Source: Arthrobacter sp. KBS0702
GTDB taxonomy: Bacteria > Actinomycetota > Actinomycetes > Actinomycetales > Micrococcaceae
NCBI RefSeq assembly: GCF_005937985.2
Contig: NZ_CP042172.1
Location: 3,348,001-3,412,000, forward strand
DNA length: 64,000 bases
Direction: 5' to 3'
Positions 1 through 64,000 of the stretch are shown here, piece after piece (within the stretch, counting starts at the first letter, position 1; each line of letters opens with the position of its first letter). The notes below the pieces were generated by a model. It ran no database searches and was not told the DNA's origin. It worked only from the letters and a program-made list of their open reading frames with translations. The position numbers and the translations under genes were made by a program.

Positions 1-621
1 GTTGGCCAACTGCAGGGGCGTGGCTCCGGTGACCCTGGCCTTCCCGCTCGGCGTCGCCGTCCAGGCGCAGGCGCGGTCTTCGCCGCCGTCGCCGGCCTTG
101 ACCCAGAGCGACAAGGTTCCGTCCACGGGCAAGCTCCGGCCGTCGACGGCGAGCTCGGTGCCCCAGCTCTTCTTGACCAGGGACACGGTGAACTGCAGTC
201 CGTCGCCGGCCTGGACGGAGTAGCTGGCGTCCGGTTTGGGCGGCTGGTTCACCAGCGGCGCCAACAGGATTCCGAGCGCCAGGCACGCGGCCGCCGCGGC
301 TGCGAGCGCCGCGCCCCACCGGCGTCGGATCTTCCGCCGGCGGGAGGAGAGTTCGTCGAGGAGCCGCCGCGGCACGGCAGGAGACGCGGGGTCCAGCCGT
401 GCCGGCTCGCGCCCGGCACCAGCGGCAGCAGCGGCGCCGAGCGCGACGGCGTCGGGCACCGGGACCGCGTCCAGCAGCGCCGGGAGGCTGGCGAGTTCAT
501 CGAGTTCGGCGCGGCAGTCCCGGCATTCGGCCAGATGCCTTTCGAAGGCGGCCGACTCGTCCGGCGGCAGCCCGCCGAGCAGGTATGCCCCGAGCAGTTG
601 GTGGAGTACGGGTCCGTTCAC
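1..621 (-). CDS. Zinc-binding anti-sigma factor, 3' end cut by window
   Basis: Membrane-anchored anti-sigma factor expected to hold the adjacent ECF sigma factor inactive until a signal arrives. The 207 visible residues show a cytoplasmic ZAS-type zinc site, H29-x3-C33-x2-C36, in the first 40 residues. An Arg-rich stretch follows, then one hydrophobic segment around residues 105-123, then an extracytoplasmic domain that runs off the window. The start is a GTG at 621 whose bases overlap the sigma stop codon (GTGA, 618-621), so the two genes are translationally coupled. The family assignment is firm; the signal sensed is unknown. The overall plan resembles RskA/RslA proteins of mycobacteria. 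Confidence 0.88.
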   Translation of the reverse strand, partial: MNGPVLHQLLGAYLLGGLPPDESAAFERHLAECRDCRAELDELASLPALLDAVPVPDAVALGAAAAAGAGREPARLDPASPAVPRRLLDELSSRRRKIRRRWGAALAAAAAACLALGILLAPLVNQPPKPDASYSVQAGDGLQFTVSLVKKSWGTELAVDGRSLPVDGTLSLWVKAGDGGEDRACAWTATPSGKARVTGATPLQLAN

Positions 622-1118
622 CGCTGCACCCCCATTTCGTCCAGGATGGTCCTGAGCGCCCGGACCGCGTAGAAGGCCCGGGACTTCACCGTGCCGGCTG
701 GGATATTCAACTGGTCGGAAGCCTCCTGGACGGTGAAGCGGCGGTAATGCAGGGCCACCAGCACGTCGCGGTGCTCGGCGCTGAGGCGCAGCAGGGCCTC
801 CTCCATCAGGACCCGGTTCAGCAGTTCATCCACCCGGTCGGCGGCCCCCGCCGGGTCGGGCACGTCCCGCTCCGCTGCTTCACGCGGCCGGTGCTGGGCC
901 CGGCGATAGTTGTCGATCAAGATATTGCGCGCGGTCCGGAACAGGTAGCTGCGCATGCTGCCGGTGAACCGCGGCGCCTGCTGCCAGACCCGCAACACCG
1001 TTTCCTGCACGACGTCCTCTGTCAGCTGCGGGTCGTGGCAGGCACCCAGGACGAACCGGCGCAGGGCCGTGCCGTGGTCACGGTAAATCGCAGCAACCAC
1101 ATCTTCATCCAGCGGCAT
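618..1118 (-). CDS. ECF-type RNA polymerase sigma factor
   Basis: A 166-residue group 4 (ECF) sigma factor that directs RNA polymerase to stress promoters. The region 2 helices (around residues 15-80, with the R-x-F-L-x-x-A-R-N-x-L-I-D-x-Y motif) and the region 4 helix-turn-helix near the C-terminus (VQEASDQLNIPAGTVKSR) are both visible. An in-frame extension reaches 1202, but ATG 1118 follows a strong GGGAGGT 5 nt upstream, so I chose it. It is followed by its anti-sigma gene with a 4-nt overlap. A promoter-like TGAACT-N16-CGTCCT lies upstream on this strand and matches the promoter facing the divergent lipoprotein gene, which suggests autoregulation. It resembles mycobacterial SigK/SigL; the exact subgroup is not certain. 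Confidence 0.92.
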   Translation of the reverse strand: MPLDEDVVAAIYRDHGTALRRFVLGACHDPQLTEDVVQETVLRVWQQAPRFTGSMRSYLFRTARNILIDNYRRAQHRPREAAERDVPDPAGAADRVDELLNRVLMEEALLRLSAEHRDVLVALHYRRFTVQEASDQLNIPAGTVKSRAFYAVRALRTILDEMGVQR

Positions 1119-1154
1119 GCGGCACCTCCCCGGGCTTGGTCCTGCTGCCCCACT

Positions 1155-1182
1155 AGGACGTCCACGCGGGCGAAAAAGTTCA
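1155..1182 (-). promoter_or_regulatory. Putative ECF-sigma autoregulatory promoter
   Basis: On the minus strand TGAACT (1182-1177) is followed by 16 nt and CGTCCT (1160-1155), upstream of the sigma gene start at 1118. AAC/CGT elements with this spacing are typical of ECF promoters. The same element with identical spacing faces the other way at 1195-1222. Confidence 0.55.
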
Positions 1183-1194
1183 AAGGATCGCCCT

Positions 1195-1222
1195 TGAACC
1201 ATTCTTCACCAGCCGCCGTCGT
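1195..1222 (+). promoter_or_regulatory. Putative ECF-sigma promoter of the lipoprotein gene
   Basis: TGAACC (1195-1200), a 16-nt spacer and CGTCGT (1217-1222) lie 50 nt before the lipoprotein start. From memory this resembles the mycobacterial SigL consensus (TGAACC...CGT). The matching divergent copy at 1155-1182 supports control of both transcripts by the sigma factor encoded here. Confidence 0.55.
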
Positions 1223-1272
1223 ATCAACTAGCCGGACCGCGAGAGGGCCGGCACCCAGCCAAGGAGCCAACC

Positions 1273-1848
1273 ATGACAAAGCACTTCGGCGCCACCCTGT
1301 CCGTCTTCGCCCTCGCCGCGGTCCTTTCCGGCTGCGCCGGCGGCAGCGGGACCTCCACATCGTCGGCACCCCCCGCCAGCACGACGACGGGCTCAGCCAC
1401 GGCCTCGCCCAGCGCCCCGGCGCCCAGCAGCCCGGCGGCGGCCACACCGGCGGCGGGCACCGCGTCCGGCGCCCCGGCGTCGGCCCCCGCCCTCAAGACC
1501 GCCGCGACCAACGCCGGGCAGGTGGTCGTGGACGCCAAGGGCATGAGCGTCTACCTCTTCGCCAAGGACACAAAGGACTCCGGCATGAGCGCCTGCACCG
1601 GTTCGTGCGCCGCGACGTGGCCGCCGGTGCTCGCCGGCTCAGACGCGCCCGTGGCGGAAGGAGTGACCGGAAAGCTAGGGACCATCGCCACGCCCGATGG
1701 CAAGAAGCAGCTGACCATCAACGGGATGCCGGTGTACCACTTCGTCAAGGACAAGGCCCCGGGCGACATCACCGGTCAGGGCGTCGGCGGCGTCTGGTAC
1801 CTCGTGAACCCCGCCGGAGACATGATCACCTCCGCCGGCGGCTACTAG
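1273..1848 (+). CDS. Secreted-repeat lipoprotein (COG4315/PF03640-like)
   Basis: A 191-residue predicted lipoprotein. The N-terminal signal peptide ends in a lipobox L-S-G-C at about residue 21, followed by a low-complexity Ser/Thr/Ala/Pro linker (about 25-75). Two copies of the 'secreted repeat' follow, around GMSVYLFAKDTKDSG with a C-x3-C and W-P-P, and NGMPVYHFVKD with a final G-x-W-Y-L-V. The repeats are recurrent in surface lipoproteins, but their biochemical role is not settled. AAGGAG lies 8 nt upstream of the ATG. The gene is divergent from the sigma/anti-sigma pair and carries a matching ECF promoter, so it is the likely main target of that sigma factor. Its stop shares a CTAG with the stop of the opposing gene. 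Confidence 0.88.
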   Translation: MTKHFGATLSVFALAAVLSGCAGGSGTSTSSAPPASTTTGSATASPSAPAPSSPAAATPAAGTASGAPASAPALKTAATNAGQVVVDAKGMSVYLFAKDTKDSGMSACTGSCAATWPPVLAGSDAPVAEGVTGKLGTIATPDGKKQLTINGMPVYHFVKDKAPGDITGQGVGGVWYLVNPAGDMITSAGGY

Positions 1849-2759
1849 AAGCCGGCCCCGGACCGGTCGCCGTCCACGTCGTCGTCCCCGTCGTCGTCCA
1901 CGAACTCGACGGCGGCCACGATCTCCCGGGTCTCCGGGTGGATCATGTACGCCTCGTCGTCGTCCTCCAGCATGAGGAACTCGCCCTGGTCCGTAATGAA
2001 ATGCCAGGCCAGGACCCGTTCGCCGTTGTGATCATGGTTCGGGTCGCCCATGGTGATTTTCAGCAGGGTACGTCCGGCCACCTCACACAGCTCCCGGATG
2101 ATCAGCTCAAACTCCGGTGTGCTCAGGCGTTCCTCCTCGGCTGCCTCAGCCTGGCGTTCCGCCAGGTTGGGGATCCGGGACACCCGCTCGTGGATGTGCC
2201 GGTCGAGTTCGTCAGCGTCCAGGACCAGCAGGTCCGGCTGGCTGCGGAGCCAGGCGGCGTTGAGCGCGATGATGTCCTCGGTTTCCAGCAGCGGTTCGAA
2301 TTCGTCGTCGAGCCGCTCCAGAAGCTGGACGGCCTCGGGCGCCGGCGTGGCGTCGCCGCCGATCCCCTGCCCGGCATCCCCGTCGAGGTACGCGTCGGCT
2401 TCCTCGTCCGAGAGCGAGTCGAAGGCGGCCACGCTGCGGTTGAACAGGTCCAGGTGCGCCGTGGCTCCCATGCCGGCGAGCCCTGCACGGATGTAGCCGT
2501 CAATTTCCTCACGCTCCGGCAGGGTGAAGACGTACTGGGCGAAGCCGCCGTCGAGTGCCTGCGTCAGGTAGAAATCCACGTAGTAGCTGCACAGCGCGGT
2601 GGGCGCGATCTCCTCCGCGTCGAGCAGCTCCGCGTACATGGCGTTGACGACGTCCACGTTGGCGTCCACAACATCCACGTTGCCGCCGTGCAGGCTGTCC
2701 CTGGTCAGCACAGGGGCGTGGCCGGCGGCGGTCGGGGTCTCGGTCGGGCTGCTGCTCAT
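1845..2759 (-). CDS. DUF4375 (DMP19-like) domain protein
   Basis: A 304-residue acidic cytosolic protein of unknown function. The middle (around S-Y-Y-V-D-F-Y-L-T-Q-A-L-D-G-G-F) matches the DUF4375/DMP19 family pattern of a helix with conserved Tyr and Gly-Gly-Phe. The C-terminus is a separate mixed alpha/beta segment with a D-D-D-E-A-Y-M-I-H-P stretch and a poly-Asp tail. The frame is open upstream to 2978, but ATG 2759 follows GTGAGGAT and begins the protein-like sequence. It is convergent with the lipoprotein gene, the stops overlapping by 4 bp. The fold assignment is fair; no function can be proposed. Confidence 0.8.
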   Translation of the reverse strand: MSSSPTETPTAAGHAPVLTRDSLHGGNVDVVDANVDVVNAMYAELLDAEEIAPTALCSYYVDFYLTQALDGGFAQYVFTLPEREEIDGYIRAGLAGMGATAHLDLFNRSVAAFDSLSDEEADAYLDGDAGQGIGGDATPAPEAVQLLERLDDEFEPLLETEDIIALNAAWLRSQPDLLVLDADELDRHIHERVSRIPNLAERQAEAAEEERLSTPEFELIIRELCEVAGRTLLKITMGDPNHDHNGERVLAWHFITDQGEFLMLEDDDEAYMIHPETREIVAAVEFVDDDGDDDVDGDRSGAGF

Positions 2760-2881
2760 GGAAATCCTCACGGTGGTGGCGGACGGTGCTCCGGTCCCTT
2801 CCACCGTAGATCTGCCCCGTTGCCGGCGGCCCGAGCGGCAGGTGAACGTCAGGCGAAGTTTCCGGGCCCCGCCGGGCTGGC

Positions 2882-2909
2882 TAAGATGGATCAGATGACC
2901 AACTGCTGA
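2882..2909 (+). promoter_or_regulatory. Putative -10 element and four-codon leader upstream of the SNF2 gene
   Basis: TAAGAT (2882-2887) lies 7 nt before an ATG at 2895 that opens the frame M-T-N-C-stop (2895-2909), 13 nt before the SNF2 start. The geometry equals that of leaderless genes elsewhere in this window. It may only mark the transcription start of the SNF2 gene; a real leader peptide is speculative. Confidence 0.3.
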
Positions 2910-2922
2910 AAGTAGTGCGCAC

Positions 2923-6306
<3,384 letters not shown>

Positions 6307-6334
6307 GCCGCAACGCGTTCTTCCCGGGCCGGGC

Positions 6335-6733
6335 TCAGGCGGCGGCCGGGGCGGTGACGAGCCGGGACACGGCGCGGCTCCGGAGCCAGCGGCCGAGCTG
6401 TTTGCCCTTGCCCTTCCACCAGCTGTCCTCGTCGGTATCGTGGTGCCACCGGAAGATGACGGACACCAGGACGAACACCCCTCCGGCGACCTGTTCCCAG
6501 GCACCCGACGCCGCATGGACCAACACGATGAGGGCCATGCTGAGGATCGAAGGCAGCGCCAGGGTGCGGAACACCGTGTTGGCCACGTAGCGGCGGCGGG
6601 ACCGCGGCACGGAGACGGCCCGGACCAGATCGAAACAGACGCAGACGACGACGAGCGCCTGCCCGAGCGTCAGCAGGAGCAGCCCGGGCAAGGAGCTGCC
6701 GAAGACGGCGACGGCGTGCAGTCCGGAGTTCAT
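6335..6733 (-). CDS. Small membrane protein of unknown function
   Basis: A 132-residue protein with about three or four hydrophobic segments (near residues 10-35, 55-75 and 80-98) and a basic C-terminal tail rich in Arg and Lys. I do not recognise the family. The frame is open upstream to 6874, but that extension looks non-coding, so ATG 6733 is preferred even though its ribosome-binding site is weak. It is convergent with the SNF2 gene, with 28 nt between stops. Composition and membrane periodicity make it a plausible real gene. Confidence 0.6.
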   Translation of the reverse strand: MNSGLHAVAVFGSSLPGLLLLTLGQALVVVCVCFDLVRAVSVPRSRRRYVANTVFRTLALPSILSMALIVLVHAASGAWEQVAGGVFVLVSVIFRWHHDTDEDSWWKGKGKQLGRWLRSRAVSRLVTAPAAA

Positions 6734-7078
6734 GGCCGGTCCGCGATCGCTGCGGACGCCGACGCTGGAGCGTCCGGAATCATTGAGGTGAACATGTGCT
6801 GCCCCCCGACATTTTGCACTGGGACCTGTCTTGGGTCTCCGTTCCATCGGCCGCCACCCGGCTGCCAAGACCATTCAACCGGCAGCCCGGGTCCTAGTCA
6901 CGGGCTCCCGGTACGCGACTATGCGGGCGCGACCACCCGACTTTGAGCGGGAGTACTTAGTTCCGGCAGCCCGACTACTTGGACCGGCCGGCGATGCCGT
7001 GCCAGGGGTCCCGAACGGCCGGAAAATAGGTCACAGCGAAAGTGTGCCCGGCACCCTGCCGGGTCCCGGGCACTGTTG
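6734..7078. other. Intergenic region without a supported gene
   Basis: About 345 bp between the small membrane protein gene and hspR. Reading frames here are short and do not look protein-like. It should hold the promoter of the gene ending at 6335. The only structure I can point to is the inverted repeat at 7044-7073 next to the hspR stop. Confidence 0.5.
7044..7073 (-). terminator. Stem-loop at the end of the dnaK operon
   Basis: GTGCCCGG (7044-7051) pairs perfectly with CCGGGCAC (7066-7073), 5 nt after the hspR stop. There is no clear U-tract on the minus strand, so it is a candidate terminator or 3'-end stabiliser only. Confidence 0.4.
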
Positions 7079-7501
7079 CTATTCGATGCCGCGCGGCCGC
7101 CACACCACGAGCGCCTGGGACCGTGCCCGGGGACGCTGGCCGCGGGCCAGGCTGACGACGTCGCCCGCGGTTCCCGCGGCAAAGATCCGGGAATCGAGGG
7201 CCCGGGGCCGCCGTTCGAGTTCTTCGCTCAGCTCGGTGACGCGCCTTTGCAAGGCTGCGACCTGGTTCTCCAGCTGCAGGATCCGCTTGATCCCCTCCAG
7301 GGAGACCCCCTCCTGCGAGAGGCGCTGCACCTCACGGAGCATGTTCACGTCACGCTGCGAGTACCGCCGGGACTTGCCGGGCGCACGGCTCGGCGAGACG
7401 ATGCCGAGCCGGTCGTACTGGCGCAGCGTCTGCGGGTGCATGTCCGCCAGCTCCGCGGCGACGGAGATGACGAAAATCGGCTGGTCGAACTCGATGTCCA
7501 T
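7079..7501 (-). CDS. hspR: HspR, MerR-family heat-shock repressor
   Basis: A 140-residue MerR-type regulator that represses the dnaK operon in actinobacteria, with DnaK acting as co-repressor. The N-terminal winged helix-turn-helix is clear (LADMHPQTLRQYDRLGIVSP, then SRRYSQRDV). A coiled-coil dimerisation helix rich in Leu and Glu follows (about residues 75-100), then an Arg-rich tail. It starts 10 nt after dnaJ with GGAG upstream, as the last gene of dnaK-grpE-dnaJ-hspR. Two HAIR-type inverted repeats upstream of dnaK are its expected binding sites. Confidence 0.95.
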   Translation of the reverse strand: MDIEFDQPIFVISVAAELADMHPQTLRQYDRLGIVSPSRAPGKSRRYSQRDVNMLREVQRLSQEGVSLEGIKRILQLENQVAALQRRVTELSEELERRPRALDSRIFAAGTAGDVVSLARGQRPRARSQALVVWRPRGIE

Positions 7502-7511
7502 GCCAGGACTC

Positions 7512-8495
7512 CTACAGCCGGGCCTTGGCTGCCAGGCCGGCGCGGACGTCCTCGCCGGAGGTGGCTGCGGCGAAGGCCTTCACTGCTTCCTCCGCGGCCT
7601 TGTCCAACTTCTTGGGCACGGCGACGTCGATGGTGACCAGCAGGTCCCCGGTGGCCTTGGTGTGCTTCACGCCGCGTCCCTTGACGCGCAGAGTCCGGCC
7701 GGACGGCGTTCCGGCCGGCACGCGGACCTTGACCTTGTCGCCGTCGATGGTCGGGACCTCGATGTCGGCGCCGAGGGCGGCTTCCGGGAACGTCACCGGG
7801 ACATGGATGCGCAGGTTGTCACCGTCACGGGTGTAGAAATCGTGCGGCTTCACGGACACGGTGACCATGAGGTCGCCGTTGCCGGCCGGGCCGTACTGGC
7901 CCTTGCCGCGGACACGGACTTTCTGGCCGTCCTTGATCCCGGCCGGGATCCGTACGTCGATCACCTCGCCGTCGGGCTCGCGCAGCCCGATGGTGGTGCC
8001 GCGGATCGATCCGGCGAATGAAATGCTGGTCGACGCGGTGCGGTCGGCGCCCTTCTGCGGTCCGCGCTGGAAGGACTGGCCGCCACCAAAGCCGCCGCCA
8101 CCGCCAAAGAGGTCGGCGAACTCAGGCGGAATGCCGCCGGCGGTGCTGTAGCCGCCGGAGTGCCGTCCCCCGCCGCCGGTGAACAGGCCGCCGAAAAGAT
8201 CCTCGAACCCGGCGCCGCCGCCGGCCGCTCCGGCACCGCCGGGTGCGAAGCGGGCGCCGCCGCCCATCGCGCGGATGGCGTCATACTGCTGGCGCTCGTC
8301 CGGGTCGGACAGCACGGAATAGGCCTCGGAGATGTCCTTGAACTTCTTCTCCGACGCGGTGTCACCGGCATTCGTGTCCGGGTGGTGCTGCCGCGCGAGC
8401 TTCCGGTACGCCTTCTTGATGTCGGCGTCGGAAGCGTCTTTGGCGACGCCAAGGATCTTGTAGAAGTCCTTGTCCACCCAGTCCTGGCTAGCCAA
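7512..8495 (-). CDS. dnaJ: DnaJ co-chaperone, type II (no zinc finger)
   Basis: A 327-residue Hsp40 that stimulates DnaK ATPase and delivers substrates. The J domain (residues 9-74) has the catalytic HPD (H37-P-D). A Gly/Phe-rich linker follows (about 78-150), then two beta-sandwich client-binding domains. The CxxCxGxG zinc repeats of type I DnaJ are absent, so this is the DnaJ1/CbpA-like form often encoded beside actinobacterial dnaK. The start codon is TTG at 8495, preceded by GAAAGGA at about 7 nt. It is separated from grpE by about 170 bp that holds a large nested hairpin, so it may be expressed at a different level from dnaK and grpE. Confidence 0.95.
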
Positions 8496-8543
8496 TGGCG
8501 TTTCCTTTCAAAGTACAAAGCGTTAAGGGAGACAACCTCAGGA

Positions 8544-8657
8544 GCGGAGCGAGACAAGGGGCCCGGGAGTGGCATCGGGCCTGCCGGAGCCGGGTGGCCG
8601 AGGATCGCAGATCCTTGGCCACCCGGCGCAGGGGCGGGGCCCCTTGTCTCGCTTCGC
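8544..8657. repeat. Nested long inverted repeat between grpE and dnaJ
   Basis: The outer arms 8544-8564 and 8637-8657 pair over 21 positions with one G-T mismatch; the 16-bp core GCGAGACAAGGGGCCC is perfect. Inside it, 8589-8606 and 8610-8627 form an 18-bp stem with a single G-T pair and a 3-nt loop (GCA). Such a structure in the polycistronic mRNA could stall polymerase, block 3' exonucleases or be a mobile palindromic element. No U-tract is present. Confidence 0.8.
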
Positions 8658-8666
8658 GAAAGCAAC

Positions 8667-9353
8667 CTACGCCGGGACGGCCACGATGACCTGGGCTGCG
8701 CGGAGCACCCGGTCGCCGGACTTGTAGCCGGAGCGCAGGACCTGGCTGACGGTGTCGGTTTCGACGTCCGGGCCGGGCTGCTGGATGAGGGCCTCGTGGA
8801 TCGTGGGATCGAACTCCACGCCGGTCTCATCGATGCGCATCAGGCCGTAGGTCTTCAGCGCGCTTTCCAGCTTGGCGGCAATCGCGGCGAAGGGGCCGTC
8901 CGCGAGGTCACCGTGCTGCCGGGCGGCGTCGACGTCGTCGAGTACCGGAAGCAGGGCATTCAGGACGCCGATGACGGCCATTTCCCCTGCCACGGCACGG
9001 TCGCGTTCGACCCGCTTGCGGTAGTTGACGTACTCCGCCTGCAGGCGGCGGAGGTCGTTCTTCAGTTCCTCCGCCTCCCCGGCGTTGACGCCCTGGGCGA
9101 CCGACTCGGCTGCCGGAACGTCCACGCTGTTGAGGATGTCCTCGGCCTGGGACAGCGCGTCCCCGGCGTCGGACTCCCCTGCGGCGCGCTCCTGGTCGGG
9201 ATGGCGCGCCTGGCCGGTCTTCGGATCAACCTTGCGGTTGTCGTGGATCACCGGCTTCTGCGGCTCGCTTTCCTGATTGGCGGCGTCCCGCCGCTCGTCG
9301 TCGCGGCGGTCCCCGGAGGCACCGTGCTCTTCTTCGTTACCGTGGTGCGGCAT
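8667..9353 (-). CDS. grpE: GrpE nucleotide-exchange factor
   Basis: A 228-residue GrpE that releases ADP from DnaK. It has a long acidic and polar N-terminus (about residues 1-80), a coiled-coil helix with heptads (around L-K-N-D-L-R-R-L-Q-A-E-Y-V-N-Y-R-K-R-V-E), and the C-terminal beta domain with the D-P-x-x-H-E-A and V-x-x-V-L-R-x-G-Y family signature. The ATG at 9353 begins 2 nt after the dnaK stop, so translation is coupled to dnaK. Length and motifs are normal for actinobacteria. Confidence 0.96.
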   Translation of the reverse strand: MPHHGNEEEHGASGDRRDDERRDAANQESEPQKPVIHDNRKVDPKTGQARHPDQERAAGESDAGDALSQAEDILNSVDVPAAESVAQGVNAGEAEELKNDLRRLQAEYVNYRKRVERDRAVAGEMAVIGVLNALLPVLDDVDAARQHGDLADGPFAAIAAKLESALKTYGLMRIDETGVEFDPTIHEALIQQPGPDVETDTVSQVLRSGYKSGDRVLRAAQVIVAVPA

Positions 9354-9355
9354 GA

Positions 9356-11215
9356 CTACTTCTTCTCGTCTTCGTCAACGATCTCGGCGTCAACGATGTC
9401 CTCGTCGGAGGCTGCCTTCTCACCGGCCGGGGCACCCTGGGCGCCAGCGGCACCGTCGGGGGAACCGGGCTGGGCGTAGATGGCCTCGCCGAGCTTGGTC
9501 TGCGAAGCCTGGAGCTTCTCAAACGCGGTCTTCACAGCGGCGTCGTCGGTGCCTTCCAGCGCGGCCTTGAGGGCGTCGACGTCGGCCTGGACCTCGGTCT
9601 TGACCTCTTCCGGCAGCTTGTCGGCGTTGTCGGCGATCAGCTTGTCCACGGAGTAGGCGAGCTGCTCTGCGGTGTTGCGGGTGTCGGTCGCCTCACGGCG
9701 GGCCTTGTCCTCGGCTGCGTGCTCCTCGGCGTCGCGGACCATCCGGTCGATGTCTTCCTTCGAGAGGCTGGAGCCGCCCGTGATGGTCATCGACTGTTCC
9801 TTGCCGGTGCCCTTGTCCTTCGCGGAGACGTGCACAATGCCGTTGGCGTCGATGTCGAAGGTGACCTCGACCTGAGGGACGCCGCGCGGGGCCGGGGCGA
9901 TGCCGGTCAGTTCGAAGGTGCCCAGCGGCTTGTTGTCCCGGGTGAACTCGCGCTCGCCCTGGAAGACCTGGATCGCGACGGACGGCTGGTTGTCGTCGGC
10001 CGTGGTGAAGGTTTCGCTGCGCTTGGTGGGAATTGCCGTGTTGCGCTCGATCAGGTGCGTCATGATGCCGCCCTTGGTCTCGATGCCGAGGGACAGCGGG
10101 GTGACGTCGATCAGCAGCACGTCCTTGCGCTCGCCCTTGAGGACACCGGCCTGGAGTGCGGCGCCGACGGCGACGACCTCGTCCGGGTTGACGCCCTTGT
10201 TCGGCTCCTTGCCGCCGGCGAGTTCCTTGACCAGCTCGGAGACGGCGGGCATGCGGGTGGAGCCGCCGACCAGCACGATGTGGTCGATGTCGGAGAGCTT
10301 GATGCCGGCTTCCTTGATGACATCGTGGAACGGCTTCTTGGTGCGCTCGAGCAGGTCCTTGGTGAGGTCCTGGAACTTGGCGCGGGTCAGCTGCTCGTCC
10401 AGGTGGACCGGGCCGTCGGGGGTGACGGAGAGGTACTGGAGCGAGACGTTGGTGCTGGAGGAGGAGGAGAGTTCCTTCTTGGCCTGTTCCGCTGCCTCAC
10501 GGAGGCGCTGGAGGGCGATCTTGTCCTTGGAGAGGTCGATGCCCTTGACCTTGAGCTGGTTCAGCAGGTAATCAACGACACGCTGGTCCCAGTCGTCGCC
10601 GCCGAGGCGGTTGTCACCGGCGGTGGCGCGGACCTGGATGGTGGAGAAGTCGTCTTCGTCCTTGCCCACTTCGAGGAGGGAGACGTCGAAGGTTCCGCCG
10701 CCGAGGTCGAAGACGAGGATGAGTTCGTCTTCCTTGCCCTTGTCCAGGCCGTAGGCGAGGGCTGCCGCGGTGGGCTCGTTGACGATGCGCAGCACCTTGA
10801 GGCCCGCGATCTCGCCTGCCTCCTTGGTGGCCTGGCGCTCGGCGTCGTTGAAGTACGCGGGAACGGTGATCACGGCGTCGGTGACCTTCTCGCCGAGGTA
10901 GGACTCGGCGTCGTTCTTGAGCTTCATCAGGATGCGTGCGGAGATTTCCTGCGCGGTGTACTTCTTGTCGTCAATCGCGATGTTCCAGTCGGTGCCCATG
11001 TGGCGCTTGACCGAAGCGATGGTGCGGTCGATGTTGTTGACGGCCTGTCGCTTGGCGATCTCGCCGACCAGGACTTCGCCGGACTTGGAGAATGCAACGA
11101 CCGACGGCGTGGTGCGGCCACCCTCGGCGTTGGCAATGACGGTGGGCTCGCCACCTTCGAGAACGGAGACGACGGAGTTAGTGGTTCCGAGGTCAATACC
11201 TACTGCACGTGACAT
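9356..11215 (-). CDS. dnaK: DnaK, Hsp70 chaperone
   Basis: A 619-residue Hsp70. The ATPase domain opens with GIDLGTTNS (residues 6-14) and contains V-P-A-Y-F-N-D and [13 protein letters not shown]. The substrate-binding domain and helical lid follow, ending in an acidic D-A-E-I-V-D-E-D-E tail typical of bacterial DnaK. The frame is open to 11410, but ATG 11215 follows AGAAGGAAG and begins the conserved sequence. It is the first gene of dnaK-grpE-dnaJ-hspR, with a TTGACA promoter and two HspR operators upstream. Confidence 0.98.
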
Positions 11216-11328
11216 GTGTTGCTTCCTTCTTTCCTTGGAAACTTGCTGGCCCCGGCAATCGGGCGGGTGCCCGGCGGCCGGGGCATACCCGGAGTTCGAG
11301 CCCGTCGAGGACGAGGCGCGCCCACTTA

Positions 11329-11347
11329 TTGAGCGCTCTGCACTCAA
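11329..11347. promoter_or_regulatory. HAIR-type HspR operator 1
   Basis: TTGAGC-N7-ACTCAA matches the core of the actinobacterial HspR inverted repeat (CTTGAGT-N7-ACTCAAG). It overlaps the putative dnaK -10 hexamer, so bound HspR would block polymerase. Confidence 0.8.
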
Positions 11348-11374
11348 CTTTACCCAGAGCCGGGAGGATGTCAA
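11347..11374 (-). promoter_or_regulatory. dnaK promoter (housekeeping sigma type)
   Basis: On the minus strand TTGACA (11374-11369), a 16-nt spacer and TAAAGT (11352-11347) lie about 130 nt before the dnaK start. The promoter sits between and partly under the two HspR operators. Confidence 0.65.
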
Positions 11375-11378
11375 TCCA

Positions 11379-11403
11379 AAGTTGAGCCAAGGGCACTCAA
11401 CTT
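11379..11403. promoter_or_regulatory. HAIR-type HspR operator 2
   Basis: AAGTTGAG (11379-11386) and CTCAACTT (11396-11403) form perfect 8-bp arms. The core TTGAGC-N7-ACTCAA (11382-11400) is the same as in operator 1. It lies just upstream of the dnaK -35 element. Confidence 0.85.
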
Positions 11404-11546
11404 CGGACACAGGCGCATCTTACGGGGACCGGGAGGGTCTTACCGCCCCGGTCTTCCGCGGTTTTTTGGCACGACGAACCCTCGTTGTGGCGATTTCGCT
11501 GTGCGAGAACGCAACGGGACGGAGCTCAGCGCGCCCGGTTCAGGGC

Positions 11547-12005
11547 TTAGGCGTCCTCTCCCGCGTCGTCGCGGACGGCGCCATGGCGCGTAACCGCTTC
11601 GTCGGCGGGTACCTCGGTCCCGCGCCCGGTGCGCCGGACGCCTGCCGCGCCCGCGGTGCCGTAGTCACCCTCGGGGTATTCGCCCTCTTCGCCGACGACG
11701 GCATCCGGTCCGGTTGCGCCGGCCCGGCCGTAGTCGCCTTCAGGGTAGTCCCCGGCCTCTGCGCCTACGTGCGACCCGCCGGCCACGCCGGCCTTGCCGT
11801 AGTCCCCCTCGGGGTACTCGCCCTCGGGGGCGGATGCCGGGTTCTCCCCCGCAACACCCGCCCTGCCGTAATCGCCTTCGACGTACTGGCCGGCGTCGCC
11901 CTCGGCCGCCGGCTCCTCAACCACCTGCTCGTCGGCCGCCGGAACGGGCGCGGCGCCGGGGTGCTCGTGTGCTGCCGCTCGATCAAACTCACTGTTTTCG
12001 GACAT
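11547..12005 (-). CDS. Acidic GDYG-repeat protein, unknown function
   Basis: A 152-residue acidic, probably disordered protein with no signal peptide or membrane segment. Its centre has four tandem units of about 23-24 residues, each with the core E-G-D-Y-G-(R/K/T)-A-G-(V/A)-(A/T)-G. Three of the four cores are preceded by Y-P. Linkers between units differ, so the repeat is conserved at protein level more than DNA level. The ATG at 12005 has a strong CAGGAGGG upstream, which supports real translation. The gene stands alone between the dnaK promoter region and a TetR gene. I know similar repeats only as uncharacterised proteins of Arthrobacter-like bacteria, so no function is proposed. Confidence 0.75.
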   Translation of the reverse strand: MSENSEFDRAAAHEHPGAAPVPAADEQVVEEPAAEGDAGQYVEGDYGRAGVAGENPASAPEGEYPEGDYGKAGVAGGSHVGAEAGDYPEGDYGRAGATGPDAVVGEEGEYPEGDYGTAGAAGVRRTGRGTEVPADEAVTRHGAVRDDAGEDA

Positions 12006-12115
12006 GTGTGGATCCCTCCTGCAGGCGGTGGGCGCCGACGTTGGCGCAGTCGCAGTCTATCGAGCGCCGCAGGGAGGCAACAGGGGCCGGCGACGATACG
12101 CGGCACGGGGTGCAC

Positions 12116-12847
12116 CTACGGCCGCAGCCCCGCGACCCCGGCGAGGACGGCCAGGTGGTGCGCGAACAACTCATCCCGGGCCGCAAAGGTGTCCTCGCCG
12201 TACTGGCCGAAGACCTCGAAACTGACGGCGCCGAACAGCGAGGTCCAGACCAGCGCACCACGCGCCAGCAACGCGTCGGGCACAGCCAGTCCGGCCCCGC
12301 TGCGGATGCGCTCCAGGTCAGCGGCGAGGGCCGGAGCGACGGCGGCGTGATCGTCGGGCGCCGCCAGCCGGCCGGAGCGGTAGGCGCCGTCCAGGAGCGT
12401 CATCAGGGCGGAGATGACCCTTGTTCCCGGCGCCATGGTCCGCTCCGCGGGCGCCTGGTAGCCGGGCACCGGGCTGCCGAAGAGCAGCGCATAGCTGGGC
12501 GGCTGCGCCAGTGCCCAGCCCCGGACCGCCACCCCGAGCGCCTCGAACCTTCCCCGGAAATCGCCCTCCGGGCGAGCCTCCACGGCGGCGTCCACCGCAT
12601 CCCCCAGCTCGTTGTAGGCATCGACCAGCAGCAGGGTCAGCAGTTCCTCACGGTTCTCCACATACCGGTACACGGCCGAGGAAACTACGCCGAGCTCCCT
12701 GGCGACGGCGCGCAGCGACAGCGCGGCGGCGCCGTGCAGGGCAAGATGCTCCCGGCCGATACGCACAATGTCCTGGATGGTCTGCGCCCGGGCCCGCTCG
12801 CGGGGCGTGGACGGCCTGGCAGGCGGAGGGGTGGAGGTCTGCGGCAT
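12116..12847 (-). CDS. TetR-family transcriptional regulator
   Basis: A 243-residue TetR regulator. The DNA-binding domain (about residues 15-65) contains a clear helix-turn-helix (LSLRAVARELGVVSSAVYRY), followed by a ligand-binding helical domain with W-A-L-A-Q-P-P-S-Y-A-L-L-F-G-S-P-V-P-G-Y, as in the TetR C-terminal WHG-type group. A TTG at 12865 is in frame, but it falls about where the -10 should be for a TTGACA at 12881-12876, so ATG 12847 is preferred. It is divergent from a Rossmann-fold reductase gene, and three GAGCACTG motifs between them are likely its operators. Confidence 0.9.
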   Translation of the reverse strand: MPQTSTPPPARPSTPRERARAQTIQDIVRIGREHLALHGAAALSLRAVARELGVVSSAVYRYVENREELLTLLLVDAYNELGDAVDAAVEARPEGDFRGRFEALGVAVRGWALAQPPSYALLFGSPVPGYQAPAERTMAPGTRVISALMTLLDGAYRSGRLAAPDDHAAVAPALAADLERIRSGAGLAVPDALLARGALVWTSLFGAVSFEVFGQYGEDTFAARDELFAHHLAVLAGVAGLRP

Positions 12848-12869
12848 GCCCCCAGCATTCCACAAACCG

Positions 12870-12949
12870 GAGCACTGTCAACAAATGTGAGCACTGCTCT
12901 TGACTTGCATCAGGAACCGCTGCATCCTGATTCTGAGAGCACTGCTCTC
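12870..12949. promoter_or_regulatory. TetR operator cluster and divergent promoters
   Basis: GAGCACTG occurs at 12870-12877, 12889-12896 and 12937-12944. The second lies in the palindrome GAGCA-c-TGCTC (12889-12899) and the third in the perfect 15-mer GAGAGCA-c-TGCTCTC (12935-12949). A plus-strand TTGACT (12900-12905), 17 nt before CATCCT, could serve the reductase gene; a minus-strand TTGACA (12881-12876) could serve tetR. The arrangement fits repression of both genes. Confidence 0.6.
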
Positions 12950-12979
12950 GTCGACCATCACAGCGAAAGCGAGAACGCC

Positions 12980-13942
12980 ATGTCCCCGTCCGAGTTCCCC
13001 GATAGCCCGGGCCCAGCACTCTTCGTCGTCACCGGCGCCGGTCCGGTCGGCTGGACGGTTGCCGAGCAACTCGCCACGGCGGGCCACCGGGTGCGGGTGC
13101 TCACCCGTTCCGGGAGCGGGCCGTCCCATCCGCGCGTCGAGCGAATCGCCGCGGATGTCTCCGACCCGGCGCGGCTGGGGCAGCTGTTCCGGGGCGCCAA
13201 AGCGGTCTTCCACTGCATCCACGGGTCGCAGTACACGGCCCGGGCTTGGGCAGCCGAGCTTCCGGGCGCCGAGCAGACGGTGCTGGCCGCTGCGGCCGAG
13301 GCCGGCGCCGTCGTCGTGTTTCCGGAAAGCCTGTATTCCTACAGCGAGCCGGAACGGCCGATGACCGAGGAGGGTCCCCGGGAGGCCCGGGGCGGCAAGC
13401 GCGGCATCCGCACCGCGCTGCTCAAGGCGCGGGCCGCGTCAGCCACGGACACAGTGAGCGTGGTGGCCAGCGACTTCTTCGGGCCCAGGGTGCTCGGCGC
13501 ACACGCCGGGGAGCGCATGCTGAAGCCGGTCCTGGCCGGCAAGCCCCTGCTGGTGGTCGGCAGCGCGGACCAGCCGCACTCCTTCACCTATGTGCCGGAT
13601 CTGGCCGCCGCCATGATCCAGGCGGCCCAGGATCCTGCGCTGTGGAACCGGGTGTGGCACGCGCCCACCGGATCCCCGCTGAGCCAGCGCTCGATGGCCG
13701 CAGCCTTGGCCACCGCTGCCGGGGTCCGGAGCCCCAGGGTGGCAGCGCTCCCGGGCTGGGCGCTGCGGGCCATGGGCGCGGCTTCTCCCGGGACGCGGGA
13801 ACTGGCCGAAACCCTGTACCAGTTCGAGCGCCCCTTCGTGATGGATTCGAAGGCAAGCGAGATGGCTTTGGGGCTCCATCCGACGCCGCTCATGGAAGCA
13901 GCCGCCGCCACGGTTGCCTGGTGGGGGGACCAGATACTGTGA
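12980..13942 (+). CDS. NAD(P)-binding epimerase/reductase (SDR-like)
   Basis: A 320-residue Rossmann-fold protein. The N-terminus has the dinucleotide motif V-T-G-A-G-P-V-G-W (about residues 14-22), an Arg pair after strand 2 (V-L-T-R-S-G) typical of NADP users, and D-V-S-D-P-A-R-L after strand 3. The core resembles extended or atypical SDRs (NAD-dependent epimerase/dehydratase family) acting on sugars or small carbonyls. The substrate cannot be read from sequence. Start ATG 12980 lies just after the palindromic operator. Its divergent TetR neighbour suggests induction by a small molecule, perhaps its own substrate. Confidence 0.82.
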   Translation: MSPSEFPDSPGPALFVVTGAGPVGWTVAEQLATAGHRVRVLTRSGSGPSHPRVERIAADVSDPARLGQLFRGAKAVFHCIHGSQYTARAWAAELPGAEQTVLAAAAEAGAVVVFPESLYSYSEPERPMTEEGPREARGGKRGIRTALLKARAASATDTVSVVASDFFGPRVLGAHAGERMLKPVLAGKPLLVVGSADQPHSFTYVPDLAAAMIQAAQDPALWNRVWHAPTGSPLSQRSMAAALATAAGVRSPRVAALPGWALRAMGAASPGTRELAETLYQFERPFVMDSKASEMALGLHPTPLMEAAAATVAWWGDQIL

Positions 13943-13997
13943 CGGCGGCTGCCGCAATCAGTCCGGCAGACGTGAGATCCGGCAGACAGGGATCCGG

Positions 13998-16205
13998 CTA
14001 GCGGATTCCCGCGTCGGCGGTTTCCGGCTCCCGGGCGGGCGGTAGGTCACGAGCGGCGGCGTCCGTCGCGGGGCGTCCCAGCTTGCTCGGCCACCAGATC
14101 AGCGGGCCGATGTCGTAGGCCAGGGCCGGGACCAGCAGGGAGCGGACCAGGACGGTGTCGAGCAACACCCCGAAGGCCACGATGAAGGCAAGCTGCACCA
14201 GGAACATGATCGGGATGACGCCGAGGGCCGCGAAGGTCGCGGCCAGGACCACGCCGGCCGAGGTGATGACCCCGCCGGTGACGCCGAGGCCGCGCAGGAT
14301 ACCGGGCCGCGTCCCGTGCTTGATGGACTCCTCGCGGACCCGGCTCATCAGGAAGATGTTGTAGTCCACGCCCAGGGCGACGAGGAAAACGAAGCCGAAG
14401 AGCGGAACGGTGGCGTCGGCGCCCGGGAATCCCAGGACGTGGTTGAACACCACGGCGGAGACGCCCATCGCCGCCCCGTAGGACAGCACCACCGAGGCGA
14501 CCAGCAGGACCGGTGCCAGGACGGAGCGCAGCAACAGCATCAGGATCACGAGGATGACCGCGAGAACCACCGGGATGATGGTGACCAGGTCGCGCTGGGC
14601 CGTGGTGTTGGTGTCCAGGGCCGTGGCGGTCACGCCGCCGACCAGGGCGCCCCCGTCGGTCTGCTTAAGTTCCCGGCGGAGATCCAGCACGACGTTCTCG
14701 GCCTCATTGGAGTCCGCGGCGTAGTTCAGCGTCGCATTGATCAGCACCTTCCCGTCCCGGACCGCCGGGGCGGCGGGGGCACCGGGCGCCCCGGCGACGA
14801 TGGGCACGCTGCCCTCGGCCAGCAGGTAGGCGTCCCCGACGCCGGCGCTTGCCTTGGTTTTCGCCAGCACGTCCTGGGCCTTCGCCTCGTCGGCGACGAT
14901 CACGGCGGGGCTGCCGGAGCCGGCGTCGAAGTGCCGGGCCAGCGCGTCCTGGCCGTCGACGGCGTTGGAGGCGGCGAGGATGACATCGGTTTGCGGGACG
15001 CCGTTGGCCTTGAGCTGCAGGACGCCGGCGGCGGCCACCAACAGCAGGAGCACGGAGGCGATCCAGACCGTGCGGGGCCGGCGGGAGACCAGGGAGCCGG
15101 TGGCACCCCACAGGCCCTTCTGGCCTTCGAGGCCGGTGACCAGCTCCGGCTCGCGCTCGGTCGCCGGAAGCAGCTTGGGGCGGAAGGGCCAGAACGCGGC
15201 GCGGCCGAGCAGCGCCATCATGGCCGGCAGCAGGGTCAGTGCTGCGAAAAGGGAACACAGGATGCCGGCCGCCGCGACCGGACCGAGGGCCTTGTTGGAG
15301 TTCAGGTCTGAGAACAGCAGACAGAGCAGGGCGATGATGACGGTGGCACCGGAGGCCAGGATCGGCTCGCAGGCCGCCTTCCAAGCGGTCAGTGCGGCGG
15401 CCGTGCGGTTGGTGGTGTGCGTCAGCGCCTCACGGAAGCGCGCCACGTAGAGCAGCGCGTAGTCCGTGGCGGCGCCGATCACCAGGATGGAGAGGATGCC
15501 CTGGCTCTGGCCGTTGAGCTGGATCCAGCCCAGCTTCGCCATCCCGAAAACCAGCAGGATGGCCGCGCAGAGTGCGAAGACCGAGGTGAAAAGCACGGCG
15601 ATGGGCAGCAGCAGCGAACGGTAGACGACCAGCAGGATCAGGAACACCGCGCCCAGGGCCACCAGCAGCAGGATGCCGTCAATGCCGGCGAAGGCGCTAA
15701 CCAGGTCCGCCGTGAGCCCGGCCGGGCCGGTGACGAAGGTCCGCATGCCCTCCGGCGCCGAGGCCCTGACCTCGTCCCGGAGTTCCTTGATGACCGTCTT
15801 CACCTCTCCGGCGGAGGCGATGGGCACCACGAACTGCACGGCCTTTGCGTCCTCTGACGGGATCGGGCCGATCACGGTGCTCCCGGCCTGCAGGGCGGCC
15901 AGTTTGCCCTTGAGCGCGGCCGCTTCACCAAGCTGAGCCGGAGTGAACGCGGAATCGCTTTCGATCACGATGACCGCCGGGATCTCCTTGGAATCGCGGA
16001 ACTTGGCCTGCCACTCCTGGGCCGCGGTGGCCTCGGCTCCGGCCGGGAGAAACGAGGCCTGGTCGTTGGAGGAGACCTCGCTGAGCCGCCCGAAGGTGGG
16101 GCCGCCGATGCCGGCGATGGCCAGCCAGGCGACCACCAGGACGGCGGGTACGAGCCAGCGCAGCCAGAACGGGACACGGGCGTTGTGCTTGGGGATGTTT
16201 TTCAT
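13998..16205 (-). CDS. MMPL/RND-family membrane transporter
   Basis: A 735-residue RND-superfamily exporter with two homologous halves. Each half has one N-terminal transmembrane helix (about residues 17-37 and 385-405), a large extracytoplasmic loop, and a five-helix block. The second block includes G-V-D-Y-N-I-F-L-M-S-R-V-R-E-E, the MMPL signature carrying the proton-relay Asp and Tyr; the first has G-A-A-T-D-Y-A-L-L-Y-V-A-R-F-R-E. It is likely a drug or lipid exporter of the YdfJ type. ATG 16205 has AAGGA at 6 nt; the frame opens further to 16250 without a site. It is divergent from a MarR regulator that probably represses it. Confidence 0.93.
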   Translation of the reverse strand: MKNIPKHNARVPFWLRWLVPAVLVVAWLAIAGIGGPTFGRLSEVSSNDQASFLPAGAEATAAQEWQAKFRDSKEIPAVIVIESDSAFTPAQLGEAAALKGKLAALQAGSTVIGPIPSEDAKAVQFVVPIASAGEVKTVIKELRDEVRASAPEGMRTFVTGPAGLTADLVSAFAGIDGILLLVALGAVFLILLVVYRSLLLPIAVLFTSVFALCAAILLVFGMAKLGWIQLNGQSQGILSILVIGAATDYALLYVARFREALTHTTNRTAAALTAWKAACEPILASGATVIIALLCLLFSDLNSNKALGPVAAAGILCSLFAALTLLPAMMALLGRAAFWPFRPKLLPATEREPELVTGLEGQKGLWGATGSLVSRRPRTVWIASVLLLLVAAAGVLQLKANGVPQTDVILAASNAVDGQDALARHFDAGSGSPAVIVADEAKAQDVLAKTKASAGVGDAYLLAEGSVPIVAGAPGAPAAPAVRDGKVLINATLNYAADSNEAENVVLDLRRELKQTDGGALVGGVTATALDTNTTAQRDLVTIIPVVLAVILVILMLLLRSVLAPVLLVASVVLSYGAAMGVSAVVFNHVLGFPGADATVPLFGFVFLVALGVDYNIFLMSRVREESIKHGTRPGILRGLGVTGGVITSAGVVLAATFAALGVIPIMFLVQLAFIVAFGVLLDTVLVRSLLVPALAYDIGPLIWWPSKLGRPATDAAARDLPPAREPETADAGIR

Positions 16206-16261
16206 GGCGTCCTTCGGGGTGCGGCCTCGGAAGAGTAGAATTGAATCCATAATAGAGTATC

Positions 16262-16272
16262 TCCATCATGGA
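16262..16272. promoter_or_regulatory. Candidate MarR operator
   Basis: TCCAT-c-ATGGA is a perfect 11-bp palindrome in an unusually AT-rich 176-bp gap between the divergent MMPL and MarR genes. MarR repressors usually bind such short palindromes in their own promoter. Confidence 0.4.
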
Positions 16273-16381
16273 CATAAGTGATTGTCTAGAAAGATTTTGC
16301 CTGAGGAAGCTGAAGGGCTGGAGTAAACTCCGGAAGGCGCAACCGCGCATGCCTCCAGGGGCCCCGAGCAGGAAGGGTGCG

Positions 16382-16897
16382 ATGTCAACTGAGATGCCGG
16401 CAAACCCTGGCGCCCCCGGGCCGCCGCCGCTGGTGAGCCTGCTTCAGGAGTTCAGCCTCGAAGCCAACCGCTATGCGGACTCGGCGGGAGCCCGGAACGA
16501 CATGCACCGCACCGACCTCAACGCCCTGTCCGTGATCATGCAGCACACCGCTAGGAACCAGATCGTCACGCCGAGCGTGCTCCGCAAGGAACTCCACCTC
16601 AGCTCACCCGCCACCACGGCGCTGATTGACCGGCTGCACAGCTCCGGGCACGTGATTCGCGAGCGGGAGGGGCCGGACCGCCGCCAGGTCCAGCTCCGCA
16701 TGACCCCCAAGGCCTACCGCGACGGCGGCGCCATGTTCGCACCGCTCGCCCGCCACATGGGCGCCGCCCTGGCCGACTTCACGCCGCAGGAACTGGAACT
16801 CGCCACCCGGTTCATGACCTCGATGATCGACGCGACGGTCAGGGCCGGGCAGGAGGCGGCGCAGCAGGCGGCACCGCCTCCAGCGGACCCGCACTAG
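16382..16897 (+). CDS. MarR-family transcriptional regulator
   Basis: A 171-residue winged-helix regulator. The DNA-binding part (around T-P-S-V-L-R-K-E-L-H-L-S-S-P-A-T-T-A-L-I-D-R-L) is followed by the wing R-E-R-E-G-P-D-R-R-Q-V-Q, the classic MarR D-x-R motif. The frame is open from 16268, but ATG 16382 has GGAAGG at the right distance. It is divergent from the MMPL exporter gene, a common repressor/efflux layout. Its 3' end overlaps the tail of the opposing APC permease gene by 59 bp. Confidence 0.9.
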   Translation: MSTEMPANPGAPGPPPLVSLLQEFSLEANRYADSAGARNDMHRTDLNALSVIMQHTARNQIVTPSVLRKELHLSSPATTALIDRLHSSGHVIREREGPDRRQVQLRMTPKAYRDGGAMFAPLARHMGAALADFTPQELELATRFMTSMIDATVRAGQEAAQQAAPPPADPH

Positions 16898-18209
16898 CTG
16901 CCGTCTTCAGGCGCCGCGCCGGCAGCCCCCTCCAGCCCGGCATTCCCCAACCCGCCGGGCGGCCCGCCCAGACCGCCCCCGCAGCAAGGCCGAGCGGGAC
17001 CACGAGCGCCCAGCCGCTGATCAGCAGCACGGCCAGCATCACGACGGCGGCCACAAGGACCCCGTACCAGGCCGGCGTCCGGGCAGGCAGCAACCGGATC
17101 CCGGCAACCAGACCGAACGCCGTCACGGCAGTGAAGCACGCCGACGCCGCCCCGATCTGGAACTGCATATTGCTCAGTCCGGCCGCGGCTGCCCCGAAGG
17201 ACAGGAACGTCATCACGGCCAGCAGCCCAAGGCTGGCCGTGGGCACCTGGCCCGGACCGGCGCCCCGCGCGAGGGTCCGCGGCAGCACGCCGTCGGACGC
17301 CAAGCTCGCACCCAGCCGGCTGGCCCCGGCAACAAAGGTGTTGATCGGGCCGAAGGTCAGCACCGCGGCGGCGAGGGCGGTCAGCGGGGCAGCGAGTCCG
17401 CCCAGCCCCTTTTCAAGCAGCTGCGCGATCGGCACGTCGCTGCCGGGGAGGGCGGGGCCCAGCACGGCGATCGAGGCCGCGACGACGCCGATGTACACCA
17501 CGCCGACCACAATCAGGGTGAGCCACGTGGCCCGCTTGAGGTCCCGTTCCGGGTGGCGGAATTCACCGGCGAGATGCGTGACCGCCTCCCAGCCGGCGAA
17601 GCAGAAGAACAGCAGGCTGGCCACCCCGCCCACGGCCCAGTAGCCGTGCGGCGCGAACGGCTCAAAGTTCCCGGCCCTGGCGAACGGCGCAGCGAGGGCG
17701 ACCGCCAGCGCCAGCAGTCCGACCAGGAGCACCATCAGCACCAGTTGGATGCCGCTGGACATCCGGATTCCGACGGCGTTGCTCGCGAAAGCGGCGGCCA
17801 GCAGAAACGCTGCTGCCACCAATGCCGTCCCACGTCCGCCGCCCAAGGCGTGAGAGATGTAGTTGCCGCCGATGACGGCTGTCGCGGGAGCGCCGAAAGG
17901 AATGGCGAAGTAGAAGAGGTAGCCGGCCACGGCCGAGGCGCGGCGCCCGTAGGCGCGCGTCACGAAGTGGGCGATTCCGCCGCCGTCGGGCTGCTGCCGG
18001 CTCATCTCCGCAAAGCTGAAGGCCACGGGTGTGCAGAACACGAGCAGCAGGGCCCAGGCCAGGAGGGACGCCGGCCCGGCTTCCTTGGCGGCGATCGCCG
18101 GGAGGACCAGGATGCCGGAGCCGAGGATCGCTCCGACATAGATCCCGGTGGCCCGGAACAGGCCGAGCCCTGGCTGCTTGCTGCTGTTGATGTTCACTCC
18201 TTCAATCAT
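16839..18209 (-). CDS. APC-family amino-acid permease (YjeH-like)
   Basis: A 456-residue permease with about twelve hydrophobic segments. The first carries the APC glycine-rich signature A-I-L-G-S-G-I-L-V-L-P; another has F-C-F-A-G-W-E-A-V-T-H-L-A-G-E-F with P-E-R-D, like YjeH, an L-methionine/branched-chain amino-acid exporter in E. coli. An export role is therefore possible, but substrate and direction are inferred. ATG 18209 is the best start although its ribosome-binding site is poor. The frame overlaps the MarR gene tail to tail. Confidence 0.85.
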   Translation of the reverse strand: MIEGVNINSSKQPGLGLFRATGIYVGAILGSGILVLPAIAAKEAGPASLLAWALLLVFCTPVAFSFAEMSRQQPDGGGIAHFVTRAYGRRASAVAGYLFYFAIPFGAPATAVIGGNYISHALGGGRGTALVAAAFLLAAAFASNAVGIRMSSGIQLVLMVLLVGLLALAVALAAPFARAGNFEPFAPHGYWAVGGVASLLFFCFAGWEAVTHLAGEFRHPERDLKRATWLTLIVVGVVYIGVVAASIAVLGPALPGSDVPIAQLLEKGLGGLAAPLTALAAAVLTFGPINTFVAGASRLGASLASDGVLPRTLARGAGPGQVPTASLGLLAVMTFLSFGAAAAGLSNMQFQIGAASACFTAVTAFGLVAGIRLLPARTPAWYGVLVAAVVMLAVLLISGWALVVPLGLAAGAVWAGRPAGWGMPGWRGLPARRLKTAASAGPLEAVPPAAPPPARP

Positions 18210-18318
18210 CCGCAGAACTGTCCCGGGCAGAAGCGGCAAAACGGACGGGAACACGCGAAATCCTGCCGTCTTGCGGGCCGCTTCCCCCGGCTTTCGCGGA
18301 TTTGCCGGCGTGCAGCGG

Positions 18319-18324
18319 TAGCGT
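18319..18324 (+). promoter_or_regulatory. -10 hexamer of a leaderless methyltransferase gene
   Basis: TAGCGT lies exactly 6 nt before the ATG at 18331 and no ribosome-binding site is visible, consistent with a leaderless transcript. Confidence 0.45.
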
Positions 18325-18330
18325 TTCCTT

Positions 18331-19146
18331 ATGAGTGCGCAGCAGCCCGAAGATGTGTACAGCCACGGCCACCACGAGTCGGTGGTCCGCGCCCATGCCT
18401 CCCGGACGGCGGAGAACTCCGCGGCCTTTGTGATCCCGCACCTGACCCCGGGGGTTTCGGTGCTTGACGTCGGCTGCGGGCCGGGCAGCATCACGTGCGA
18501 CTTCGCCGGCCTGGTCTCCCCCGGAAAGGTCACCGGGCTGGACCGCTCCCCCGAGGTGATCGGCCAGGCGTCCGCCCTCGCGGCCGAGCGCGGCGTGCAG
18601 AACGTCGAGTTCGTGGCCGGCAACATCTACGACCTCGACTTCGAAGACGAAACGTTCGACGTCGTGCATGCCCACCAGGTGCTGCAACACCTCACCGATC
18701 CGGTGGCCGCGCTGCGTGAGATGCGCCGGGTCGCAAAGGCCGGCGGGATCGTGGCGGTGCGCGACGCAGATTTCCACGGCATGAGCTGGTACCCCGCGGT
18801 TCCCGAGCTCGACGAGTGGATGGAGCTCTATCAGCGGATCGCGCGCCGTAACGGTGCCGAGCCCGACGCCGGGCGGCGGCTCGTGTCCTGGGCGCAGGCC
18901 GCAGGGTTCACCGACGTCGCGCCCTCCAGTAGCAACTGGCTCTACGCGACCGGGCAGCAGCGCCGCTGGCAGGCCCGGGTATGGGGCGAACGGGTGCTGC
19001 ATTCGGCGTTCGCGGACCAGGCACTCGAGTACGGGTTCGCCACAGCGGCGGACCTGGCCCGGATCTCCGCGGGCTGGCACCGCTGGGGCTCCACGGAGGA
19101 CGGCTGGTTCCTCATCCCGAACGGCGAAGTGATAGCCCGGGCCTGA
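18331..19146 (+). CDS. SAM-dependent methyltransferase (UbiE/Methyltransf_11 type)
   Basis: A 271-residue class I methyltransferase. Motif I V-L-D-V-G-C-G-P-G-S (about residues 47-56) binds SAM; G-L-D-R-S-P-E-V-I carries the acidic residue after strand 2; V-H-A-H-Q-V-L-Q-H-L is motif II. The C-terminal third (W-x-x-G-x-x-x-R-W and the final W-F-L-I-P) is shared by actinobacterial UbiE-like enzymes of unknown substrate. The neighbouring permease and DHFR-like genes give no pathway context. No ribosome-binding site precedes the ATG; the gene looks leaderless. Confidence 0.9.
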   Translation: MSAQQPEDVYSHGHHESVVRAHASRTAENSAAFVIPHLTPGVSVLDVGCGPGSITCDFAGLVSPGKVTGLDRSPEVIGQASALAAERGVQNVEFVAGNIYDLDFEDETFDVVHAHQVLQHLTDPVAALREMRRVAKAGGIVAVRDADFHGMSWYPAVPELDEWMELYQRIARRNGAEPDAGRRLVSWAQAAGFTDVAPSSSNWLYATGQQRRWQARVWGERVLHSAFADQALEYGFATAADLARISAGWHRWGSTEDGWFLIPNGEVIARA

Positions 19147-19416
19147 GGTGCTTCCGGTATAGAGCTAGCACCTAGTAGGACAGTGCGGGAAGCGTCACGG
19201 TCGCGCTGTGAGCAGAACGGCTCCGGCGAGCATCATTCCGACGATCCAGTCCATCGACTCCCCCAAGCCTGGTTGCTGCACTGAGCCGCGCCTCCGCCCT
19301 CCCGGCGATGGCCAACGGGCGCCGGAACGACGTCGTCGAGCAACTTCCTGCCCGCCATTCCCAGTCATCCCAACTGCCGCTAGGGTGCAGTCAAAGACCA
19401 ACGGTGAGGAGAATGC

Positions 19417-19968
19417 ATGCGCAAGGTGACGGCCGGTTTGTTCAGTTCCGTGGACGGTGTGGTGGAAGACCCGTTCCTGTGGCAGTTCGACAGCTTCGAC
19501 GAGGAACTGGGGACGGGGATGGGCGAGATGATGGGCCGGATCGACGCCGGCATCCTGGGCCGCGTCGGCTACCAGCAATGGTCACAGTATTGGCCGAACG
19601 CCGAAACCGACGCGGACTTCGGCGGCTTCATCAACCCGCTGCCGAAATATGTGGCCTCCCGGACCTTGGCCGGCGACCTCGAGTGGCAGAACTCGCGCCT
19701 GATGGATCGGCCGCTGGAGGAGTTCGTCGCCGAGCTGAAGAAGGGCGACGGCGGCGACGTCGGCGTCTTCAGCAGCATCTCGCTGGTCCGCCAACTACTA
19801 TTCGCGGGACTGCTGGACAGCCTGATGCTAATTGTCCATCCGGTGATTGCCGGCAGCGGCCGGCGGCTGTTCAACGACGGCGACCCCGTCACCCGGCTTG
19901 AGCTGCAGTCGTCCCAGCAGACCAGCAAAGGCAACATGATCCTCGAATACGGTCTCCGCCGCGGCTGA
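19417..19968 (+). CDS. Dihydrofolate reductase/RibD C-terminal-like protein
   Basis: A 183-residue protein of the RibD_C/DHFR-like fold. The N-terminus R-K-V-T-A-G-L-F-S-S-V-D-G-V matches the family opening, and the C-terminal half has L-D-S-L-M-L-I-V-H-P-V-I-A-G-S-G-R-R-L-F, the usual signature. These proteins bind NADPH, but most stand-alone members have no known substrate. ATG 19417 follows GAGGAG at 5 nt. It is not near folate or riboflavin genes, so the name does not imply DHFR activity. Confidence 0.88.
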   Translation: MRKVTAGLFSSVDGVVEDPFLWQFDSFDEELGTGMGEMMGRIDAGILGRVGYQQWSQYWPNAETDADFGGFINPLPKYVASRTLAGDLEWQNSRLMDRPLEEFVAELKKGDGGDVGVFSSISLVRQLLFAGLLDSLMLIVHPVIAGSGRRLFNDGDPVTRLELQSSQQTSKGNMILEYGLRRG

Positions 19969-20023
19969 CCGGAGTCCGCACGGGCTCCTCCCCGTCATCA
20001 ACGCGGGCATGCCGGAGAAACCG

Positions 20024-20029
20024 TAAACT
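20024..20029 (+). promoter_or_regulatory. -10 hexamer of a leaderless lysE-like gene
   Basis: TAAACT lies 6 nt before the GTG start at 20036, with no ribosome-binding site between. Confidence 0.45.
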
Positions 20030-20035
20030 TGACAG

Positions 20036-20659
20036 GTGCAACTCTCCCTTTGGCTGGCCCTCGTCGGCGCCGGTGTCCTGATCAGCTTCACGCCCGGCGC
20101 GGGCGCGATCAACACCATGAGCAACTCCCTGAACTCCGGCTTCCGGCGTTCCATTTGGGGCATCCTGGGCCAGCAGGCCGCCCTGGTGGTGCACATCCTG
20201 ATTGTGGCCCTCGGCGTCGGGGTGCTCGTGGCGAGCTCGCCGCTGGCCTTCAACATCATCCGCTACGCCGGCGCCGCCTACCTCGTCTTCCTGGGCATCC
20301 AGCAGTTCCGGCACAAGCCCGACCTGGACCAGGAGAAAGCCGCGGCGCTGCGCAACGAGCCCGCGTTCTCGATGTTCCGCCGCGGCCTGTGGGTCAACCT
20401 GCTCAACCCCAAGGCGATCGTCTTCTTCCTGGCCTTCATGCCCCAGTTCATCCGGCCGGAGCAACCGCTGGTGGCGCAGTACCTCGTCCTCGCCGCCACC
20501 GTGATCGTCATCGACATCCTGGTCATGTGGTTCTTCTTTGCCGCGGCGGCCACGACCTTCCAACGCTTCACCCATGACGCCCGGGGCCAGCGGATCCTCA
20601 ACCGGACCTTCGGCGTGCTGTTTATGGCCGTCGGCGTCCTGTTGGCGGTCATGCACTAG
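20036..20659 (+). CDS. LysE/RhtB-family amino-acid exporter
   Basis: A 207-residue inner-membrane exporter with about six hydrophobic segments. The N-terminal S-F-T-P-G-A-G-A-I-N-T-M and the central G-L-W-V-N-L-L-N-P-K-A-I-V-F-F-L-A-F-M-P-Q-F are the LysE/RhtB family signatures. Members export lysine, homoserine, threonine or related amino acids; which one applies here is not visible. The start is GTG 20036 and appears leaderless. A poly-lysine-type locus lies about 7 kb away, so lysine balance is a tempting but unproven link. Confidence 0.92.
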   Translation: MQLSLWLALVGAGVLISFTPGAGAINTMSNSLNSGFRRSIWGILGQQAALVVHILIVALGVGVLVASSPLAFNIIRYAGAAYLVFLGIQQFRHKPDLDQEKAAALRNEPAFSMFRRGLWVNLLNPKAIVFFLAFMPQFIRPEQPLVAQYLVLAATVIVIDILVMWFFFAAAATTFQRFTHDARGQRILNRTFGVLFMAVGVLLAVMH

Positions 20660-20674
20660 GTGCCCCCGCCCGGA

Positions 20675-21766
20675 CTAACCGCCCGCGCGGAGGGCCGGCA
20701 GAAGCGCTTTGACCGTGTCCGCCGCGATCGCGAAACCAATGCCGTTCGCCGCGGTCTGCGAGGTGGACGTGGCCACCATGGTGTTGATGCCGATCACGCG
20801 GCCCTCGGTGTTGAGCAGCGGGCCGCCGGAGTCTCCCGAGCTGATCGGCGCATCAGTCTGCAACAGATTGGTCAGCCGGGAATCGGCGCCGACGCCGGTC
20901 TGGGTCGGGGCCGCCCGCCCGGTCGCGGAGATAATGCCGGTCGTGACGCTGGGGCCGCCGTCCAGCCCCAGGGCGTAGCCGATGGCGATGACGGGGTCGC
21001 CCGGCGCCATGGCTCCGGAGTCCCCCAGTTCCAGCACCGCCAGGCCCGTCACGCCGGAGACCCTTAACAGCGCCACGTCGTTATCGCTGTCCGAGGCGAC
21101 GATCCGGGCCGCGAGGCTCCTCGAGTCCTGGAAGGTCACGCTCACCGTCGACGCTCCGCTGACCACGCCCCGGACCACGTGGGCGTTGGTAAGGATCTCC
21201 CCCGTGCTGCCGATGACTATGCCGGTCCCCTCGGCCGTCACCCGGTTGGCGCCGCTCGGATCCAGGAAGGGGTTGGACTGCGTGGTGGTGGCCTTCACCG
21301 AGACCACGGCGGGCAGCGAGGTTGCCAGGATGCCTTTGATATCCGTGGGGTGGTCGGAGACCGCGCCGCCGGTGGTGACGTATTGCTTGACCACGGTCGC
21401 GTTTCCCCAGCCGCTGAACCGTGCGACCAGCAGTGACGATCCGGCGCCTGCCAGCGCGGCAACCAGGACGAGTCCCAGCAGCTGGAGGAAACCGAAGGAG
21501 AAACGCTTCGCGCGCCGCTTGGGGCCGCGGCCCGCCCGGCCCGGCGTTTCCGCTCCGGCCCGTGGATTCGTCGACGGCGGCGGGACCGCGGCGGCCCCCG
21601 CCGGGGCACCATACGGCGCGTCCCCGTCCGCATCCCGGGGCACAACCGCCGGCACGGCAGGGGACTCCCAATCCGTCATGAAGACAGTCTGCGGGCGGCC
21701 GGGCCGACGGTCCAGAGCCAAAGGACCCGGCGGCCCGGCTGGCCGGGACCCCGTGTGATCCGTCAT
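20675..21766 (-). CDS. HtrA-like trypsin-fold serine protease, membrane anchored, no PDZ
   Basis: A 363-residue protein with a proline-rich cytoplasmic N-terminus, one transmembrane helix (about residues 90-112) and an extracytoplasmic S1C protease domain. The triad is visible as H in T-N-A-H-V-V, D in D-N-D-V-A-L-L, and S in SSGDSGGPL. The sequence ends about 30 residues after the last protease strand, so the usual PDZ domain is absent, as in MarP or short HtrA forms. A second possible start is ATG 21679. It is divergent from the phosphatase gene with only 8 bp between start codons. Confidence 0.9.
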   Translation of the reverse strand: MTDHTGSRPAGPPGPLALDRRPGRPQTVFMTDWESPAVPAVVPRDADGDAPYGAPAGAAAVPPPSTNPRAGAETPGRAGRGPKRRAKRFSFGFLQLLGLVLVAALAGAGSSLLVARFSGWGNATVVKQYVTTGGAVSDHPTDIKGILATSLPAVVSVKATTTQSNPFLDPSGANRVTAEGTGIVIGSTGEILTNAHVVRGVVSGASTVSVTFQDSRSLAARIVASDSDNDVALLRVSGVTGLAVLELGDSGAMAPGDPVIAIGYALGLDGGPSVTTGIISATGRAAPTQTGVGADSRLTNLLQTDAPISSGDSGGPLLNTEGRVIGINTMVATSTSQTAANGIGFAIAADTVKALLPALRAGG

Positions 21767-21774
21767 GCTTAGTC

Positions 21775-22362
21775 ATGACCTCCACATCGAGCCAGTACCG
21801 GATCATCACGGTCTGCACCGGAAACATCTGCCGGTCTCCGATGGCCGAACTGATGCTGGCAGAGGCCGCGGCCGCGGCGCAGCTGACCGGCGTCGAAGTC
21901 GATTCGGCAGGGATCACCGCCTATGAGGTGGGCCGCCCGATCGACCCGCGGGCCGCCCGCAAGCTCGCTGCCCACAGCATTGGCTCCGAGCTCCACGTCG
22001 CGCGCGAGTGGCGCAATGACTGGTTCCAGTCGCGCGAGCTGATCCTGGCCCTGGACGTGGACCATTACGGCTGGCTGCGCCAGGCCGCGCCGGATCAGGC
22101 CTCGCTGGCCAAGATCCGGATGTTGCGCAGCTTCGACCCCGCTGTTGCCGGCAAAGATCCCCTGGACCAGGGCATCGAGGACCCCTGGTACGGCGGACAC
22201 GCCGACTTCGACATCACCTGGGACCTGATCCAGGCCGCGGTGCCGGGCATCCTGGGCCACGTCCGCGCCGCCCGGCTTCAGCCCTTGGGACGGCAGCAGG
22301 ACTGGCAGCAGGACCAGGCGCACCGGGGCAGCACAGGGCACCGGGTACGCTCTAGTTCATGA
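21775..22362 (+). CDS. Low-molecular-weight protein-tyrosine phosphatase
   Basis: A 195-residue phosphatase. The P-loop CTGNICRS (C14 to R20, C-x5-R) is the nucleophile site, and D136 in D-P-W-Y-G is the general acid. After about residue 165 a Gln/Arg-rich tail is added that is not part of the fold. The stop overlaps the start of the next gene (ATGA, 22359-22362), so it is probably co-transcribed with the kinase-PabB fusion. Actinobacterial members act on tyrosine-phosphorylated proteins; no partner kinase is in view. Confidence 0.93.
   Translation: MTSTSSQYRIITVCTGNICRSPMAELMLAEAAAAAQLTGVEVDSAGITAYEVGRPIDPRAARKLAAHSIGSELHVAREWRNDWFQSRELILALDVDHYGWLRQAAPDQASLAKIRMLRSFDPAVAGKDPLDQGIEDPWYGGHADFDITWDLIQAAVPGILGHVRAARLQPLGRQQDWQQDQAHRGSTGHRVRSSS
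22346..22351 (+). promoter_or_regulatory. Possible internal -10 for the pabB fusion
   Basis: TACGCT lies 7 nt before the ATG at 22359, inside the end of the phosphatase gene. It would allow a separate leaderless transcript. Confidence 0.3.
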
Positions 22363-24437
22363 GCCCAGCACCCGTCATCATCGCTATCGACGGACGCTCC
22401 GGGGCAGGCAAAACCACCCTGGCCATCGAACTCGCGGCCCGGCTCCGCGAACACCACAAGGTCTCCCTCTTCCACCTCGAGGACATCTACCCCGGCTGGA
22501 ACGGCCTGGCGGCGGGCATCGAGCGCTATGCAGCCACCGTGCTGGCCCCGCTGCGCCGCGGCGAAGCTGCCCACTGGGTCAGCTGGGACTGGGAACGGCA
22601 TTACGACGGCGACACCCGGCTGACCCCGCCGGCCGAAATCGTCCTGGTCGAAGGCGTGGGTGCGGCCGCCGCGGCCGCCATGCCCTTCCTTGACGCCGTG
22701 ATCTGGGCCGACTCCCCCGACCAGGACCGCCGCACCCGGGCCCTGGCCCGCGACGGCGAGAACTACCGCCCCTACTGGGATCAATGGGCCGGGCAGGAAG
22801 ACGAGTGGCTCGCTGCGGACGATGTGCCGTCCCGGGCCGACGTGCGGGTGCTCAACTTAGCCGACGGCGCCGCGCCCGCCGAGGTGCTGCAGGCCCTCCA
22901 GTACCTTCCCGCCCTGTCCCCGGTGCTGCTCCCGGAACTTTCGGCCCGCCGCGGGCTGCAACTGACGGCCGAGCGGCTGGACGCCGCGCCGGACGCGGCC
23001 AGGCTCTTCGAGCTGCTCTATGGCCGCTCCCCGAACGCGGTGTGGCTTGATTCCTCCCTTGCCGAGGGCGGCGCCGGCGAACCGAACCGGCCCGGCGGCG
23101 CGGGTGCCGAACGCAGCCGCTTCAGCATCCTGGCCGACGACGGCGGCAGCTTCGGCCAGTCCGTCCGGCACCGTTCGGGACGGACCCGGGTGAGCATCGG
23201 CAACTCCACCGTACAGACCGACGGCGGGTTCTTCCGCTGGCTTGACGGGGTCTGGGGCCGCCGCGCGCTGCGCGCCCCGGAGGGCTACCCGTGCGAGTTC
23301 ACCCTCGGCTGGCTCGGCTACCTCGGCTACGAACTCAAGCGCGAGACCGGCGGCAGCAATGTCGAGGCCGCCACCCCGGATGCCTGCCTGATCTTCGCCG
23401 GCCGCGCCGTGGTCCTGGACCACCGGGAACGGACGGCGTGGCTGCTCGCCCTCGACGCCCCGGACGCCGGCGACTGGCTGGCTACCGCCCGGGCCGCCGT
23501 CCTCGCCGCGGACCGGGGCCTCGAGCCCGAAGCCGGCGGCAGCGGCGGCGTCGGGCATCCGGGCGGCACCGCCCCCGCCCTGGACTTCAGCGCCCGGGAC
23601 ACCGAGGCCGCCTACAAGGCCAAGATCGCCGCTGCGCAGTACGAGATCACTGAGGGCAACAGCTACGAGGTCTGCCTCACCACGGCCCTGACGGCCGGTG
23701 CGCCGGCCGGGGAGCTCGATCCGTGGCAGGCGTACCTGGCCCTGCGGCGCCGCAATCCGGCGCCCTTCGCCAGCTTCCTGCGACTGTCGGACCTCACCGT
23801 GGCCAGCACGTCGCCGGAGCGCTTCCTGCGGATCTCCGCCGACGGCGCCATGCGGGCCGAGCCGATCAAGGGTACCCGGCGCCGGGCCGACGACGCCGCC
23901 CGCGACGAGGGGTTGCGCCGCGAACTGGAATCCTCGCCCAAGGACCGGGCCGAGAACATCATGATCGTGGATTTGCTGCGCAACGACCTCAGCCACTTCG
24001 CGGTGCCCGGGTCCGTCTCGGTCAGCCGGCTGTGCGCGATCGAGAGCTACGCCACGGTGCACCAGATGGTCAGCACGATCGACGCGCGGCTCCGGCCCGG
24101 GATGCCGCGGGCCGAGGCCGTGGCGGCCTGCTTCCCGGCCGGCTCCATGACCGGGGCGCCGAAGGTCAGCACCATGGCGATCCTGGACCGGCTCGAGGCC
24201 GCGCCCCGGGGGGTCTACTCCGGGGCGATCGGCTACTTCTCGCTCAGCGGCGCCACCGACCTCGCGGTGGCCATCCGGACCCTGGTGGCCGCCGCCGGCA
24301 CGGACCGCACCACCCTGAGCCTCGGCGTCGGCGGCGCGATCACCGCGGATTCCTCCCCGCAGGAGGAGTACGAGGAAATCCGGACCAAGGCCTTCGGGGT
24401 CCTCTCGGCGCTCGGCGCGGAGTTCCCGCGGGGCTAG
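22359..24437 (+). CDS. pabB: P-loop kinase domain fused to aminodeoxychorismate synthase component I (PabB)
   Basis: A 692-residue two-domain protein. Residues 1 to about 180 are a uridine-kinase-like P-loop NTPase with Walker A GRSGAGKTT (12-20) and a Walker B-like V-L-V-E-G near residue 95. Residues from about 205 on are a chorismate-binding enzyme. P-I-K-G-T at about 500 carries the lysine that marks PabB rather than TrpE (P-I-A-G-T), with S-M-T-G-A-P-K near residue 594. PabB makes 4-amino-4-deoxychorismate for p-aminobenzoate and folate. No glutaminase (PabA) is in the window; it may be encoded elsewhere. A PabC-type lyase follows 1.6 kb on. The kinase domain has no known role in this pathway. 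Confidence 0.92.
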   Translation: MSPAPVIIAIDGRSGAGKTTLAIELAARLREHHKVSLFHLEDIYPGWNGLAAGIERYAATVLAPLRRGEAAHWVSWDWERHYDGDTRLTPPAEIVLVEGVGAAAAAAMPFLDAVIWADSPDQDRRTRALARDGENYRPYWDQWAGQEDEWLAADDVPSRADVRVLNLADGAAPAEVLQALQYLPALSPVLLPELSARRGLQLTAERLDAAPDAARLFELLYGRSPNAVWLDSSLAEGGAGEPNRPGGAGAERSRFSILADDGGSFGQSVRHRSGRTRVSIGNSTVQTDGGFFRWLDGVWGRRALRAPEGYPCEFTLGWLGYLGYELKRETGGSNVEAATPDACLIFAGRAVVLDHRERTAWLLALDAPDAGDWLATARAAVLAADRGLEPEAGGSGGVGHPGGTAPALDFSARDTEAAYKAKIAAAQYEITEGNSYEVCLTTALTAGAPAGELDPWQAYLALRRRNPAPFASFLRLSDLTVASTSPERFLRISADGAMRAEPIKGTRRRADDAARDEGLRRELESSPKDRAENIMIVDLLRNDLSHFAVPGSVSVSRLCAIESYATVHQMVSTIDARLRPGMPRAEAVAACFPAGSMTGAPKVSTMAILDRLEAAPRGVYSGAIGYFSLSGATDLAVAIRTLVAAAGTDRTTLSLGVGGAITADSSPQEEYEEIRTKAFGVLSALGAEFPRG

Positions 24438-24454
24438 GGGTCCGGCGTCCCGGC

Positions 24455-25930
24455 CTATTGCAGGGTGGCCGTGAGCCGTGCGACGTTGTCCACGTATTTG
24501 ACGCCCATGGGCCGTTTGATCCAGTCCTCGAGCTTGAGCTCGCGCGAAATGCCGCGGTAGGTGTCCTCCACGGCGCGGATCCTCTGCACGATGTCTTCGC
24601 CGAGCAGCATGACGGAGACCTCGAGGTTGAGCGAGAACGAGCGCATGTCCATGTTGCTTGAGCCCAGTACGGCCACCTCGTTGTCCACCGTGAAGTGCTT
24701 GGCGTGCAGCACGAACGGCGCCTTGTAAAGGTAGATCCGCACGCCGGCTTCCAGCAGCGCCTCGTAGTAGGACTGCTGGGCGTGGTGGACCAGGAACTGG
24801 TCACCCTTCTCCGAAACGAACAGTTCGACGTCGACGCCGCGCTGGGCCGCCGTCGTCACCGCATAGAGCAGCGAGTCGTCCGGGACAAAGTACGGGCTGC
24901 AGATGGAAAGCTTGTGCTGCGCCGAATAGATCAGCGTGTTGAACAGCCGCAGGTTGTTCTCGGTGATGAACCCCGGGCCGCTGGGCACCACCTGGGCGGT
25001 CACGTTTCCGGGCGCGGACTCGGGCCTGTGCCCGAGCTGGTGCTCCAGCGATTCGTCGGTTTCGCTCAGCCAGTCGGTGGCGAAGACCACGTTCAAGGTG
25101 GTGACGATCTGGCCGCGCATGCAGGTCATCAGCTCGACCCACTCGCGGCCCACCTTGCGGTGCTTCGGGTTGTTGTAGGACGGTTCGATCAGGTTTTGCG
25201 AGCCGGTGAACGCGACCTCGCCGTCGATCACCATGATTTTGCGGTGATTGCGCAGGTCCGGCCGACGCCACTGGCCGTGCACCGGACGCAGGGGCAGCAT
25301 CGGCCGCCAGCGGATCTTGCTGGCCTCGAGCCGGGCGATCAGCTTCCGGTATCCCTTGATGCGCAGCGTGCCAAGGTGGTCGAACAGGATCCGGACCTCG
25401 ACGCCGCGCTCGGCAGCGTCCTCCAGGGCGGTCAGCAGATCGTCGGTGACGTGGTCAGAGCTCATGATGTAGAACTCCGCGTTGATGAACGACGTGGCCT
25501 CGCGGACGGCCGCGGCCATCGCCTTGATGGAATCCGGGTAGCCAGGCAGCAGTTCGACGCTGTTGCCGTCCACCATCGGCAGCGAGCCGAGGGTCTTGTT
25601 GAGCTCAGCTGCGGACGCCACCCACTCGGGCCCGGCATATTGGCTTTCGACGGCGGCCAATGCCGAGGTGCCGGCCCGCACCCGGGTGTTCACGGCTTCC
25701 TGCTGGGCGCGGCGGCGGCGGGAGAGCCGGAAGTTGCCGAACAGCAGGAACAGGACGAGGCCGAGCGCCGGTACAAAGAAGATGCCCAGCAGCCAGGCCA
25801 TCGCGGTGGTGGGCCGGCGGTTGCCGGGAATGATTCCCAACGCCAGCACCCGGATGACGAGGTCAATCACGGTCAGGATCAGAATCACCCAGGACGGGAA
25901 TATTCCGGTCAGCGGAAACGGCCACAGCAC
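24455..25930 (-). CDS. cls: Cardiolipin synthase (phospholipase D family)
   Basis: A 491-residue membrane enzyme that makes cardiolipin. Two N-terminal transmembrane helices are followed by two PLD catalytic domains, each with an H-x-K-x4-D motif: HRKIMVID near residues 229-236 and HAKHFTVD near 405-412, the latter followed by G-S-S-N-M-D-x-R-S. The frame extends to a GTG at 25987, but GTG 25930 has GAGGGG 7 nt upstream and begins just before the first membrane helix, so it is preferred. It lies opposite to and between the pabB and pabC genes, 17 nt from the pabB stop. Confidence 0.95.
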   Translation of the reverse strand: MLWPFPLTGIFPSWVILILTVIDLVIRVLALGIIPGNRRPTTAMAWLLGIFFVPALGLVLFLLFGNFRLSRRRRAQQEAVNTRVRAGTSALAAVESQYAGPEWVASAAELNKTLGSLPMVDGNSVELLPGYPDSIKAMAAAVREATSFINAEFYIMSSDHVTDDLLTALEDAAERGVEVRILFDHLGTLRIKGYRKLIARLEASKIRWRPMLPLRPVHGQWRRPDLRNHRKIMVIDGEVAFTGSQNLIEPSYNNPKHRKVGREWVELMTCMRGQIVTTLNVVFATDWLSETDESLEHQLGHRPESAPGNVTAQVVPSGPGFITENNLRLFNTLIYSAQHKLSICSPYFVPDDSLLYAVTTAAQRGVDVELFVSEKGDQFLVHHAQQSYYEALLEAGVRIYLYKAPFVLHAKHFTVDNEVAVLGSSNMDMRSFSLNLEVSVMLLGEDIVQRIRAVEDTYRGISRELKLEDWIKRPMGVKYVDNVARLTATLQ

Positions 25931-26011
25931 AGGCGTACCCCTCAAGCTCCAGACCCGCGGAACAGTTCCGGAACGGGCAACCCGCACAGCTTATCCCGCC
26001 GCGGGCCACAC

Positions 26012-26017
26012 TAAGCT
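26012..26017 (+). promoter_or_regulatory. -10 hexamer of a leaderless pabC-like gene
   Basis: TAAGCT lies exactly 6 nt before the ATG at 26024. Confidence 0.45.
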
Positions 26018-26023
26018 GAAGGC

Positions 26024-26989
26024 ATGACTACCTCCGCCTCTGTTCCGGCCCCCGCCACGGTGCTGGTGTTCCTCGACCCTGCCTTTGAGAACGGCCGGAT
26101 CGCCGACTCGTCCGCACCGCAGCTGATGGCCACGGACCAGGGCGCGACCCGCGGCGACGGCGTTTTTGAGTCGCTGCTGGCTGTCGGCGGAAAGCCGCGG
26201 AAGCTGCAGGCCCACCTGAGCCGGCTGGCCGGTTCCGCCCGGGCGCTGGAGCTGGATATTCCGGCGGAGGACACCTGGCGCCGTGCGATTGAAACCGCGA
26301 TCAGCGAGTTCCGCGGCCACGCCGTCCCGGCCGGCAGCGGCGCCGGCGGGGCGGACGAGGTTGTGGTGAAGCTGCTGGCCACCCGGGGTGTCGAGGGCGC
26401 TGCCACGCCCACCTGCTGGGTCCAGGCCTCCCAGCCGCCGGCCGCCGGGCGCGTCCAGCGCGAGACCGGCATCGACGTCATCCTGCTGGACCGCGGCTAT
26501 GACAGCGAGGTGGGCGAACGCGCCCCCTGGCTGCTGTTGGGCGCCAAGACCCTGTCCTACGCCGTCAACATGGCGGCACTCCGCTACGCCCATCACCAGG
26601 GTGCGGACGATGTCATCTTCACGTCCGCCGACGGCCGGGTCCTGGAGGGCCCGACGTCGACCGTCCTGCTGGCGCATCTGGAGACCAGCGACGACGGAGC
26701 GGGCGGCAGCCGCACCGTGCGCCGGCTGATCACCCCGCAACTGGACAGCGGCATCCTTCCCGGGACCTCGCAGGGCGCCCTGTTCACTGCGGCCAAGGCA
26801 GCCGGCTGGGAACTGGGCTACGGACCGCTGGTCCCCAACGACCTCTACGACGCCGACGCCGTGTGGCTGATCTCCAGCATCCGGCTCCTCGCACCGGTAA
26901 ACCACATCGACGGCAAGGAAATCGGTACCCCCGAACTGCGCCGGCAGCTCACGGCCGAGCTCAACGCGCTGTACGCCACCATCGACTAG
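26024..26989 (+). CDS. pabC: Class IV PLP aminotransferase, probable aminodeoxychorismate lyase
   Basis: A 321-residue fold-type IV PLP enzyme. G-D-G-V-F-E near residue 46 binds cofactor phosphate or carboxylate, K175 in G-A-K-T-L-S-Y is the probable Schiff-base lysine, and the C-terminal half has E-G-P-T-S-T-V and G-I-L-P-G-T-S-Q-G. The family includes aminodeoxychorismate lyase (PabC), branched-chain and D-amino-acid aminotransferases. The nearby PabB on the same strand favours PabC, which would give p-aminobenzoate plus pyruvate. The gene looks leaderless. Confidence 0.85.
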   Translation: MTTSASVPAPATVLVFLDPAFENGRIADSSAPQLMATDQGATRGDGVFESLLAVGGKPRKLQAHLSRLAGSARALELDIPAEDTWRRAIETAISEFRGHAVPAGSGAGGADEVVVKLLATRGVEGAATPTCWVQASQPPAAGRVQRETGIDVILLDRGYDSEVGERAPWLLLGAKTLSYAVNMAALRYAHHQGADDVIFTSADGRVLEGPTSTVLLAHLETSDDGAGGSRTVRRLITPQLDSGILPGTSQGALFTAAKAAGWELGYGPLVPNDLYDADAVWLISSIRLLAPVNHIDGKEIGTPELRRQLTAELNALYATID

Positions 26990-27223
26990 TCCGACAGCGG
27001 CCGGGGACGGTAAATCCGGGTTTCCACCTGTGGCCGTGCCCGGATTGCTTTTACTGTTAAGGGACACACGATCAGTGGGGCGGCCCCTGGGGCTCAGGGG
27101 AACTCTGTTTGTGGCACAAAGAGTTGCGCTCAGAAAAGAAGGTCATTTTTCAATGAAGGCACCTGCCCGCTGCGGCCGGACCGGCGACCCGGACTTCGGC
27201 AACCACCAGCACGGTGCGCGTTG
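26990..27223 (+). other. Intergenic region with a possible 23-codon leader
   Basis: About 234 bp. A short frame 27153-27224 (M-K-A-P-A-R-C..., 23 residues) is preceded by AGAAGGT and ends in TGATG, where its stop overlaps the next ATG at 27224. It could be a coupled leader peptide or chance. GC-rich inverted repeats near 27080-27105 may be structured. Confidence 0.3.
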
Positions 27224-27403
27224 ATGGCTGAGCCCCGGGACCCGGGTCAGGCTGACCCGGGGAAGGCGCTGTACGAGGAGCGCCTCAAGCTGTTGGAGGG
27301 CCTCTGGATGCCCGCTGCTCCGCCGTGGGAGGACCTGCCCGACGAGGTCAAGGAACGCTGGCGGGCCCATGCCGCGGATGACGACGCCGACGGTTCCGCA
27401 TAA
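27224..27403 (+). CDS. Small acidic hypothetical protein
   Basis: A 59-residue hydrophilic protein with W-E-D-L-P-D-E-V-K-E-R-W-R-A-H-A, a helical pattern common in small uncharacterised actinobacterial proteins. A TTG at 27221 could also start it. No membrane segment, signal or known motif is present. It sits alone between pabC and the synthetase operon, with a possible tiny coupled frame upstream. Codon use fits the neighbours. Confidence 0.5.
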   Translation: MAEPRDPGQADPGKALYEERLKLLEGLWMPAAPPWEDLPDEVKERWRAHAADDDADGSA

Positions 27404-27765
27404 GTAGCCGCCGCCGTAAGAAATGCTCTCACCGGCCCGTTGCCGTGCTTCTTGTTCCATGAGTGACGGCTGAGGCACGGACCGGGTAGTCCCGCGGGAA
27501 AACTCGGGTACCGCCTACTCGTGGGCGGCGCTGGCCCCGTCAATAGAGTTCTTAGGACATGGAGCACACGCCGAAAGTCGTGGGGGGACGTTTCCCGCGC
27601 GTGGGTATCAATTCCGAGGTCCACTTTCCCACTTCTCAGCGTCTACGGCGCTGTGCCTCCTGAGACCGAACCGAAGGACCAGCGCTTCAGGCGAGTCATG
27701 GTGACGCACCGTCCCTGACCGCGCCCTGAAGCCCGGACGATTCGCCAGTAATAAGGAGAGCGCGA
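27404..27765 (+). other. Long leader/promoter region of the Pls-type operon
   Basis: A 362-bp region with no convincing gene. It contains the inverted repeat GCTTCAGG (27684-27691)/CCTGAAGC (27725-27732), which ends 23 nt before the AAGGAG of the synthetase gene. CCGTGC/GCACGG repeats lie around 27440-27482. I see no match to the lysine riboswitch core or to another class I know. Confidence 0.5.
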
Positions 27766-30700
27766 TTGGACTTCACCAACAGTTCAGGAACGGCACATCG
27801 CGGAGCAGTTCCAACCAGACCGGCCGTAACCATTCGCACTCACGAAAATCTTGGGACCCGTTCTTCCGACCATCTAAGGCCGCGGGGCCCGAGGGTAGGC
27901 CCTGTTGCCCCAAGCTTTCCGCCCCAGGAGCAGAAGAACACCTCTGACGTAGCTGTTTTCCCGGTAACGACGGCGCCCACGGCCCGGACCCTGGTGAACA
28001 TCATCGAGGAAACAATCGCGCGGTACCCGGCTGCTCCGGCGCTGGATGACGGCACGGTGTTGCTGAGCTATGAGGCCCTTGGCGAGCGGATTGCGGACAT
28101 AGCCCGTCGCTTGTGGAGCGCGAATATCGGCGCAGGAGACCGCGTCGGGGTTCGTGTTCCGTCGGGCTCGGTGGATCTCTACATTGCGATCCTGGGCGTC
28201 CTTGCGGCGGGGGCTGCCTATGTACCGGTTGACGCCGACGAACCGGACGACCGTGCCGAGACAGTCTGGTCCGAGGCAGGCGTCTGCGCTGTGATCGGCC
28301 AAAGCCTTGAGCTGACCCTCTTCGGCGGGGTGCGCACCCTGGGCCATAGCCCGGAAGCACACTGCGAAGACGATGCCTGGATCATCTTCACCTCCGGATC
28401 CACCGGCAAGCCTAAGGGTGTGGCCATCACGCACCGCTCGGCAGCTGCCCTGGTCGACGCCGAAACAGAGCTGTACTGTGTCAGCAGCCCGCTGGGACCC
28501 GGCGACCGGGTCCTGGCCGGATTGTCCGTGGCATTCGACGCTTCCTGTGAGGAAATGTGGCTGGCCTGGCGGAACGGGGCCTGCCTGGTTCCGGCCCCCC
28601 GGGATGTGGTCCGCTCCGGCGCTGACCTGGGCCCCTGGCTGGCGCGGCGGAATATCACCGTCGTGTCGACGGTCCCCACGCTCGCAGCCTTATGGCCGAA
28701 CGAGGCCTTGGACAAGGTCCGGCTGCTCATCTTTGGCGGCGAGGCGTGCCCGGCCGACCTCGTCGCCAGGCTCGCGGGTCCGTCCCGCGAGGTCTGGAAC
28801 ACCTACGGGCCCACCGAGGCGACGGTAATTGCCTGTGCGGCGCTGGTGGACGGCAAGCAGCCCGTGCGGATCGGGCTCCCGCTGTGCGGGTACGCCCTCG
28901 CCGTTGTTGACGCGGACGGACATCCGGTGGCGTGGGGCGAGGAGGGCGAGCTTGTCATCGGCGGAGTGGGACTCGGCCGCTACCTGGATACCGCCAAGGA
29001 CGCCGAAAAATACGCGCCGATGCCCCTCCTCGGATGGCCCCGGGCCTACCGCAGCGGTGACATCGTTCGCGCGGATCCTGCCGGTCTGGTGTTCGTCGGC
29101 CGCGCCGATGAGCAGGTCAAACTGGCCGGCCGCCGGGTCGAGATGGGCGAAATTGACGAAGCCCTCTCCGAACTACCGGGAGTCGCAGCGGCAGCCGGAG
29201 CCATCCAGCTGAGCCCCAGTGGAAACAAGGTACTCGCGGGGTATCTGGTGCCGGCCTCGGGCGTGGTCCTCGATCTTGGACAGTGCCGGGCCCTCCTGGC
29301 TGAAAAACTGCCGGCGCAACTGGTTCCGGCCCTGGGCATTCTTGAGGAACTTCCCCTCAAGACCTCCGGCAAGGTGGACAGGAAAGCCCTTCCCTGGCCG
29401 CTGGCGACCGAGGCGGGTCCGCCGGTCAAGGTCAAGGAGCTCACGGGCGAATTGGCCTGGCTGGGTCAGCAATGGACAGATCTCCTCGGTCCACTGCCGC
29501 TCACCGAGGAGAGCAATTTCTTCGTCTCCGGCGGAGCCAGCCTGGCGGCCGCACAGTTGGTCTCCTCGCTGCGGGTCCGCTACCCGGACGTTTCCATTGC
29601 CGACATCTACGCGCACCCAACCCTCGGCGGGCTCTCAACCCACCTGCTGGAGAGCACCGCTTCAGAGTTCGAAGAGCGGGAAGTCGCGCCCACACCTGCG
29701 TCGATCGCTTGGATCCAGTCGGCAGTGATCCTGGCTCTCTACTCCATTACGGGCCTGCGCTATGTCACCGGCATCCTGATTGTCTGCTACATCCTCGTCC
29801 GGGTTTCGGACAGCCCGTGGGTTCCCAATCCGCCGCTCGTGCCGATTGCGATCGCGTGGGTAGTGCTCTACAGCCTTCCATTCCGTTTCCTCCTTGCCGT
29901 GGCATCGGCGCGCCTCCTGCTCATCGGGATCAGGCCCGGCGTCTACCCGCGGGGAGGCCTCACCCACCTGAGATTGTGGACCGCGGAACGGGTCGTCACC
30001 TTCTGCAAGCTGGAACCGCTGATGGGCACCCCCATGGCCTGCTGGTATGCCCGCGCGCTGGGATGCAAGGTGGGCAAAGACGTCCACCTCGACGCCATGC
30101 CACCGGTGACCGGACTTGCCACGTTCGGGACCGGCGCATCGATTGAACACGAGGCAGACCTGGCCGGCCACTGGCTCAACGGCGACGTCCTGCACATAGG
30201 CCGCATCCAGGTGGACGACGACGCGCGGGTCGGGATGCGCTCCACGCTCATGAACGACGCCCACGTCGGTGAAGGCGCAGAGATTGCACCGGGCACCTCC
30301 GTCACCGGCAAGGTCCCGGCCGGGGAACACTGGGCAGGATCGCAAATGGAGCACGTGGGCGCGGCAGGCACAGATTGGCCCTCCACCGCCAGCGAGCGCC
30401 GCCCCTCACCTCTGATCTCGATTCTCTACCCGCTCTCGCTCTCCGGCCTGACCCTCCTGCCCATCGTCTCTGTTGTCCCGGGCTGCTTCGTGGCACTGAC
30501 TGCCCTTCGGGGGGCCCGGTCCCTTCAGGACGCCCTGTGGGCCCTGGCGGCGTGGAGCCCGGTGTTCCTGGTGGCCACCGTCGTTGTCTATCTGTCCCTG
30601 ACGGCAGGACTCGTGCGCGCTTTGAGTGTCCTGATAAAGCCCGGCTTCCATTCGGTACATGGCGCGGCGGCCTGGGCCTCCTGGTTGACCGAAGCGCTGC

Positions 30701-31893
30701 TGACGAAATCCCTCATCGCCACCTACCCCATCTACGCCAGCCTCTTCACCCCGGTGTGGATGCGCATGATTGGCGCCCAGGTGGGCAAGCACGTGGAAGT
30801 CTCGACCGTCGAGACCCTGCCGCACCTTACCCGGTTCGCCGACCGGTCTTTCCTGGCAGACCACTCGATGGTGGCCGCACGGCGTGTCCGCAAAGGCTGG
30901 ATCCACCTCGGCGCCGCAAGTGTGGGAGAAAAATCCTTTGTCGGCAACTCCGCAATCGTGGGGCCGGACCGCCACGTTCCCGACAACTCCCTGCTGGCCG
31001 TGCTGTCCTCCGCCCCGAAGGACATGCCCGCAAACTCGTCCTGGTTCGGACGTCCTGCCGTGGAGCTCCCCCGGCCGGCGGACCAAGGGGAATCGTCCCT
31101 CACCTACAACCCCGCACGGCGTCTGCTCGTTGCACGCGCGGCCGTCGAAGTGTGCCGGATTCTTCCAGCCATCGTCACGGCCTGGCTGGCCTTGATCACG
31201 GTATGGGTTCTCAACTTGATCTACGACCAGAACGGACTGGCCGTTACCGCCCTGTGGTCCGGTCCGGTGCTGCTGGGCAGCGGCGTCGTTGCCTGCCTTG
31301 TTGCCCTGGCCGCGAAATGGGCCCTCGTGGGGCGCTTCGAAGTGACTGAGTACCCGCTCTGGACCTCCTTCGTCTGGCGCAATGAACTCGCGGACGTCTT
31401 CTCCGAATCGCTGGCGGTCCCCGGGCTGGTCCGGATGAGCCTCGGCACGCCGATGCTCAACTGGTGGATGCGCCTGATGGGCACCAAAGTCGGCCGCGGG
31501 GTGTGGTGCGAGACCTGGTGGCTGCCGGAGTTCGACCTGATCTCCCTGGGCAATGGCGTCAGCGTCAATCGCGGAACCGTGCTGCAGACACACCTCTTCC
31601 ACGATCGCATCATGCGGATGGACAGGATCCACCTGGGCCCCGAGTCAACACTGGGCCCGAACAGCATTGTGCTGCCGGGCAGCACGGTCAAGGACGGCGC
31701 CACGGTTGGCGCGGCGTCCCTGGTGATGCGCTCGGAGGTCGTGCCGGCGGGCAGCCACTGGGCGGGCAACCCCATCCGCCACTGGTCGCCGAACAGGGCT
31801 CCAATGAGGCAGCGGCATAGGGCCGCATCGGCCGGGAACTTCCAGCAATCAACACCACACCACGCGCCGTCGGCCAAGAACCCGGGAGTGTAA
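27766..31893 (+). CDS. Pls/PosA-type membrane non-ribosomal peptide synthetase (poly-amino-acid synthetase)
   Basis: 1375 residues. The adenylation domain (about 75-555) has A3 TSGSTGKPKG (about 209-218), A5 N-T-Y-G-P-T-E (345-351) and A10 G-K-V-D-R-K-A-L-P. The carrier domain follows, with phosphopantetheine site S592 in G-G-A-S-L. From about 645 to 1345 there are about six membrane helices interleaved with three hexapeptide/acetyltransferase-like domains (e.g. W-A-G-S and H-W-A-G-N-P). No standard condensation or thioesterase domain is present. This is the architecture of epsilon-poly-L-lysine synthetase (Pls) and PosA, which polymerise free diamino acids at the membrane. The start is TTG 27766 with AAGGAG at 8 nt; the first 60-70 residues look extra and disordered. 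Which amino acid is used cannot be read safely. Confidence 0.93.
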   Translation: MDFTNSSGTAHRGAVPTRPAVTIRTHENLGTRSSDHLRPRGPRVGPVAPSFPPQEQKNTSDVAVFPVTTAPTARTLVNIIEETIARYPAAPALDDGTVLLSYEALGERIADIARRLWSANIGAGDRVGVRVPSGSVDLYIAILGVLAAGAAYVPVDADEPDDRAETVWSEAGVCAVIGQSLELTLFGGVRTLGHSPEAHCEDDAWIIFTSGSTGKPKGVAITHRSAAALVDAETELYCVSSPLGPGDRVLAGLSVAFDASCEEMWLAWRNGACLVPAPRDVVRSGADLGPWLARRNITVVSTVPTLAALWPNEALDKVRLLIFGGEACPADLVARLAGPSREVWNTYGPTEATVIACAALVDGKQPVRIGLPLCGYALAVVDADGHPVAWGEEGELVIGGVGLGRYLDTAKDAEKYAPMPLLGWPRAYRSGDIVRADPAGLVFVGRADEQVKLAGRRVEMGEIDEALSELPGVAAAAGAIQLSPSGNKVLAGYLVPASGVVLDLGQCRALLAEKLPAQLVPALGILEELPLKTSGKVDRKALPWPLATEAGPPVKVKELTGELAWLGQQWTDLLGPLPLTEESNFFVSGGASLAAAQLVSSLRVRYPDVSIADIYAHPTLGGLSTHLLESTASEFEEREVAPTPASIAWIQSAVILALYSITGLRYVTGILIVCYILVRVSDSPWVPNPPLVPIAIAWVVLYSLPFRFLLAVASARLLLIGIRPGVYPRGGLTHLRLWTAERVVTFCKLEPLMGTPMACWYARALGCKVGKDVHLDAMPPVTGLATFGTGASIEHEADLAGHWLNGDVLHIGRIQVDDDARVGMRSTLMNDAHVGEGAEIAPGTSVTGKVPAGEHWAGSQMEHVGAAGTDWPSTASERRPSPLISILYPLSLSGLTLLPIVSVVPGCFVALTALRGARSLQDALWALAAWSPVFLVATVVVYLSLTAGLVRALSVLIKPGFHSVHGAAAWASWLTEALLTKSLIATYPIYASLFTPVWMRMIGAQVGKHVEVSTVETLPHLTRFADRSFLADHSMVAARRVRKGWIHLGAASVGEKSFVGNSAIVGPDRHVPDNSLLAVLSSAPKDMPANSSWFGRPAVELPRPADQGESSLTYNPARRLLVARAAVEVCRILPAIVTAWLALITVWVLNLIYDQNGLAVTALWSGPVLLGSGVVACLVALAAKWALVGRFEVTEYPLWTSFVWRNELADVFSESLAVPGLVRMSLGTPMLNWWMRLMGTKVGRGVWCETWWLPEFDLISLGNGVSVNRGTVLQTHLFHDRIMRMDRIHLGPESTLGPNSIVLPGSTVKDGATVGAASLVMRSEVVPAGSHWAGNPIRHWSPNRAPMRQRHRAASAGNFQQSTPHHAPSAKNPGV

Positions 31894-31896
31894 ACA

Positions 31897-32835
31897 ATGA
31901 CTTTCATCGACGAGAGGGCGGACACTTCCGCCGCCGCATGCCGCGCCTTTGGATCGGTCATAACGGCGATGGTCACGCCGTTCGACCACCGCGGCGAGCC
32001 GGACGACGCGGGCGCCTCAACACTTGCGAGGTGGTTGACCCAGCCGGGCTGGAATGACGGCATCGTGGTCAACGGCACCACCGGAGAATCGGTGGCCACG
32101 TCGGATCGGGAAAAGGCCTCGATGGTCCAATGCGTGACGCAGGCAGTCCGGGACCGCGGCACGAAAGTCATCGCCGGGGTGGGTGCCGGCGACACACGCC
32201 ACAGCGTCGCCCTGGCCATGGCTGCCGCGTCGCAGGGGGCGGACGGCCTGCTGGTGGTCGCGCCATACTACTCACGCCCGTCACAGCGGGGGATCCTCGA
32301 ACATTTCCTTGCCATTGCCGACAGCACACCGCTTCCGGTAATGCTCTACGACATCCCGAAGCGGACGGGGGTCGCGGTAGAGCCGGACACGTTCGTGGCG
32401 GCCGCCAAGCACCCCCGTATCGTCGCGGTCAAGGACGCCAAAGGCGACCTGGAGTCGTCCGCCTGGGTGATGGAGCGGACGAACCTCGCCTACTTCTCGG
32501 GCGATGACGCGCTGAACCTGCCGTTGCTCTCCATCGGTGCGGTGGGTTTCGTTTCCGTCGTGGGCCACGTCGTCGGAAACCGGCTGCGCGACCTCCTCGA
32601 CAGCTACCAGCAGGGACGGGTCGCGGAGGCACGTGACATCCACCGTGAGCTGCTCCCGATCTACCGGGGAATGTTCCGGGCTCCCGCCGCCGCATCAGTC
32701 AAAGCCGCATTGACCAGCCAGGGACTTCCCGGCGGACCGGTCCGGCTCCCCCTGGTCGGCCTCACGGAGGAGGAGACCCAGCTCCTGGTTCAGGATCTGG
32801 CATCAGTGCGGGTTCCTTCCTCACAGCCGGCATGA
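31897..32835 (+). CDS. DapA-family 4-hydroxy-tetrahydrodipicolinate synthase, cluster paralogue
   Basis: A 312-residue TIM-barrel aldolase. All catalytic residues are present: T61-T62 in N-G-T-T-G-E-S, Y124-Y125 in P-Y-Y-S-R-P, Y151, R156 in Y-D-I-P-K-R-T-G, and Schiff-base K179 in V-K-D. It should condense pyruvate and aspartate semialdehyde at the entry to DAP and lysine. At the E. coli lysine-feedback positions this protein has D70, K73, G98 and H102 instead of His53, His56, Asn80 and Glu84, so lysine inhibition is probably lost. It starts 3 nt after the synthetase stop, with GGGAG inside that gene's end, so it is co-expressed. A role in precursor supply for the polymer is inferred. Confidence 0.9.
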   Translation: MTFIDERADTSAAACRAFGSVITAMVTPFDHRGEPDDAGASTLARWLTQPGWNDGIVVNGTTGESVATSDREKASMVQCVTQAVRDRGTKVIAGVGAGDTRHSVALAMAAASQGADGLLVVAPYYSRPSQRGILEHFLAIADSTPLPVMLYDIPKRTGVAVEPDTFVAAAKHPRIVAVKDAKGDLESSAWVMERTNLAYFSGDDALNLPLLSIGAVGFVSVVGHVVGNRLRDLLDSYQQGRVAEARDIHRELLPIYRGMFRAPAAASVKAALTSQGLPGGPVRLPLVGLTEEETQLLVQDLASVRVPSSQPA

Positions 32836-32869
32836 ACGGCATCGACAAAATCGTGTGCAAAGGACGGCC

Positions 32870-34171
32870 ATGACATCCACTAAGAAGCAGCGCCTCATCG
32901 GCGTCGACGTCGCCCGGGGCCTGGCCCTGATTGGCATGATGGCAATCCACATCCTGCCGGAGGCCGACGACAACTTCGAACCGACGCTGTCCTGGACCCT
33001 ATTTGCCGGCAGATCCGCGGGTCTGTTCGCGCTGCTTGCCGGAGTGTCGCTGACCTTCACCTCAGGCGGCAGGACGCCGCTCAAGGGCAGGCCACTCACG
33101 GCAGCGAAGTGGGCCCTGGCAGTGCGCGCCCTCATCATCATGTCCATCGGCCTGCTCATCGCCCTGCTCAACCCGCCGGCAGCCATCATCCTGGCCTATT
33201 ACGGGATGCTGTTCCTGATGGCGATTCCGCTGCTGGGATTTGGCCCCCGCGTTCTCGCGGCCGCCGCCCTCGGCTTTGCCGTGCTGGGGCCGATCTTCAT
33301 GCAAGCGGTACGCGGCTCGCTGCCGACCCTGGACGGATATGATCCATCCTTCGCGACCCTGGTCACCGACCCTGCAGCGACGATCTCGGACTTGTTCGTG
33401 GGGGGCTCCTATCCAGCCATCCCCTGGATGGCCTACATCTGTGCAGGCCTCGCCCTTGGCAGGCTCGACCTCCGGTCCCACGCACTCCAAGTCAGAATGG
33501 CCGTCGGCGGCCTCGGACTCGCGACGGGCTCGTGGCTGCTGTCCGAACTCCTCCTGGGCCCCTTCGGCGGCAGGACCCACCTGCTCGAATCAACCCCGTG
33601 GATGGGCGCCAAGGGAATTCGCGACGTGCAGATCTGGGGTCCCGACAGTTGGGCCCCCGATCCGACCCTTCCCACAACGTCAGGGTGGTGGCTGACGATC
33701 CTCTCGCCGTATTCTTCGACACCACTGGAACTTCTCAACACCATCGGCATCGCGGTGATGGTGCTGGGTGCCGTGCTGCTCGTCGCCAGCAAGGCAGCAA
33801 CGGCCTTCATGCCGCTCGCCACCATGGGCGGCATGACACTGACGCTGTATTCCGCGCACCTCGTTGCCCTGTCCACCGGCTTCCTCCTGGACCGTCCCGG
33901 GGTAGCCATGGCCATGCACACGTTCGCCGCAGCGCTCTTCGCCGTCATTTGGAGGAACGTGACCGCCGGAAAGCAAGGCCCCTTGGAGGGTCTAGTGTCC
34001 CGCGCCTCCAACCGGGCGCGCCAGCGGGTGCTCGGGAGCGGGGTTCCGGCAGCCAAGCCGGGGAACCCCGCCGCGGACTCCCTCCCCGGACCCGCCCCTG
34101 AGCCAAAACACAACGCGCGGGAGGGAGCCGTCACGTCTGCCGGCACCGACCGCCCGGGAGGTGCGCAATAG
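32870..34171 (+). CDS. Polytopic membrane protein (DUF1624/DUF418-like acyltransferase family)
   Basis: A 433-residue protein with about ten membrane helices. The start R-L-I-G-V-D-V-A-R-G-L-A-L-I-G-M-M-A-I-H matches the heparan-glucosaminide N-acetyltransferase-like DUF1624/DUF418 families, where the conserved D, R-G and H lie in helix 1. The C-terminal about 60 residues are hydrophilic, rich in Pro and Ala. ATG 32870 has AAAGGA at 5 nt; the last codon overlaps the next gene. In the synthetase operon it could acylate, transport or otherwise handle the polymer or its wall target, but no substrate can be assigned. Confidence 0.85.
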   Translation: MTSTKKQRLIGVDVARGLALIGMMAIHILPEADDNFEPTLSWTLFAGRSAGLFALLAGVSLTFTSGGRTPLKGRPLTAAKWALAVRALIIMSIGLLIALLNPPAAIILAYYGMLFLMAIPLLGFGPRVLAAAALGFAVLGPIFMQAVRGSLPTLDGYDPSFATLVTDPAATISDLFVGGSYPAIPWMAYICAGLALGRLDLRSHALQVRMAVGGLGLATGSWLLSELLLGPFGGRTHLLESTPWMGAKGIRDVQIWGPDSWAPDPTLPTTSGWWLTILSPYSSTPLELLNTIGIAVMVLGAVLLVASKAATAFMPLATMGGMTLTLYSAHLVALSTGFLLDRPGVAMAMHTFAAALFAVIWRNVTAGKQGPLEGLVSRASNRARQRVLGSGVPAAKPGNPAADSLPGPAPEPKHNAREGAVTSAGTDRPGGAQ

Positions 34172-35088
34172 CCACGCTGAGCCGTCTCCTGGCCGTTCTC
34201 TTTGCCGTCCCAGCAGTGCTGGGACTCGCTGCGGCCCCGGTCTCAGCCGCGCCGTCTGCGGGAGCGGTATCCAATCCGTGCGAGCGCTTGAACGCAGGTG
34301 AAGTGCTGTTCCCCAGTCACGGAGCGCATCGGGTGACGTTCGCCACCGCGAAAGCCTATGGCGATATCGAGGTCCTCATTACGGGGTGCGTCAGCACCAG
34401 CGACGGGTATGTCCAGGAGTGGCAAAACACCGGATTCGCGGGCAGATCCGGTTTCGCCCCGCCGGGCAAGATGTGGCAGGACACGCTCTACTCGCCGCAG
34501 GGGTCATTCTCCTTCACCGAGGCGCTCGGCCGGGCCAACCCGGGAACGGCATTGAAGTACCACACGCTCAATCGCAAGTCGCGGTGGGGCGGGGAGCCCG
34601 GGCCGAACTACAACCAGTACTTCGAAGGTGAGGATGGCGGCGCTGACGAGGACCTGTGGTTCTATATGCGGGAGGGGGACTACGAGCAGGCGGCCGTCAT
34701 CAACTGGAACCGCGAACCCGACATGCCCACCGTTCAGGGCGCCTCCTTCGCCATCTTCCTGCATGCCGGCAATTCGCCTACTCTGGGGTGCATCTCCACC
34801 GACCTCCCCACCGTGACCCGCCTCCTCGAGAGTGCCACGCCGGGCGACCGGATCATTATGGGAGTGGAACCTGCGGTGTTCAGCCGAAGCACGAAAACCA
34901 CCGCAACCCCGCACCCAACGGCCGCGGCGAAGGCCACCGCCGCCCCGCTGCCCACGGGTGCCACCAAGACCCCCGCAAGCCCCCCGGCGGCTGTCCCGCT
35001 GCCGGCCAAGATTCTTGCCGCCGGACTCGGCGCGGCCGCAGTCCTGACCGGCGCCGCCGTTCTTGTCCGCCGGCGCAAACGCCTCTGA
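34168..35088 (+). CDS. Exported YkuD-like L,D-transpeptidase-family protein with C-terminal anchor
   Basis: About 306 residues. The in-frame sequence from 34168 encodes a signal peptide (L-S-R-L-L-A-V-L-F-A-V-P then A-P-V-S-A), a domain ending in H199-A-G-N and G-C208-I-S, the His/Cys pattern of short YkuD proteins, a Thr/Pro/Ala linker, and a final membrane helix followed by R-R-R-K-R-L. It should act at the cell wall. The best ribosome-binding site (GGGAGGT, 34156-34162) points to an ATA at 34168, overlapping the previous stop; CTG 34177 is the next choice. The first ordinary start, GTG 34216, would remove most of the signal peptide. It is the last gene of the synthetase operon. Confidence 0.78.
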   Translation: MATLSRLLAVLFAVPAVLGLAAAPVSAAPSAGAVSNPCERLNAGEVLFPSHGAHRVTFATAKAYGDIEVLITGCVSTSDGYVQEWQNTGFAGRSGFAPPGKMWQDTLYSPQGSFSFTEALGRANPGTALKYHTLNRKSRWGGEPGPNYNQYFEGEDGGADEDLWFYMREGDYEQAAVINWNREPDMPTVQGASFAIFLHAGNSPTLGCISTDLPTVTRLLESATPGDRIIMGVEPAVFSRSTKTTATPHPTAAAKATAAPLPTGATKTPASPPAAVPLPAKILAAGLGAAAVLTGAAVLVRRRKRL

Positions 35089-35171
35089 GCTGCACCGCCC
35101 CCGCGGGAACCGCGTCCGGTTACTTAACATGACGACGGCGGCTCTGCGGGCCGGCGTCGCAGGTGTTACGT

Positions 35172-35275
35172 TTTTTGTGAGTAATGAGACCCGGCGCCAA
35201 GCCCTGACTGGCCGGTCGGCAACCCTCCCTTTCGCGGCGGGGTGCCTCAGGTGAATACTCGGCATATCGACCCAT
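35172..35275 (+). ncRNA. SAM-IV riboswitch
   Basis: The tract C-C-A-A-G-C-C-C...GGCCGGTCGGCAACCCTCC...GCGGGGTGCC, with GAGTA (35179-35183) pairing TACTC (35256-35260) as P1, matches the SAM-IV aptamer known from actinobacteria. It lies 34-49 nt before the first gene of the metZ operon and should lower its expression when S-adenosylmethionine is high. The 3' boundary (pseudoknot region) is approximate. Confidence 0.85.
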
Positions 35276-35308
35276 TCGAGCTGCAAACGTGAAAGAAGGA
35301 GAGCCGTC

Positions 35309-35617
35309 GTGCCTGACGCGTCCGCCCCCGCTGTGCCCGCCACAGCCCCGTCCCCCGCTTCCCCCGGCGCCGACGTGAAGCTGGCCTACCGCCTGTTCAC
35401 CGGCCCCGATGACCACGCCTTCTGCGAGCGCGTGTCCGCCGCGCTGGCCGAAGGCTACGTCCTGCACGGCAGCCCCTCGGCCACGTTCAACGGCAGCACC
35501 GTGATCGTTGCGCAGGCCCTCGTGCTGCCGGCCGCGATCGCCAGCGCTGACGCCGCCGTCGCCAACGCGGTGGATGAGCTCGACGCCGTCGAGTTCGAGG
35601 GCGAAGGCCACGCGTGA
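35309..35617 (+). CDS. DUF1737-containing protein
   Basis: A 102-residue protein. After a disordered Pro/Ala N-terminus, residues about 28-75 match DUF1737 (L-A-Y-R-L-F-T-G-P-D-D-H-A-F-C-E-R-V then L-A-E-G-Y-V-L-H-G-S-P), a small domain usually attached to, or encoded beside, other enzymes. GTG 35309 follows AAGGAG. Its stop overlaps the GTG of the rhodanese gene (GTGA), and the SAM-IV riboswitch is immediately upstream. Function unknown; the operon suggests a part in sulfur amino-acid synthesis. Confidence 0.82.
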   Translation: MPDASAPAVPATAPSPASPGADVKLAYRLFTGPDDHAFCERVSAALAEGYVLHGSPSATFNGSTVIVAQALVLPAAIASADAAVANAVDELDAVEFEGEGHA

Positions 35618-36030
35618 GCTACGCCGGAGACCTGACCCCGCAGGAGGCCTGGGTCCGGCTTGAAGCCGGCGCCGTCCTGGTCGACGTCCGCACCGAGGGC
35701 GAATGGGCCCACATCGGTGTTCCAAATACGGCGGATGCCGGCGGCCTGCGGGATCCGCTGTTCATCCAGTGGACGTTTGCCGGCGGAGCCCCAAATCCGC
35801 AGTTCGTGGAGCAGCTGCGCCGGCAGGTACCCGCAGTCGACGGCGCCGAACTCATCTTCCTGTGCCGCTCCGGCGCGCGTTCCGCGGCGGCCGCGGGCGC
35901 CGCCGCCGCGGCGGGCTTCACCGCCTACAACGTCCTCGAGGGCTTTGAGGGCGAACCGGACCCATCCGGCGCCCGCACCGTCAACGGCTGGAAGAACCGC
36001 GGCCTCCCCAGCAACCCCGGAAAGCACTAA
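35614..36030 (+). CDS. Rhodanese-like sulfurtransferase
   Basis: A 138-residue single-domain rhodanese. L-V-D-V-R-T-E-G-E-W-A-H-I-G-V-P is the conserved entry, and C84 in F-L-C-R-S-G-A-R-S is the persulfide-carrying cysteine in a six-residue loop. It starts on a GTG overlapping the upstream stop and ends directly before the metZ GTG, so it is tightly coupled. It may deliver or relay sulfur to MetZ, or dispose of sulfide equivalents. Rhodanese genes beside metZ are a recurring arrangement in actinobacteria as I recall. Confidence 0.92.
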   Translation: MSYAGDLTPQEAWVRLEAGAVLVDVRTEGEWAHIGVPNTADAGGLRDPLFIQWTFAGGAPNPQFVEQLRRQVPAVDGAELIFLCRSGARSAAAAGAAAAAGFTAYNVLEGFEGEPDPSGARTVNGWKNRGLPSNPGKH

Positions 36031-37239
36031 GTGGGCTTCAATCCCGACGCCCAGGGCTGGAGCCCGGACACCCAGGCCGTCCGCGGCGGCCTCGACCGCA
36101 CCGGGTTCCAGGAGACCACCGAGCCGATCTTCCTGAACTCCGGCTTCGTCTACGAATCCGCCGCCGCGGCCGAGCGTGCCTTCACGGGCGAGGATGAGCG
36201 CTTCGTCTACTCCCGCTACGGCAACCCCTCCGTGGCCACCTTCCAGGAACGGCTCCGTCTGCTGGAAGGCACCGAGGCGTGCTTCGCCACCGCCTCGGGC
36301 ATGTCCGCGGTGTTCACCGCACTCGGGGCGTTGCTCGCCGCCGGGGACCGTGTTGTCGCGGCCCGCTCCCTGTTCGGCTCGTGCTTCGTGATCCTGAACG
36401 AAATCCTGCCGCGCTGGGGCGTGCAGACGGTCTTCGTGGACGGTCCGGACCTGGACCAGTGGCGCGCCGCCCTGTCGGAACCCACGACGGCGGTCTTCTT
36501 CGAATCCCCGTCGAACCCGATGCAGGAAATCGTTGACATCGCCGCCGTGAGCGAGCTGGCGCACGCCGCCGGCGCGACGGTCGTCGTCGACAATGTTTTC
36601 GCCACTCCCCTGCTGCAGCGCTGCGGGGAGCTCGGCGCGGACGTGGTCGTCTACTCCGGCACCAAACACATCGACGGCCAGGGCCGTGTGCTCGGCGGGG
36701 CGATCCTGGGCTCCAAGGAGTTCATCGACGGCCCGGTCAAGCAGCTCATGCGCCACACCGGTCCGGCGCTGTCGGCCTTCAACGCCTGGGTGCTGACCAA
36801 GGGGCTGGAGACCATGGGCTTGCGGGTGAACCACTCCTCTGCCTCCGCACTGCGGCTGGCCGGATGGCTGCAGGAGCAGCCCGCCGTCAGCTGGGTGAAG
36901 TACCCGCTGCTGCCGTCCCACCCGCAGTACGAGCTGGCCGCACGGCAGATGAAGGCCGGCGGCACCGTGCTGACCTTCGAGCTGTCCCCGTCCCCGGGAC
37001 GGACGGCGAAGGAAGCCGCCTTCGCCCTGTTGGACGCCCTCCGGATCATCGACATCTCAAACAACCTTGGCGATTCAAAGTCCCTCATCACGCATCCGGC
37101 CACCACGACGCACCGCGCCATGGGTCCGGAGGGACGGGCGGCGATCGGGCTGAGCGACGGTGTGGTGCGGCTGTCGGTGGGCCTGGAAGAGGTGGAGGAC
37201 CTGATCCGGGACCTCGGTTACGCGCTCAAGCAGGTCTAG
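36031..37239 (+). CDS. metZ: O-succinylhomoserine sulfhydrylase
   Basis: A 402-residue PLP enzyme of the Cys/Met metabolism family. The cofactor lysine is K212 in [12 protein letters not shown]; the earlier Y-S-R-Y-G-N-P and A-T-A-S-G-M-S-A are the family's phosphate-binding and active-site loops. MetZ makes homocysteine from an acylated homoserine and sulfide. H-I-D-G-Q-G-R after the lysine is typical of MetZ rather than MetB or MetY. GTG 36031 follows the rhodanese stop without a gap. Expression is under the SAM-IV riboswitch. Its stop shares a CTAG with the opposing gene. Confidence 0.94.
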
Positions 37240-38453
37240 CTCCGGCGGACCCGGGAGAGCACGGGGGCCGGTTCCGCCGCCCCCTCCGTCTCCTCGGTTT
37301 CCGCGCCGCGCGTCGTGACGCGCACGGCATGGGCGACGACGGCGGCCAGTCCGGCGTCGTCGACGGGAGTGTCCAGCCCCGGAGCGCAGAGAGCCTGGCG
37401 CTGTTGCTGCGAGCCCGTGCCGTCCGCCAGTATTCGGTTGACTCCGTGGCGCACCAGGTCCAGCTCCCCCTGCTCAGCCAGCACGGGGGCCAGGAAGTCC
37501 ACGAGAGCATGCACCACCTCGGCCGCGGGAGCGGGGGTGAAGGTTCCGAAGTCCAGCAGCTGCCCGCGCAGTCCGCAGTTGCTGGCCTGCCAAGCTGCCA
37601 TCCGCAGCAGCAAGGTCGGCACCGGTGCAGGGTCGACGCCGTCGTCCCATTCCCGGGCGGCTGTCTCGACAAGCGCCCGCACCAGGACGGCGATCAGCGC
37701 CGCGTCGTCCGCCCGCAGGCAGACATCGGCGACCCGGACCTCCACGGTGGGATGATGCCGGCACAGCCGCGCATCGAAGTAGACCATCCCCTCATCCATC
37801 AGGACCCCGGTCTCCACCAGCCGGCTCACAACCCGGCGGTAGACCGGCAGGTTGCCGAAGATCATTGTGGGCCCGGACCCCGGCCAGCGGTTCCACGCCT
37901 GGGTGCGGTAGCTTTCGAACCCGGTCTCCGTGCCGTTCCAGTAGGGGGAGTTGGCGCTGAGGGCGATCAGCACCGCGAGCTTGTCCCGGATCCGGTCCAG
38001 CACCGCGACCGCTTCCTCCGGCGACTCCACGAAGGTGTGGACGTGAAACCCGCAGGTCAGCTGCTCCTGCACGGTGAGGCCAAAGCGCCTCTGCATGGTT
38101 GCGTACCGCGGGTTGGGCGTCGTGTGTGTGACCGACGCCAGCGGCGAGGTGGCCAGGGCGGCCACCCTGGCGCCGTGGGTTTGGGCGGCCCGGTCGGTGA
38201 AGGCCCGGGACTGCCGGATCTGCCGGAGTAGGGCTCCGTGGTCCAGGCAGGGCATCGTCTGGGTCTCGATCTGCTCGAGCTTGAGCTCGAAGCTGAAGCC
38301 CGAATCGTCGTGCGCGGGACTGGTGGCGGCCTCGGGCTCCACGGCGGCGGCCACCGGCTTGAGGCCGCCCAGCAGCGCATCGGCCAGCGCCAGCGGGACC
38401 CCGGTGACGGGGTCCACGATCAGCAGTTCCTCCTCGACGCCAAAGGTCCGCAT
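37236..38453 (-). CDS. YbdK-type carboxylate-amine ligase (GCS2 family)
   Basis: A 405-residue ATP-grasp-like ligase of the glutamate-cysteine ligase 2 family. The N-terminal [11 protein letters not shown] and later [12 protein letters not shown] hold the metal- and nucleotide-binding Glu residues; C-G-F-H-V-H and W-N-R-W-P are family signatures. E. coli YbdK has weak gamma-glutamyl-cysteine ligase activity; actinobacterial members are mostly uncharacterised. The frame is open to 38507, but ATG 38453 begins the conserved part. GACAAT 6 nt before it suggests a leaderless gene. It is convergent with metZ, the stops overlapping in CTAG. Confidence 0.9.
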
Positions 38454-38529
38454 GCAACTATTGTCCGTCCGCACCCGCCCCGTCGCGCTACCCCCAGTGC
38501 GGGTCATTTAGCGGCGGGGACCGGCCGAT

Positions 38530-40053
38530 TCAGTCCTGGAAATACTCGATCTTGGCGCCGATGGTGTTGAGCCGTTCAGCCAGGTCCTCATAGCCGCGCT
38601 CGATCACGTAGATGTTGCGCAGCTCGGACACACCCCGCGCGGCGAGCATGGCCAGCAGCAGGCAGGCGGCAGGGCGCAGGGCGGGCGGGCAGCCGACCTC
38701 CGCGGCCCGCCACTTGGTGGGCCCGTTGACGTAGATCCGGTGCGGATCCAGGAGCTGGACCTGGGCGCCCAGCTTATTCAGCTCGGTCAGGTAGATGGCC
38801 CGGTTCTCGTACACCCAGTCGTGGATCATCGTCTGACCCTGCGCGTTGGCGGCGATGACGGCGAAGAACGGTAGGTTGTCGATGTTCAGGCCGGGGAAGG
38901 GCATCGGGTGGATCTTGTCCTCCGGCGCGGTCAGCTCCGAGGGCTGGGTGGTGACGTCCACCAGCCGGGTGCGGCCGTTGCGGGCGACGTATTCCGCCGA
39001 CACCTCCAGCCGCTGGCCCATCTGCTCAAGCGTCGCCAGCTCGATCTCCATGAACTCGATCGGGACCCGGCGGATCGTGACCTCGGAATTCGTCACGATG
39101 CCGGCGGTGATCAGGCTCATCGCCTCGATCGGGTCCTCGGACGGGAAGTACTCGATGTCGACGTTGATCGACGGGCGGCCGACGATCTTGAGCGTCGTGG
39201 TGCCGACGCCGTCGATCTGCACGCCCAGCATCTGCAGGTAGAAGCAGAGGTCCTGGACCATGTAGTTCGGGCTGGCGTTGCGGATGATGGTGCTGCCGCT
39301 GCGGTGCGCGGCGGCCATGATGGCGTTCTCGGTCACCGTGTCGCCGCGTTCACTCAGCACGAAAGACCGGTCGTGGCCGTCCGAGGTCGGTGCCTGCACG
39401 CTGTAAAAGCCGGACTTCGCCTCGACGCTGAGCCCGAACTGCCGCAGGGCCTGCATGTGCGGCTCCACGGTGCGGGTGCCGAGGTCGCAGCCGCCTGCGT
39501 AGGGCAGCCGGTATTCGGTGGACTCATCGAGCAGCGGGCCCAGGAGCATAATGACGCTGCGGGTGCGCCGGGCGGCCTCCACGTCCATCGAGGCCAGGTC
39601 CAGCACGGCCGGGCGGCGGATCTGCAGATCGTTGGCGTTGAGCCAGGTGCATTCGACGCCGATGCTGGTCAGCACCTCGACGATCCGGTTGACCTCCTCG
39701 ATCCGGGCCAGCCGGCGCAACACCGTGGTGCCGCGGTTGATGAGGCTGGCGCAGAGCAAGGCGACGCCGGCGTTCTTGCTGCTGTTGACGTCGACTGCGC
39801 CGGAGAGCGTGCGGCCGCCCTCGACCCGGAGGTGGGTCATCTGGGGCCGGCCCACCTTGACGATGGTGCGGCCGAAAATCGATTCGAGCCGCTGGATCAT
39901 TTTCAGGCTCAGGTTCTGCTTGCCCTGCTCCATCCGGGCGATGGCGCTCTGGCTGGTTCCCAGCTCGGCGGCCAGCTGTCCCTGGGTCCAGCCCTTCTCG
40001 CCGCGGGCGTCCCGGAGCACGGCGCCAACGTATTCGGCAGTCTGTTGAGTCAT
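38530..40053 (-). CDS. MurA-like enolpyruvyl transferase with N-terminal XRE helix-turn-helix
   Basis: A 507-residue fusion. Residues about 8-62 are an XRE-type DNA-binding domain (WTQGQLAAELGTSQSAIARM). From about 75 on the sequence is an EPSP synthase-fold UDP-GlcNAc 1-carboxyvinyltransferase: K93-N94 in S-S-K-N-A matches the catalytic Lys-Asn of MurA, and C189 in A-G-G-C-D-L-G-T-R matches the catalytic Cys115 loop. It could be a second MurA, a regulator sensing UDP-GlcNAc, or both. A TTG at 40062 is an alternative start; no ribosome-binding site is clear, and TGATAT lies 6-7 nt before the TTG. It follows the ECF transporter genes on the same strand after 133 nt. Confidence 0.92.
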   Translation of the reverse strand: MTQQTAEYVGAVLRDARGEKGWTQGQLAAELGTSQSAIARMEQGKQNLSLKMIQRLESIFGRTIVKVGRPQMTHLRVEGGRTLSGAVDVNSSKNAGVALLCASLINRGTTVLRRLARIEEVNRIVEVLTSIGVECTWLNANDLQIRRPAVLDLASMDVEAARRTRSVIMLLGPLLDESTEYRLPYAGGCDLGTRTVEPHMQALRQFGLSVEAKSGFYSVQAPTSDGHDRSFVLSERGDTVTENAIMAAAHRSGSTIIRNASPNYMVQDLCFYLQMLGVQIDGVGTTTLKIVGRPSINVDIEYFPSEDPIEAMSLITAGIVTNSEVTIRRVPIEFMEIELATLEQMGQRLEVSAEYVARNGRTRLVDVTTQPSELTAPEDKIHPMPFPGLNIDNLPFFAVIAANAQGQTMIHDWVYENRAIYLTELNKLGAQVQLLDPHRIYVNGPTKWRAAEVGCPPALRPAACLLLAMLAARGVSELRNIYVIERGYEDLAERLNTIGAKIEYFQD

Positions 40054-40186
40054 ATCCAACAAATATCATGGATGAGTTATTGACGCCCTCCACGCTGCCC
40101 GAATAGCAGTGAATCTCACACGATACTCACCTCGTGATTCACCTCGTGCGATATCGCTTCTTCCATGCCGGCCCCGGGGGCACCGG

Positions 40187-40990
40187 CTATTGCTGGCCGA
40201 GGAACACCATGTTCCACGTACCGGCCCCTACGGCGGCGGCCACGGCGGCCCCCGCGATCAGCACGCCGCCCAGTACCACCCACGCGTCCAGCCAGCTAAA
40301 CGTCGCCTCCCGAGCCCAGGTCCGCTCCGCGCCGCCGAAGCCGCGCGCTTCCATGGTCACCGCGAGCCGGGAAGCGCGGCGGACCGCCTGGACCAGCAGC
40401 CCGAAGCTTTGCCCCAGCGTGGCCCTCAGCCGCTGCACCGGATTTCCGTGCGAGCCCACTCCCCGGGCCCGGCGGGCCATGCCGATGGTCTGCCACTCTT
40501 CGGCCATAACGCCCACCAGCCGCATTGCGGCGAGGGTGCCCAGGACGAAGCGGTGCGGCAGTTTGGCCTGCTGCGCCAGGGCGTCGGCCAGGTCCGTCGG
40601 GTCCGTGCAACTCATCAGCAGGACTGCGGGCAGGGCGATCGCGAGGCCGCGCAACAGGAACCCGAGCCCGAGCTGCAGCGAGCCTTCGCTGATGGACCAG
40701 ACGCCGACGTCGAGCAGTGTCCTTCCGTGGTCCGCGGCCAGGATCGCGGTGCTCCAGCCGCCCACTGCCGCCGCAAGGATCAGCGGCCAGCCGCGCTGCC
40801 AGAGCAGGGCCAGGGTCAGGCCGGCGAGCGGGAGCAGCAGGAGTTCGAACGCGAGCGCCACCGACGCGGAGACCCAGTCGATGGACAGCGCCAGCGCCAC
40901 GGTGATGAACAGGACGCCGGAGAACTTGGCCAGCGGGTTGGCGCGGGTCAGCAGGGCTTTGTTGCCACGCAGTGTCAGGGTGTCCCTCAC
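40187..40990 (-). CDS. ykoC: ECF transporter transmembrane subunit EcfT (YkoC-like)
   Basis: A 267-residue membrane protein with about five or six hydrophobic segments, the energy-coupling T subunit of an ECF vitamin importer. The two Ala-Arg-Gly motifs that dock onto the ATPases are visible as A-R-R-A-R-G-V and M-E-A-R-G-F-G. The start is GTG 40990, overlapping the stop of the ATPase gene (GTGA, 40987-40990). It is the last gene of a three-gene operon after YkoE-like and fused-ATPase genes, under a TPP riboswitch, so the cargo is thiamine or its hydroxymethylpyrimidine precursor. Confidence 0.92.
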   Translation of the reverse strand: MRDTLTLRGNKALLTRANPLAKFSGVLFITVALALSIDWVSASVALAFELLLLPLAGLTLALLWQRGWPLILAAAVGGWSTAILAADHGRTLLDVGVWSISEGSLQLGLGFLLRGLAIALPAVLLMSCTDPTDLADALAQQAKLPHRFVLGTLAAMRLVGVMAEEWQTIGMARRARGVGSHGNPVQRLRATLGQSFGLLVQAVRRASRLAVTMEARGFGGAERTWAREATFSWLDAWVVLGGVLIAGAAVAAAVGAGTWNMVFLGQQ

Positions 40991-42630
40991 GGCGCCGCCA
41001 CCCCCGGCGTCGTCCGGCCGGGCAGACCGGGCAGCCCGGGTTGCGGGGCGCCGAGGGTGAGCTCGGTGCCGCCGAGGACCTGGCTGAATTCCGCGTCATG
41101 GGTCACCGAGACGACGGCGGTGCCGGCGTCGAGCAGCTCGGAGAGGAAGGAAGCCAGCTCAGCCCAGGTGTTGGCGTCCTGGCCGAAGGTGGGTTCGTCC
41201 AACACCAGCACCTGCGGGTGGGCGGCGAGCACGGTGGCCACCGAGAGCCGCCGTTTTTCGCCGCCGGAGAGTGTGTAGGGATTGGCGTCCACGAGGTCGC
41301 GCAGCCGCAGGCGCTCCAGCAGTTCGTCCACCCGCTCTTCGCCCCGGCCCAGATGGCGGGGGCCGAACATCAGTTCGTCCAGCACCCGACCGGTGACGAA
41401 CTGGTGCTCGGGTTCCTGGAACACCGTGCCGATCCTGGCGATCAACTGCTGGGCCTTCCACTTGTACGGATCGATGCCGGCGCCGGCGCTCAGCTCGGTG
41501 GTGGCGGACACGGCCCCCGCAACCGGCGCCAGCAGCCCGGCCAGGGTCAGGGCGAAGGTTGACTTTCCGCAGCCGTTGGGGCCGGTGATGGTCAGCGCCT
41601 GCCCGGCCCTGACCTGGGCCGTAATCCCGGACTGCACCGGTACCGGCGGGACAGTCCGGAAGCCCGCCAGCAGGCCGGTGCGGCGCGGGCGTTGGCGGGA
41701 GACGGCCAGCCCCTCGGCGGCCAGCAGCAGCTGGGCGGGCCCTTGACCCGCCGCGGCAACTCCGCCCGCGCCGGTGTCCGCGGTGCGCGCCCGCGCGGCC
41801 GGCACATGGCCGGGCACCCAGACGCCGGCGGCGATGAGCATGTCCCGCGCCTGCTCCAGGACCTGGTCCGGCGGGCCGTCCAGGAGCACGGCGGAGTCCC
41901 CGGCGGACCCCGGCTGCAGCACGACGATCCGGTCCACGAGGTCTTTCCAGACGGCGACGCGGTGCTCCACCACCACCAGCGTGGCCCCGGTCTTGTCCAG
42001 GCAGCGCCCCACGGCGTCGCGGACCTCCAGGACGCCGGCCGGGTCGAGGTTTGCGGTGGGTTCGTCCAGCAGCAGCAGGCCCGGCCGCATCGCAAGGATG
42101 CCGGCGAGCGCCAGCCGCTGCTTCTGCCCGCCGGAGAGCGCCGACGTCGGATGGTCCAGCGGCAGCCGCCCCAGCCCGACGTCGTCAAGCGCTTCCGCCA
42201 CCCGCCGCCAAATCTCCGCCGGCGGAACGGCGAGGTTCTCGGCCCCGAAGGCGACGTCGTCGCCCAGGCGCGAGAGCACCACCTGGGTTTCCGGGTCCTG
42301 CTGCATGAGCCCCGCCCGGCCGCGCCGTGCCCTCGGCGGGGCCCCGTCGATCAGCAGGCTGCCGGTCTCGTCGGAGTCCTCGGCGTCGGGGGAGCCAGCC
42401 CCGGAAGGGCCGGCGGCGGAGGTGTCGGCGGTGCTGTCCCCCAGCACCCCGGCCAGAGCGTGCAGCAGCGTGGACTTGCCGGCCCCGGAGGGGCCCAGCA
42501 GCAGGACACGCTCGCCCGGGCTGATGTCCAGGTCCAGTCCGCTGACGGCGGGTCGGCGCCGGCCGGCGTGCCGCCAGCCCCAGCCGCGGGCGGTGACCGC
42601 GGCCGGGTGGACGGCGTAGTCTGCGGGCAT
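40987..42630 (-). CDS. ykoD: Fused double ATPase subunit EcfA (YkoD-like)
   Basis: A 547-residue protein with two ABC ATPase domains in tandem. The first has Walker A GPSGAGKST (46-54) and signature LSGGQKQRLAL (about 163); the second has GPNGCGKST (about 348-356) and LSGGEKRRLSV (about 455). Both Walker B regions end in D-E-P-T. In most ECF systems EcfA1 and EcfA2 are separate proteins, so this is a natural fusion like YkoD of Bacillus. Its ends overlap those of both neighbouring genes, so the three subunits are coupled. Confidence 0.94.
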   Translation of the reverse strand: MPADYAVHPAAVTARGWGWRHAGRRRPAVSGLDLDISPGERVLLLGPSGAGKSTLLHALAGVLGDSTADTSAAGPSGAGSPDAEDSDETGSLLIDGAPPRARRGRAGLMQQDPETQVVLSRLGDDVAFGAENLAVPPAEIWRRVAEALDDVGLGRLPLDHPTSALSGGQKQRLALAGILAMRPGLLLLDEPTANLDPAGVLEVRDAVGRCLDKTGATLVVVEHRVAVWKDLVDRIVVLQPGSAGDSAVLLDGPPDQVLEQARDMLIAAGVWVPGHVPAARARTADTGAGGVAAAGQGPAQLLLAAEGLAVSRQRPRRTGLLAGFRTVPPVPVQSGITAQVRAGQALTITGPNGCGKSTFALTLAGLLAPVAGAVSATTELSAGAGIDPYKWKAQQLIARIGTVFQEPEHQFVTGRVLDELMFGPRHLGRGEERVDELLERLRLRDLVDANPYTLSGGEKRRLSVATVLAAHPQVLVLDEPTFGQDANTWAELASFLSELLDAGTAVVSVTHDAEFSQVLGGTELTLGAPQPGLPGLPGRTTPGVAAP

Positions 42631-43262
42631 CAGGAGAAGACGGGTTCCGATGCCGCCTTGCGGGACGCGAACGAGGCCAGCACGCCGGTCTTGGCGAGCC
42701 CGCGGGTGGCCAGCCAGGACAGTCCGCCGGCAATCACGGCTCCGGAGATGGCGCAGAAGACGATGTAGGCGAGCTTGTCACCGGGTTCGTAGGCGATGTT
42801 CCAGCCCCAGGGCAGGAAGGAGTCGTTCAGGCCGCAGAACAGGCCCGCGCCGGCGCCGGCCAGCAGGGACACCGGCAGGTTGAACTTCTTGTAGAGGAAG
42901 GCGGCGAAGATGAGTTCGGCGCCGAGACCCTGCAGGATTCCGGAGATCAACACTGTGGTGCCGTACTGCGAGCCCATGATCAGCTCGCCGGTGGCGGCCA
43001 CCGCTTCGCAGAACAGCGCAGCGCCCGGTTTGCGGACGACGAGCATGCCCAGGATTGCCGGGAGCATCCAGCCTCCGGCGTAGAGCCCGGTCAGCGGCGG
43101 GTAGACCGCGGTCAGCGGGGCCGTCACGAGGTTGGCGCCCTGGTCCCAGGCCCAGAAAATCACGCCGCCGGCAACAGCGATCAACGCGGCCAGCACAATG
43201 TCGACCACGCGCCAGCTGTATTTGCCGGCGGCCAGTGTTTGCTTTGCAGAAATATCAGTCAT
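42630..43262 (-). CDS. ykoE: ECF transporter substrate-binding subunit YkoE (thiamine/HMP)
   Basis: A 210-residue integral membrane S-component with about five or six helices. The first helix region (V-D-I-V-L-A-A-L-I-A-V-A-G-G-V-I-F-W-A-W) and the loop with L-N-D-S-F-L-P-W-G-W match YkoE, which binds thiamine or hydroxymethylpyrimidine. It is first in the ykoEDC-type operon, directly after a TPP riboswitch, which supports the substrate. The ATG at 43262 follows CAGGAGGA. Stop and next start share one base (42630). Confidence 0.93.
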   Translation of the reverse strand: MTDISAKQTLAAGKYSWRVVDIVLAALIAVAGGVIFWAWDQGANLVTAPLTAVYPPLTGLYAGGWMLPAILGMLVVRKPGAALFCEAVAATGELIMGSQYGTTVLISGILQGLGAELIFAAFLYKKFNLPVSLLAGAGAGLFCGLNDSFLPWGWNIAYEPGDKLAYIVFCAISGAVIAGGLSWLATRGLAKTGVLASFASRKAASEPVFS

Positions 43263-43343
43263 ATCGTCCTCCTGAGGTACAGGAGGGGAGGGCGTTCCGG
43301 CTGCACGCGGCTTTCGCCACGGATGCCGGGCACCCCGAGAACT

Positions 43344-43466
43344 CGACTCCCTTGCGCCGGTACTAACCGGATCAGGTTCGAGGGTCTGCGGCTGTCCGCA
43401 CTCTCAGCGCCCACTTACGGTTCACCGGATTGCTCCAGTGATGCCGACGGCGGCGCTCCCCTGTCG
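43344..43466 (-). ncRNA. TPP (THI-box) riboswitch
   Basis: On the minus strand the aptamer runs from CGAC (43466-43463), which pairs with GTCG (43347-43344) as P1. It has the invariant core G-C-T-G-A-G-A and, further on, GAACCTGATCCGGTTAGTAC then C-C-G-G-C-G-C-A-A-G-G-G-A. It lies about 80 nt before ykoE and should shut off the thiamine/HMP transporter when thiamine pyrophosphate is abundant. Confidence 0.95.
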
Positions 43467-43571
43467 TATTAAAATCACCCTTGTGGGCTGGGCCAGTTTA
43501 CACCCGCCGGAGCCCAAGTGACTCGCAGCTGGGGTTGCGCAGCGGCACCCACCTAACGGAAGCTGAATCCC

Positions 43572-44129
43572 ATGAGCGAGGCCCCCGTTCCTTCCCCCGA
43601 CTACGACCCGGACTCCGCGGAACCGCAGCCGCCCGGGTCCCTGGCCGCGCTCATCGGCCGGATCCTGACGGAAATCGACGAACTGCAGTTCCGCTCCTTC
43701 AGCAAGGACGACGCCCTGGAGCTCGGGTTCCTGCTGGTGGAACTCGGCCGGCGACGCAACCACCCCATCGCCATCGACATCACCAAGGGTGAGCAGGTAC
43801 TTTTCCACGCGGCGCTCGAAGGCGCCACGCCGGACAACGAGCGCTGGATCAGGGCGAAGCAGCGCACGGCCTCCCGGTACGAAGTCCCGTCGCTGCTGGT
43901 GGGCCTCCGGGCCAGGGCCGCCGGGCGGAGGATCGAGGACAACGCCTGGTTCGACCAGCAGGAATTTGCCGCCCACGGCGGCTCCTTTCCGATCTACCTG
44001 CGCGGGACGGGGGCTGTCGGCACGGTCACGGTTTCGGGGCTGCCGCAGAAGGCCGACCACCAGCTGGTGGTCGAGGCCCTGACCGAAATCCTCAACCGTT
44101 CGGACACCACGGCAGGGACGCTAGGCTAG
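43572..44129 (+). CDS. UPF0303/heme-degrading-domain protein
   Basis: A 185-residue cytosolic protein. After about 25 variable residues it follows the UPF0303 pattern: L-Q-F-x-S-F-x-x-D-D-A-L-E-L-G-x-L-L-V-E-L, P-I-A-I-D-I, L-F-H-A-A-L-x-G-x-T-P-D-N, A-A-H-G-G-S-F-P-I and G-T-V-T-V-S-G-L-P-Q-x-x-D-H. The fold is related to HbpS/GlcG (DUF336) proteins that bind heme or cobalamin; the activity of UPF0303 members is not established. It has a GGAAG site before the ATG. It is divergent from the TPP riboswitch region, with no evident functional link. Confidence 0.88.
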   Translation: MSEAPVPSPDYDPDSAEPQPPGSLAALIGRILTEIDELQFRSFSKDDALELGFLLVELGRRRNHPIAIDITKGEQVLFHAALEGATPDNERWIRAKQRTASRYEVPSLLVGLRARAAGRRIEDNAWFDQQEFAAHGGSFPIYLRGTGAVGTVTVSGLPQKADHQLVVEALTEILNRSDTTAGTLG

Positions 44130-44165
44130 GGGAAGCCCTGTTCCCTCCCGCAAGGAGTACGACGT

Positions 44166-44429
44166 ATGAACATCTTCATCAAACTGCTTGGCACCGGCAT
44201 CAGCCTCGTCGCCGGTTTCGTCGGCACCAAGGTGGTCGACACCGTCTGGGAAAAGACCACCGGCAATAAGCCGCCCAAGGGCCACGACGACGACGTCCCC
44301 ACCACGCTGCGCCAGGCCCTGACCTTCGCCCTGATTTCGGCCTCGGTCAGCGCCATCATCCAGGTCCTCGCCAACCGCGGCACGCAGCGCGCGATCACCC
44401 GCTTCGCCAAAACCCAGGACATCGTCTAA
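44166..44429 (+). CDS. DUF4235 small membrane protein
   Basis: An 87-residue protein with two hydrophobic helices (about residues 4-25 and 53-70) joined by a short loop containing V-W-E-K-T-T-G-x-K-P-P, the DUF4235 signature. Members are widespread in actinobacteria and have no known function. AAGGAG lies upstream of the ATG, and the gene follows the UPF0303 gene after 36 nt, so the two are probably co-transcribed. Confidence 0.88.
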   Translation: MNIFIKLLGTGISLVAGFVGTKVVDTVWEKTTGNKPPKGHDDDVPTTLRQALTFALISASVSAIIQVLANRGTQRAITRFAKTQDIV

Positions 44430-44466
44430 GCCGCCTCGCACGGGGCAAACCGCCCAGGGCAATCCG

Positions 44467-44865
44467 TCACTCGACGTCGTCGTCGGTAAATCCGCTTTTG
44501 CCGGCCGCCTGCTGCACCACGGCCTCCAGCTCGTCTGCGCTGAGCAGTTCGGGGTGGAGGTGTTTGGTGCGGTAGCCGGCCCGGCCCACCATGTGGGCCG
44601 AGACCGGCACGGTGAGCAGTTGGAAAATCCACGCCACCACCAGCACCGGCCACACCCACCAGGTGCGCAGTTGCAGCCCCACGGCGCAGAGCAGCAGGAA
44701 CAACCCCAGGACCTGAGGTTTGGTCGCGGCGTGCATCCGGCTCATCAGGTCGGGGAAGCGCAGCAGGCCTATGGCCGCGCCGAGGGACATCAGCGCCCCC
44801 AGCACCATGAACACAGCCGAGACGGTATCGATCACGGCGTCGGCGGAGAACGTCTCAGGATTCAT
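44467..44865 (-). CDS. mrpG: Mrp antiporter subunit G
   Basis: A 132-residue membrane protein with three helices. The family motif G-L-L-R-F-P-D-L-M-S-R-M-H-A-A-T-K (about residues 31-47) is intact. MrpG is a small essential subunit of the multisubunit Na+/H+ antiporter. ATG 44865 has GGAGGAAG upstream and lies inside the end of the mrpF gene. A charged C-terminal tail of about 35 residues extends past the last helix. Last gene of the six-gene operon. Confidence 0.94.
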   Translation of the reverse strand: MNPETFSADAVIDTVSAVFMVLGALMSLGAAIGLLRFPDLMSRMHAATKPQVLGLFLLLCAVGLQLRTWWVWPVLVVAWIFQLLTVPVSAHMVGRAGYRTKHLHPELLSADELEAVVQQAAGKSGFTDDDVE

Positions 44866-45133
44866 TGGGCTGCTTCCTCCGGTCTGCCACAAAACGGGCC
44901 ACCGTCACCGAGCCCACAAAGCCGATGATGGAGATGGACACCAGGAGCATCAGGTTGTTCAGGTGCCGGTTGACTGCCATGTCAATGCACAGCGCCGCGC
45001 CCAAGATGGCGAGCAGCACGTCGGCTGCGAGCACACGGTCCAGCAGCGAGGGCCCGCGCGCGATGCGGATGATCGCGCCGCCCGCGGCGAGCGACAGCAC
45101 GACGGCGGTGACGGCCAGGACCAGGGGCATCAT
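44855..45133 (-). CDS. mrpF: Mrp antiporter subunit F
   Basis: A 92-residue protein with three helices. R-I-A-R-G-P-S-L-L-D-R-V-L-A-A-D (about residues 25-40) is the MrpF signature, with the conserved Asp thought to lie in the ion path. It overlaps mrpE by 4 nt and mrpG by 11 nt, so stoichiometric translation of the complex is likely. Confidence 0.94.
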   Translation of the reverse strand: MMPLVLAVTAVVLSLAAGGAIIRIARGPSLLDRVLAADVLLAILGAALCIDMAVNRHLNNLMLLVSISIIGFVGSVTVARFVADRRKQPNES

Positions 45134-45675
45134 GCGCCCACCTCCTGTTTCAGGGCGGTCAATTCGGCCGGGGTGCCCATGATCCGGATCAGTCCGGCCT
45201 CGGTGTCGCGGACCTCCTTGCGGAGCTTGGCGGCGTCCTCGGCGTCGCGGACGTTAATGCCGTGGATGTAGAGCGTGGACGTGGACCTGTCCACCTCCAC
45301 CACCAGCGACCCCGGGATCAGCGAGATGACGTGCCCGGTGGCGGTCACCAGCAGGTCGGAGTGGCTCCGGAGCGGGACGGCGACGACGGCGCTGATCACC
45401 CGCGGCCCCTTGACCAGGGCCAGGAACAGGACCTGGAAACTGGCCGCCACGACTTTGCCCAGGAAAACCACGGCGAACGGTACGGCGCGCAGCACGTTGA
45501 ATCGACCGCCCAGCTCCACCGGCGGCAGGTAAAAGAGCCGCGCCACCACCACGGCGATCAGGGCGCCGAAGAGCAGGTTGCCCGCGCTGAAGTCCTGCCA
45601 GAGGGCGCCCCAGACGATGACGAGCCAGACCAGCAGCGGCAGTTCCTGGCGCAGCGAGATTCTCTTTCGCGTCAT
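45130..45675 (-). CDS. mrpE: Mrp antiporter subunit E
   Basis: A 181-residue MrpE with an N-terminal membrane pair (L-P-L-L-V-W-L-V-I-V-W-G-A-L-W then N-L-L-F-G-A-L-I-A) and a cytoplasmic beta domain. I-S-L-I-P-G-S-L-V-V-E-V-D and L-Y-I-H-G-I are family signatures. It supports assembly of the antiporter rather than ion flux itself. Both ends overlap neighbouring genes by 4 nt (mrpD upstream, mrpF downstream). Confidence 0.94.
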   Translation of the reverse strand: MTRKRISLRQELPLLVWLVIVWGALWQDFSAGNLLFGALIAVVVARLFYLPPVELGGRFNVLRAVPFAVVFLGKVVAASFQVLFLALVKGPRVISAVVAVPLRSHSDLLVTATGHVISLIPGSLVVEVDRSTSTLYIHGINVRDAEDAAKLRKEVRDTEAGLIRIMGTPAELTALKQEVGA

Positions 45676-47285
45676 TTCGGCCCCTCCTGCCGCGGCATCT
45701 GCGCGATGACCGGAACCGGGGCTTCGTCCCCCAGCACGGCCTGGATGTAGGAGGACCGGTCCAGCATCTCCGAGGCCGACTGCCCGGCCACCCTGAACAG
45801 CGGCCCTGCAAAGACCGTCAGCGCCACCCCGAACAGCACCAGGGCCAGGGTGGAACCCACCATGGTGCGCGGCAGCAGGGTCACGTTCTGCTGGCCGGCG
45901 CGGTCACCTGTGGCCTGGCTGCCGGGGCCGGCGAGCAGCACGGGGTCCGGGTGTTCGGCGTCCTCGGGCTTGCGCCAGAACGCACGGTTCCAGACCCTGG
46001 CGATGGCCAGCAGGGTCAGCAGGCTGGTCAGCACACCGCCTGCCACCAGGGCGTAGGCCAGCGGGGTCCCCAGGGCGACGCCGGCCTGCAGCAGGCCAAG
46101 CTTGCCAAGGAACCCGGAGAGCGGCGGGATGCCGGCCAGGTTCATGGCCGGCACGAAGAACAGCACGGCCAGCAGCGGCGAGAGCTTGGCGAGCCCTGCG
46201 ATCCGGTCCACCGAGGAACTCCCGGCACGACGCTCGATCAGGCCGGTCACGAGGAACAGGCTGGTCTGGATGGTGATGTGGTGCGCCACGTAGAACACCG
46301 CGGCCCCGAGTCCGGCGACGGAGGACATCGCCAGGCCGAACACCATATAGCCGATGTGGCTGACCAGCGTGAAGGAGAGGAGCCGCTTGATGTCGCTCTG
46401 AGCCAGGGCACCGAGGATTCCCACCACCATGGTCAGCAGCGCCGCGACCATCAGCGGGGTATTGAAGGTGTCCCCGGGGAAGAGCAGGGTCTCGGTGCGG
46501 ACCATCGCATAGACGCCCACCTTGGTGAGCAGGCCGGCGAACACGGCGGTGACCGGGGCCGGCGCCGTCGGATACGAGTCCGGCAGCCAGAAACTCAGCG
46601 GGAACACGGCCGCCTTGATGCCGAACGCCACGAGCAGCAGGACGTGCAGGAGGTTTCGCGTGCCCTGGTCCAGGTCGGCCAGCTTGATGGCGAGGTCCGC
46701 CATGTTGATGGTCCCGGTGGCGCCGTAGATCATGGCGATCGCGATCAGGAAGAGCACCGAGGACACCACCGAGACCACCACGTAGGTCACACCGGCACGG
46801 ACCCTCGGGCCCGTCCCGCCCAGGGTCATCAGCACGTAGCTGGCGGTCAGCAGGATCTCAAAGCCCACGTAGAGGTTGAAAAGATCGCCGGAGAGGAAGG
46901 CGTTGGAGACGCCCGCGACGAGGATCAGGTAGGTGGGGTGGAAGATCGACACGGGGGCGTCGCTGTCGCCGTCGGCCATGCCCTGGCCGGTGGCGTAGAC
47001 CAGCACGGCGAGGCTGACCGCCGAGGACACCACCAGCATGAGCGAGGAGAACTGGTCCACCACCATCACGATGCCCCAGGGCGGCAGCCAGCCGCCGATA
47101 TTCACGGCCGCCGTGCCGCCCTCCCAGACGGAGGCCAGCAGCCAGCATTCCAGCAGCAGGGTCAGCGACAGCAGCGCGATGCTCACGGTCCGTTGCGCCC
47201 TGGAATGACGGATCAGCAAAAAGGTCAGGGCGGCCCCAAGGATGGGGATGACGACGGCGAGCGGGGCGAAGCTGGCGATGTTCAC
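45672..47285 (-). CDS. mrpD: Mrp antiporter subunit D (NuoN/NuoM-like)
   Basis: A 537-residue membrane protein with about 14 helices, homologous to the proton-pumping subunits of complex I. The Lys-bearing helix K-A-A-V-F-P-L-S-F-W-L-P-D-S-Y-P-T-A-P-A matches the antiporter signature, as does the later S-D-I-K-R-L-L-S-F-T-L-V-S-H-I-G-Y. The frame is open well upstream, but GTG 47285 has GGAAGGAGG and overlaps the mrpC stop (GTGA). With MrpA it forms the ion-translocating core. Confidence 0.95.
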   Translation of the reverse strand: MNIASFAPLAVVIPILGAALTFLLIRHSRAQRTVSIALLSLTLLLECWLLASVWEGGTAAVNIGGWLPPWGIVMVVDQFSSLMLVVSSAVSLAVLVYATGQGMADGDSDAPVSIFHPTYLILVAGVSNAFLSGDLFNLYVGFEILLTASYVLMTLGGTGPRVRAGVTYVVVSVVSSVLFLIAIAMIYGATGTINMADLAIKLADLDQGTRNLLHVLLLVAFGIKAAVFPLSFWLPDSYPTAPAPVTAVFAGLLTKVGVYAMVRTETLLFPGDTFNTPLMVAALLTMVVGILGALAQSDIKRLLSFTLVSHIGYMVFGLAMSSVAGLGAAVFYVAHHITIQTSLFLVTGLIERRAGSSSVDRIAGLAKLSPLLAVLFFVPAMNLAGIPPLSGFLGKLGLLQAGVALGTPLAYALVAGGVLTSLLTLLAIARVWNRAFWRKPEDAEHPDPVLLAGPGSQATGDRAGQQNVTLLPRTMVGSTLALVLFGVALTVFAGPLFRVAGQSASEMLDRSSYIQAVLGDEAPVPVIAQMPRQEGPK

Positions 47286-47824
47286 TTGGTCCCTCCTTCC
47301 GTGCCGCGGGCGATGTTTTGGGATCCTGGCTGTTCCTCGGCGGCGGCGTCCGCGGCCGGCATCCGGCGGGCGCCGGCCTGCACGACCTCGTCGCCGCCGG
47401 AGGCCGACAGGAGCGGGAACTCGGAGGTTTCGGCCGGGACGACGGCGTCGTCCTCGGCATCGAAGCTGGGTGTTTCGGCCACGCGGCGGTCCTCGGCGTC
47501 GTCTTGGATTTCGTCCTGGCGGGCCAGCACCCAGGTGCGGTAAATGATGCCCAGCATAAAGGCCGTGACCGCAAAGGAGATCACGATCGAGGTCAGGATC
47601 AGCGCCTGTGGGAGCGGGTCGCTGTAGTCCCCGGCGGGCGTGTCCTTGCTGAACAGCGGGGCGAGCCCCGCGTAGCCGCCGGTGGCGAGGATCAGCAGGT
47701 TGGTGGCGTTTGCCAGCACCATGAGGCCGAGCAGGACCCGGGTGAGGCTCCGTTCCAGCAGCAGGTAGATGCCGCAGGCATACAGCGCTCCCATCACCGT
47801 GAGCAGGGTCAGGTTGACGCTCAT
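47282..47824 (-). CDS. mrpC: Mrp antiporter subunit C with C-terminal extension
   Basis: A 180-residue protein. The first about 112 residues are a normal NuoK-like MrpC with three helices (G-I-Y-L-L-L-E-R-S-L-T-R-V-L-L-G, N-L-L-I-L, D-P-L-P-Q-A-L-I-L-T-S-I-V-I). Beyond these it carries about 65 acidic, disordered residues that the usual MrpC lacks. The start overlaps the mrpA stop, and the stop overlaps the mrpD start. The tail faces the cytoplasm and may be a regulatory or assembly element; that is inference. Confidence 0.93.
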   Translation of the reverse strand: MSVNLTLLTVMGALYACGIYLLLERSLTRVLLGLMVLANATNLLILATGGYAGLAPLFSKDTPAGDYSDPLPQALILTSIVISFAVTAFMLGIIYRTWVLARQDEIQDDAEDRRVAETPSFDAEDDAVVPAETSEFPLLSASGGDEVVQAGARRMPAADAAAEEQPGSQNIARGTEGGTK

Positions 47825-50800
47825 GATCTCCCCTTGGCGGTGGTTTCTGCCGGGACGCCGTCGGACGGTTCCGCGGAGCGTTCGGCGGGCTGTTCCCCCG
47901 GCTGTTCCTCGAAATGCTCGTCGATTTCCGCGCCCAGGCTGCGCAGCACGTCCAGGGCCAGGCCGATGACGACGGTGTAGACGCCGATGTCGAAGATTGT
48001 GGAGGTGACGAATTTGATGTCACCAAAGACCGGAAGCCACAGTTCGATGACGGCGCTTTGGAAGACCTGCCCGCCGAGCAGCAGCGGCGCGACGCCGGAC
48101 GCGGCGGCGGTCGCGAGGCCGATCCCCAGCAGGGCACCGGCGCTGACCGGCGTGGCCTCGCGCAGTTCGAAACGGCCCCCGGCGAGGTAGCGGATGGCGA
48201 GCGCCAGGCCGGCCGTGAGCCCGCCGGCGAAACCGCCGCCGGGCAGGTTGTGCCCGGCGAGCAGCAGGTAGAGGGAGAAGACGATCATCGAGTGGAAGAT
48301 CAGCCGGGTGACGACTTCGAAGATGATGGATCGGCGTTCTGGGGCCATGGTCCGGCCGGCCACGAGCCATGCGTCGCGCGCCGAGGCGGCGAAACGCCGG
48401 CTCATGGCAAGCGCCGCGTTGTCCCGGGTGTTGCCGGCAACGCCCGCCCGGCGCCCGACGGTCCCCTCCGCCACGGGCGCGGAGGGCCCGATCCGGTCGC
48501 CGCGGCCGCGGACGAAAATCAGGCTGGCGACGCCGGTCGCCGCGAGCGCCAGAACGGAGATCTCGCCGAAGGTGTCCCATGCCCGGATGTCCACGAGGGT
48601 GACGTTGACGATGTTCAGGCCGCCGCCGTCCTCATAGGCCAAGCGCGGGAATTCCAGCGAGACCGGCGTGGCCACACGCGCGCCCAGGGCATAGATCGCC
48701 ACGAAGATCATAGTGACGCCGAACGCCGCCCCAATGATCACCCGGACGACCCGGTACTTGCCGCCGGTGCGGTCGCGCAGTTCGGCCGGCAGGCTGCGCA
48801 TGGCGAGGACGAAGGCCACCAAGATGATGGTCTCCACCAGCATCTGTGTCAGGGCCAGGTCCGGGGCGCCCTGGAGCGCGAACATCAGCGCAATGCCGTA
48901 GCCGGTGACCGAGACCATCAGCACGGCCAGGAAGCGTTTGTTGGCCCGCACGGCGGCGAGTGCGCCGATCACGATGCCTGCGCCGACCACGGGTTGCAGG
49001 GGCGAGCTGGGATCGATGAAGTACAGGCCGTCGGGCAGCGGCTTATTGGCCAGCAGCAGGGCCGTGAGGGGCAGGACGAAGGCAACGGTCAGGATGACGG
49101 AGAGGTAGAAGTAGAGCGAGCCACGCTGGGTGCGGCCGGTGACCCAGACGGCTGCATCATCGAGGGCGCCAATGGAGAGCTGGTAGGCGCGGTCGCCGTC
49201 GACCCAGCCGGGAACCAGGCCCTGGACGCGGGAGACGGCGTTCCGTCCGTAGAACATTGCCGCGCCCAGGGCGAACGTCACCGCCGTCATCCCCAGCGCC
49301 GGAGTGAAGCCGTGCCAGAGCGCCAGGTGACCGGCGGCGGCTGCCGGGTCCTCGCCGTCGCGCACAAACAGTGCGGCGTAGGGCTGGATCCACGCGTCCA
49401 CCGGGGCCGGCCACAGTCCATAGACGATGGTCAGCAGGCTCAGCACGGCGGGGGCCGCCAGGAAGGCCGGCTTGACGGCCTTGAACGGGGTGGCCTCGAC
49501 GCCGGGCTTGACTGCGAAGGCGCCCCACATGAACCGGGCGCTGTAGGCGAAGGTCAGGATGGAGCCCACGACCAGGCCGACGAGGAGCACGGGCCCCCAC
49601 GGGCCGGCGGCGGCGCCGGTGCCGTGGTCCACGAACGCCTCGAAGACCGATTCCTTCGCCACGAAGCCGGCCAGCGGCGGGATGCCGGCCATGGATGCCG
49701 CACCGACGGATGCCACGATGGCCAAGGCCCGGGACGAGCGGTAGACCCCGGAGAGCTTGCGGATGTCGCGGGTCCCGGCCTGGTGGTCGATGATCCCGAC
49801 CACCAGGAACAGCGTGGCTTTGAAGAGTCCGTGCGCCAGCAGCAGGCCGAGACCGGCGAGTGCCGCGTCGGGCTGGCCGAGGCCTACCACCATGGCCAGG
49901 AAGCCCAGCTGGCTGACCGTGCCATAGGCGAGGATGAGCTTAATGTCGGTCTGCCGCAGGGCGCGGTAGCCGCCCACCAGCATGGTCGCCAGCCCCAGGC
50001 CGAGCACCACCGGGAGCCAGAACGCCGTCTCTGCGAACCCGGGGGCAAGCCGCGCCACGAGGTAGATGCCCGCCTTGACCATGGCCGCGGCGTGCAGGTA
50101 CGCACTCACCGGCGTCGGCGCGGCCATCGCACCGGGAAGCCAGAAGTGGAAGGGGACCAGTGCGGATTTCGTGATCGCACCCACCAGTACCAGCACGACG
50201 GCGGCCGCCACCGTGGCCGCGGCGGGACCCGTCACCAGTTCCGGTGCCATCGCCAGGAGGGCCGAGATCCGGTAGGTTCCCGCGGTGGCGCCCAGCATGA
50301 TCAGCCCGACGAGCATGGCCAGGCCCCCGGCGGTGGTGACCACCAGCGCCTGCAGCGCCGAGCGGCGGGCAGACAACCTGGTGCGGGCGTAGCCGATCAG
50401 CAGGTAGGAGAGCACCGTGGTCAATTCCCAGAAGACGAACATCAGCAGCAGGTCATCGGCGGTGACCAGCCCGAACATCGCTCCGGCGAACGCCAGCAGC
50501 TGGGCCCCGAAGCCACCCAGGTGGCTGTCCTTGTCCTTGAAGTAGCGGGCACAGTAGACCAGGACCAGCGCCCCGACGCCCAGGATCAGCAGCGACATGA
50601 CCCAGGCCAGGGCGTCCATCCGGAAGGCCAGCTCGAGCCGGAGGTCCGGGATCCACGGCAAGACCGACGTGATGGAACCGGCGTCGGAGTACACCGCGTC
50701 GTGCTGGAAGGCCAGCCAGACAAACGATCCCGCGGGCACTGCCGCCAGCGCGAAGAACGCATTCCTGCCGATCCTGCGGAACAGGAACGGCGCCACAGCA

Positions 50801-50835
50801 GCCACCGCGAAGTGCACGGCAAGGACTGTGATCAC
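47821..50835 (-). CDS. mrpA: Mrp antiporter subunit A fused to MrpB
   Basis: 1004 residues with about 20 or more helices. The N-terminal two thirds is a NuoL-like antiporter subunit (K-S-A-L-V-P-F-H-F-W-L-P-G-A-M-A-A-P-T-P-V-S-A-Y and S-Q-L-G-F-L). The C-terminal part has the MrpA DUF4040-type domain (G-A-P-D-L-A-L-T-Q-M) and then an MrpB domain (G-H-N-L-P-G-G-G-F-A-G-G-L). There is no separate mrpB gene, as in other actinobacterial operons. The frame reaches 50892, but GTG 50835 has GGAGAT at 6 nt and starts at the first helix, so I prefer it. First gene of the mrp operon. Confidence 0.94.
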   Translation of the reverse strand: MITVLAVHFAVAAVAPFLFRRIGRNAFFALAAVPAGSFVWLAFQHDAVYSDAGSITSVLPWIPDLRLELAFRMDALAWVMSLLILGVGALVLVYCARYFKDKDSHLGGFGAQLLAFAGAMFGLVTADDLLLMFVFWELTTVLSYLLIGYARTRLSARRSALQALVVTTAGGLAMLVGLIMLGATAGTYRISALLAMAPELVTGPAAATVAAAVVLVLVGAITKSALVPFHFWLPGAMAAPTPVSAYLHAAAMVKAGIYLVARLAPGFAETAFWLPVVLGLGLATMLVGGYRALRQTDIKLILAYGTVSQLGFLAMVVGLGQPDAALAGLGLLLAHGLFKATLFLVVGIIDHQAGTRDIRKLSGVYRSSRALAIVASVGAASMAGIPPLAGFVAKESVFEAFVDHGTGAAAGPWGPVLLVGLVVGSILTFAYSARFMWGAFAVKPGVEATPFKAVKPAFLAAPAVLSLLTIVYGLWPAPVDAWIQPYAALFVRDGEDPAAAAGHLALWHGFTPALGMTAVTFALGAAMFYGRNAVSRVQGLVPGWVDGDRAYQLSIGALDDAAVWVTGRTQRGSLYFYLSVILTVAFVLPLTALLLANKPLPDGLYFIDPSSPLQPVVGAGIVIGALAAVRANKRFLAVLMVSVTGYGIALMFALQGAPDLALTQMLVETIILVAFVLAMRSLPAELRDRTGGKYRVVRVIIGAAFGVTMIFVAIYALGARVATPVSLEFPRLAYEDGGGLNIVNVTLVDIRAWDTFGEISVLALAATGVASLIFVRGRGDRIGPSAPVAEGTVGRRAGVAGNTRDNAALAMSRRFAASARDAWLVAGRTMAPERRSIIFEVVTRLIFHSMIVFSLYLLLAGHNLPGGGFAGGLTAGLALAIRYLAGGRFELREATPVSAGALLGIGLATAAASGVAPLLLGGQVFQSAVIELWLPVFGDIKFVTSTIFDIGVYTVVIGLALDVLRSLGAEIDEHFEEQPGEQPAERSAEPSDGVPAETTAKGRS

Positions 50836-51023
50836 TGGTATCTCCGCAACGTCAGGTACTCGATTGTCAAAAAGTTGGAGCAGGCGGGGCATTGGTTAGG
50901 TTCGGTGCGGCAAGTTTACCAAGCGTGCACAAATTCTTTTCCCCATGACGGGCCGGGTCGCGGGCCACGACGGGCCGGTGCGGTCCGAACCGTTTCCTCC
51001 CCGGGTGGACCGCATCGGACGGC

Positions 51024-51029
51024 TAACAT
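51024..51029 (+). promoter_or_regulatory. -10 hexamer of a leaderless MFS gene
   Basis: TAACAT lies exactly 6 nt before the ATG at 51036, with no ribosome-binding site. Confidence 0.45.
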
Positions 51030-51035
51030 CAGGCT

Positions 51036-52436
51036 ATGAACTCCGCCACCGCCCCCGAGGCCATGCGTCCGGCCTCGGAACTCGAGTCCGGCAGCCACGC
51101 CACCGGCAAGGGCAAGGTCCTCGCCTGGGCCGCCTGGGACTGGGGTTCCGCAGCCTTTAACGCCGTTATGACCACCTTCGTCTTTACCGTCTACCTGACT
51201 TCAAAAGCCTTTGGCGGCGAAGACGAAGCCTCGGCGGTTCTCGGCGGCGCCCTGGCCATTGCCGGGGCGGCCATCGCGCTGCTGGCCCCGGTCACCGGCC
51301 AGCGCTCCGATAACGGCGGCCGGCGCAAGCTCTGGCTCGGGGTCAATACCGCTGCGGTCGCACTGCTGACCGGGCTCTGCTTCTTCGTTTTCCCCCGCCC
51401 GGAGTTCCTGCTGCTCGGCGTGACGCTGATTGCGCTGGGCAACGTCTTCTTCGAATTTGCCGGCGTGAACTACAACGCCATGCTGGCCCAGATCTCCACG
51501 CCCGCGAACATCGGCAAGATCAGCGGCTTCGGCTGGGCCTCGGGCTACCTCGGAGGCATCGTGGCGCTGCTGATCGTGCTGCAGCTCTTCGTCCAGCCCA
51601 GCATTGACTGGTTCGGGGCCTCCACCGAGGAAAGCCTGAACATCCGCCTGGTGGCGGTGTTCTCTGCGCTCTGGTTCCTGATCTTCGCGATCCCGGTGAT
51701 GCTCGCCGTCCCGGAAGTGCCCAAGGCCAGGCAGGCCCGCCTGGGCTTCTTCGCCTCCTACGGCCTGCTCGTGCGCCGCATCCGCGCCATCTACCGGACC
51801 AGCCCGCACACCATCTTCTTCCTGCTGGCCAGCGCCATCTTCCGTGACGGCCTCGCCGCGGTCTTCACCTTCGGCGGGATCATCGCCGCAGGCACCTTTG
51901 GCTTCGAGCTCAAGCAGGTCATCTTCTTTGCCATCTTCGGAAATGTTGTGGCCGCCGCCGGCGCCCTGGTGGGCGGTTTCCTGGACGACAAGGTGGGCCC
52001 CAAGGCCGTCATCATCGCCTCACTGGCCGGCCTGCTGGTCGCGGGCAGCGTCCTCCTGGCCCTGGGAAACGGCAACTATTCCTTACTCGGCATGGAGTGG
52101 TCCGGCAGCACGACCTTCTGGGTGTTCGGCTTGTTCCTGTGCCTGTTCGTGGGCCCGGCCCAGTCCTCGTCCCGCGCCTACCTGGCCCGGCTGGCCCCGC
52201 ACGGTGAATCCGGCGAACTGTTCGGCCTGTACGCCACCACCGGCCGGGCCGTCAGCTTCCTGGCACCGGCGCTGTTCACCCTATGCATCACGGTCGCGAC
52301 GCCCTTTGTTGCCCCCGGCGAAGCGCAGCGCTGGGGCATCCTCGGCATCATGGTCGTCCTGCTGGCCGGGCTGCTGGTGATGGTGCCCGTCAAGCCGCCG
52401 GGCAAGACGGAAATCGCCGTCGTGCCCGAGGCCTGA
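51036..52436 (+). CDS. UMF1/Atg22-like MFS transporter
   Basis: A 466-residue membrane protein with about 12 helices. The N-terminal A-W-x-x-W-D-W-G-S-A-A-F-N is the signature of the UMF1 (vacuole-effluxer Atg22-like) family, and G-R-R-K-L-W-L after helix 2 is an MFS loop. Bacterial members are uncharacterised; amino-acid or metabolite export has been suggested for relatives. It is divergent from the mrp operon across 200 bp. The gene looks leaderless. Confidence 0.9.
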   Translation: MNSATAPEAMRPASELESGSHATGKGKVLAWAAWDWGSAAFNAVMTTFVFTVYLTSKAFGGEDEASAVLGGALAIAGAAIALLAPVTGQRSDNGGRRKLWLGVNTAAVALLTGLCFFVFPRPEFLLLGVTLIALGNVFFEFAGVNYNAMLAQISTPANIGKISGFGWASGYLGGIVALLIVLQLFVQPSIDWFGASTEESLNIRLVAVFSALWFLIFAIPVMLAVPEVPKARQARLGFFASYGLLVRRIRAIYRTSPHTIFFLLASAIFRDGLAAVFTFGGIIAAGTFGFELKQVIFFAIFGNVVAAAGALVGGFLDDKVGPKAVIIASLAGLLVAGSVLLALGNGNYSLLGMEWSGSTTFWVFGLFLCLFVGPAQSSSRAYLARLAPHGESGELFGLYATTGRAVSFLAPALFTLCITVATPFVAPGEAQRWGILGIMVVLLAGLLVMVPVKPPGKTEIAVVPEA

Positions 52437-52463
52437 ACCTGCCCCAATAAGCTGCCAGCGCAT

Positions 52464-52469
52464 TAGGCT
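52464..52469 (+). promoter_or_regulatory. -10 hexamer of a leaderless antiporter-regulator gene
   Basis: TAGGCT lies exactly 6 nt before the ATG at 52476; the intervening GGAGGC is too close to serve as a normal ribosome-binding site. Confidence 0.45.
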
Positions 52470-52475
52470 GGAGGC

Positions 52476-52958
52476 ATGAACGTGGATGAGACAGACCTTC
52501 CCGGCCTGGGCCGGCGCAAGGACTTCATGACCGCCTCGGGACGCCGGATCGGCGTCGTCGAGTACCGCGAAGGCCAAACCGAACTGATCGTCTCGACCTG
52601 GGACGACCCGGACACCTGCCAGGCGTCCATCCCGCTGACCGCCGACGAGGCCGCGGCCCTGGGCAATCTTCTGGGCGGACAGCGCCTGGCCATGCAACTG
52701 TCCGAGGCGCACCGGGAGGTCCCGGGGATCGTCACCCGGCAGTTCTCCATTGCCGCGGACTCACCCTTCCAGAACCAGCCGATGGGCAAGGCCTGCATCC
52801 GGACCCGCAGCGGCGCCTCGATAGTTGCCATCATGCGTGAGGGTGAGGTCCTCCCCTCGCCGGGCCCCGACGTCGTCCTGCACCCCGGTGATCTGCTGGT
52901 GGCGGTAGGCACGCAAGAAGGCCTGGACACTGCGGCCGGCATCCTGCGCAACGGATAG
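52476..52958 (+). CDS. Cation:proton antiporter regulatory subunit (KhtT-like, TrkA-C)
   Basis: A 160-residue cytosolic protein. The C-terminal half is a TrkA-C (RCK_C) domain (G-K-A-C-I-R-T-R-S-G-A-S-I-V-A-I, then P-G-D-L-L-V-A-V-G-T), and the N-terminal half matches KhtT-like subunits. Such subunits bind nucleotides (c-di-AMP in Bacillus KhtT) and gate the partner antiporter. The antiporter gene follows after 5 nt. Direct c-di-AMP binding here is inference. Confidence 0.92.
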   Translation: MNVDETDLPGLGRRKDFMTASGRRIGVVEYREGQTELIVSTWDDPDTCQASIPLTADEAAALGNLLGGQRLAMQLSEAHREVPGIVTRQFSIAADSPFQNQPMGKACIRTRSGASIVAIMREGEVLPSPGPDVVLHPGDLLVAVGTQEGLDTAAGILRNG

Positions 52959-52963
52959 ACGGC

Positions 52964-54160
52964 ATGGATCCGCTCGCCCTGACCCTCATCGAACTGGGGG
53001 CCGTCGTGTTCTGCCTTGGCCTGCTGGCCAGGCTGGCCGGGCGGATCGGCATGTCACCCATCCCGCTCTACCTCGTCGGCGGCCTGTTCTTTGGCGCCGG
53101 CGGGCTGGTCAAGCTCGAGGGTATGCACGAGTTCGCGCACCTCTCCAGCGAGATCGGCGTCATCCTGCTTCTTCTTATGCTCGGACTGGAATATACAGCG
53201 GCCGAGCTCGTCACGGGCCTCCGGCGGTCCTGGCAGGCCGGCATCCTGGATCTCGTGCTCAACTTCCTGCCCGGGGCGGCCCTGGCCGTGATGCTGGGCT
53301 GGGGACTCGTGGGGGCCATGGTGATGGGCGGCGTCACCTACATCTCCTCGTCCGGAATCGCCGCGAAGGTGATCACCGATTTGGGCCGGATCGGTAACCG
53401 CGAGACACCGGTGATCCTGTCCATCCTGGTATTCGAGGATCTGGCCATGGCGGTCTACCTGCCGATCCTGACGGCCACCCTCGCGGGAGTGACGTTCCTG
53501 GTGGGGCTGCAGACCGTGGGGATCTCGCTCGCGGTCGTCACGCTGGTGCTGGTGATCGCGCTGCGGCACGGGCACCACGTATCAAAGGCCGTGCACAGCG
53601 AAAATTCCGAGGTGTTCCTGCTCAACCTGCTGGGCGCGGCCCTGCTCGTCGCGGGGCTGGCGGCCGCCATGCAGGTGTCGGCTGCGGTGGGCGCCTTTAT
53701 GCTCGGGATTGCGATCTCCGGCGCCACCGCCCACAGCGCCACGCGGATCCTTGAGCCGCTGCGCGACTTGTTCGCGGCGATCTTCTTTGTGGTCTTCGGC
53801 CTCAATACGGATCCTTCGTCCATCCCCCCGGTGCTCGGCTGGGCCCTGGTCCTGGCCGTTGTCACCGCGGCCACGAAGATGATCACCGGGATCTGGGCCG
53901 CCAAACGGGCCGGCATCGCCATCCCCGGACGTTTCCGTGCCGGGGCGGCCCTGATTGCCCGTGGTGAGTTCTCGATTGTGATCGCCGGGCTCGCGGTGGC
54001 CTCCGGCGTGGTGCCCCGCGAGCTCGCCGCGCTGGCCACCGCCTACGTGCTGATCATGGCGATCATGGGTCCGCTGGCAGCGCGTTTCGTGGAGCCGGTC
54101 GTGCGGATGCTGCGCCGCCCGGCCCGGCGCGTAACTCTCCCGGTCCGTCCCGCCAGCTGA
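52964..54160 (+). CDS. CPA2-family K+/H+ antiporter (KhtU/KefB-like)
   Basis: A 398-residue transporter with about 12-13 helices. The first part has L-Y-L-V-G-G-L and G-V-I-L-L-L-L-M-L-G-L-E-Y, and the core has S-S-G-I-A-A-K-V-I-T-D-L then L-V-F-E-D-L-A-M, the CPA2 motif with the conserved Asp. The KefB/KefC C-terminal KTN domain is missing; instead the gating domain is the separate KhtT-like protein encoded just upstream. It would expel K+ or Na+ in exchange for protons, complementing the Mrp system next door. Confidence 0.94.
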   Translation: MDPLALTLIELGAVVFCLGLLARLAGRIGMSPIPLYLVGGLFFGAGGLVKLEGMHEFAHLSSEIGVILLLLMLGLEYTAAELVTGLRRSWQAGILDLVLNFLPGAALAVMLGWGLVGAMVMGGVTYISSSGIAAKVITDLGRIGNRETPVILSILVFEDLAMAVYLPILTATLAGVTFLVGLQTVGISLAVVTLVLVIALRHGHHVSKAVHSENSEVFLLNLLGAALLVAGLAAAMQVSAAVGAFMLGIAISGATAHSATRILEPLRDLFAAIFFVVFGLNTDPSSIPPVLGWALVLAVVTAATKMITGIWAAKRAGIAIPGRFRAGAALIARGEFSIVIAGLAVASGVVPRELAALATAYVLIMAIMGPLAARFVEPVVRMLRRPARRVTLPVRPAS

Positions 54161-54172
54161 GGCGGTACCGGC

Positions 54173-54748
54173 TTAGATGTCGGTGCGGTGGAAGTTCAGG
54201 TGGCTGCGGCTCGCCGTCGGGCCGCGCTGGCCTTGGTATCGGTTGCCGTACTCGCCGGACCCGTACGGGTGCTCGGCGGCGGAGCTCAGCCGGAAGAAGC
54301 ACAGCTGGCCGATTTTCATGCCCGGCCACAGCTTGATCGGCAGCGTCGCCATGTTGGAGAGTTCCAGGGTCACGTGACCCGAGAATCCCGGATCGATGAA
54401 CCCCGCGGTCGAGTGCGTGAGCAGTCCAAGACGGCCCAGCGAGGACTTGCCCTCCAGCCGCGCCGCGATATCGTCCGGCAGGGTGACGGTCTCGTAGGTG
54501 GAGCCCAGCACGAACTCGCCCGGATGCAGGATGAACGGCTCCCCCGCGTCGACCTCCACCAGGCGGGTCAACTCGGGCTGGTCCTCGGCCGGGTCGATGT
54601 GCGCGTACTTGTGGTTGTCGAACAGCCGGAAGAACCGGTCAATCCGCACGTCCACCGACGACGGCTGAACCATCTCAGGGTCGAACGGCTCCAGCACAAT
54701 CCGCTGGGAATCGATTTCGGTACGAATGTCGCGGTCAGAGATCAGCAC
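54173..54748 (-). CDS. dcd: dCTP deaminase
   Basis: A 191-residue trimeric nucleotide enzyme supplying dUTP for thymidylate. The catalytic segment [14 protein letters not shown] (about 107-120), [11 protein letters not shown] and the nucleotide-binding C-terminus [13 protein letters not shown] are all present. Some actinobacterial enzymes are bifunctional deaminase/dUTPases; I cannot tell which applies. The start is GTG 54748. TATTTT lies 7 nt before it, so the gene is likely leaderless. It is divergent from the CAP-domain gene. Confidence 0.96.
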
Positions 54749-54855
54749 AGGTTCAAAAATACCCCACTCGTTGCTGGCTGGTATGCGTGGGGCTAATGTT
54801 ACTGCAGTGACACTAGGCTGTCCGAGTTTCGGCGGCCGCAACGGATCTGGGGTTC

Positions 54856-56607
54856 GTGTTGAAGAAGTTTGCCGTGGCTGCGCTGTGTGCGCTGACCTTG
54901 GTCTCGCCGGCCGCTGTGCCCATGCTCCCTTCTGCCGCGCCTTCGTCCGCCAGCAGCCCCGCCGCTGCGCCCGCGGCCCGGCCGGCAGCCACCGAGCCCG
55001 CAGTGCCGGCGGCAGCACCAGCCGCGTCTGTCAACGCCCCGACCGCCCCGGGCCGCCAAGACCCTGCAGCGGGCGCACCCCGGGCCTCTGAGGCCGCCCG
55101 GCAGGCACCGCCTGCCGTCGCCCCGCCCGCAACGAGCGCCCCCGCAGCCAACCCCGCAGGCGCCGCCCCGGCAGGCGCCGCCCCGGCCGGCACCGAGACC
55201 GCCGGCACCGGGGTTCCCGCCGCCGCGGCGCCCGCGGGTCCGCCAGAGACGCCCTTGATTCCGCCGTTGTCCGCCACGGATGCGGACCTCCGCGCCGCCG
55301 CCGGCAGGGTGCAGGCCGCACCGGAGGTGTCGGCCCAGGCCCTCGTCCAGGACAGCAATGCCAGCCAGGTCCTCGCGGTTTTCAATGCCATTAATGCCTA
55401 CCGGTCCTCCCTGGGACTGGCTCCGGTGAAGTACAACACCACCGTGGCGGGAATGTCCCAGGAGTGGTCCAACAACATTGCCACCAGGGAAGTGATCGAG
55501 CACCGCGCCAGCTTCTGGACCGACCCGCGTGCGCTGAACCCCACTAACGGGGCAGGAGAAGTCATCGCCGTCAGCTGGACCCGGGACGCCGCGCAGTTGG
55601 TCGAGTGGTGGAAATCCTCGCCGGCCCACGACGCGATCCTCCGGGATCCGCGCTTCAACGTCATCGGCATCGGCATCACCTTCACCGACGGGAACTGGCA
55701 GACCACGCCCAACCGCTACGCGATGTGGGGCGTCGTGAACTTCTTCGGCTACAGCTTCCTGCCGGCCGGAACCACAACCTCGCCGGGGGCCCCCATCGGA
55801 GCCCCCGTCCCGGTGCCGAGCGTCTGCGATCCCGCCGTCCGGCATATGCCGCCGACCAGGGATTTGAGTGCTGCCGCGATCAAGAGCGGCAGCGACCTGC
55901 TGTCCGTGAATGAGTACGGCCAGCTGCTGAACAGCCCCTCACTGGGCGGCCGAAGCTACGGCGCGCCGGTGGTGATCGGCGGCGGCTTTGCCTCCGCCCT
56001 GCAGGTCTTCCTCACCGACTGGGACCGGGACGGCGTCTACGACGTCCTGGCGCAATGGAGCGACGGCCGCGTCACGCTCCACGCCGGGCTGGCCGCGGGC
56101 GGCTTCCGGCCGGCGGTGACCCTGGGCCAATCCGGCTGGGCCGGCATGACCGCGGCCGTGGGCCAGTGGTGCTCCACCAACCGGCTGCCCCAATTGATGG
56201 CGCTCGACGGCTCCGGCAACCTGTGGCTGTACCAGAACCCGGGCCTTGGCGACCTTTCGCAGCGGACCCTGGTGGGCACCGGGATCGCCGCCACCCGCCT
56301 CTCCATGGTGGACTTCGACGCCGACGGCTTCCAGGACCTCCTGGCCCTCCAGGCCAACGGCGACGTGCTGCTGTACCGCGGCGCCGGAGTTCCCGCGCCA
56401 CGGTCCGAGGCCCGCCGCGTGGTGGCCAGCGGATGGTCCGACGTGACCGCGGTCCGCTCACTGCGGGACGTCACCGGACTCAACTCAACGGGGCTGGCCC
56501 TGCGCCGGGGCAGCGACGCCGTGCAGTACTGGGACCTGAGCAAGGGAACGCTGTCGTCGCCGTCGTACCTCTACGGGAACTGGGCCGGCATCCGGCTCGC
56601 CCAGTAG
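54856..56607 (+). CDS. Secreted CAP-domain protein with FG-GAP-like C-terminus
   Basis: 583 residues. A signal peptide (K-K then a hydrophobic stretch ending near A-A-P-S-S-A) and a long Ala/Pro-rich linker (about 30-165) lead to a CAP/SCP domain (about 175-300: [37 protein letters not shown]). The rest (about 330-583) is a series of D-x-D-x-D-G-x repeats ([20 protein letters not shown]) typical of FG-GAP/VCBS propellers that bind calcium. It should act outside the cell, perhaps on surface polymers. The start is GTG 54856 or TTG 54859. Confidence 0.88.
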
Positions 56608-56653
56608 CCGGCCGCCGCCCCGGCGTCCCGTTCCGCCGAGGCGGCAGCGCCCT

Positions 56654-56705
56654 CCGCGTTAACGCGGCAAGGCCCGCCACGCAGCTCCTGCGTGGTGGGC
56701 CTTGC
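56654..56705. terminator. Bidirectional terminator hairpin
   Basis: GCAAGGCCCGCCACGCAG (56667-56684) pairs with 56688-56705 over 18 bp (one G-T pair) around a 3-nt CTC loop. It abuts a perfect 14-bp palindrome CCGCGTTAACGCGG (56654-56667). It lies between two convergent genes and so probably ends both transcripts; T-tracts are short. Confidence 0.75.
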
Positions 56706-56734
56706 CTGTGGTGCGGCGGCGCTGCGTCCCGGAA

Positions 56735-58045
56735 CTAGTCCCGCGTCAGCTTCGGCACCGCGAACACCACAACGGCGCCGATCACGGCGAAGGCCGCGAA
56801 CATGTAGAAGTTGAGCTGCCAGCCGAAGGCCATGCCGGCGATCAGTCCGCCGATCAGCGGTCCGCAGATGGCGCCGATGCGCCCGATGCCCAGCGACCAG
56901 CTCAGGGCGGTGGCGCTGAGGGACTGCGGGTAGTGCGTGGCGCAGTAGCCGCCCACCAGGATCTGGGTTCCCACCGAGCCGAGGCCGGCGAAGGCGACGA
57001 TGACGAGCAGCATCGCCAGCGGGAGCTGCAGGCTCAGCATGAGGATCGCAACGAACGCCAAGAGGAACGATGCCGTCACCACCTTGCGGATGCCGATCCG
57101 GTCCGCCAGCACGGAGGCGCTGATGGAGCCGATGATCGCGCCCGCGTTGAGGACCAGCAGGAACGTCAGCGCATCCCCGAGCTGGAAGCCGGCCTGCCGC
57201 ATGATCTGCGGGAGCCAGGTGTTCAGGCCGTAGACCAGCAGCAGCCCGCAGAAGTTGGCGAGTGCGAACAGCACGGTGGAGCGGATCCACTTGCGGGTGA
57301 AGAGGGTCTTCATGGCCGACTTGGGCGCCTCGTCGCCGGTCTTGACGTCCTCGGCGGTCACGATGTCCGAGTACACCAGGCCGTAGCGGTCCGCGGTGGC
57401 CCGGGCCTCTTCGATGCGCTGCTTGCGGGCCAGGTACGCCACCGATTCGGGGAGCAGCTTCCAGGCGACGGGCAGCAGGGTGACGAGGGGAAGGGCACCC
57501 ATGGCGTACATCCAGCGGAAGTCCACGTGCTGCAGGAGGTTGATGGCGAGCAGCGAGGCGGCAACGCCGCCCACGGAGTACCCGCTGAACATCACGGCAT
57601 TGGCGATCTGGCGGCGCTCCTTGCGGGCGTACTCCACCGTCAGCGCGATGCAGGTCGGCACGATGCCGCCCAGGCCCAGGCCGGTCAGGAACCGCAGGAG
57701 GCCGAAGATCTCGGCGGACGGTGCGAAGGCGGTGAGCAGCATGCAGATGGAGAACCAGGCGATGCAGGCGAGCATGATGCGGCGGCGGCCCAGCTTGTCG
57801 GTCAGGATCCCGACGGAGAGCGTGCCGATCAGCATTCCGACAAGGGCGAGGCTGCCGATCAGCCCGGCCTGGGCCGCGTTGACACCCCAGTCCTGGAACT
57901 TCAGGATCGTGGGAACGGTGGAACCGTAGACCACCAGATCGTAGCCATCAAAGACAATGGCCACGAAGCACAGGATCAGGACCGCATGGCCCTTCCAGCG
58001 GGGCGTGGCCTCGGTGCGCAACTCAGTCGACATTGACTGCGTCAT
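56735..58045 (-). CDS. Aromatic acid:H+ symporter-type MFS transporter (AAHS-like)
   Basis: A 436-residue importer with 12 helices. D-G-Y-D-L-V-V-Y-G-S in helix 1 is the aromatic-acid symporter signature (as in PcaK/BenK), and G-I-L-T-D-K-L-G-R-R-R between helices 2 and 3 is the MFS loop. It should take up benzoate-like acids, fitting the catabolic genes that follow. The frame opens to 58114, but ATG 58045 has GAGAGGT and begins the normal N-terminus. It is transcribed in the same direction as the ThDP-enzyme gene, 153 bp downstream of it. Confidence 0.92.
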   Translation of the reverse strand: MTQSMSTELRTEATPRWKGHAVLILCFVAIVFDGYDLVVYGSTVPTILKFQDWGVNAAQAGLIGSLALVGMLIGTLSVGILTDKLGRRRIMLACIAWFSICMLLTAFAPSAEIFGLLRFLTGLGLGGIVPTCIALTVEYARKERRQIANAVMFSGYSVGGVAASLLAINLLQHVDFRWMYAMGALPLVTLLPVAWKLLPESVAYLARKQRIEEARATADRYGLVYSDIVTAEDVKTGDEAPKSAMKTLFTRKWIRSTVLFALANFCGLLLVYGLNTWLPQIMRQAGFQLGDALTFLLVLNAGAIIGSISASVLADRIGIRKVVTASFLLAFVAILMLSLQLPLAMLLVIVAFAGLGSVGTQILVGGYCATHYPQSLSATALSWSLGIGRIGAICGPLIGGLIAGMAFGWQLNFYMFAAFAVIGAVVVFAVPKLTRD

Positions 58046-58151
58046 GGGTGTACCTCTCGTTGAGATTTCGTAGGGATCTGTGGGGTAGCTCACATGCTTT
58101 GCCCACTGTGTCACGCTTTGATTCCGACAGTAAACAAATCAGCATATATCG

Positions 58152-58161
58152 GTTATGTAAC
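58152..58161. promoter_or_regulatory. Candidate operator upstream of the aromatic-acid transporter
   Basis: GTTA-TG-TAAC is a short palindrome within an AT-rich tract (about 58115-58185), unlike the surrounding GC-rich DNA. It lies between the ThDP-enzyme stop and the transporter start and could bind a catabolic regulator. No regulator gene is in view. Confidence 0.3.
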
Positions 58162-58198
58162 GATCGTCATTCGATGTGTTCGGGGCCGCGCACCGGCG

Positions 58199-59956
58199 TC
58201 AGTGGCCCTTGAAGGCCTCCGCGAGCCACCACGCACCGCCGTCGGAAGCGATCTTGGCATCGATCACCAGCGGACGGGCGGGACCGCTCCGTACCCAGTC
58301 GCGGACCTGTTCCAGATCCGCCACGCTGCGGACCGTCGCCCCGTCCGCCCCGAAGCCACGGGCGATCGCCGCGATGTCTGTGTCCGGGAACGTCACGGTG
58401 CCGAGATCGACGGCGGGATCGGCGTCGGAACCGTCGCCGGCCGCGGCGCCCGCGCCGAAGTGGTGGACTTCGGCCCCGTAGCCGGCGTCGTTGTAGATGA
58501 TGCAGACCAGTGGCAGCTCCAGCCGGACGGCGGTCTCCAGTTCGCTGATGCCCATCAGGAACCCGCCGTCCCCGGCCCCGAGGACGGGCATCCGGTCCGG
58601 CCGGGCCAGCGCGGCGCCGATCGCCGTGGCCAGGCCCAGCCCGATCGACTGGAAGGCCTGGGTGAAGCAGAAGCCGAACTCGTCCGGGACCGCCAGGTAC
58701 GTGCTGGGATAGCCCATGAAGTTGCCGGAGTCGATCGAGACGATCCGGTCCGCGGGCAGGATCGAGTCCAGTTCGCGGCTCAGCACCCGGGGATCGATCC
58801 TTGCCTGCCCGGAGAGGTCCGGCGTTTCGACGTCGTTCCAGCGCGAGCGGGCGGCGATGGCCGCCGCGTTGGGTGCGGTGCGGTACCTCTCGGCGGGCTC
58901 CGGCTGGAGCGTCCGGAGTTCGGCGAGGACATCCGCGGCGGTCAGCGCGGCGTCACCCACCACGCCCAGGTCCACGGGCCGGTTGGCGCCCAGCGCGGCG
59001 TCCTCGACGTCGACCTGGACCACCGCGGTTCCGTCGGAGATCAGGTGGCCGTGCCGCATGGTCCACATGTTCAAGGCGCAGCCCCAGCCGACAATCAGGT
59101 CGGCTCCCTGGATCAGCTCGGCGCTCAGCGGTGAGGAGAACCCGCCGGAGATCCCGAGGTTGAACTCCTCACCCTGGAACAGCCCGTTTGCCACCGCGGA
59201 CGTGGCCACGAGGGCGCCGGCGTGGGCGGCGAGGCCGAGCAGCTCCTCCCGCGCCGCCCGGGCACCGCGGCCGGCCACAAAGACCGGGCGCTCGGCGGCG
59301 TGGATCAGGTGCGCGAGGCGCCGGACGCTGGCGGCGGCCGCACGCACGGGCTGGGCCTCGGCGACGGTGGCCGGCTGCGCGGCCGCGGCGGGGGCCGGGG
59401 CGGCCTGGACGTCCAGCGGCAGGTTGAGCACCACGGTGCGGCGCTCGTTCCGGGCCGTGCGGAAGGCCCGGAGGGTGTCCGCGACGGCGGTTGCCGGGGA
59501 GTGGATCCGCTCGCTCACCGCCCCGACGCTGCGGGCGAGGGCGTCCTGGTCGATCTTGAAGTTGGACCGGACCGCGGAGGCCTGGGTGTCGGCCGTCAGC
59601 ACTATCAGCGGCGTGCGGCTCTTGGCGGCTTCCCCGATTCCGGTGATCGCGTTGCTGAGCCCGCAGCCCTGGTGGGTGGTGACGACGCCCACCCGCCCGG
59701 ACATCCGCGAGTACGCGTCGGCCATGGTCGCGGCGCCGCCCTCGTGCCGGGCCGCCGTGAACGGGACTCCGGCCTGGCGCAGGGCGTTGGCCACCTCGAA
59801 GTTGCCGCTGCCGACCACGCCGAAGACGTGCCCGACGCCGAGGGCGGCCAGGGTGCGCCCCACGAGCTGGGCGACGGTCGCCGCAGCCGGCTGCCGTGAC
59901 GGGACGCCGCTGGCGTCTTCGGGTGCGGCGGCCGAACCTTGTGAAGCTACTAGCAT
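58199..59956 (-). CDS. Thiamine-diphosphate-dependent enzyme (acetolactate synthase/benzoylformate decarboxylase-like)
   Basis: A 585-residue ThDP enzyme with the usual three domains. The N-terminal Pyr domain has the catalytic Glu in A-A-R-H-E-G-G-A-A-T-M-A-D. The C-terminal PP domain has G-D-G-G-F-L-M-G at the start of the cofactor-binding motif, ending in N-D about 24 residues later. It lacks clear assignment: acetolactate synthase, oxalyl-CoA decarboxylase and benzoylformate decarboxylase relatives share these features. ATG 59956 is preferred over an upstream open frame. It sits in the aromatic CoA cluster, divergent from the thioesterase gene across 61 bp. Its step in the pathway is not obvious. 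Confidence 0.88.
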   Translation of the reverse strand: MLVASQGSAAAPEDASGVPSRQPAAATVAQLVGRTLAALGVGHVFGVVGSGNFEVANALRQAGVPFTAARHEGGAATMADAYSRMSGRVGVVTTHQGCGLSNAITGIGEAAKSRTPLIVLTADTQASAVRSNFKIDQDALARSVGAVSERIHSPATAVADTLRAFRTARNERRTVVLNLPLDVQAAPAPAAAAQPATVAEAQPVRAAAASVRRLAHLIHAAERPVFVAGRGARAAREELLGLAAHAGALVATSAVANGLFQGEEFNLGISGGFSSPLSAELIQGADLIVGWGCALNMWTMRHGHLISDGTAVVQVDVEDAALGANRPVDLGVVGDAALTAADVLAELRTLQPEPAERYRTAPNAAAIAARSRWNDVETPDLSGQARIDPRVLSRELDSILPADRIVSIDSGNFMGYPSTYLAVPDEFGFCFTQAFQSIGLGLATAIGAALARPDRMPVLGAGDGGFLMGISELETAVRLELPLVCIIYNDAGYGAEVHHFGAGAAAGDGSDADPAVDLGTVTFPDTDIAAIARGFGADGATVRSVADLEQVRDWVRSGPARPLVIDAKIASDGGAWWLAEAFKGH

Positions 59957-60017
59957 GGACTTACTTCCCACTTGAGAACTCCTTTGTTCCTGCTCTTCGA
60001 ACGTCAAGGCGGCGCCC

Positions 60018-60455
60018 GTGAACCCCACCCAGTCCCTCCCCTGCGCTGCCACGACGGCGACTCTGGTGCGGACGATTGAGTGGGTGGATACGGATGCTGC
60101 CGGACACCAGCACAATTCGGCGGTGCTGCGCTTTGTGGAGGCCTGTGAAGCCCAGCTGTTCCGGGACCTCGGCCTGCCGGGGTATTTTCCGTCGGCTCCG
60201 CGGGTTCGCCACGAGCTCAACTACCGGGCGAAGTTGTACTTCGGCCAGCCGGTCACCACCACCGTAGTGGTGGAAAAAATCGGCCGCACGTCGATGACGT
60301 TCAGCTTTGAGGTCTGGGGCGAGGCGTTCGACGGCGAACCCCGCGCCCTGGCCGCCCACGGCTCCTTCGTGACGGCCCACGTGGCCCGCGGCGCAACGGC
60401 CGCGAGCCCGTGGCCCGCAGAGCTGACGGCCAAAATCACCGCCCGCCAGGGCTAA
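60018..60455 (+). CDS. Hotdog-fold acyl-CoA thioesterase (4-HBT family)
   Basis: A 145-residue hotdog protein. The N-terminal W-V-D-T-D-A-A-G-H-Q-H-N-S-A-V-L-R-F-V-E-A matches the 4-hydroxybenzoyl-CoA thioesterase helix, with the catalytic Asp in the D-x-D/G-H motif. In this cluster it could release an aromatic CoA intermediate such as gentisyl-CoA or recycle stalled CoA esters. The start is GTG 60018. It is convergent with the monooxygenase gene (3 nt between stops) and divergent from the ThDP gene. Confidence 0.88.
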   Translation: MNPTQSLPCAATTATLVRTIEWVDTDAAGHQHNSAVLRFVEACEAQLFRDLGLPGYFPSAPRVRHELNYRAKLYFGQPVTTTVVVEKIGRTSMTFSFEVWGEAFDGEPRALAAHGSFVTAHVARGATAASPWPAELTAKITARQG

Positions 60456-60458
60456 CCG

Positions 60459-62840
60459 CTAGACCGCGGCCGGCACCTTCGCCGGCGTCCAGCGCAGGTG
60501 CGTCGGCAGGCCGGCGGCCTCCGGCTCCCGCACCAGGGCCAGCCGCGGCCGGACGGCGTCGGTCCGGGCGGCCGGCGGTTTCCGGCTGCCGGCGCGGAAC
60601 TGCTGCGGCCAGGCCGCACCGGGACCGCGGTAGTCCTGCTCGGCCGCCGCATGCAGGGTCCACTGCGGATCGAATAGGTGCGTACGGCCCAGGGCGCAGA
60701 GGTCCGCCCGGCCCGCCAGCAGGATCGAGTTGACGTCGTCGTAGGAGGACACGGCGCCGACGGCGATCACGGCCACACCGGCTTTGTGCGCGACCTCCTG
60801 CCGGATCCGGTCCGCGAACGGGGTCTGGTAGCTGCGGCCGTAGGCCGGCTTCTCGTCCTTGACCACCTGTCCCGAGGAGACGTCGATGCCGTCGGCGCCG
60901 TGCTCCACGAAGGCCCGCGCAATGGCGACGGCGTCGTGCTCGTCGTTGCCGCCGGGGGCCCAGTCACTGGCGGAGAGCCGAACGGTGAGTGGTTTGTCCG
61001 CCGGCCAGGCGGCCCGGACGGCGTCAAAGACCTCCAGCGGGTAGCGCAGCCGGTTCTCCAGCGATCCGCCGTACTCGTCGGTGCGCCGGTTGGCCAGCGG
61101 CGAGAGGAAGGAGGAGAGCAGGTAGCCGTGGGCGCAGTGCAGTTCCAGCAGGTCGAAGCCGGCGGCCGCGGCCCGCTCGGCGGAAGCGACGAATTCGTCC
61201 CGGATCCGGTCCATGTCGGCGCGGCCGAGCTCACGCGGGGTGGGGCTGCCCGGGCCGTAAGGGATGGCCGAGGGGCCCACGGTTTCCCAGCCGCAGTCGG
61301 CCAGCGGCTCGTCGATGCCTTCCCACATGAGCCTGGTGGAGCCCTTGCGGCCGGAGTGTCCCAGCTGCACGCCGATCGCCGCGGCGGAGCGCTGGTGCAC
61401 GAAGTCGGTGATCCCGCGCCAGCTCTCCTGCTGGGCCTCGTTGTAGAGTCCGCTGCAGCCGGGGGTGATGCGGCCGGTCTCGGAGACGCAGACCATCTCG
61501 GTCATCACCAGGCCGGCGCCGCCGAGGGCCTTGCTGCCGAGGTGGACCAGATGGAAGTCGCCCGGGACGCCGTCGGTGGCGGAGTACATGTCCATCGGAG
61601 AGACAACGATCCGGTTCTTCAGTTCCAGGCCGCCGATCCGGTACGGCTGGAACATGGCGGGGGCGCTGCCCGTGATGCCCTGGGTGCGCGCGAATTCCTC
61701 GTCCACCCGGGCCGCGAACTCGGGGTCGCGGAGCTTGAGGTTGTCGTAGGTGATCCGGCGGCTGCGGGTGAGCAGGTTGAAACAGAACTGCACGGGGTTC
61801 TGGTCCTTGTACATGCCGATGTTCTCGAACCATTCCAGCGAGGCCTGCGCCGCGCGCTGCGTGGATTCGACCACGGGCCGGCGCTCGGTTTCGTAGGCCT
61901 CCAGGGCGGCCCCGAGGTCGCTGTGCTCGTGCAGGCAGGCCGCGAGGGCCAGCGAGTCCTCCATGGCCAGCTTGGTGCCGGAGCCGATGGAGAAGTGCGC
62001 GGTGTGCGCGGCGTCGCCGAGCAGCACGATGTTCCCGTGCCGCCAGGTCTCGTTGCGGACCGTGGTGAAGTTGATCCACTTGGAGTTGTTGACCAGGACC
62101 TCGTGGCCCTCCAGTTCGTCCGCGAAGAGGGTGCGGATGGCGTCCACGGCGGCCTCGTCACTTTCTCCCGGCCGGAACACCTGCCCTTCGGTGGCGTCGA
62201 AGCCGGCGCTGCGCCAGACGTCCTCGTGCATTTCCACAATGAAGGTGCTGCCCTCGTCCGAGTACGGGTAGCCGTGGATCTGCATCACTCCGTGCTCGGT
62301 CTCCTTGACGAAGAACTTGAACGCCTCGAACACCAGGTCCGTGCCGAGCCACATGTACTTGGACTTCCGCAGGTCAAGGCTGGGCCGGAAGACGTCGGCG
62401 AAGCGCGAACGGACGGCGGAGTTGAGCCCGTCGGCAGCGAGGACCAGGTCGTAGTCCCGGCTGAGCTCCTCGACGTCGGGCGCCAGGGTGCTGAAGCGCA
62501 GGTCGACGCCGAGCTCGGCGCAGCGGCGCTGCAGCAGTTCCAGCAGTTCCTTGCGGCTCATCGCGGCGAAGCCCTGCCCGCCGACGGTGTGCTGCTCGCC
62601 GTTGAAGTGGATGTCGATGTCAGTCCAGCGGGCGAAGCGCTTGGACATGTACTCGGCTATCACGGTGTCCGCATTGCCGATCCCGCCGAGGGTTTCGTCG
62701 CTGAACACCACGCCGAAGCCGAAGGTGTCACTCGCGGCGTTGCGTTCCCAGACGGTGACCTCGTGCGCCGGGTCCAGTTGCTTCATGAGGGCGGCGAAAT
62801 ACAGTCCGCCGGGACCGCCGCCGATGATTGCGATTTTCAT
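60459..62840 (-). CDS. Fused FAD monooxygenase/old-yellow-enzyme reductase (2-aminobenzoyl-CoA or salicylyl-CoA type)
   Basis: 793 residues (about 86 kDa). The N-terminal about 400 residues form a class A flavin monooxygenase: GGGPGGLYFA at 8-17 binds FAD and G-D-A-A-H-T-A-H-F binds FAD and the pyrophosphate. From about 395 a full old-yellow-enzyme TIM barrel follows (L-K-N-R-I-V-V-S-P-M-D-M, L-G-H-S-G-R-K-G, H-C-A-H-G-Y-L-L, R-T-D-E-Y-G-G-S-L-E-N-R). This fusion is known from 2-aminobenzoyl-CoA monooxygenase/reductase of Azoarcus and from proteins annotated as salicylyl-CoA 5-hydroxylase. It follows the ligase gene by 10 nt, with GAGAGG before the ATG. Confidence 0.94.
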   Translation of the reverse strand: MKIAIIGGGPGGLYFAALMKQLDPAHEVTVWERNAASDTFGFGVVFSDETLGGIGNADTVIAEYMSKRFARWTDIDIHFNGEQHTVGGQGFAAMSRKELLELLQRRCAELGVDLRFSTLAPDVEELSRDYDLVLAADGLNSAVRSRFADVFRPSLDLRKSKYMWLGTDLVFEAFKFFVKETEHGVMQIHGYPYSDEGSTFIVEMHEDVWRSAGFDATEGQVFRPGESDEAAVDAIRTLFADELEGHEVLVNNSKWINFTTVRNETWRHGNIVLLGDAAHTAHFSIGSGTKLAMEDSLALAACLHEHSDLGAALEAYETERRPVVESTQRAAQASLEWFENIGMYKDQNPVQFCFNLLTRSRRITYDNLKLRDPEFAARVDEEFARTQGITGSAPAMFQPYRIGGLELKNRIVVSPMDMYSATDGVPGDFHLVHLGSKALGGAGLVMTEMVCVSETGRITPGCSGLYNEAQQESWRGITDFVHQRSAAAIGVQLGHSGRKGSTRLMWEGIDEPLADCGWETVGPSAIPYGPGSPTPRELGRADMDRIRDEFVASAERAAAAGFDLLELHCAHGYLLSSFLSPLANRRTDEYGGSLENRLRYPLEVFDAVRAAWPADKPLTVRLSASDWAPGGNDEHDAVAIARAFVEHGADGIDVSSGQVVKDEKPAYGRSYQTPFADRIRQEVAHKAGVAVIAVGAVSSYDDVNSILLAGRADLCALGRTHLFDPQWTLHAAAEQDYRGPGAAWPQQFRAGSRKPPAARTDAVRPRLALVREPEAAGLPTHLRWTPAKVPAAV

Positions 62841-62850
62841 GTGGTGCCTC

Positions 62851-64000
62851 TCAGGCGTTCTGGGGTTCTGGAGCGGGGAGTTCGGTGGCCAGCTGCTCCC
62901 GCAGCCGGAAGTGCTGGAGTTTCCCGCTGGGGTTCCGGGGCAGCGCGTCGACGAAGTTCACCTGCCGCGGGTACTTGTACGGGGCGATGGCCTGCTTGAC
63001 GAAGTCCTGGATTTCCTTGCGCTTCGCGTCGTCGGCCGGCACCCCCTCGCGGAGCACGATGAAGGCGCAGACCAGGCTGCCGCGCTCCGGGTCGGGCCGG
63101 CCGACGACGGCGTTCTCCACCACGTCCGGGTGCTGGTCGATCGCCGCCTCCACCTCGGGCGCGCCGATGTTGTAGCCGGAGGAGACGATCATGTTGTCCG
63201 AGCGGGCCTGGTAGTAGAAGTAGCCGTCGCCGTCGCGGCGGAAGGTGTCGCCGGTGACGTTCCAGCCGTTGACCACGTAGTCCGCCTGCCGGGAATCGTT
63301 GAGGTAGCGGCAGCCGGTGGGCCCGATCACGGCGAGCCGGCCAACGGCGTCCTCGCCCAGTTCCCGGCCGTCCTCGTCCAGGATGGTGGCGCGGTAGCCG
63401 GGGATGGCCGTCCCGGTGGCGCCGTCGCGGATGTCCTCGCCGGCGGCCGAAATGAAGACGTGCAGCATCTCGGTCGCGCCGATGCCGTTGATCAGTTTCA
63501 GCCCGGTCCGTTCGTGCACGGCGTGCCAGGTTTCGACGGGCAGGTGCTCGCCGGCGGACACGGCGGTGCGGAGCGTGGCCAGCAGTCCTTCCGCGCGTTC
63601 CTTGAGGATGGCCTTGTAGGCGGTCGGGGCGGTGAACAGGATGGTGGCCTTCGCGTTGTGCACGGCCTGGGCCAGTTCCACCGGGGTGGTGCGCTCGGTC
63701 AGCAGCGCTGACGCGCCGAAGCGCAGCGGAAACACCACGAGCCCGCCGAGGCCGAAGGTGAAGGCCAGCGGGGGTGAGCCCGCGAACACGTCCTCCGCGG
63801 TGGGCTTGAGGATGTGCCGGGCGAAGGTGTCCGCATTGGCGAGGATGTCGCGGTGGAAGTGCATGGTGATCTTCGGCGTGCCGGTAGTCCCAGAGGTCGG
63901 GCCCAGCAACGCGACGTCGTCCGCCGCCGTCGGGACGGCGTCGAACTCTCCGCTCTTGGCGGCGCACCGCGCAGTGAGGTCCGTGCCGGTGCTGCCCCCC
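62851..64000 (-). CDS. Aryl-CoA ligase, probably 2-aminobenzoate/benzoate-CoA ligase (N-terminus outside window)
   Basis: The visible 383 residues form the C-terminal two thirds of an AMP-forming acyl-CoA synthetase. The motif T-S-G-T-T-G-T-P-K followed by I-T-M-H-F-H-R-D is typical of 2-aminobenzoate- and benzoate-CoA ligases. Y-Q-A-R-S-D-N-M-I, S-S-G-Y-N-I-G-A-P-E-V-E, and the catalytic lysine in P-S-G-K-L-Q are present. It would activate the aromatic acid to its CoA ester for the monooxygenase encoded next. The 5' end is cut by the window; the frame is open to position 64000. Confidence 0.93.
   Translation of the reverse strand, partial: GGSTGTDLTARCAAKSGEFDAVPTAADDVALLGPTSGTTGTPKITMHFHRDILANADTFARHILKPTAEDVFAGSPPLAFTFGLGGLVVFPLRFGASALLTERTTPVELAQAVHNAKATILFTAPTAYKAILKERAEGLLATLRTAVSAGEHLPVETWHAVHERTGLKLINGIGATEMLHVFISAAGEDIRDGATGTAIPGYRATILDEDGRELGEDAVGRLAVIGPTGCRYLNDSRQADYVVNGWNVTGDTFRRDGDGYFYYQARSDNMIVSSGYNIGAPEVEAAIDQHPDVVENAVVGRPDPERGSLVCAFIVLREGVPADDAKRKEIQDFVKQAIAPYKYPRQVNFVDALPRNPSGKLQHFRLREQLATELPAPEPQNA

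Follow-up and report, generated by a model that had tools for sequence, protein, structure and literature searches.

The four-gene operon of Arthrobacter sp. KBS0702 described here very probably makes an antimicrobial poly-lysine and, as judged from its predicted proteins, combines the polymer synthetase (Pls) with its own lysine-supply enzyme (DapA), a membrane acyltransferase (TmAT), and a cell-wall enzyme (YkuD fold). This gene set differs from the poly-lysine clusters described in the open-access literature that we searched. All coordinates are positions in the window, the whole 64,000-nt stretch that was analyzed (NZ_CP042172.1, 3,348,001-3,412,000, forward strand).

Organization and Integrity of the Operon

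The reading frames confirm the gene content given in a preliminary description of this DNA, that is, a Pls-type gene followed by genes for a DapA, a membrane protein, and an exported protein, all on the + strand between 27766 and 35088 with intact frames (table 1). The close packing of the three genes behind pls is also as described, with 3 nt between pls and dapA, 34 nt between dapA and the TmAT gene, and TmAT and ykuD genes that abut or overlap. A ribosome-site-like AAGGAG lies at 27753-27758, upstream of pls, and the ATG at 32870, with AAGGA at 32860-32864, is preferred over the GTG at 32855 as the TmAT start. For ykuD, the table-11 start is the GTG at 34216; the homologous start at 34168-34177 gives a full signal-like peptide and has no ATG, GTG, or TTG, and the relative G018 has a GTG at that start, overlapping the TmAT stop.

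Table 1. Features of the pls operon (positions in the window)
Feature	Position	Strand	Remarks
pls, epsilon-poly-L-lysine synthetase-like, branch B	27766..31893	+	1375 aa, TTG start
Adenylation domain (residues 71-547)	27976..29406	+	PF00501, 206.7 bits
Carrier (PP-binding) domain (residues 565-627)	29458..29646	+	PF00550, 29.2 bits
Pls/PosA C-terminal region (residues 653-1337), hydrophobic segments and acetyltransferase-like hexapeptide repeats	29722..31776	+	TIGR02353, PF00132
dapA paralogue (4-hydroxy-tetrahydrodipicolinate synthase), operon-specific clade	31897..32835	+	TIGR00674
Transmembrane acyltransferase, TmAT superfamily	32870..34171	+	PF07786
Exported YkuD-fold enzyme, probably C-terminally membrane-anchored	34177..35088	+	Start candidates ATA 34168, CTG 34177, GTG 34216
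Presumed promoter/leader of the operon	27404..27765	+	blastn blocks common to the G018 upstream region

The G018 block is flanked by homologs of the same outer neighbors, a class-IV aminotransferase gene and a GCS2 gene. Between the aminotransferase gene and pls, a small ORF of 59 aa (27224-27403, +) has a frame conserved in G018 (L155). Directly 3' of the operon, the window contains a SAM-IV riboswitch (35180-35295, +) before DUF1737, rhodanese, and Cys/Met PLP-enzyme genes, and these three genes are absent between the two neighbors in G018. Farther on are a gene (38530-40062, -) whose product has an N-terminal HTH domain followed by an EPSP-synthase-type domain, perhaps UDP-GlcNAc enolpyruvyl transferase-like, and a TPP riboswitch (43331-43472, -) preceding a transporter gene of the ABC_cobalt family. 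Control of the operon by a riboswitch was rejected, as Rfam gave only the SAM-IV element downstream and the TPP element farther away.

A decaying or chance gene set might be suspected from its rarity in the genus (3/206 genomes) and from the unusual ykuD start codon. We regard this as scarcely credible, given the intact frames, the recurring gene order, and the Nei-Gojobori dN/dS ratios against G018 (pls 0.129, dapA 0.129, TmAT 0.216, ykuD 0.145; all near 0.117, the value for the neighboring class-IV aminotransferase gene). Because the ratios stay within 0.129-0.216 in all four genes, the set is more than a chance association.

The Synthetase and Its Substrate

The leading protein follows the plan of epsilon-poly-L-lysine (epsilon-PL) synthetases, as had been proposed. 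Its C-terminal domain scores 618.6 bits with TIGR02353 (cut-off 423.1), and Pfam found AMP-binding, PP-binding, and Hexapep domains above cut-off, two sub-threshold matches, and no condensation or thioesterase domain at E<=0.1. The carrier Ser592 is invariant across 90 aligned Pls. In this family, six membrane helices separate the domains C1-C3; the hydropathy peaks of the window protein fall into three clusters near residues 654-726, 886-950, and 1120-1186. The top PDB match is the epsilon-PL synthase A domain 7wew (644.8 bits, E=2.5e-192, residues 50-547), far above any other solved chain; the second chain, a subunit of gramicidin synthase that aligns in two stretches, scores 366.7. On the 7wew match and the TIGR02353 family we rejected a non-polymer synthetase; A-domain clustering with such enzymes was what the preliminary description had named as refuting its proposal.

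The substrate-pocket positions were placed on the window Pls by motif alignment to what we take to be the gramicidin synthetase numbering. In the 90-Pls alignment, the pocket reads DAESIGTVIK (D258, A259, E262, S301, I322, G324, T346, V354, I355, K536). According to the accessible text of PMC10522769, pocket positions 1 and 3 are conserved, and position 2 is Ala in lysine enzymes, Phe in the PDAP synthetase, Met in the ornithine enzyme PosA, and Gly in the beta-lysine polymer enzyme, so that Asp1, Ala2, and Glu3 mark the lysine type. Because the window pocket has Ala2 and the conserved positions 1 and 3, lysine is the likely substrate, in line with the specificity first suggested for this enzyme.

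All 73 Pls of branch A, the sister of the branch B that includes the window Pls (see below), have the pocket DAESIGTVVK (best 80 of 585 relatives). In branch B, 17 of 20 rows have DAESIGTVIK, two DAESIGTIIK, and one DAESIGTVVK, so that position 9 is Ile in 19/20. This change from Val to Ile in the window pocket counts against our main explanation. It could mark a relative of epsilon-PL (another linkage, beta-lysine, ornithine, or a mixed polymer), the more so as Ser313 of PosA, equivalent to position 9, touches the substrate (PMC10522769, accessible part). We nevertheless hold such a polymer to be improbable: Ala2 and Glu3 are those of lysine enzymes, position 2 is occupied by other residues in the ornithine and beta-lysine enzymes, and the operonic DapA supplies the lysine pathway.

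The three outgroup synthetases of our rooted tree have the pocket DFECLSVVTK and may be of the PDAP type. The same pocket occurs in another synthetase type, about 31-32% identical, in other genomes of the genus (L226, L227, L228), which suggests poly-diaminopropionate as its product.

Two Pls Branches and Their Gene Neighborhoods

Contigs were scanned for the best 80 of 585 relatives; because the loci come from this sample, branch A is covered too thinly and branch B may extend beyond the loci given here. The 93 Pls-cluster proteins were reduced to 90 by dropping L164 (a copy of L044), L052 (species of L051), and L161 (778 aa as called), and L067 and L070, which the gene caller had overlooked, were later added to the branch-B rows. 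FastTree separated these 90 Pls (best 80 of 585 relatives) into groups of 17 and 73 by an unrooted split with support 100, L105 standing on a long branch. In a 48-row rooted tree (20 of branch B, 25 of the 73 of branch A, and three outgroups), each branch appears once, with SH-aLRT values of 89 for B and 92 for A, both below the 95 mark.

Neighboring genes were called with a home-made caller and branch-B contexts were counted by tblastn. Among the best 80 of 585 relatives, 58 of 73 branch-A loci have an M1-peptidase-cluster gene (Peptidase_M1 in 4/4 members tested) no more than 4.5 kb from pls, on either strand, as do 4 of 17 loci of the other branch, and gene labels placed a TmAT within 4.5 kb of none of the 73 branch-A pls. 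In branch B, a TmAT gene lies 3' of pls on the same strand in 19 of 20 loci, the exception being L053; dapA is linked in 13/20 and ykuD in 12/20 (8 downstream on the same strand, 4 divergent). L053 has only a 75-aa piece of dapA, at a contig end upstream of pls. The core of branch-B loci is pls-(dapA)-TmAT. A conserved four-gene order had been expected: it does recur in relatives, but all four genes stand in the order of the window on one strand in only seven of the 20 loci (window, L044, L049, L155, L166, L167, L230). In L048, L049, L166, and L167, another 0.6-1.1 kb along, lies a gene that we call PldII-type, a name given here for its M1 family and its position next to pls rather than from comparison with a characterized PldII sequence.

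In the loci of Kocuria (L050, L051, L058) and Corynebacterium (L067, L070, L105), pls and TmAT occur together with neither dapA nor ykuD, and because that pair stands alone there, it looks the oldest. We infer that pls and TmAT would have come together first, with dapA and ykuD joining in other Micrococcaceae. Paeniglutamicibacter antarcticus (L046, 1265-14214) has both arrangements back to back: in one, a branch-A pls is accompanied by a PldII-type gene, in the other, a branch-B pls by dapA and TmAT, and a ykuD lies between the two.

A Dedicated DapA

That the operon has a dedicated DapA is upheld by a TIGR00674 score of 258.2 bits (cut-off 206.15) and by a tree of 30 rows in which 17 operonic DapAs form one clade (support 97/98) apart from 10 housekeeping DapAs, a long-branch warning applying to a far group. 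The TT of NGTTGES, the Tyr of YDIP, the following Arg, and the Lys of VKDAK align with Mycobacterium tuberculosis DapA, and we take these to be active-site residues. The host genome has two more dapA-family genes above cut-off.

Operon-type DapA (E<=1e-110) was found in 30 of 395 family genomes and 7 of 32 genera, host included. Its presence in just 3 of 206 genus genomes counts against the main explanation. These DapAs come from 31 distinct loci; in 28 of them, dapA lies between an upstream pls and a downstream TmAT, all on the same strand. L224 has a pls-like match (36%) on the other side of dapA, L225 has neither pls nor TmAT within 1.5 kb, and L197 (G447) has no pls within 7.6 kb upstream, its contig ending just downstream, which is a further point against the main explanation. 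Here evolution has placed inside a synthetase operon an enzyme of the lysine branch that was later overexpressed in strain engineering: in Streptomyces diastatochromogenes, dapA overexpression raised epsilon-PL by 19.8%, as reported in the accessible part of a review (PMC8506220).

The Membrane Acyltransferase

The third protein had been called a DUF1624/DUF418-like membrane protein. A membrane protein it is, but its fold and acyl-CoA-site residues replace that label by a TmAT-fold acyltransferase: PF07786 scores 43.4 (cut-off 22), and the structural model has the 10-helix TmAT fold, which identifies the protein, at the level of a model, as a transmembrane acyltransferase of the TmAT superfamily. 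HGSNAT has its catalytic His in the loop after TM1; by alignment offset, His27 presumably meets an Asn of human HGSNAT, and the human catalytic His meets Pro38. The catalytic His is apparently not at the position expected from the offset, which counts against the main explanation. The motifs of the superfamily are DxxR in TM1, FxxxxG in TM2, Arg in TM3, Gly in TM6, and Tyr in TM9 (PMC12423673, accessible text); across 37 sequences, D13 and R16 are nearly invariant and F53, G58, R86, and Y327 invariant, and the TM6 Gly may be G193 or G197, helix numbers being assigned from the model. The position of this polytopic protein 3' of pls in 19/20 branch-B loci could also suit a polymer exporter, a very unlikely role that we rejected on account of the TmAT fold.

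In the TmAT tree, a related group has 8 loci with a second, divergent TmAT; the linked share in this tree is not a rate, because its rows come from loci fetched for pls, dapA, or TmAT.

The Exported YkuD-Fold Protein

The fourth protein scores 17.8 bits with YkuD (PF03734), below the Pfam cut-off of 23.4, and has a YkuD fold with conserved Cys and His and a short H-x8-C spacing. Its nearest folds are Csd6, Pgp2, and Bd1075, which we take to be LD-carboxypeptidases. Of the earlier label, an exported YkuD-like transpeptidase, export and fold stand, but the fold alone does not separate a transpeptidase from a carboxypeptidase or hydrolase. Relatives away from pls, some with LGFP repeats, occur in 23 of 61 genus genomes at E<=0.001, which counts against the main explanation; as LGFP-type proteins not linked to pls fall within the clade of linked ones, a pls-only enzyme was rejected.

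These relatives and the likeness to presumed LD-carboxypeptidases favor a reading in which an ordinary epsilon-PL synthetase has gained an extra DapA, and TmAT and YkuD are general envelope genes whose products act on wall polymers (e.g., by O-acylation or as LD-carboxypeptidases), perhaps serving self-protection, that never touch the polymer. The known TmATs, which mostly use carbohydrate acceptors, point the same way (PMC12423673, accessible text). On the other hand, an envelope gene need not stay beside pls, and the pls-TmAT pair is retained in loci of seven named genera; the divergent second TmAT of the related group also speaks against this reading, which we consider a real possibility of distinctly less than even weight.

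A Second Pls in the Host

The preliminary description had inferred a self-contained system. This goes too far, as a second pls, 49% identical to that of the window and followed by a PldII-like gene, lies elsewhere in the genome. This second pls (L154) falls in branch A. No M1 peptidase cluster member adjoins the window pls; the PldII-like gene of the host adjoins the second pls instead.

The 17 distinct branch-B genomes derive from 19 handles (G210/G531 and G101/G533, with identical places, were counted once each; G093 and G532 contribute two pieces each). A PldII-like gene was found in 14 of them, but not in Kocuria marina, K. tytonis, and G235, the two Kocuria having no completeness figure. 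A plain replacement of PldII by TmAT is doubtful, since 14/17 of the genomes carry a PldII-like gene somewhere, and that the substitution is not clean counts against the main explanation. A second full-length Pls match, 47-53% identical, is present in nine of the 17 (G000, G093, G144, G210, G499, G527, G529, G530, G532); G018 has one Pls match only and a PldII-like gene 78% identical to that of the host.

Two predicted poly-lysine synthetases per cell suggest different products or sites, and two-pls genomes offer an internal control for the purpose of each polymer. Braun lipoprotein is attached to peptidoglycan through lysine. By analogy, branch-B operons might make a second, envelope-bound poly-lysine, unlike the free antimicrobial of the other (PldII) pls, with a chain N-acylated by TmAT and joined to the stem by the YkuD-fold enzyme; such a covalent cationic wall polymer seems to us quite unlikely.

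Proposed Pathway

In our main explanation, DapA would draw aspartate semialdehyde into the lysine branch, a step strongly suggested by its family. Family membership and pocket argue as strongly that the Pls A domain would activate L-lysine and load it on the carrier, and that the membrane-embedded acetyltransferase-like domains would join lysines by isopeptide bonds and release the chain outside. TmAT would accept an acyl group from CoA in the cytosol, probably an acetyl, and pass it through the membrane to an acceptor outside the cytoplasm. Taken jointly, the DapA and Pls steps and an acyltransferase role for TmAT, whatever its acceptor, are what we hold to be probable. The free amines of the polymer are our first choice of acceptor, a tentative one that falls somewhat short of an even chance; their acylation would lower the charge and protect the producer, or alter the product. 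The usual acceptors of TmATs are carbohydrates; HGSNAT acetylates an amino sugar, and acetylation of the F-pilin protein requires TraX, a borderline TmAT (PMC12423673, accessible text). Outside, the probably membrane-anchored YkuD-fold enzyme would act on peptidoglycan stem peptides, either remodeling the wall against the polycation or, as seems rather unlikely, joining polymer to wall. As the preliminary description proposed, the system may plausibly act on its product at the cell wall.

Self-protection of the producer is probably needed, because Arthrobacter globiformis appears, with values of 8 and 16, in an antimicrobial table in the accessible part of PMC8506220. If TmAT acts on the polymer, it would offer both a mechanism of self-protection and a route to acylated poly-lysines.

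Comparison with Known Systems

Epsilon-PL is sold as a food preservative, and little is understood of its regulation and of its role in nature (PMC8117764, accessible text). In the accessible parts of the literature, NAPAA (epsilon-polylysine-like) clusters are reported in Micrococcaceae by antiSMASH (PMC12025171, PMC11078813), Pls homologs in Arthrobacter and other coryneforms in a pls-peptidase context (PMC8117764), and more epsilon-PL clusters without dapA, TmAT, or YkuD being named as neighbors (PMC12067966, PMC10628120). No description of this set beside pls was found in the open-access literature searched.

The YkuD-fold protein shares fold, conserved Cys, and export with Csd6, Pgp2, Bd1075, YkuD, and Ldt proteins, and is set apart by its sub-cut-off Pfam score and short spacing. 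The membrane protein has the fold and acyl-CoA-site residues of the TmAT superfamily (HGSNAT, AT3/OafB, YeiB, TraX; PMC12423673, accessible text), whereas the catalytic His of HGSNAT is apparently not kept. PosA, the delta-poly-L-ornithine synthetase, has the same family and domain plan with the pocket DMEHNGTVSK and another substrate (PMC10522769, accessible text). For synthetases of this kind with other substrates, an accessible figure legend gives precursor genes such as ask and dat, and the accompanying accessible text does not list dapA, TmAT, or YkuD beside them. Among the closest systems is also the pls-pldII locus of epsilon-PL producers (Streptomyces albulus, Corynebacterium variabile; PMC8117764, accessible text), which has the same synthetase architecture, a homologous A domain, and a near-identical pocket; its operon partner is the PldII peptidase, whereas here a sister-branch synthetase is accompanied by dapA, to which an acyltransferase and a wall enzyme have also been added.
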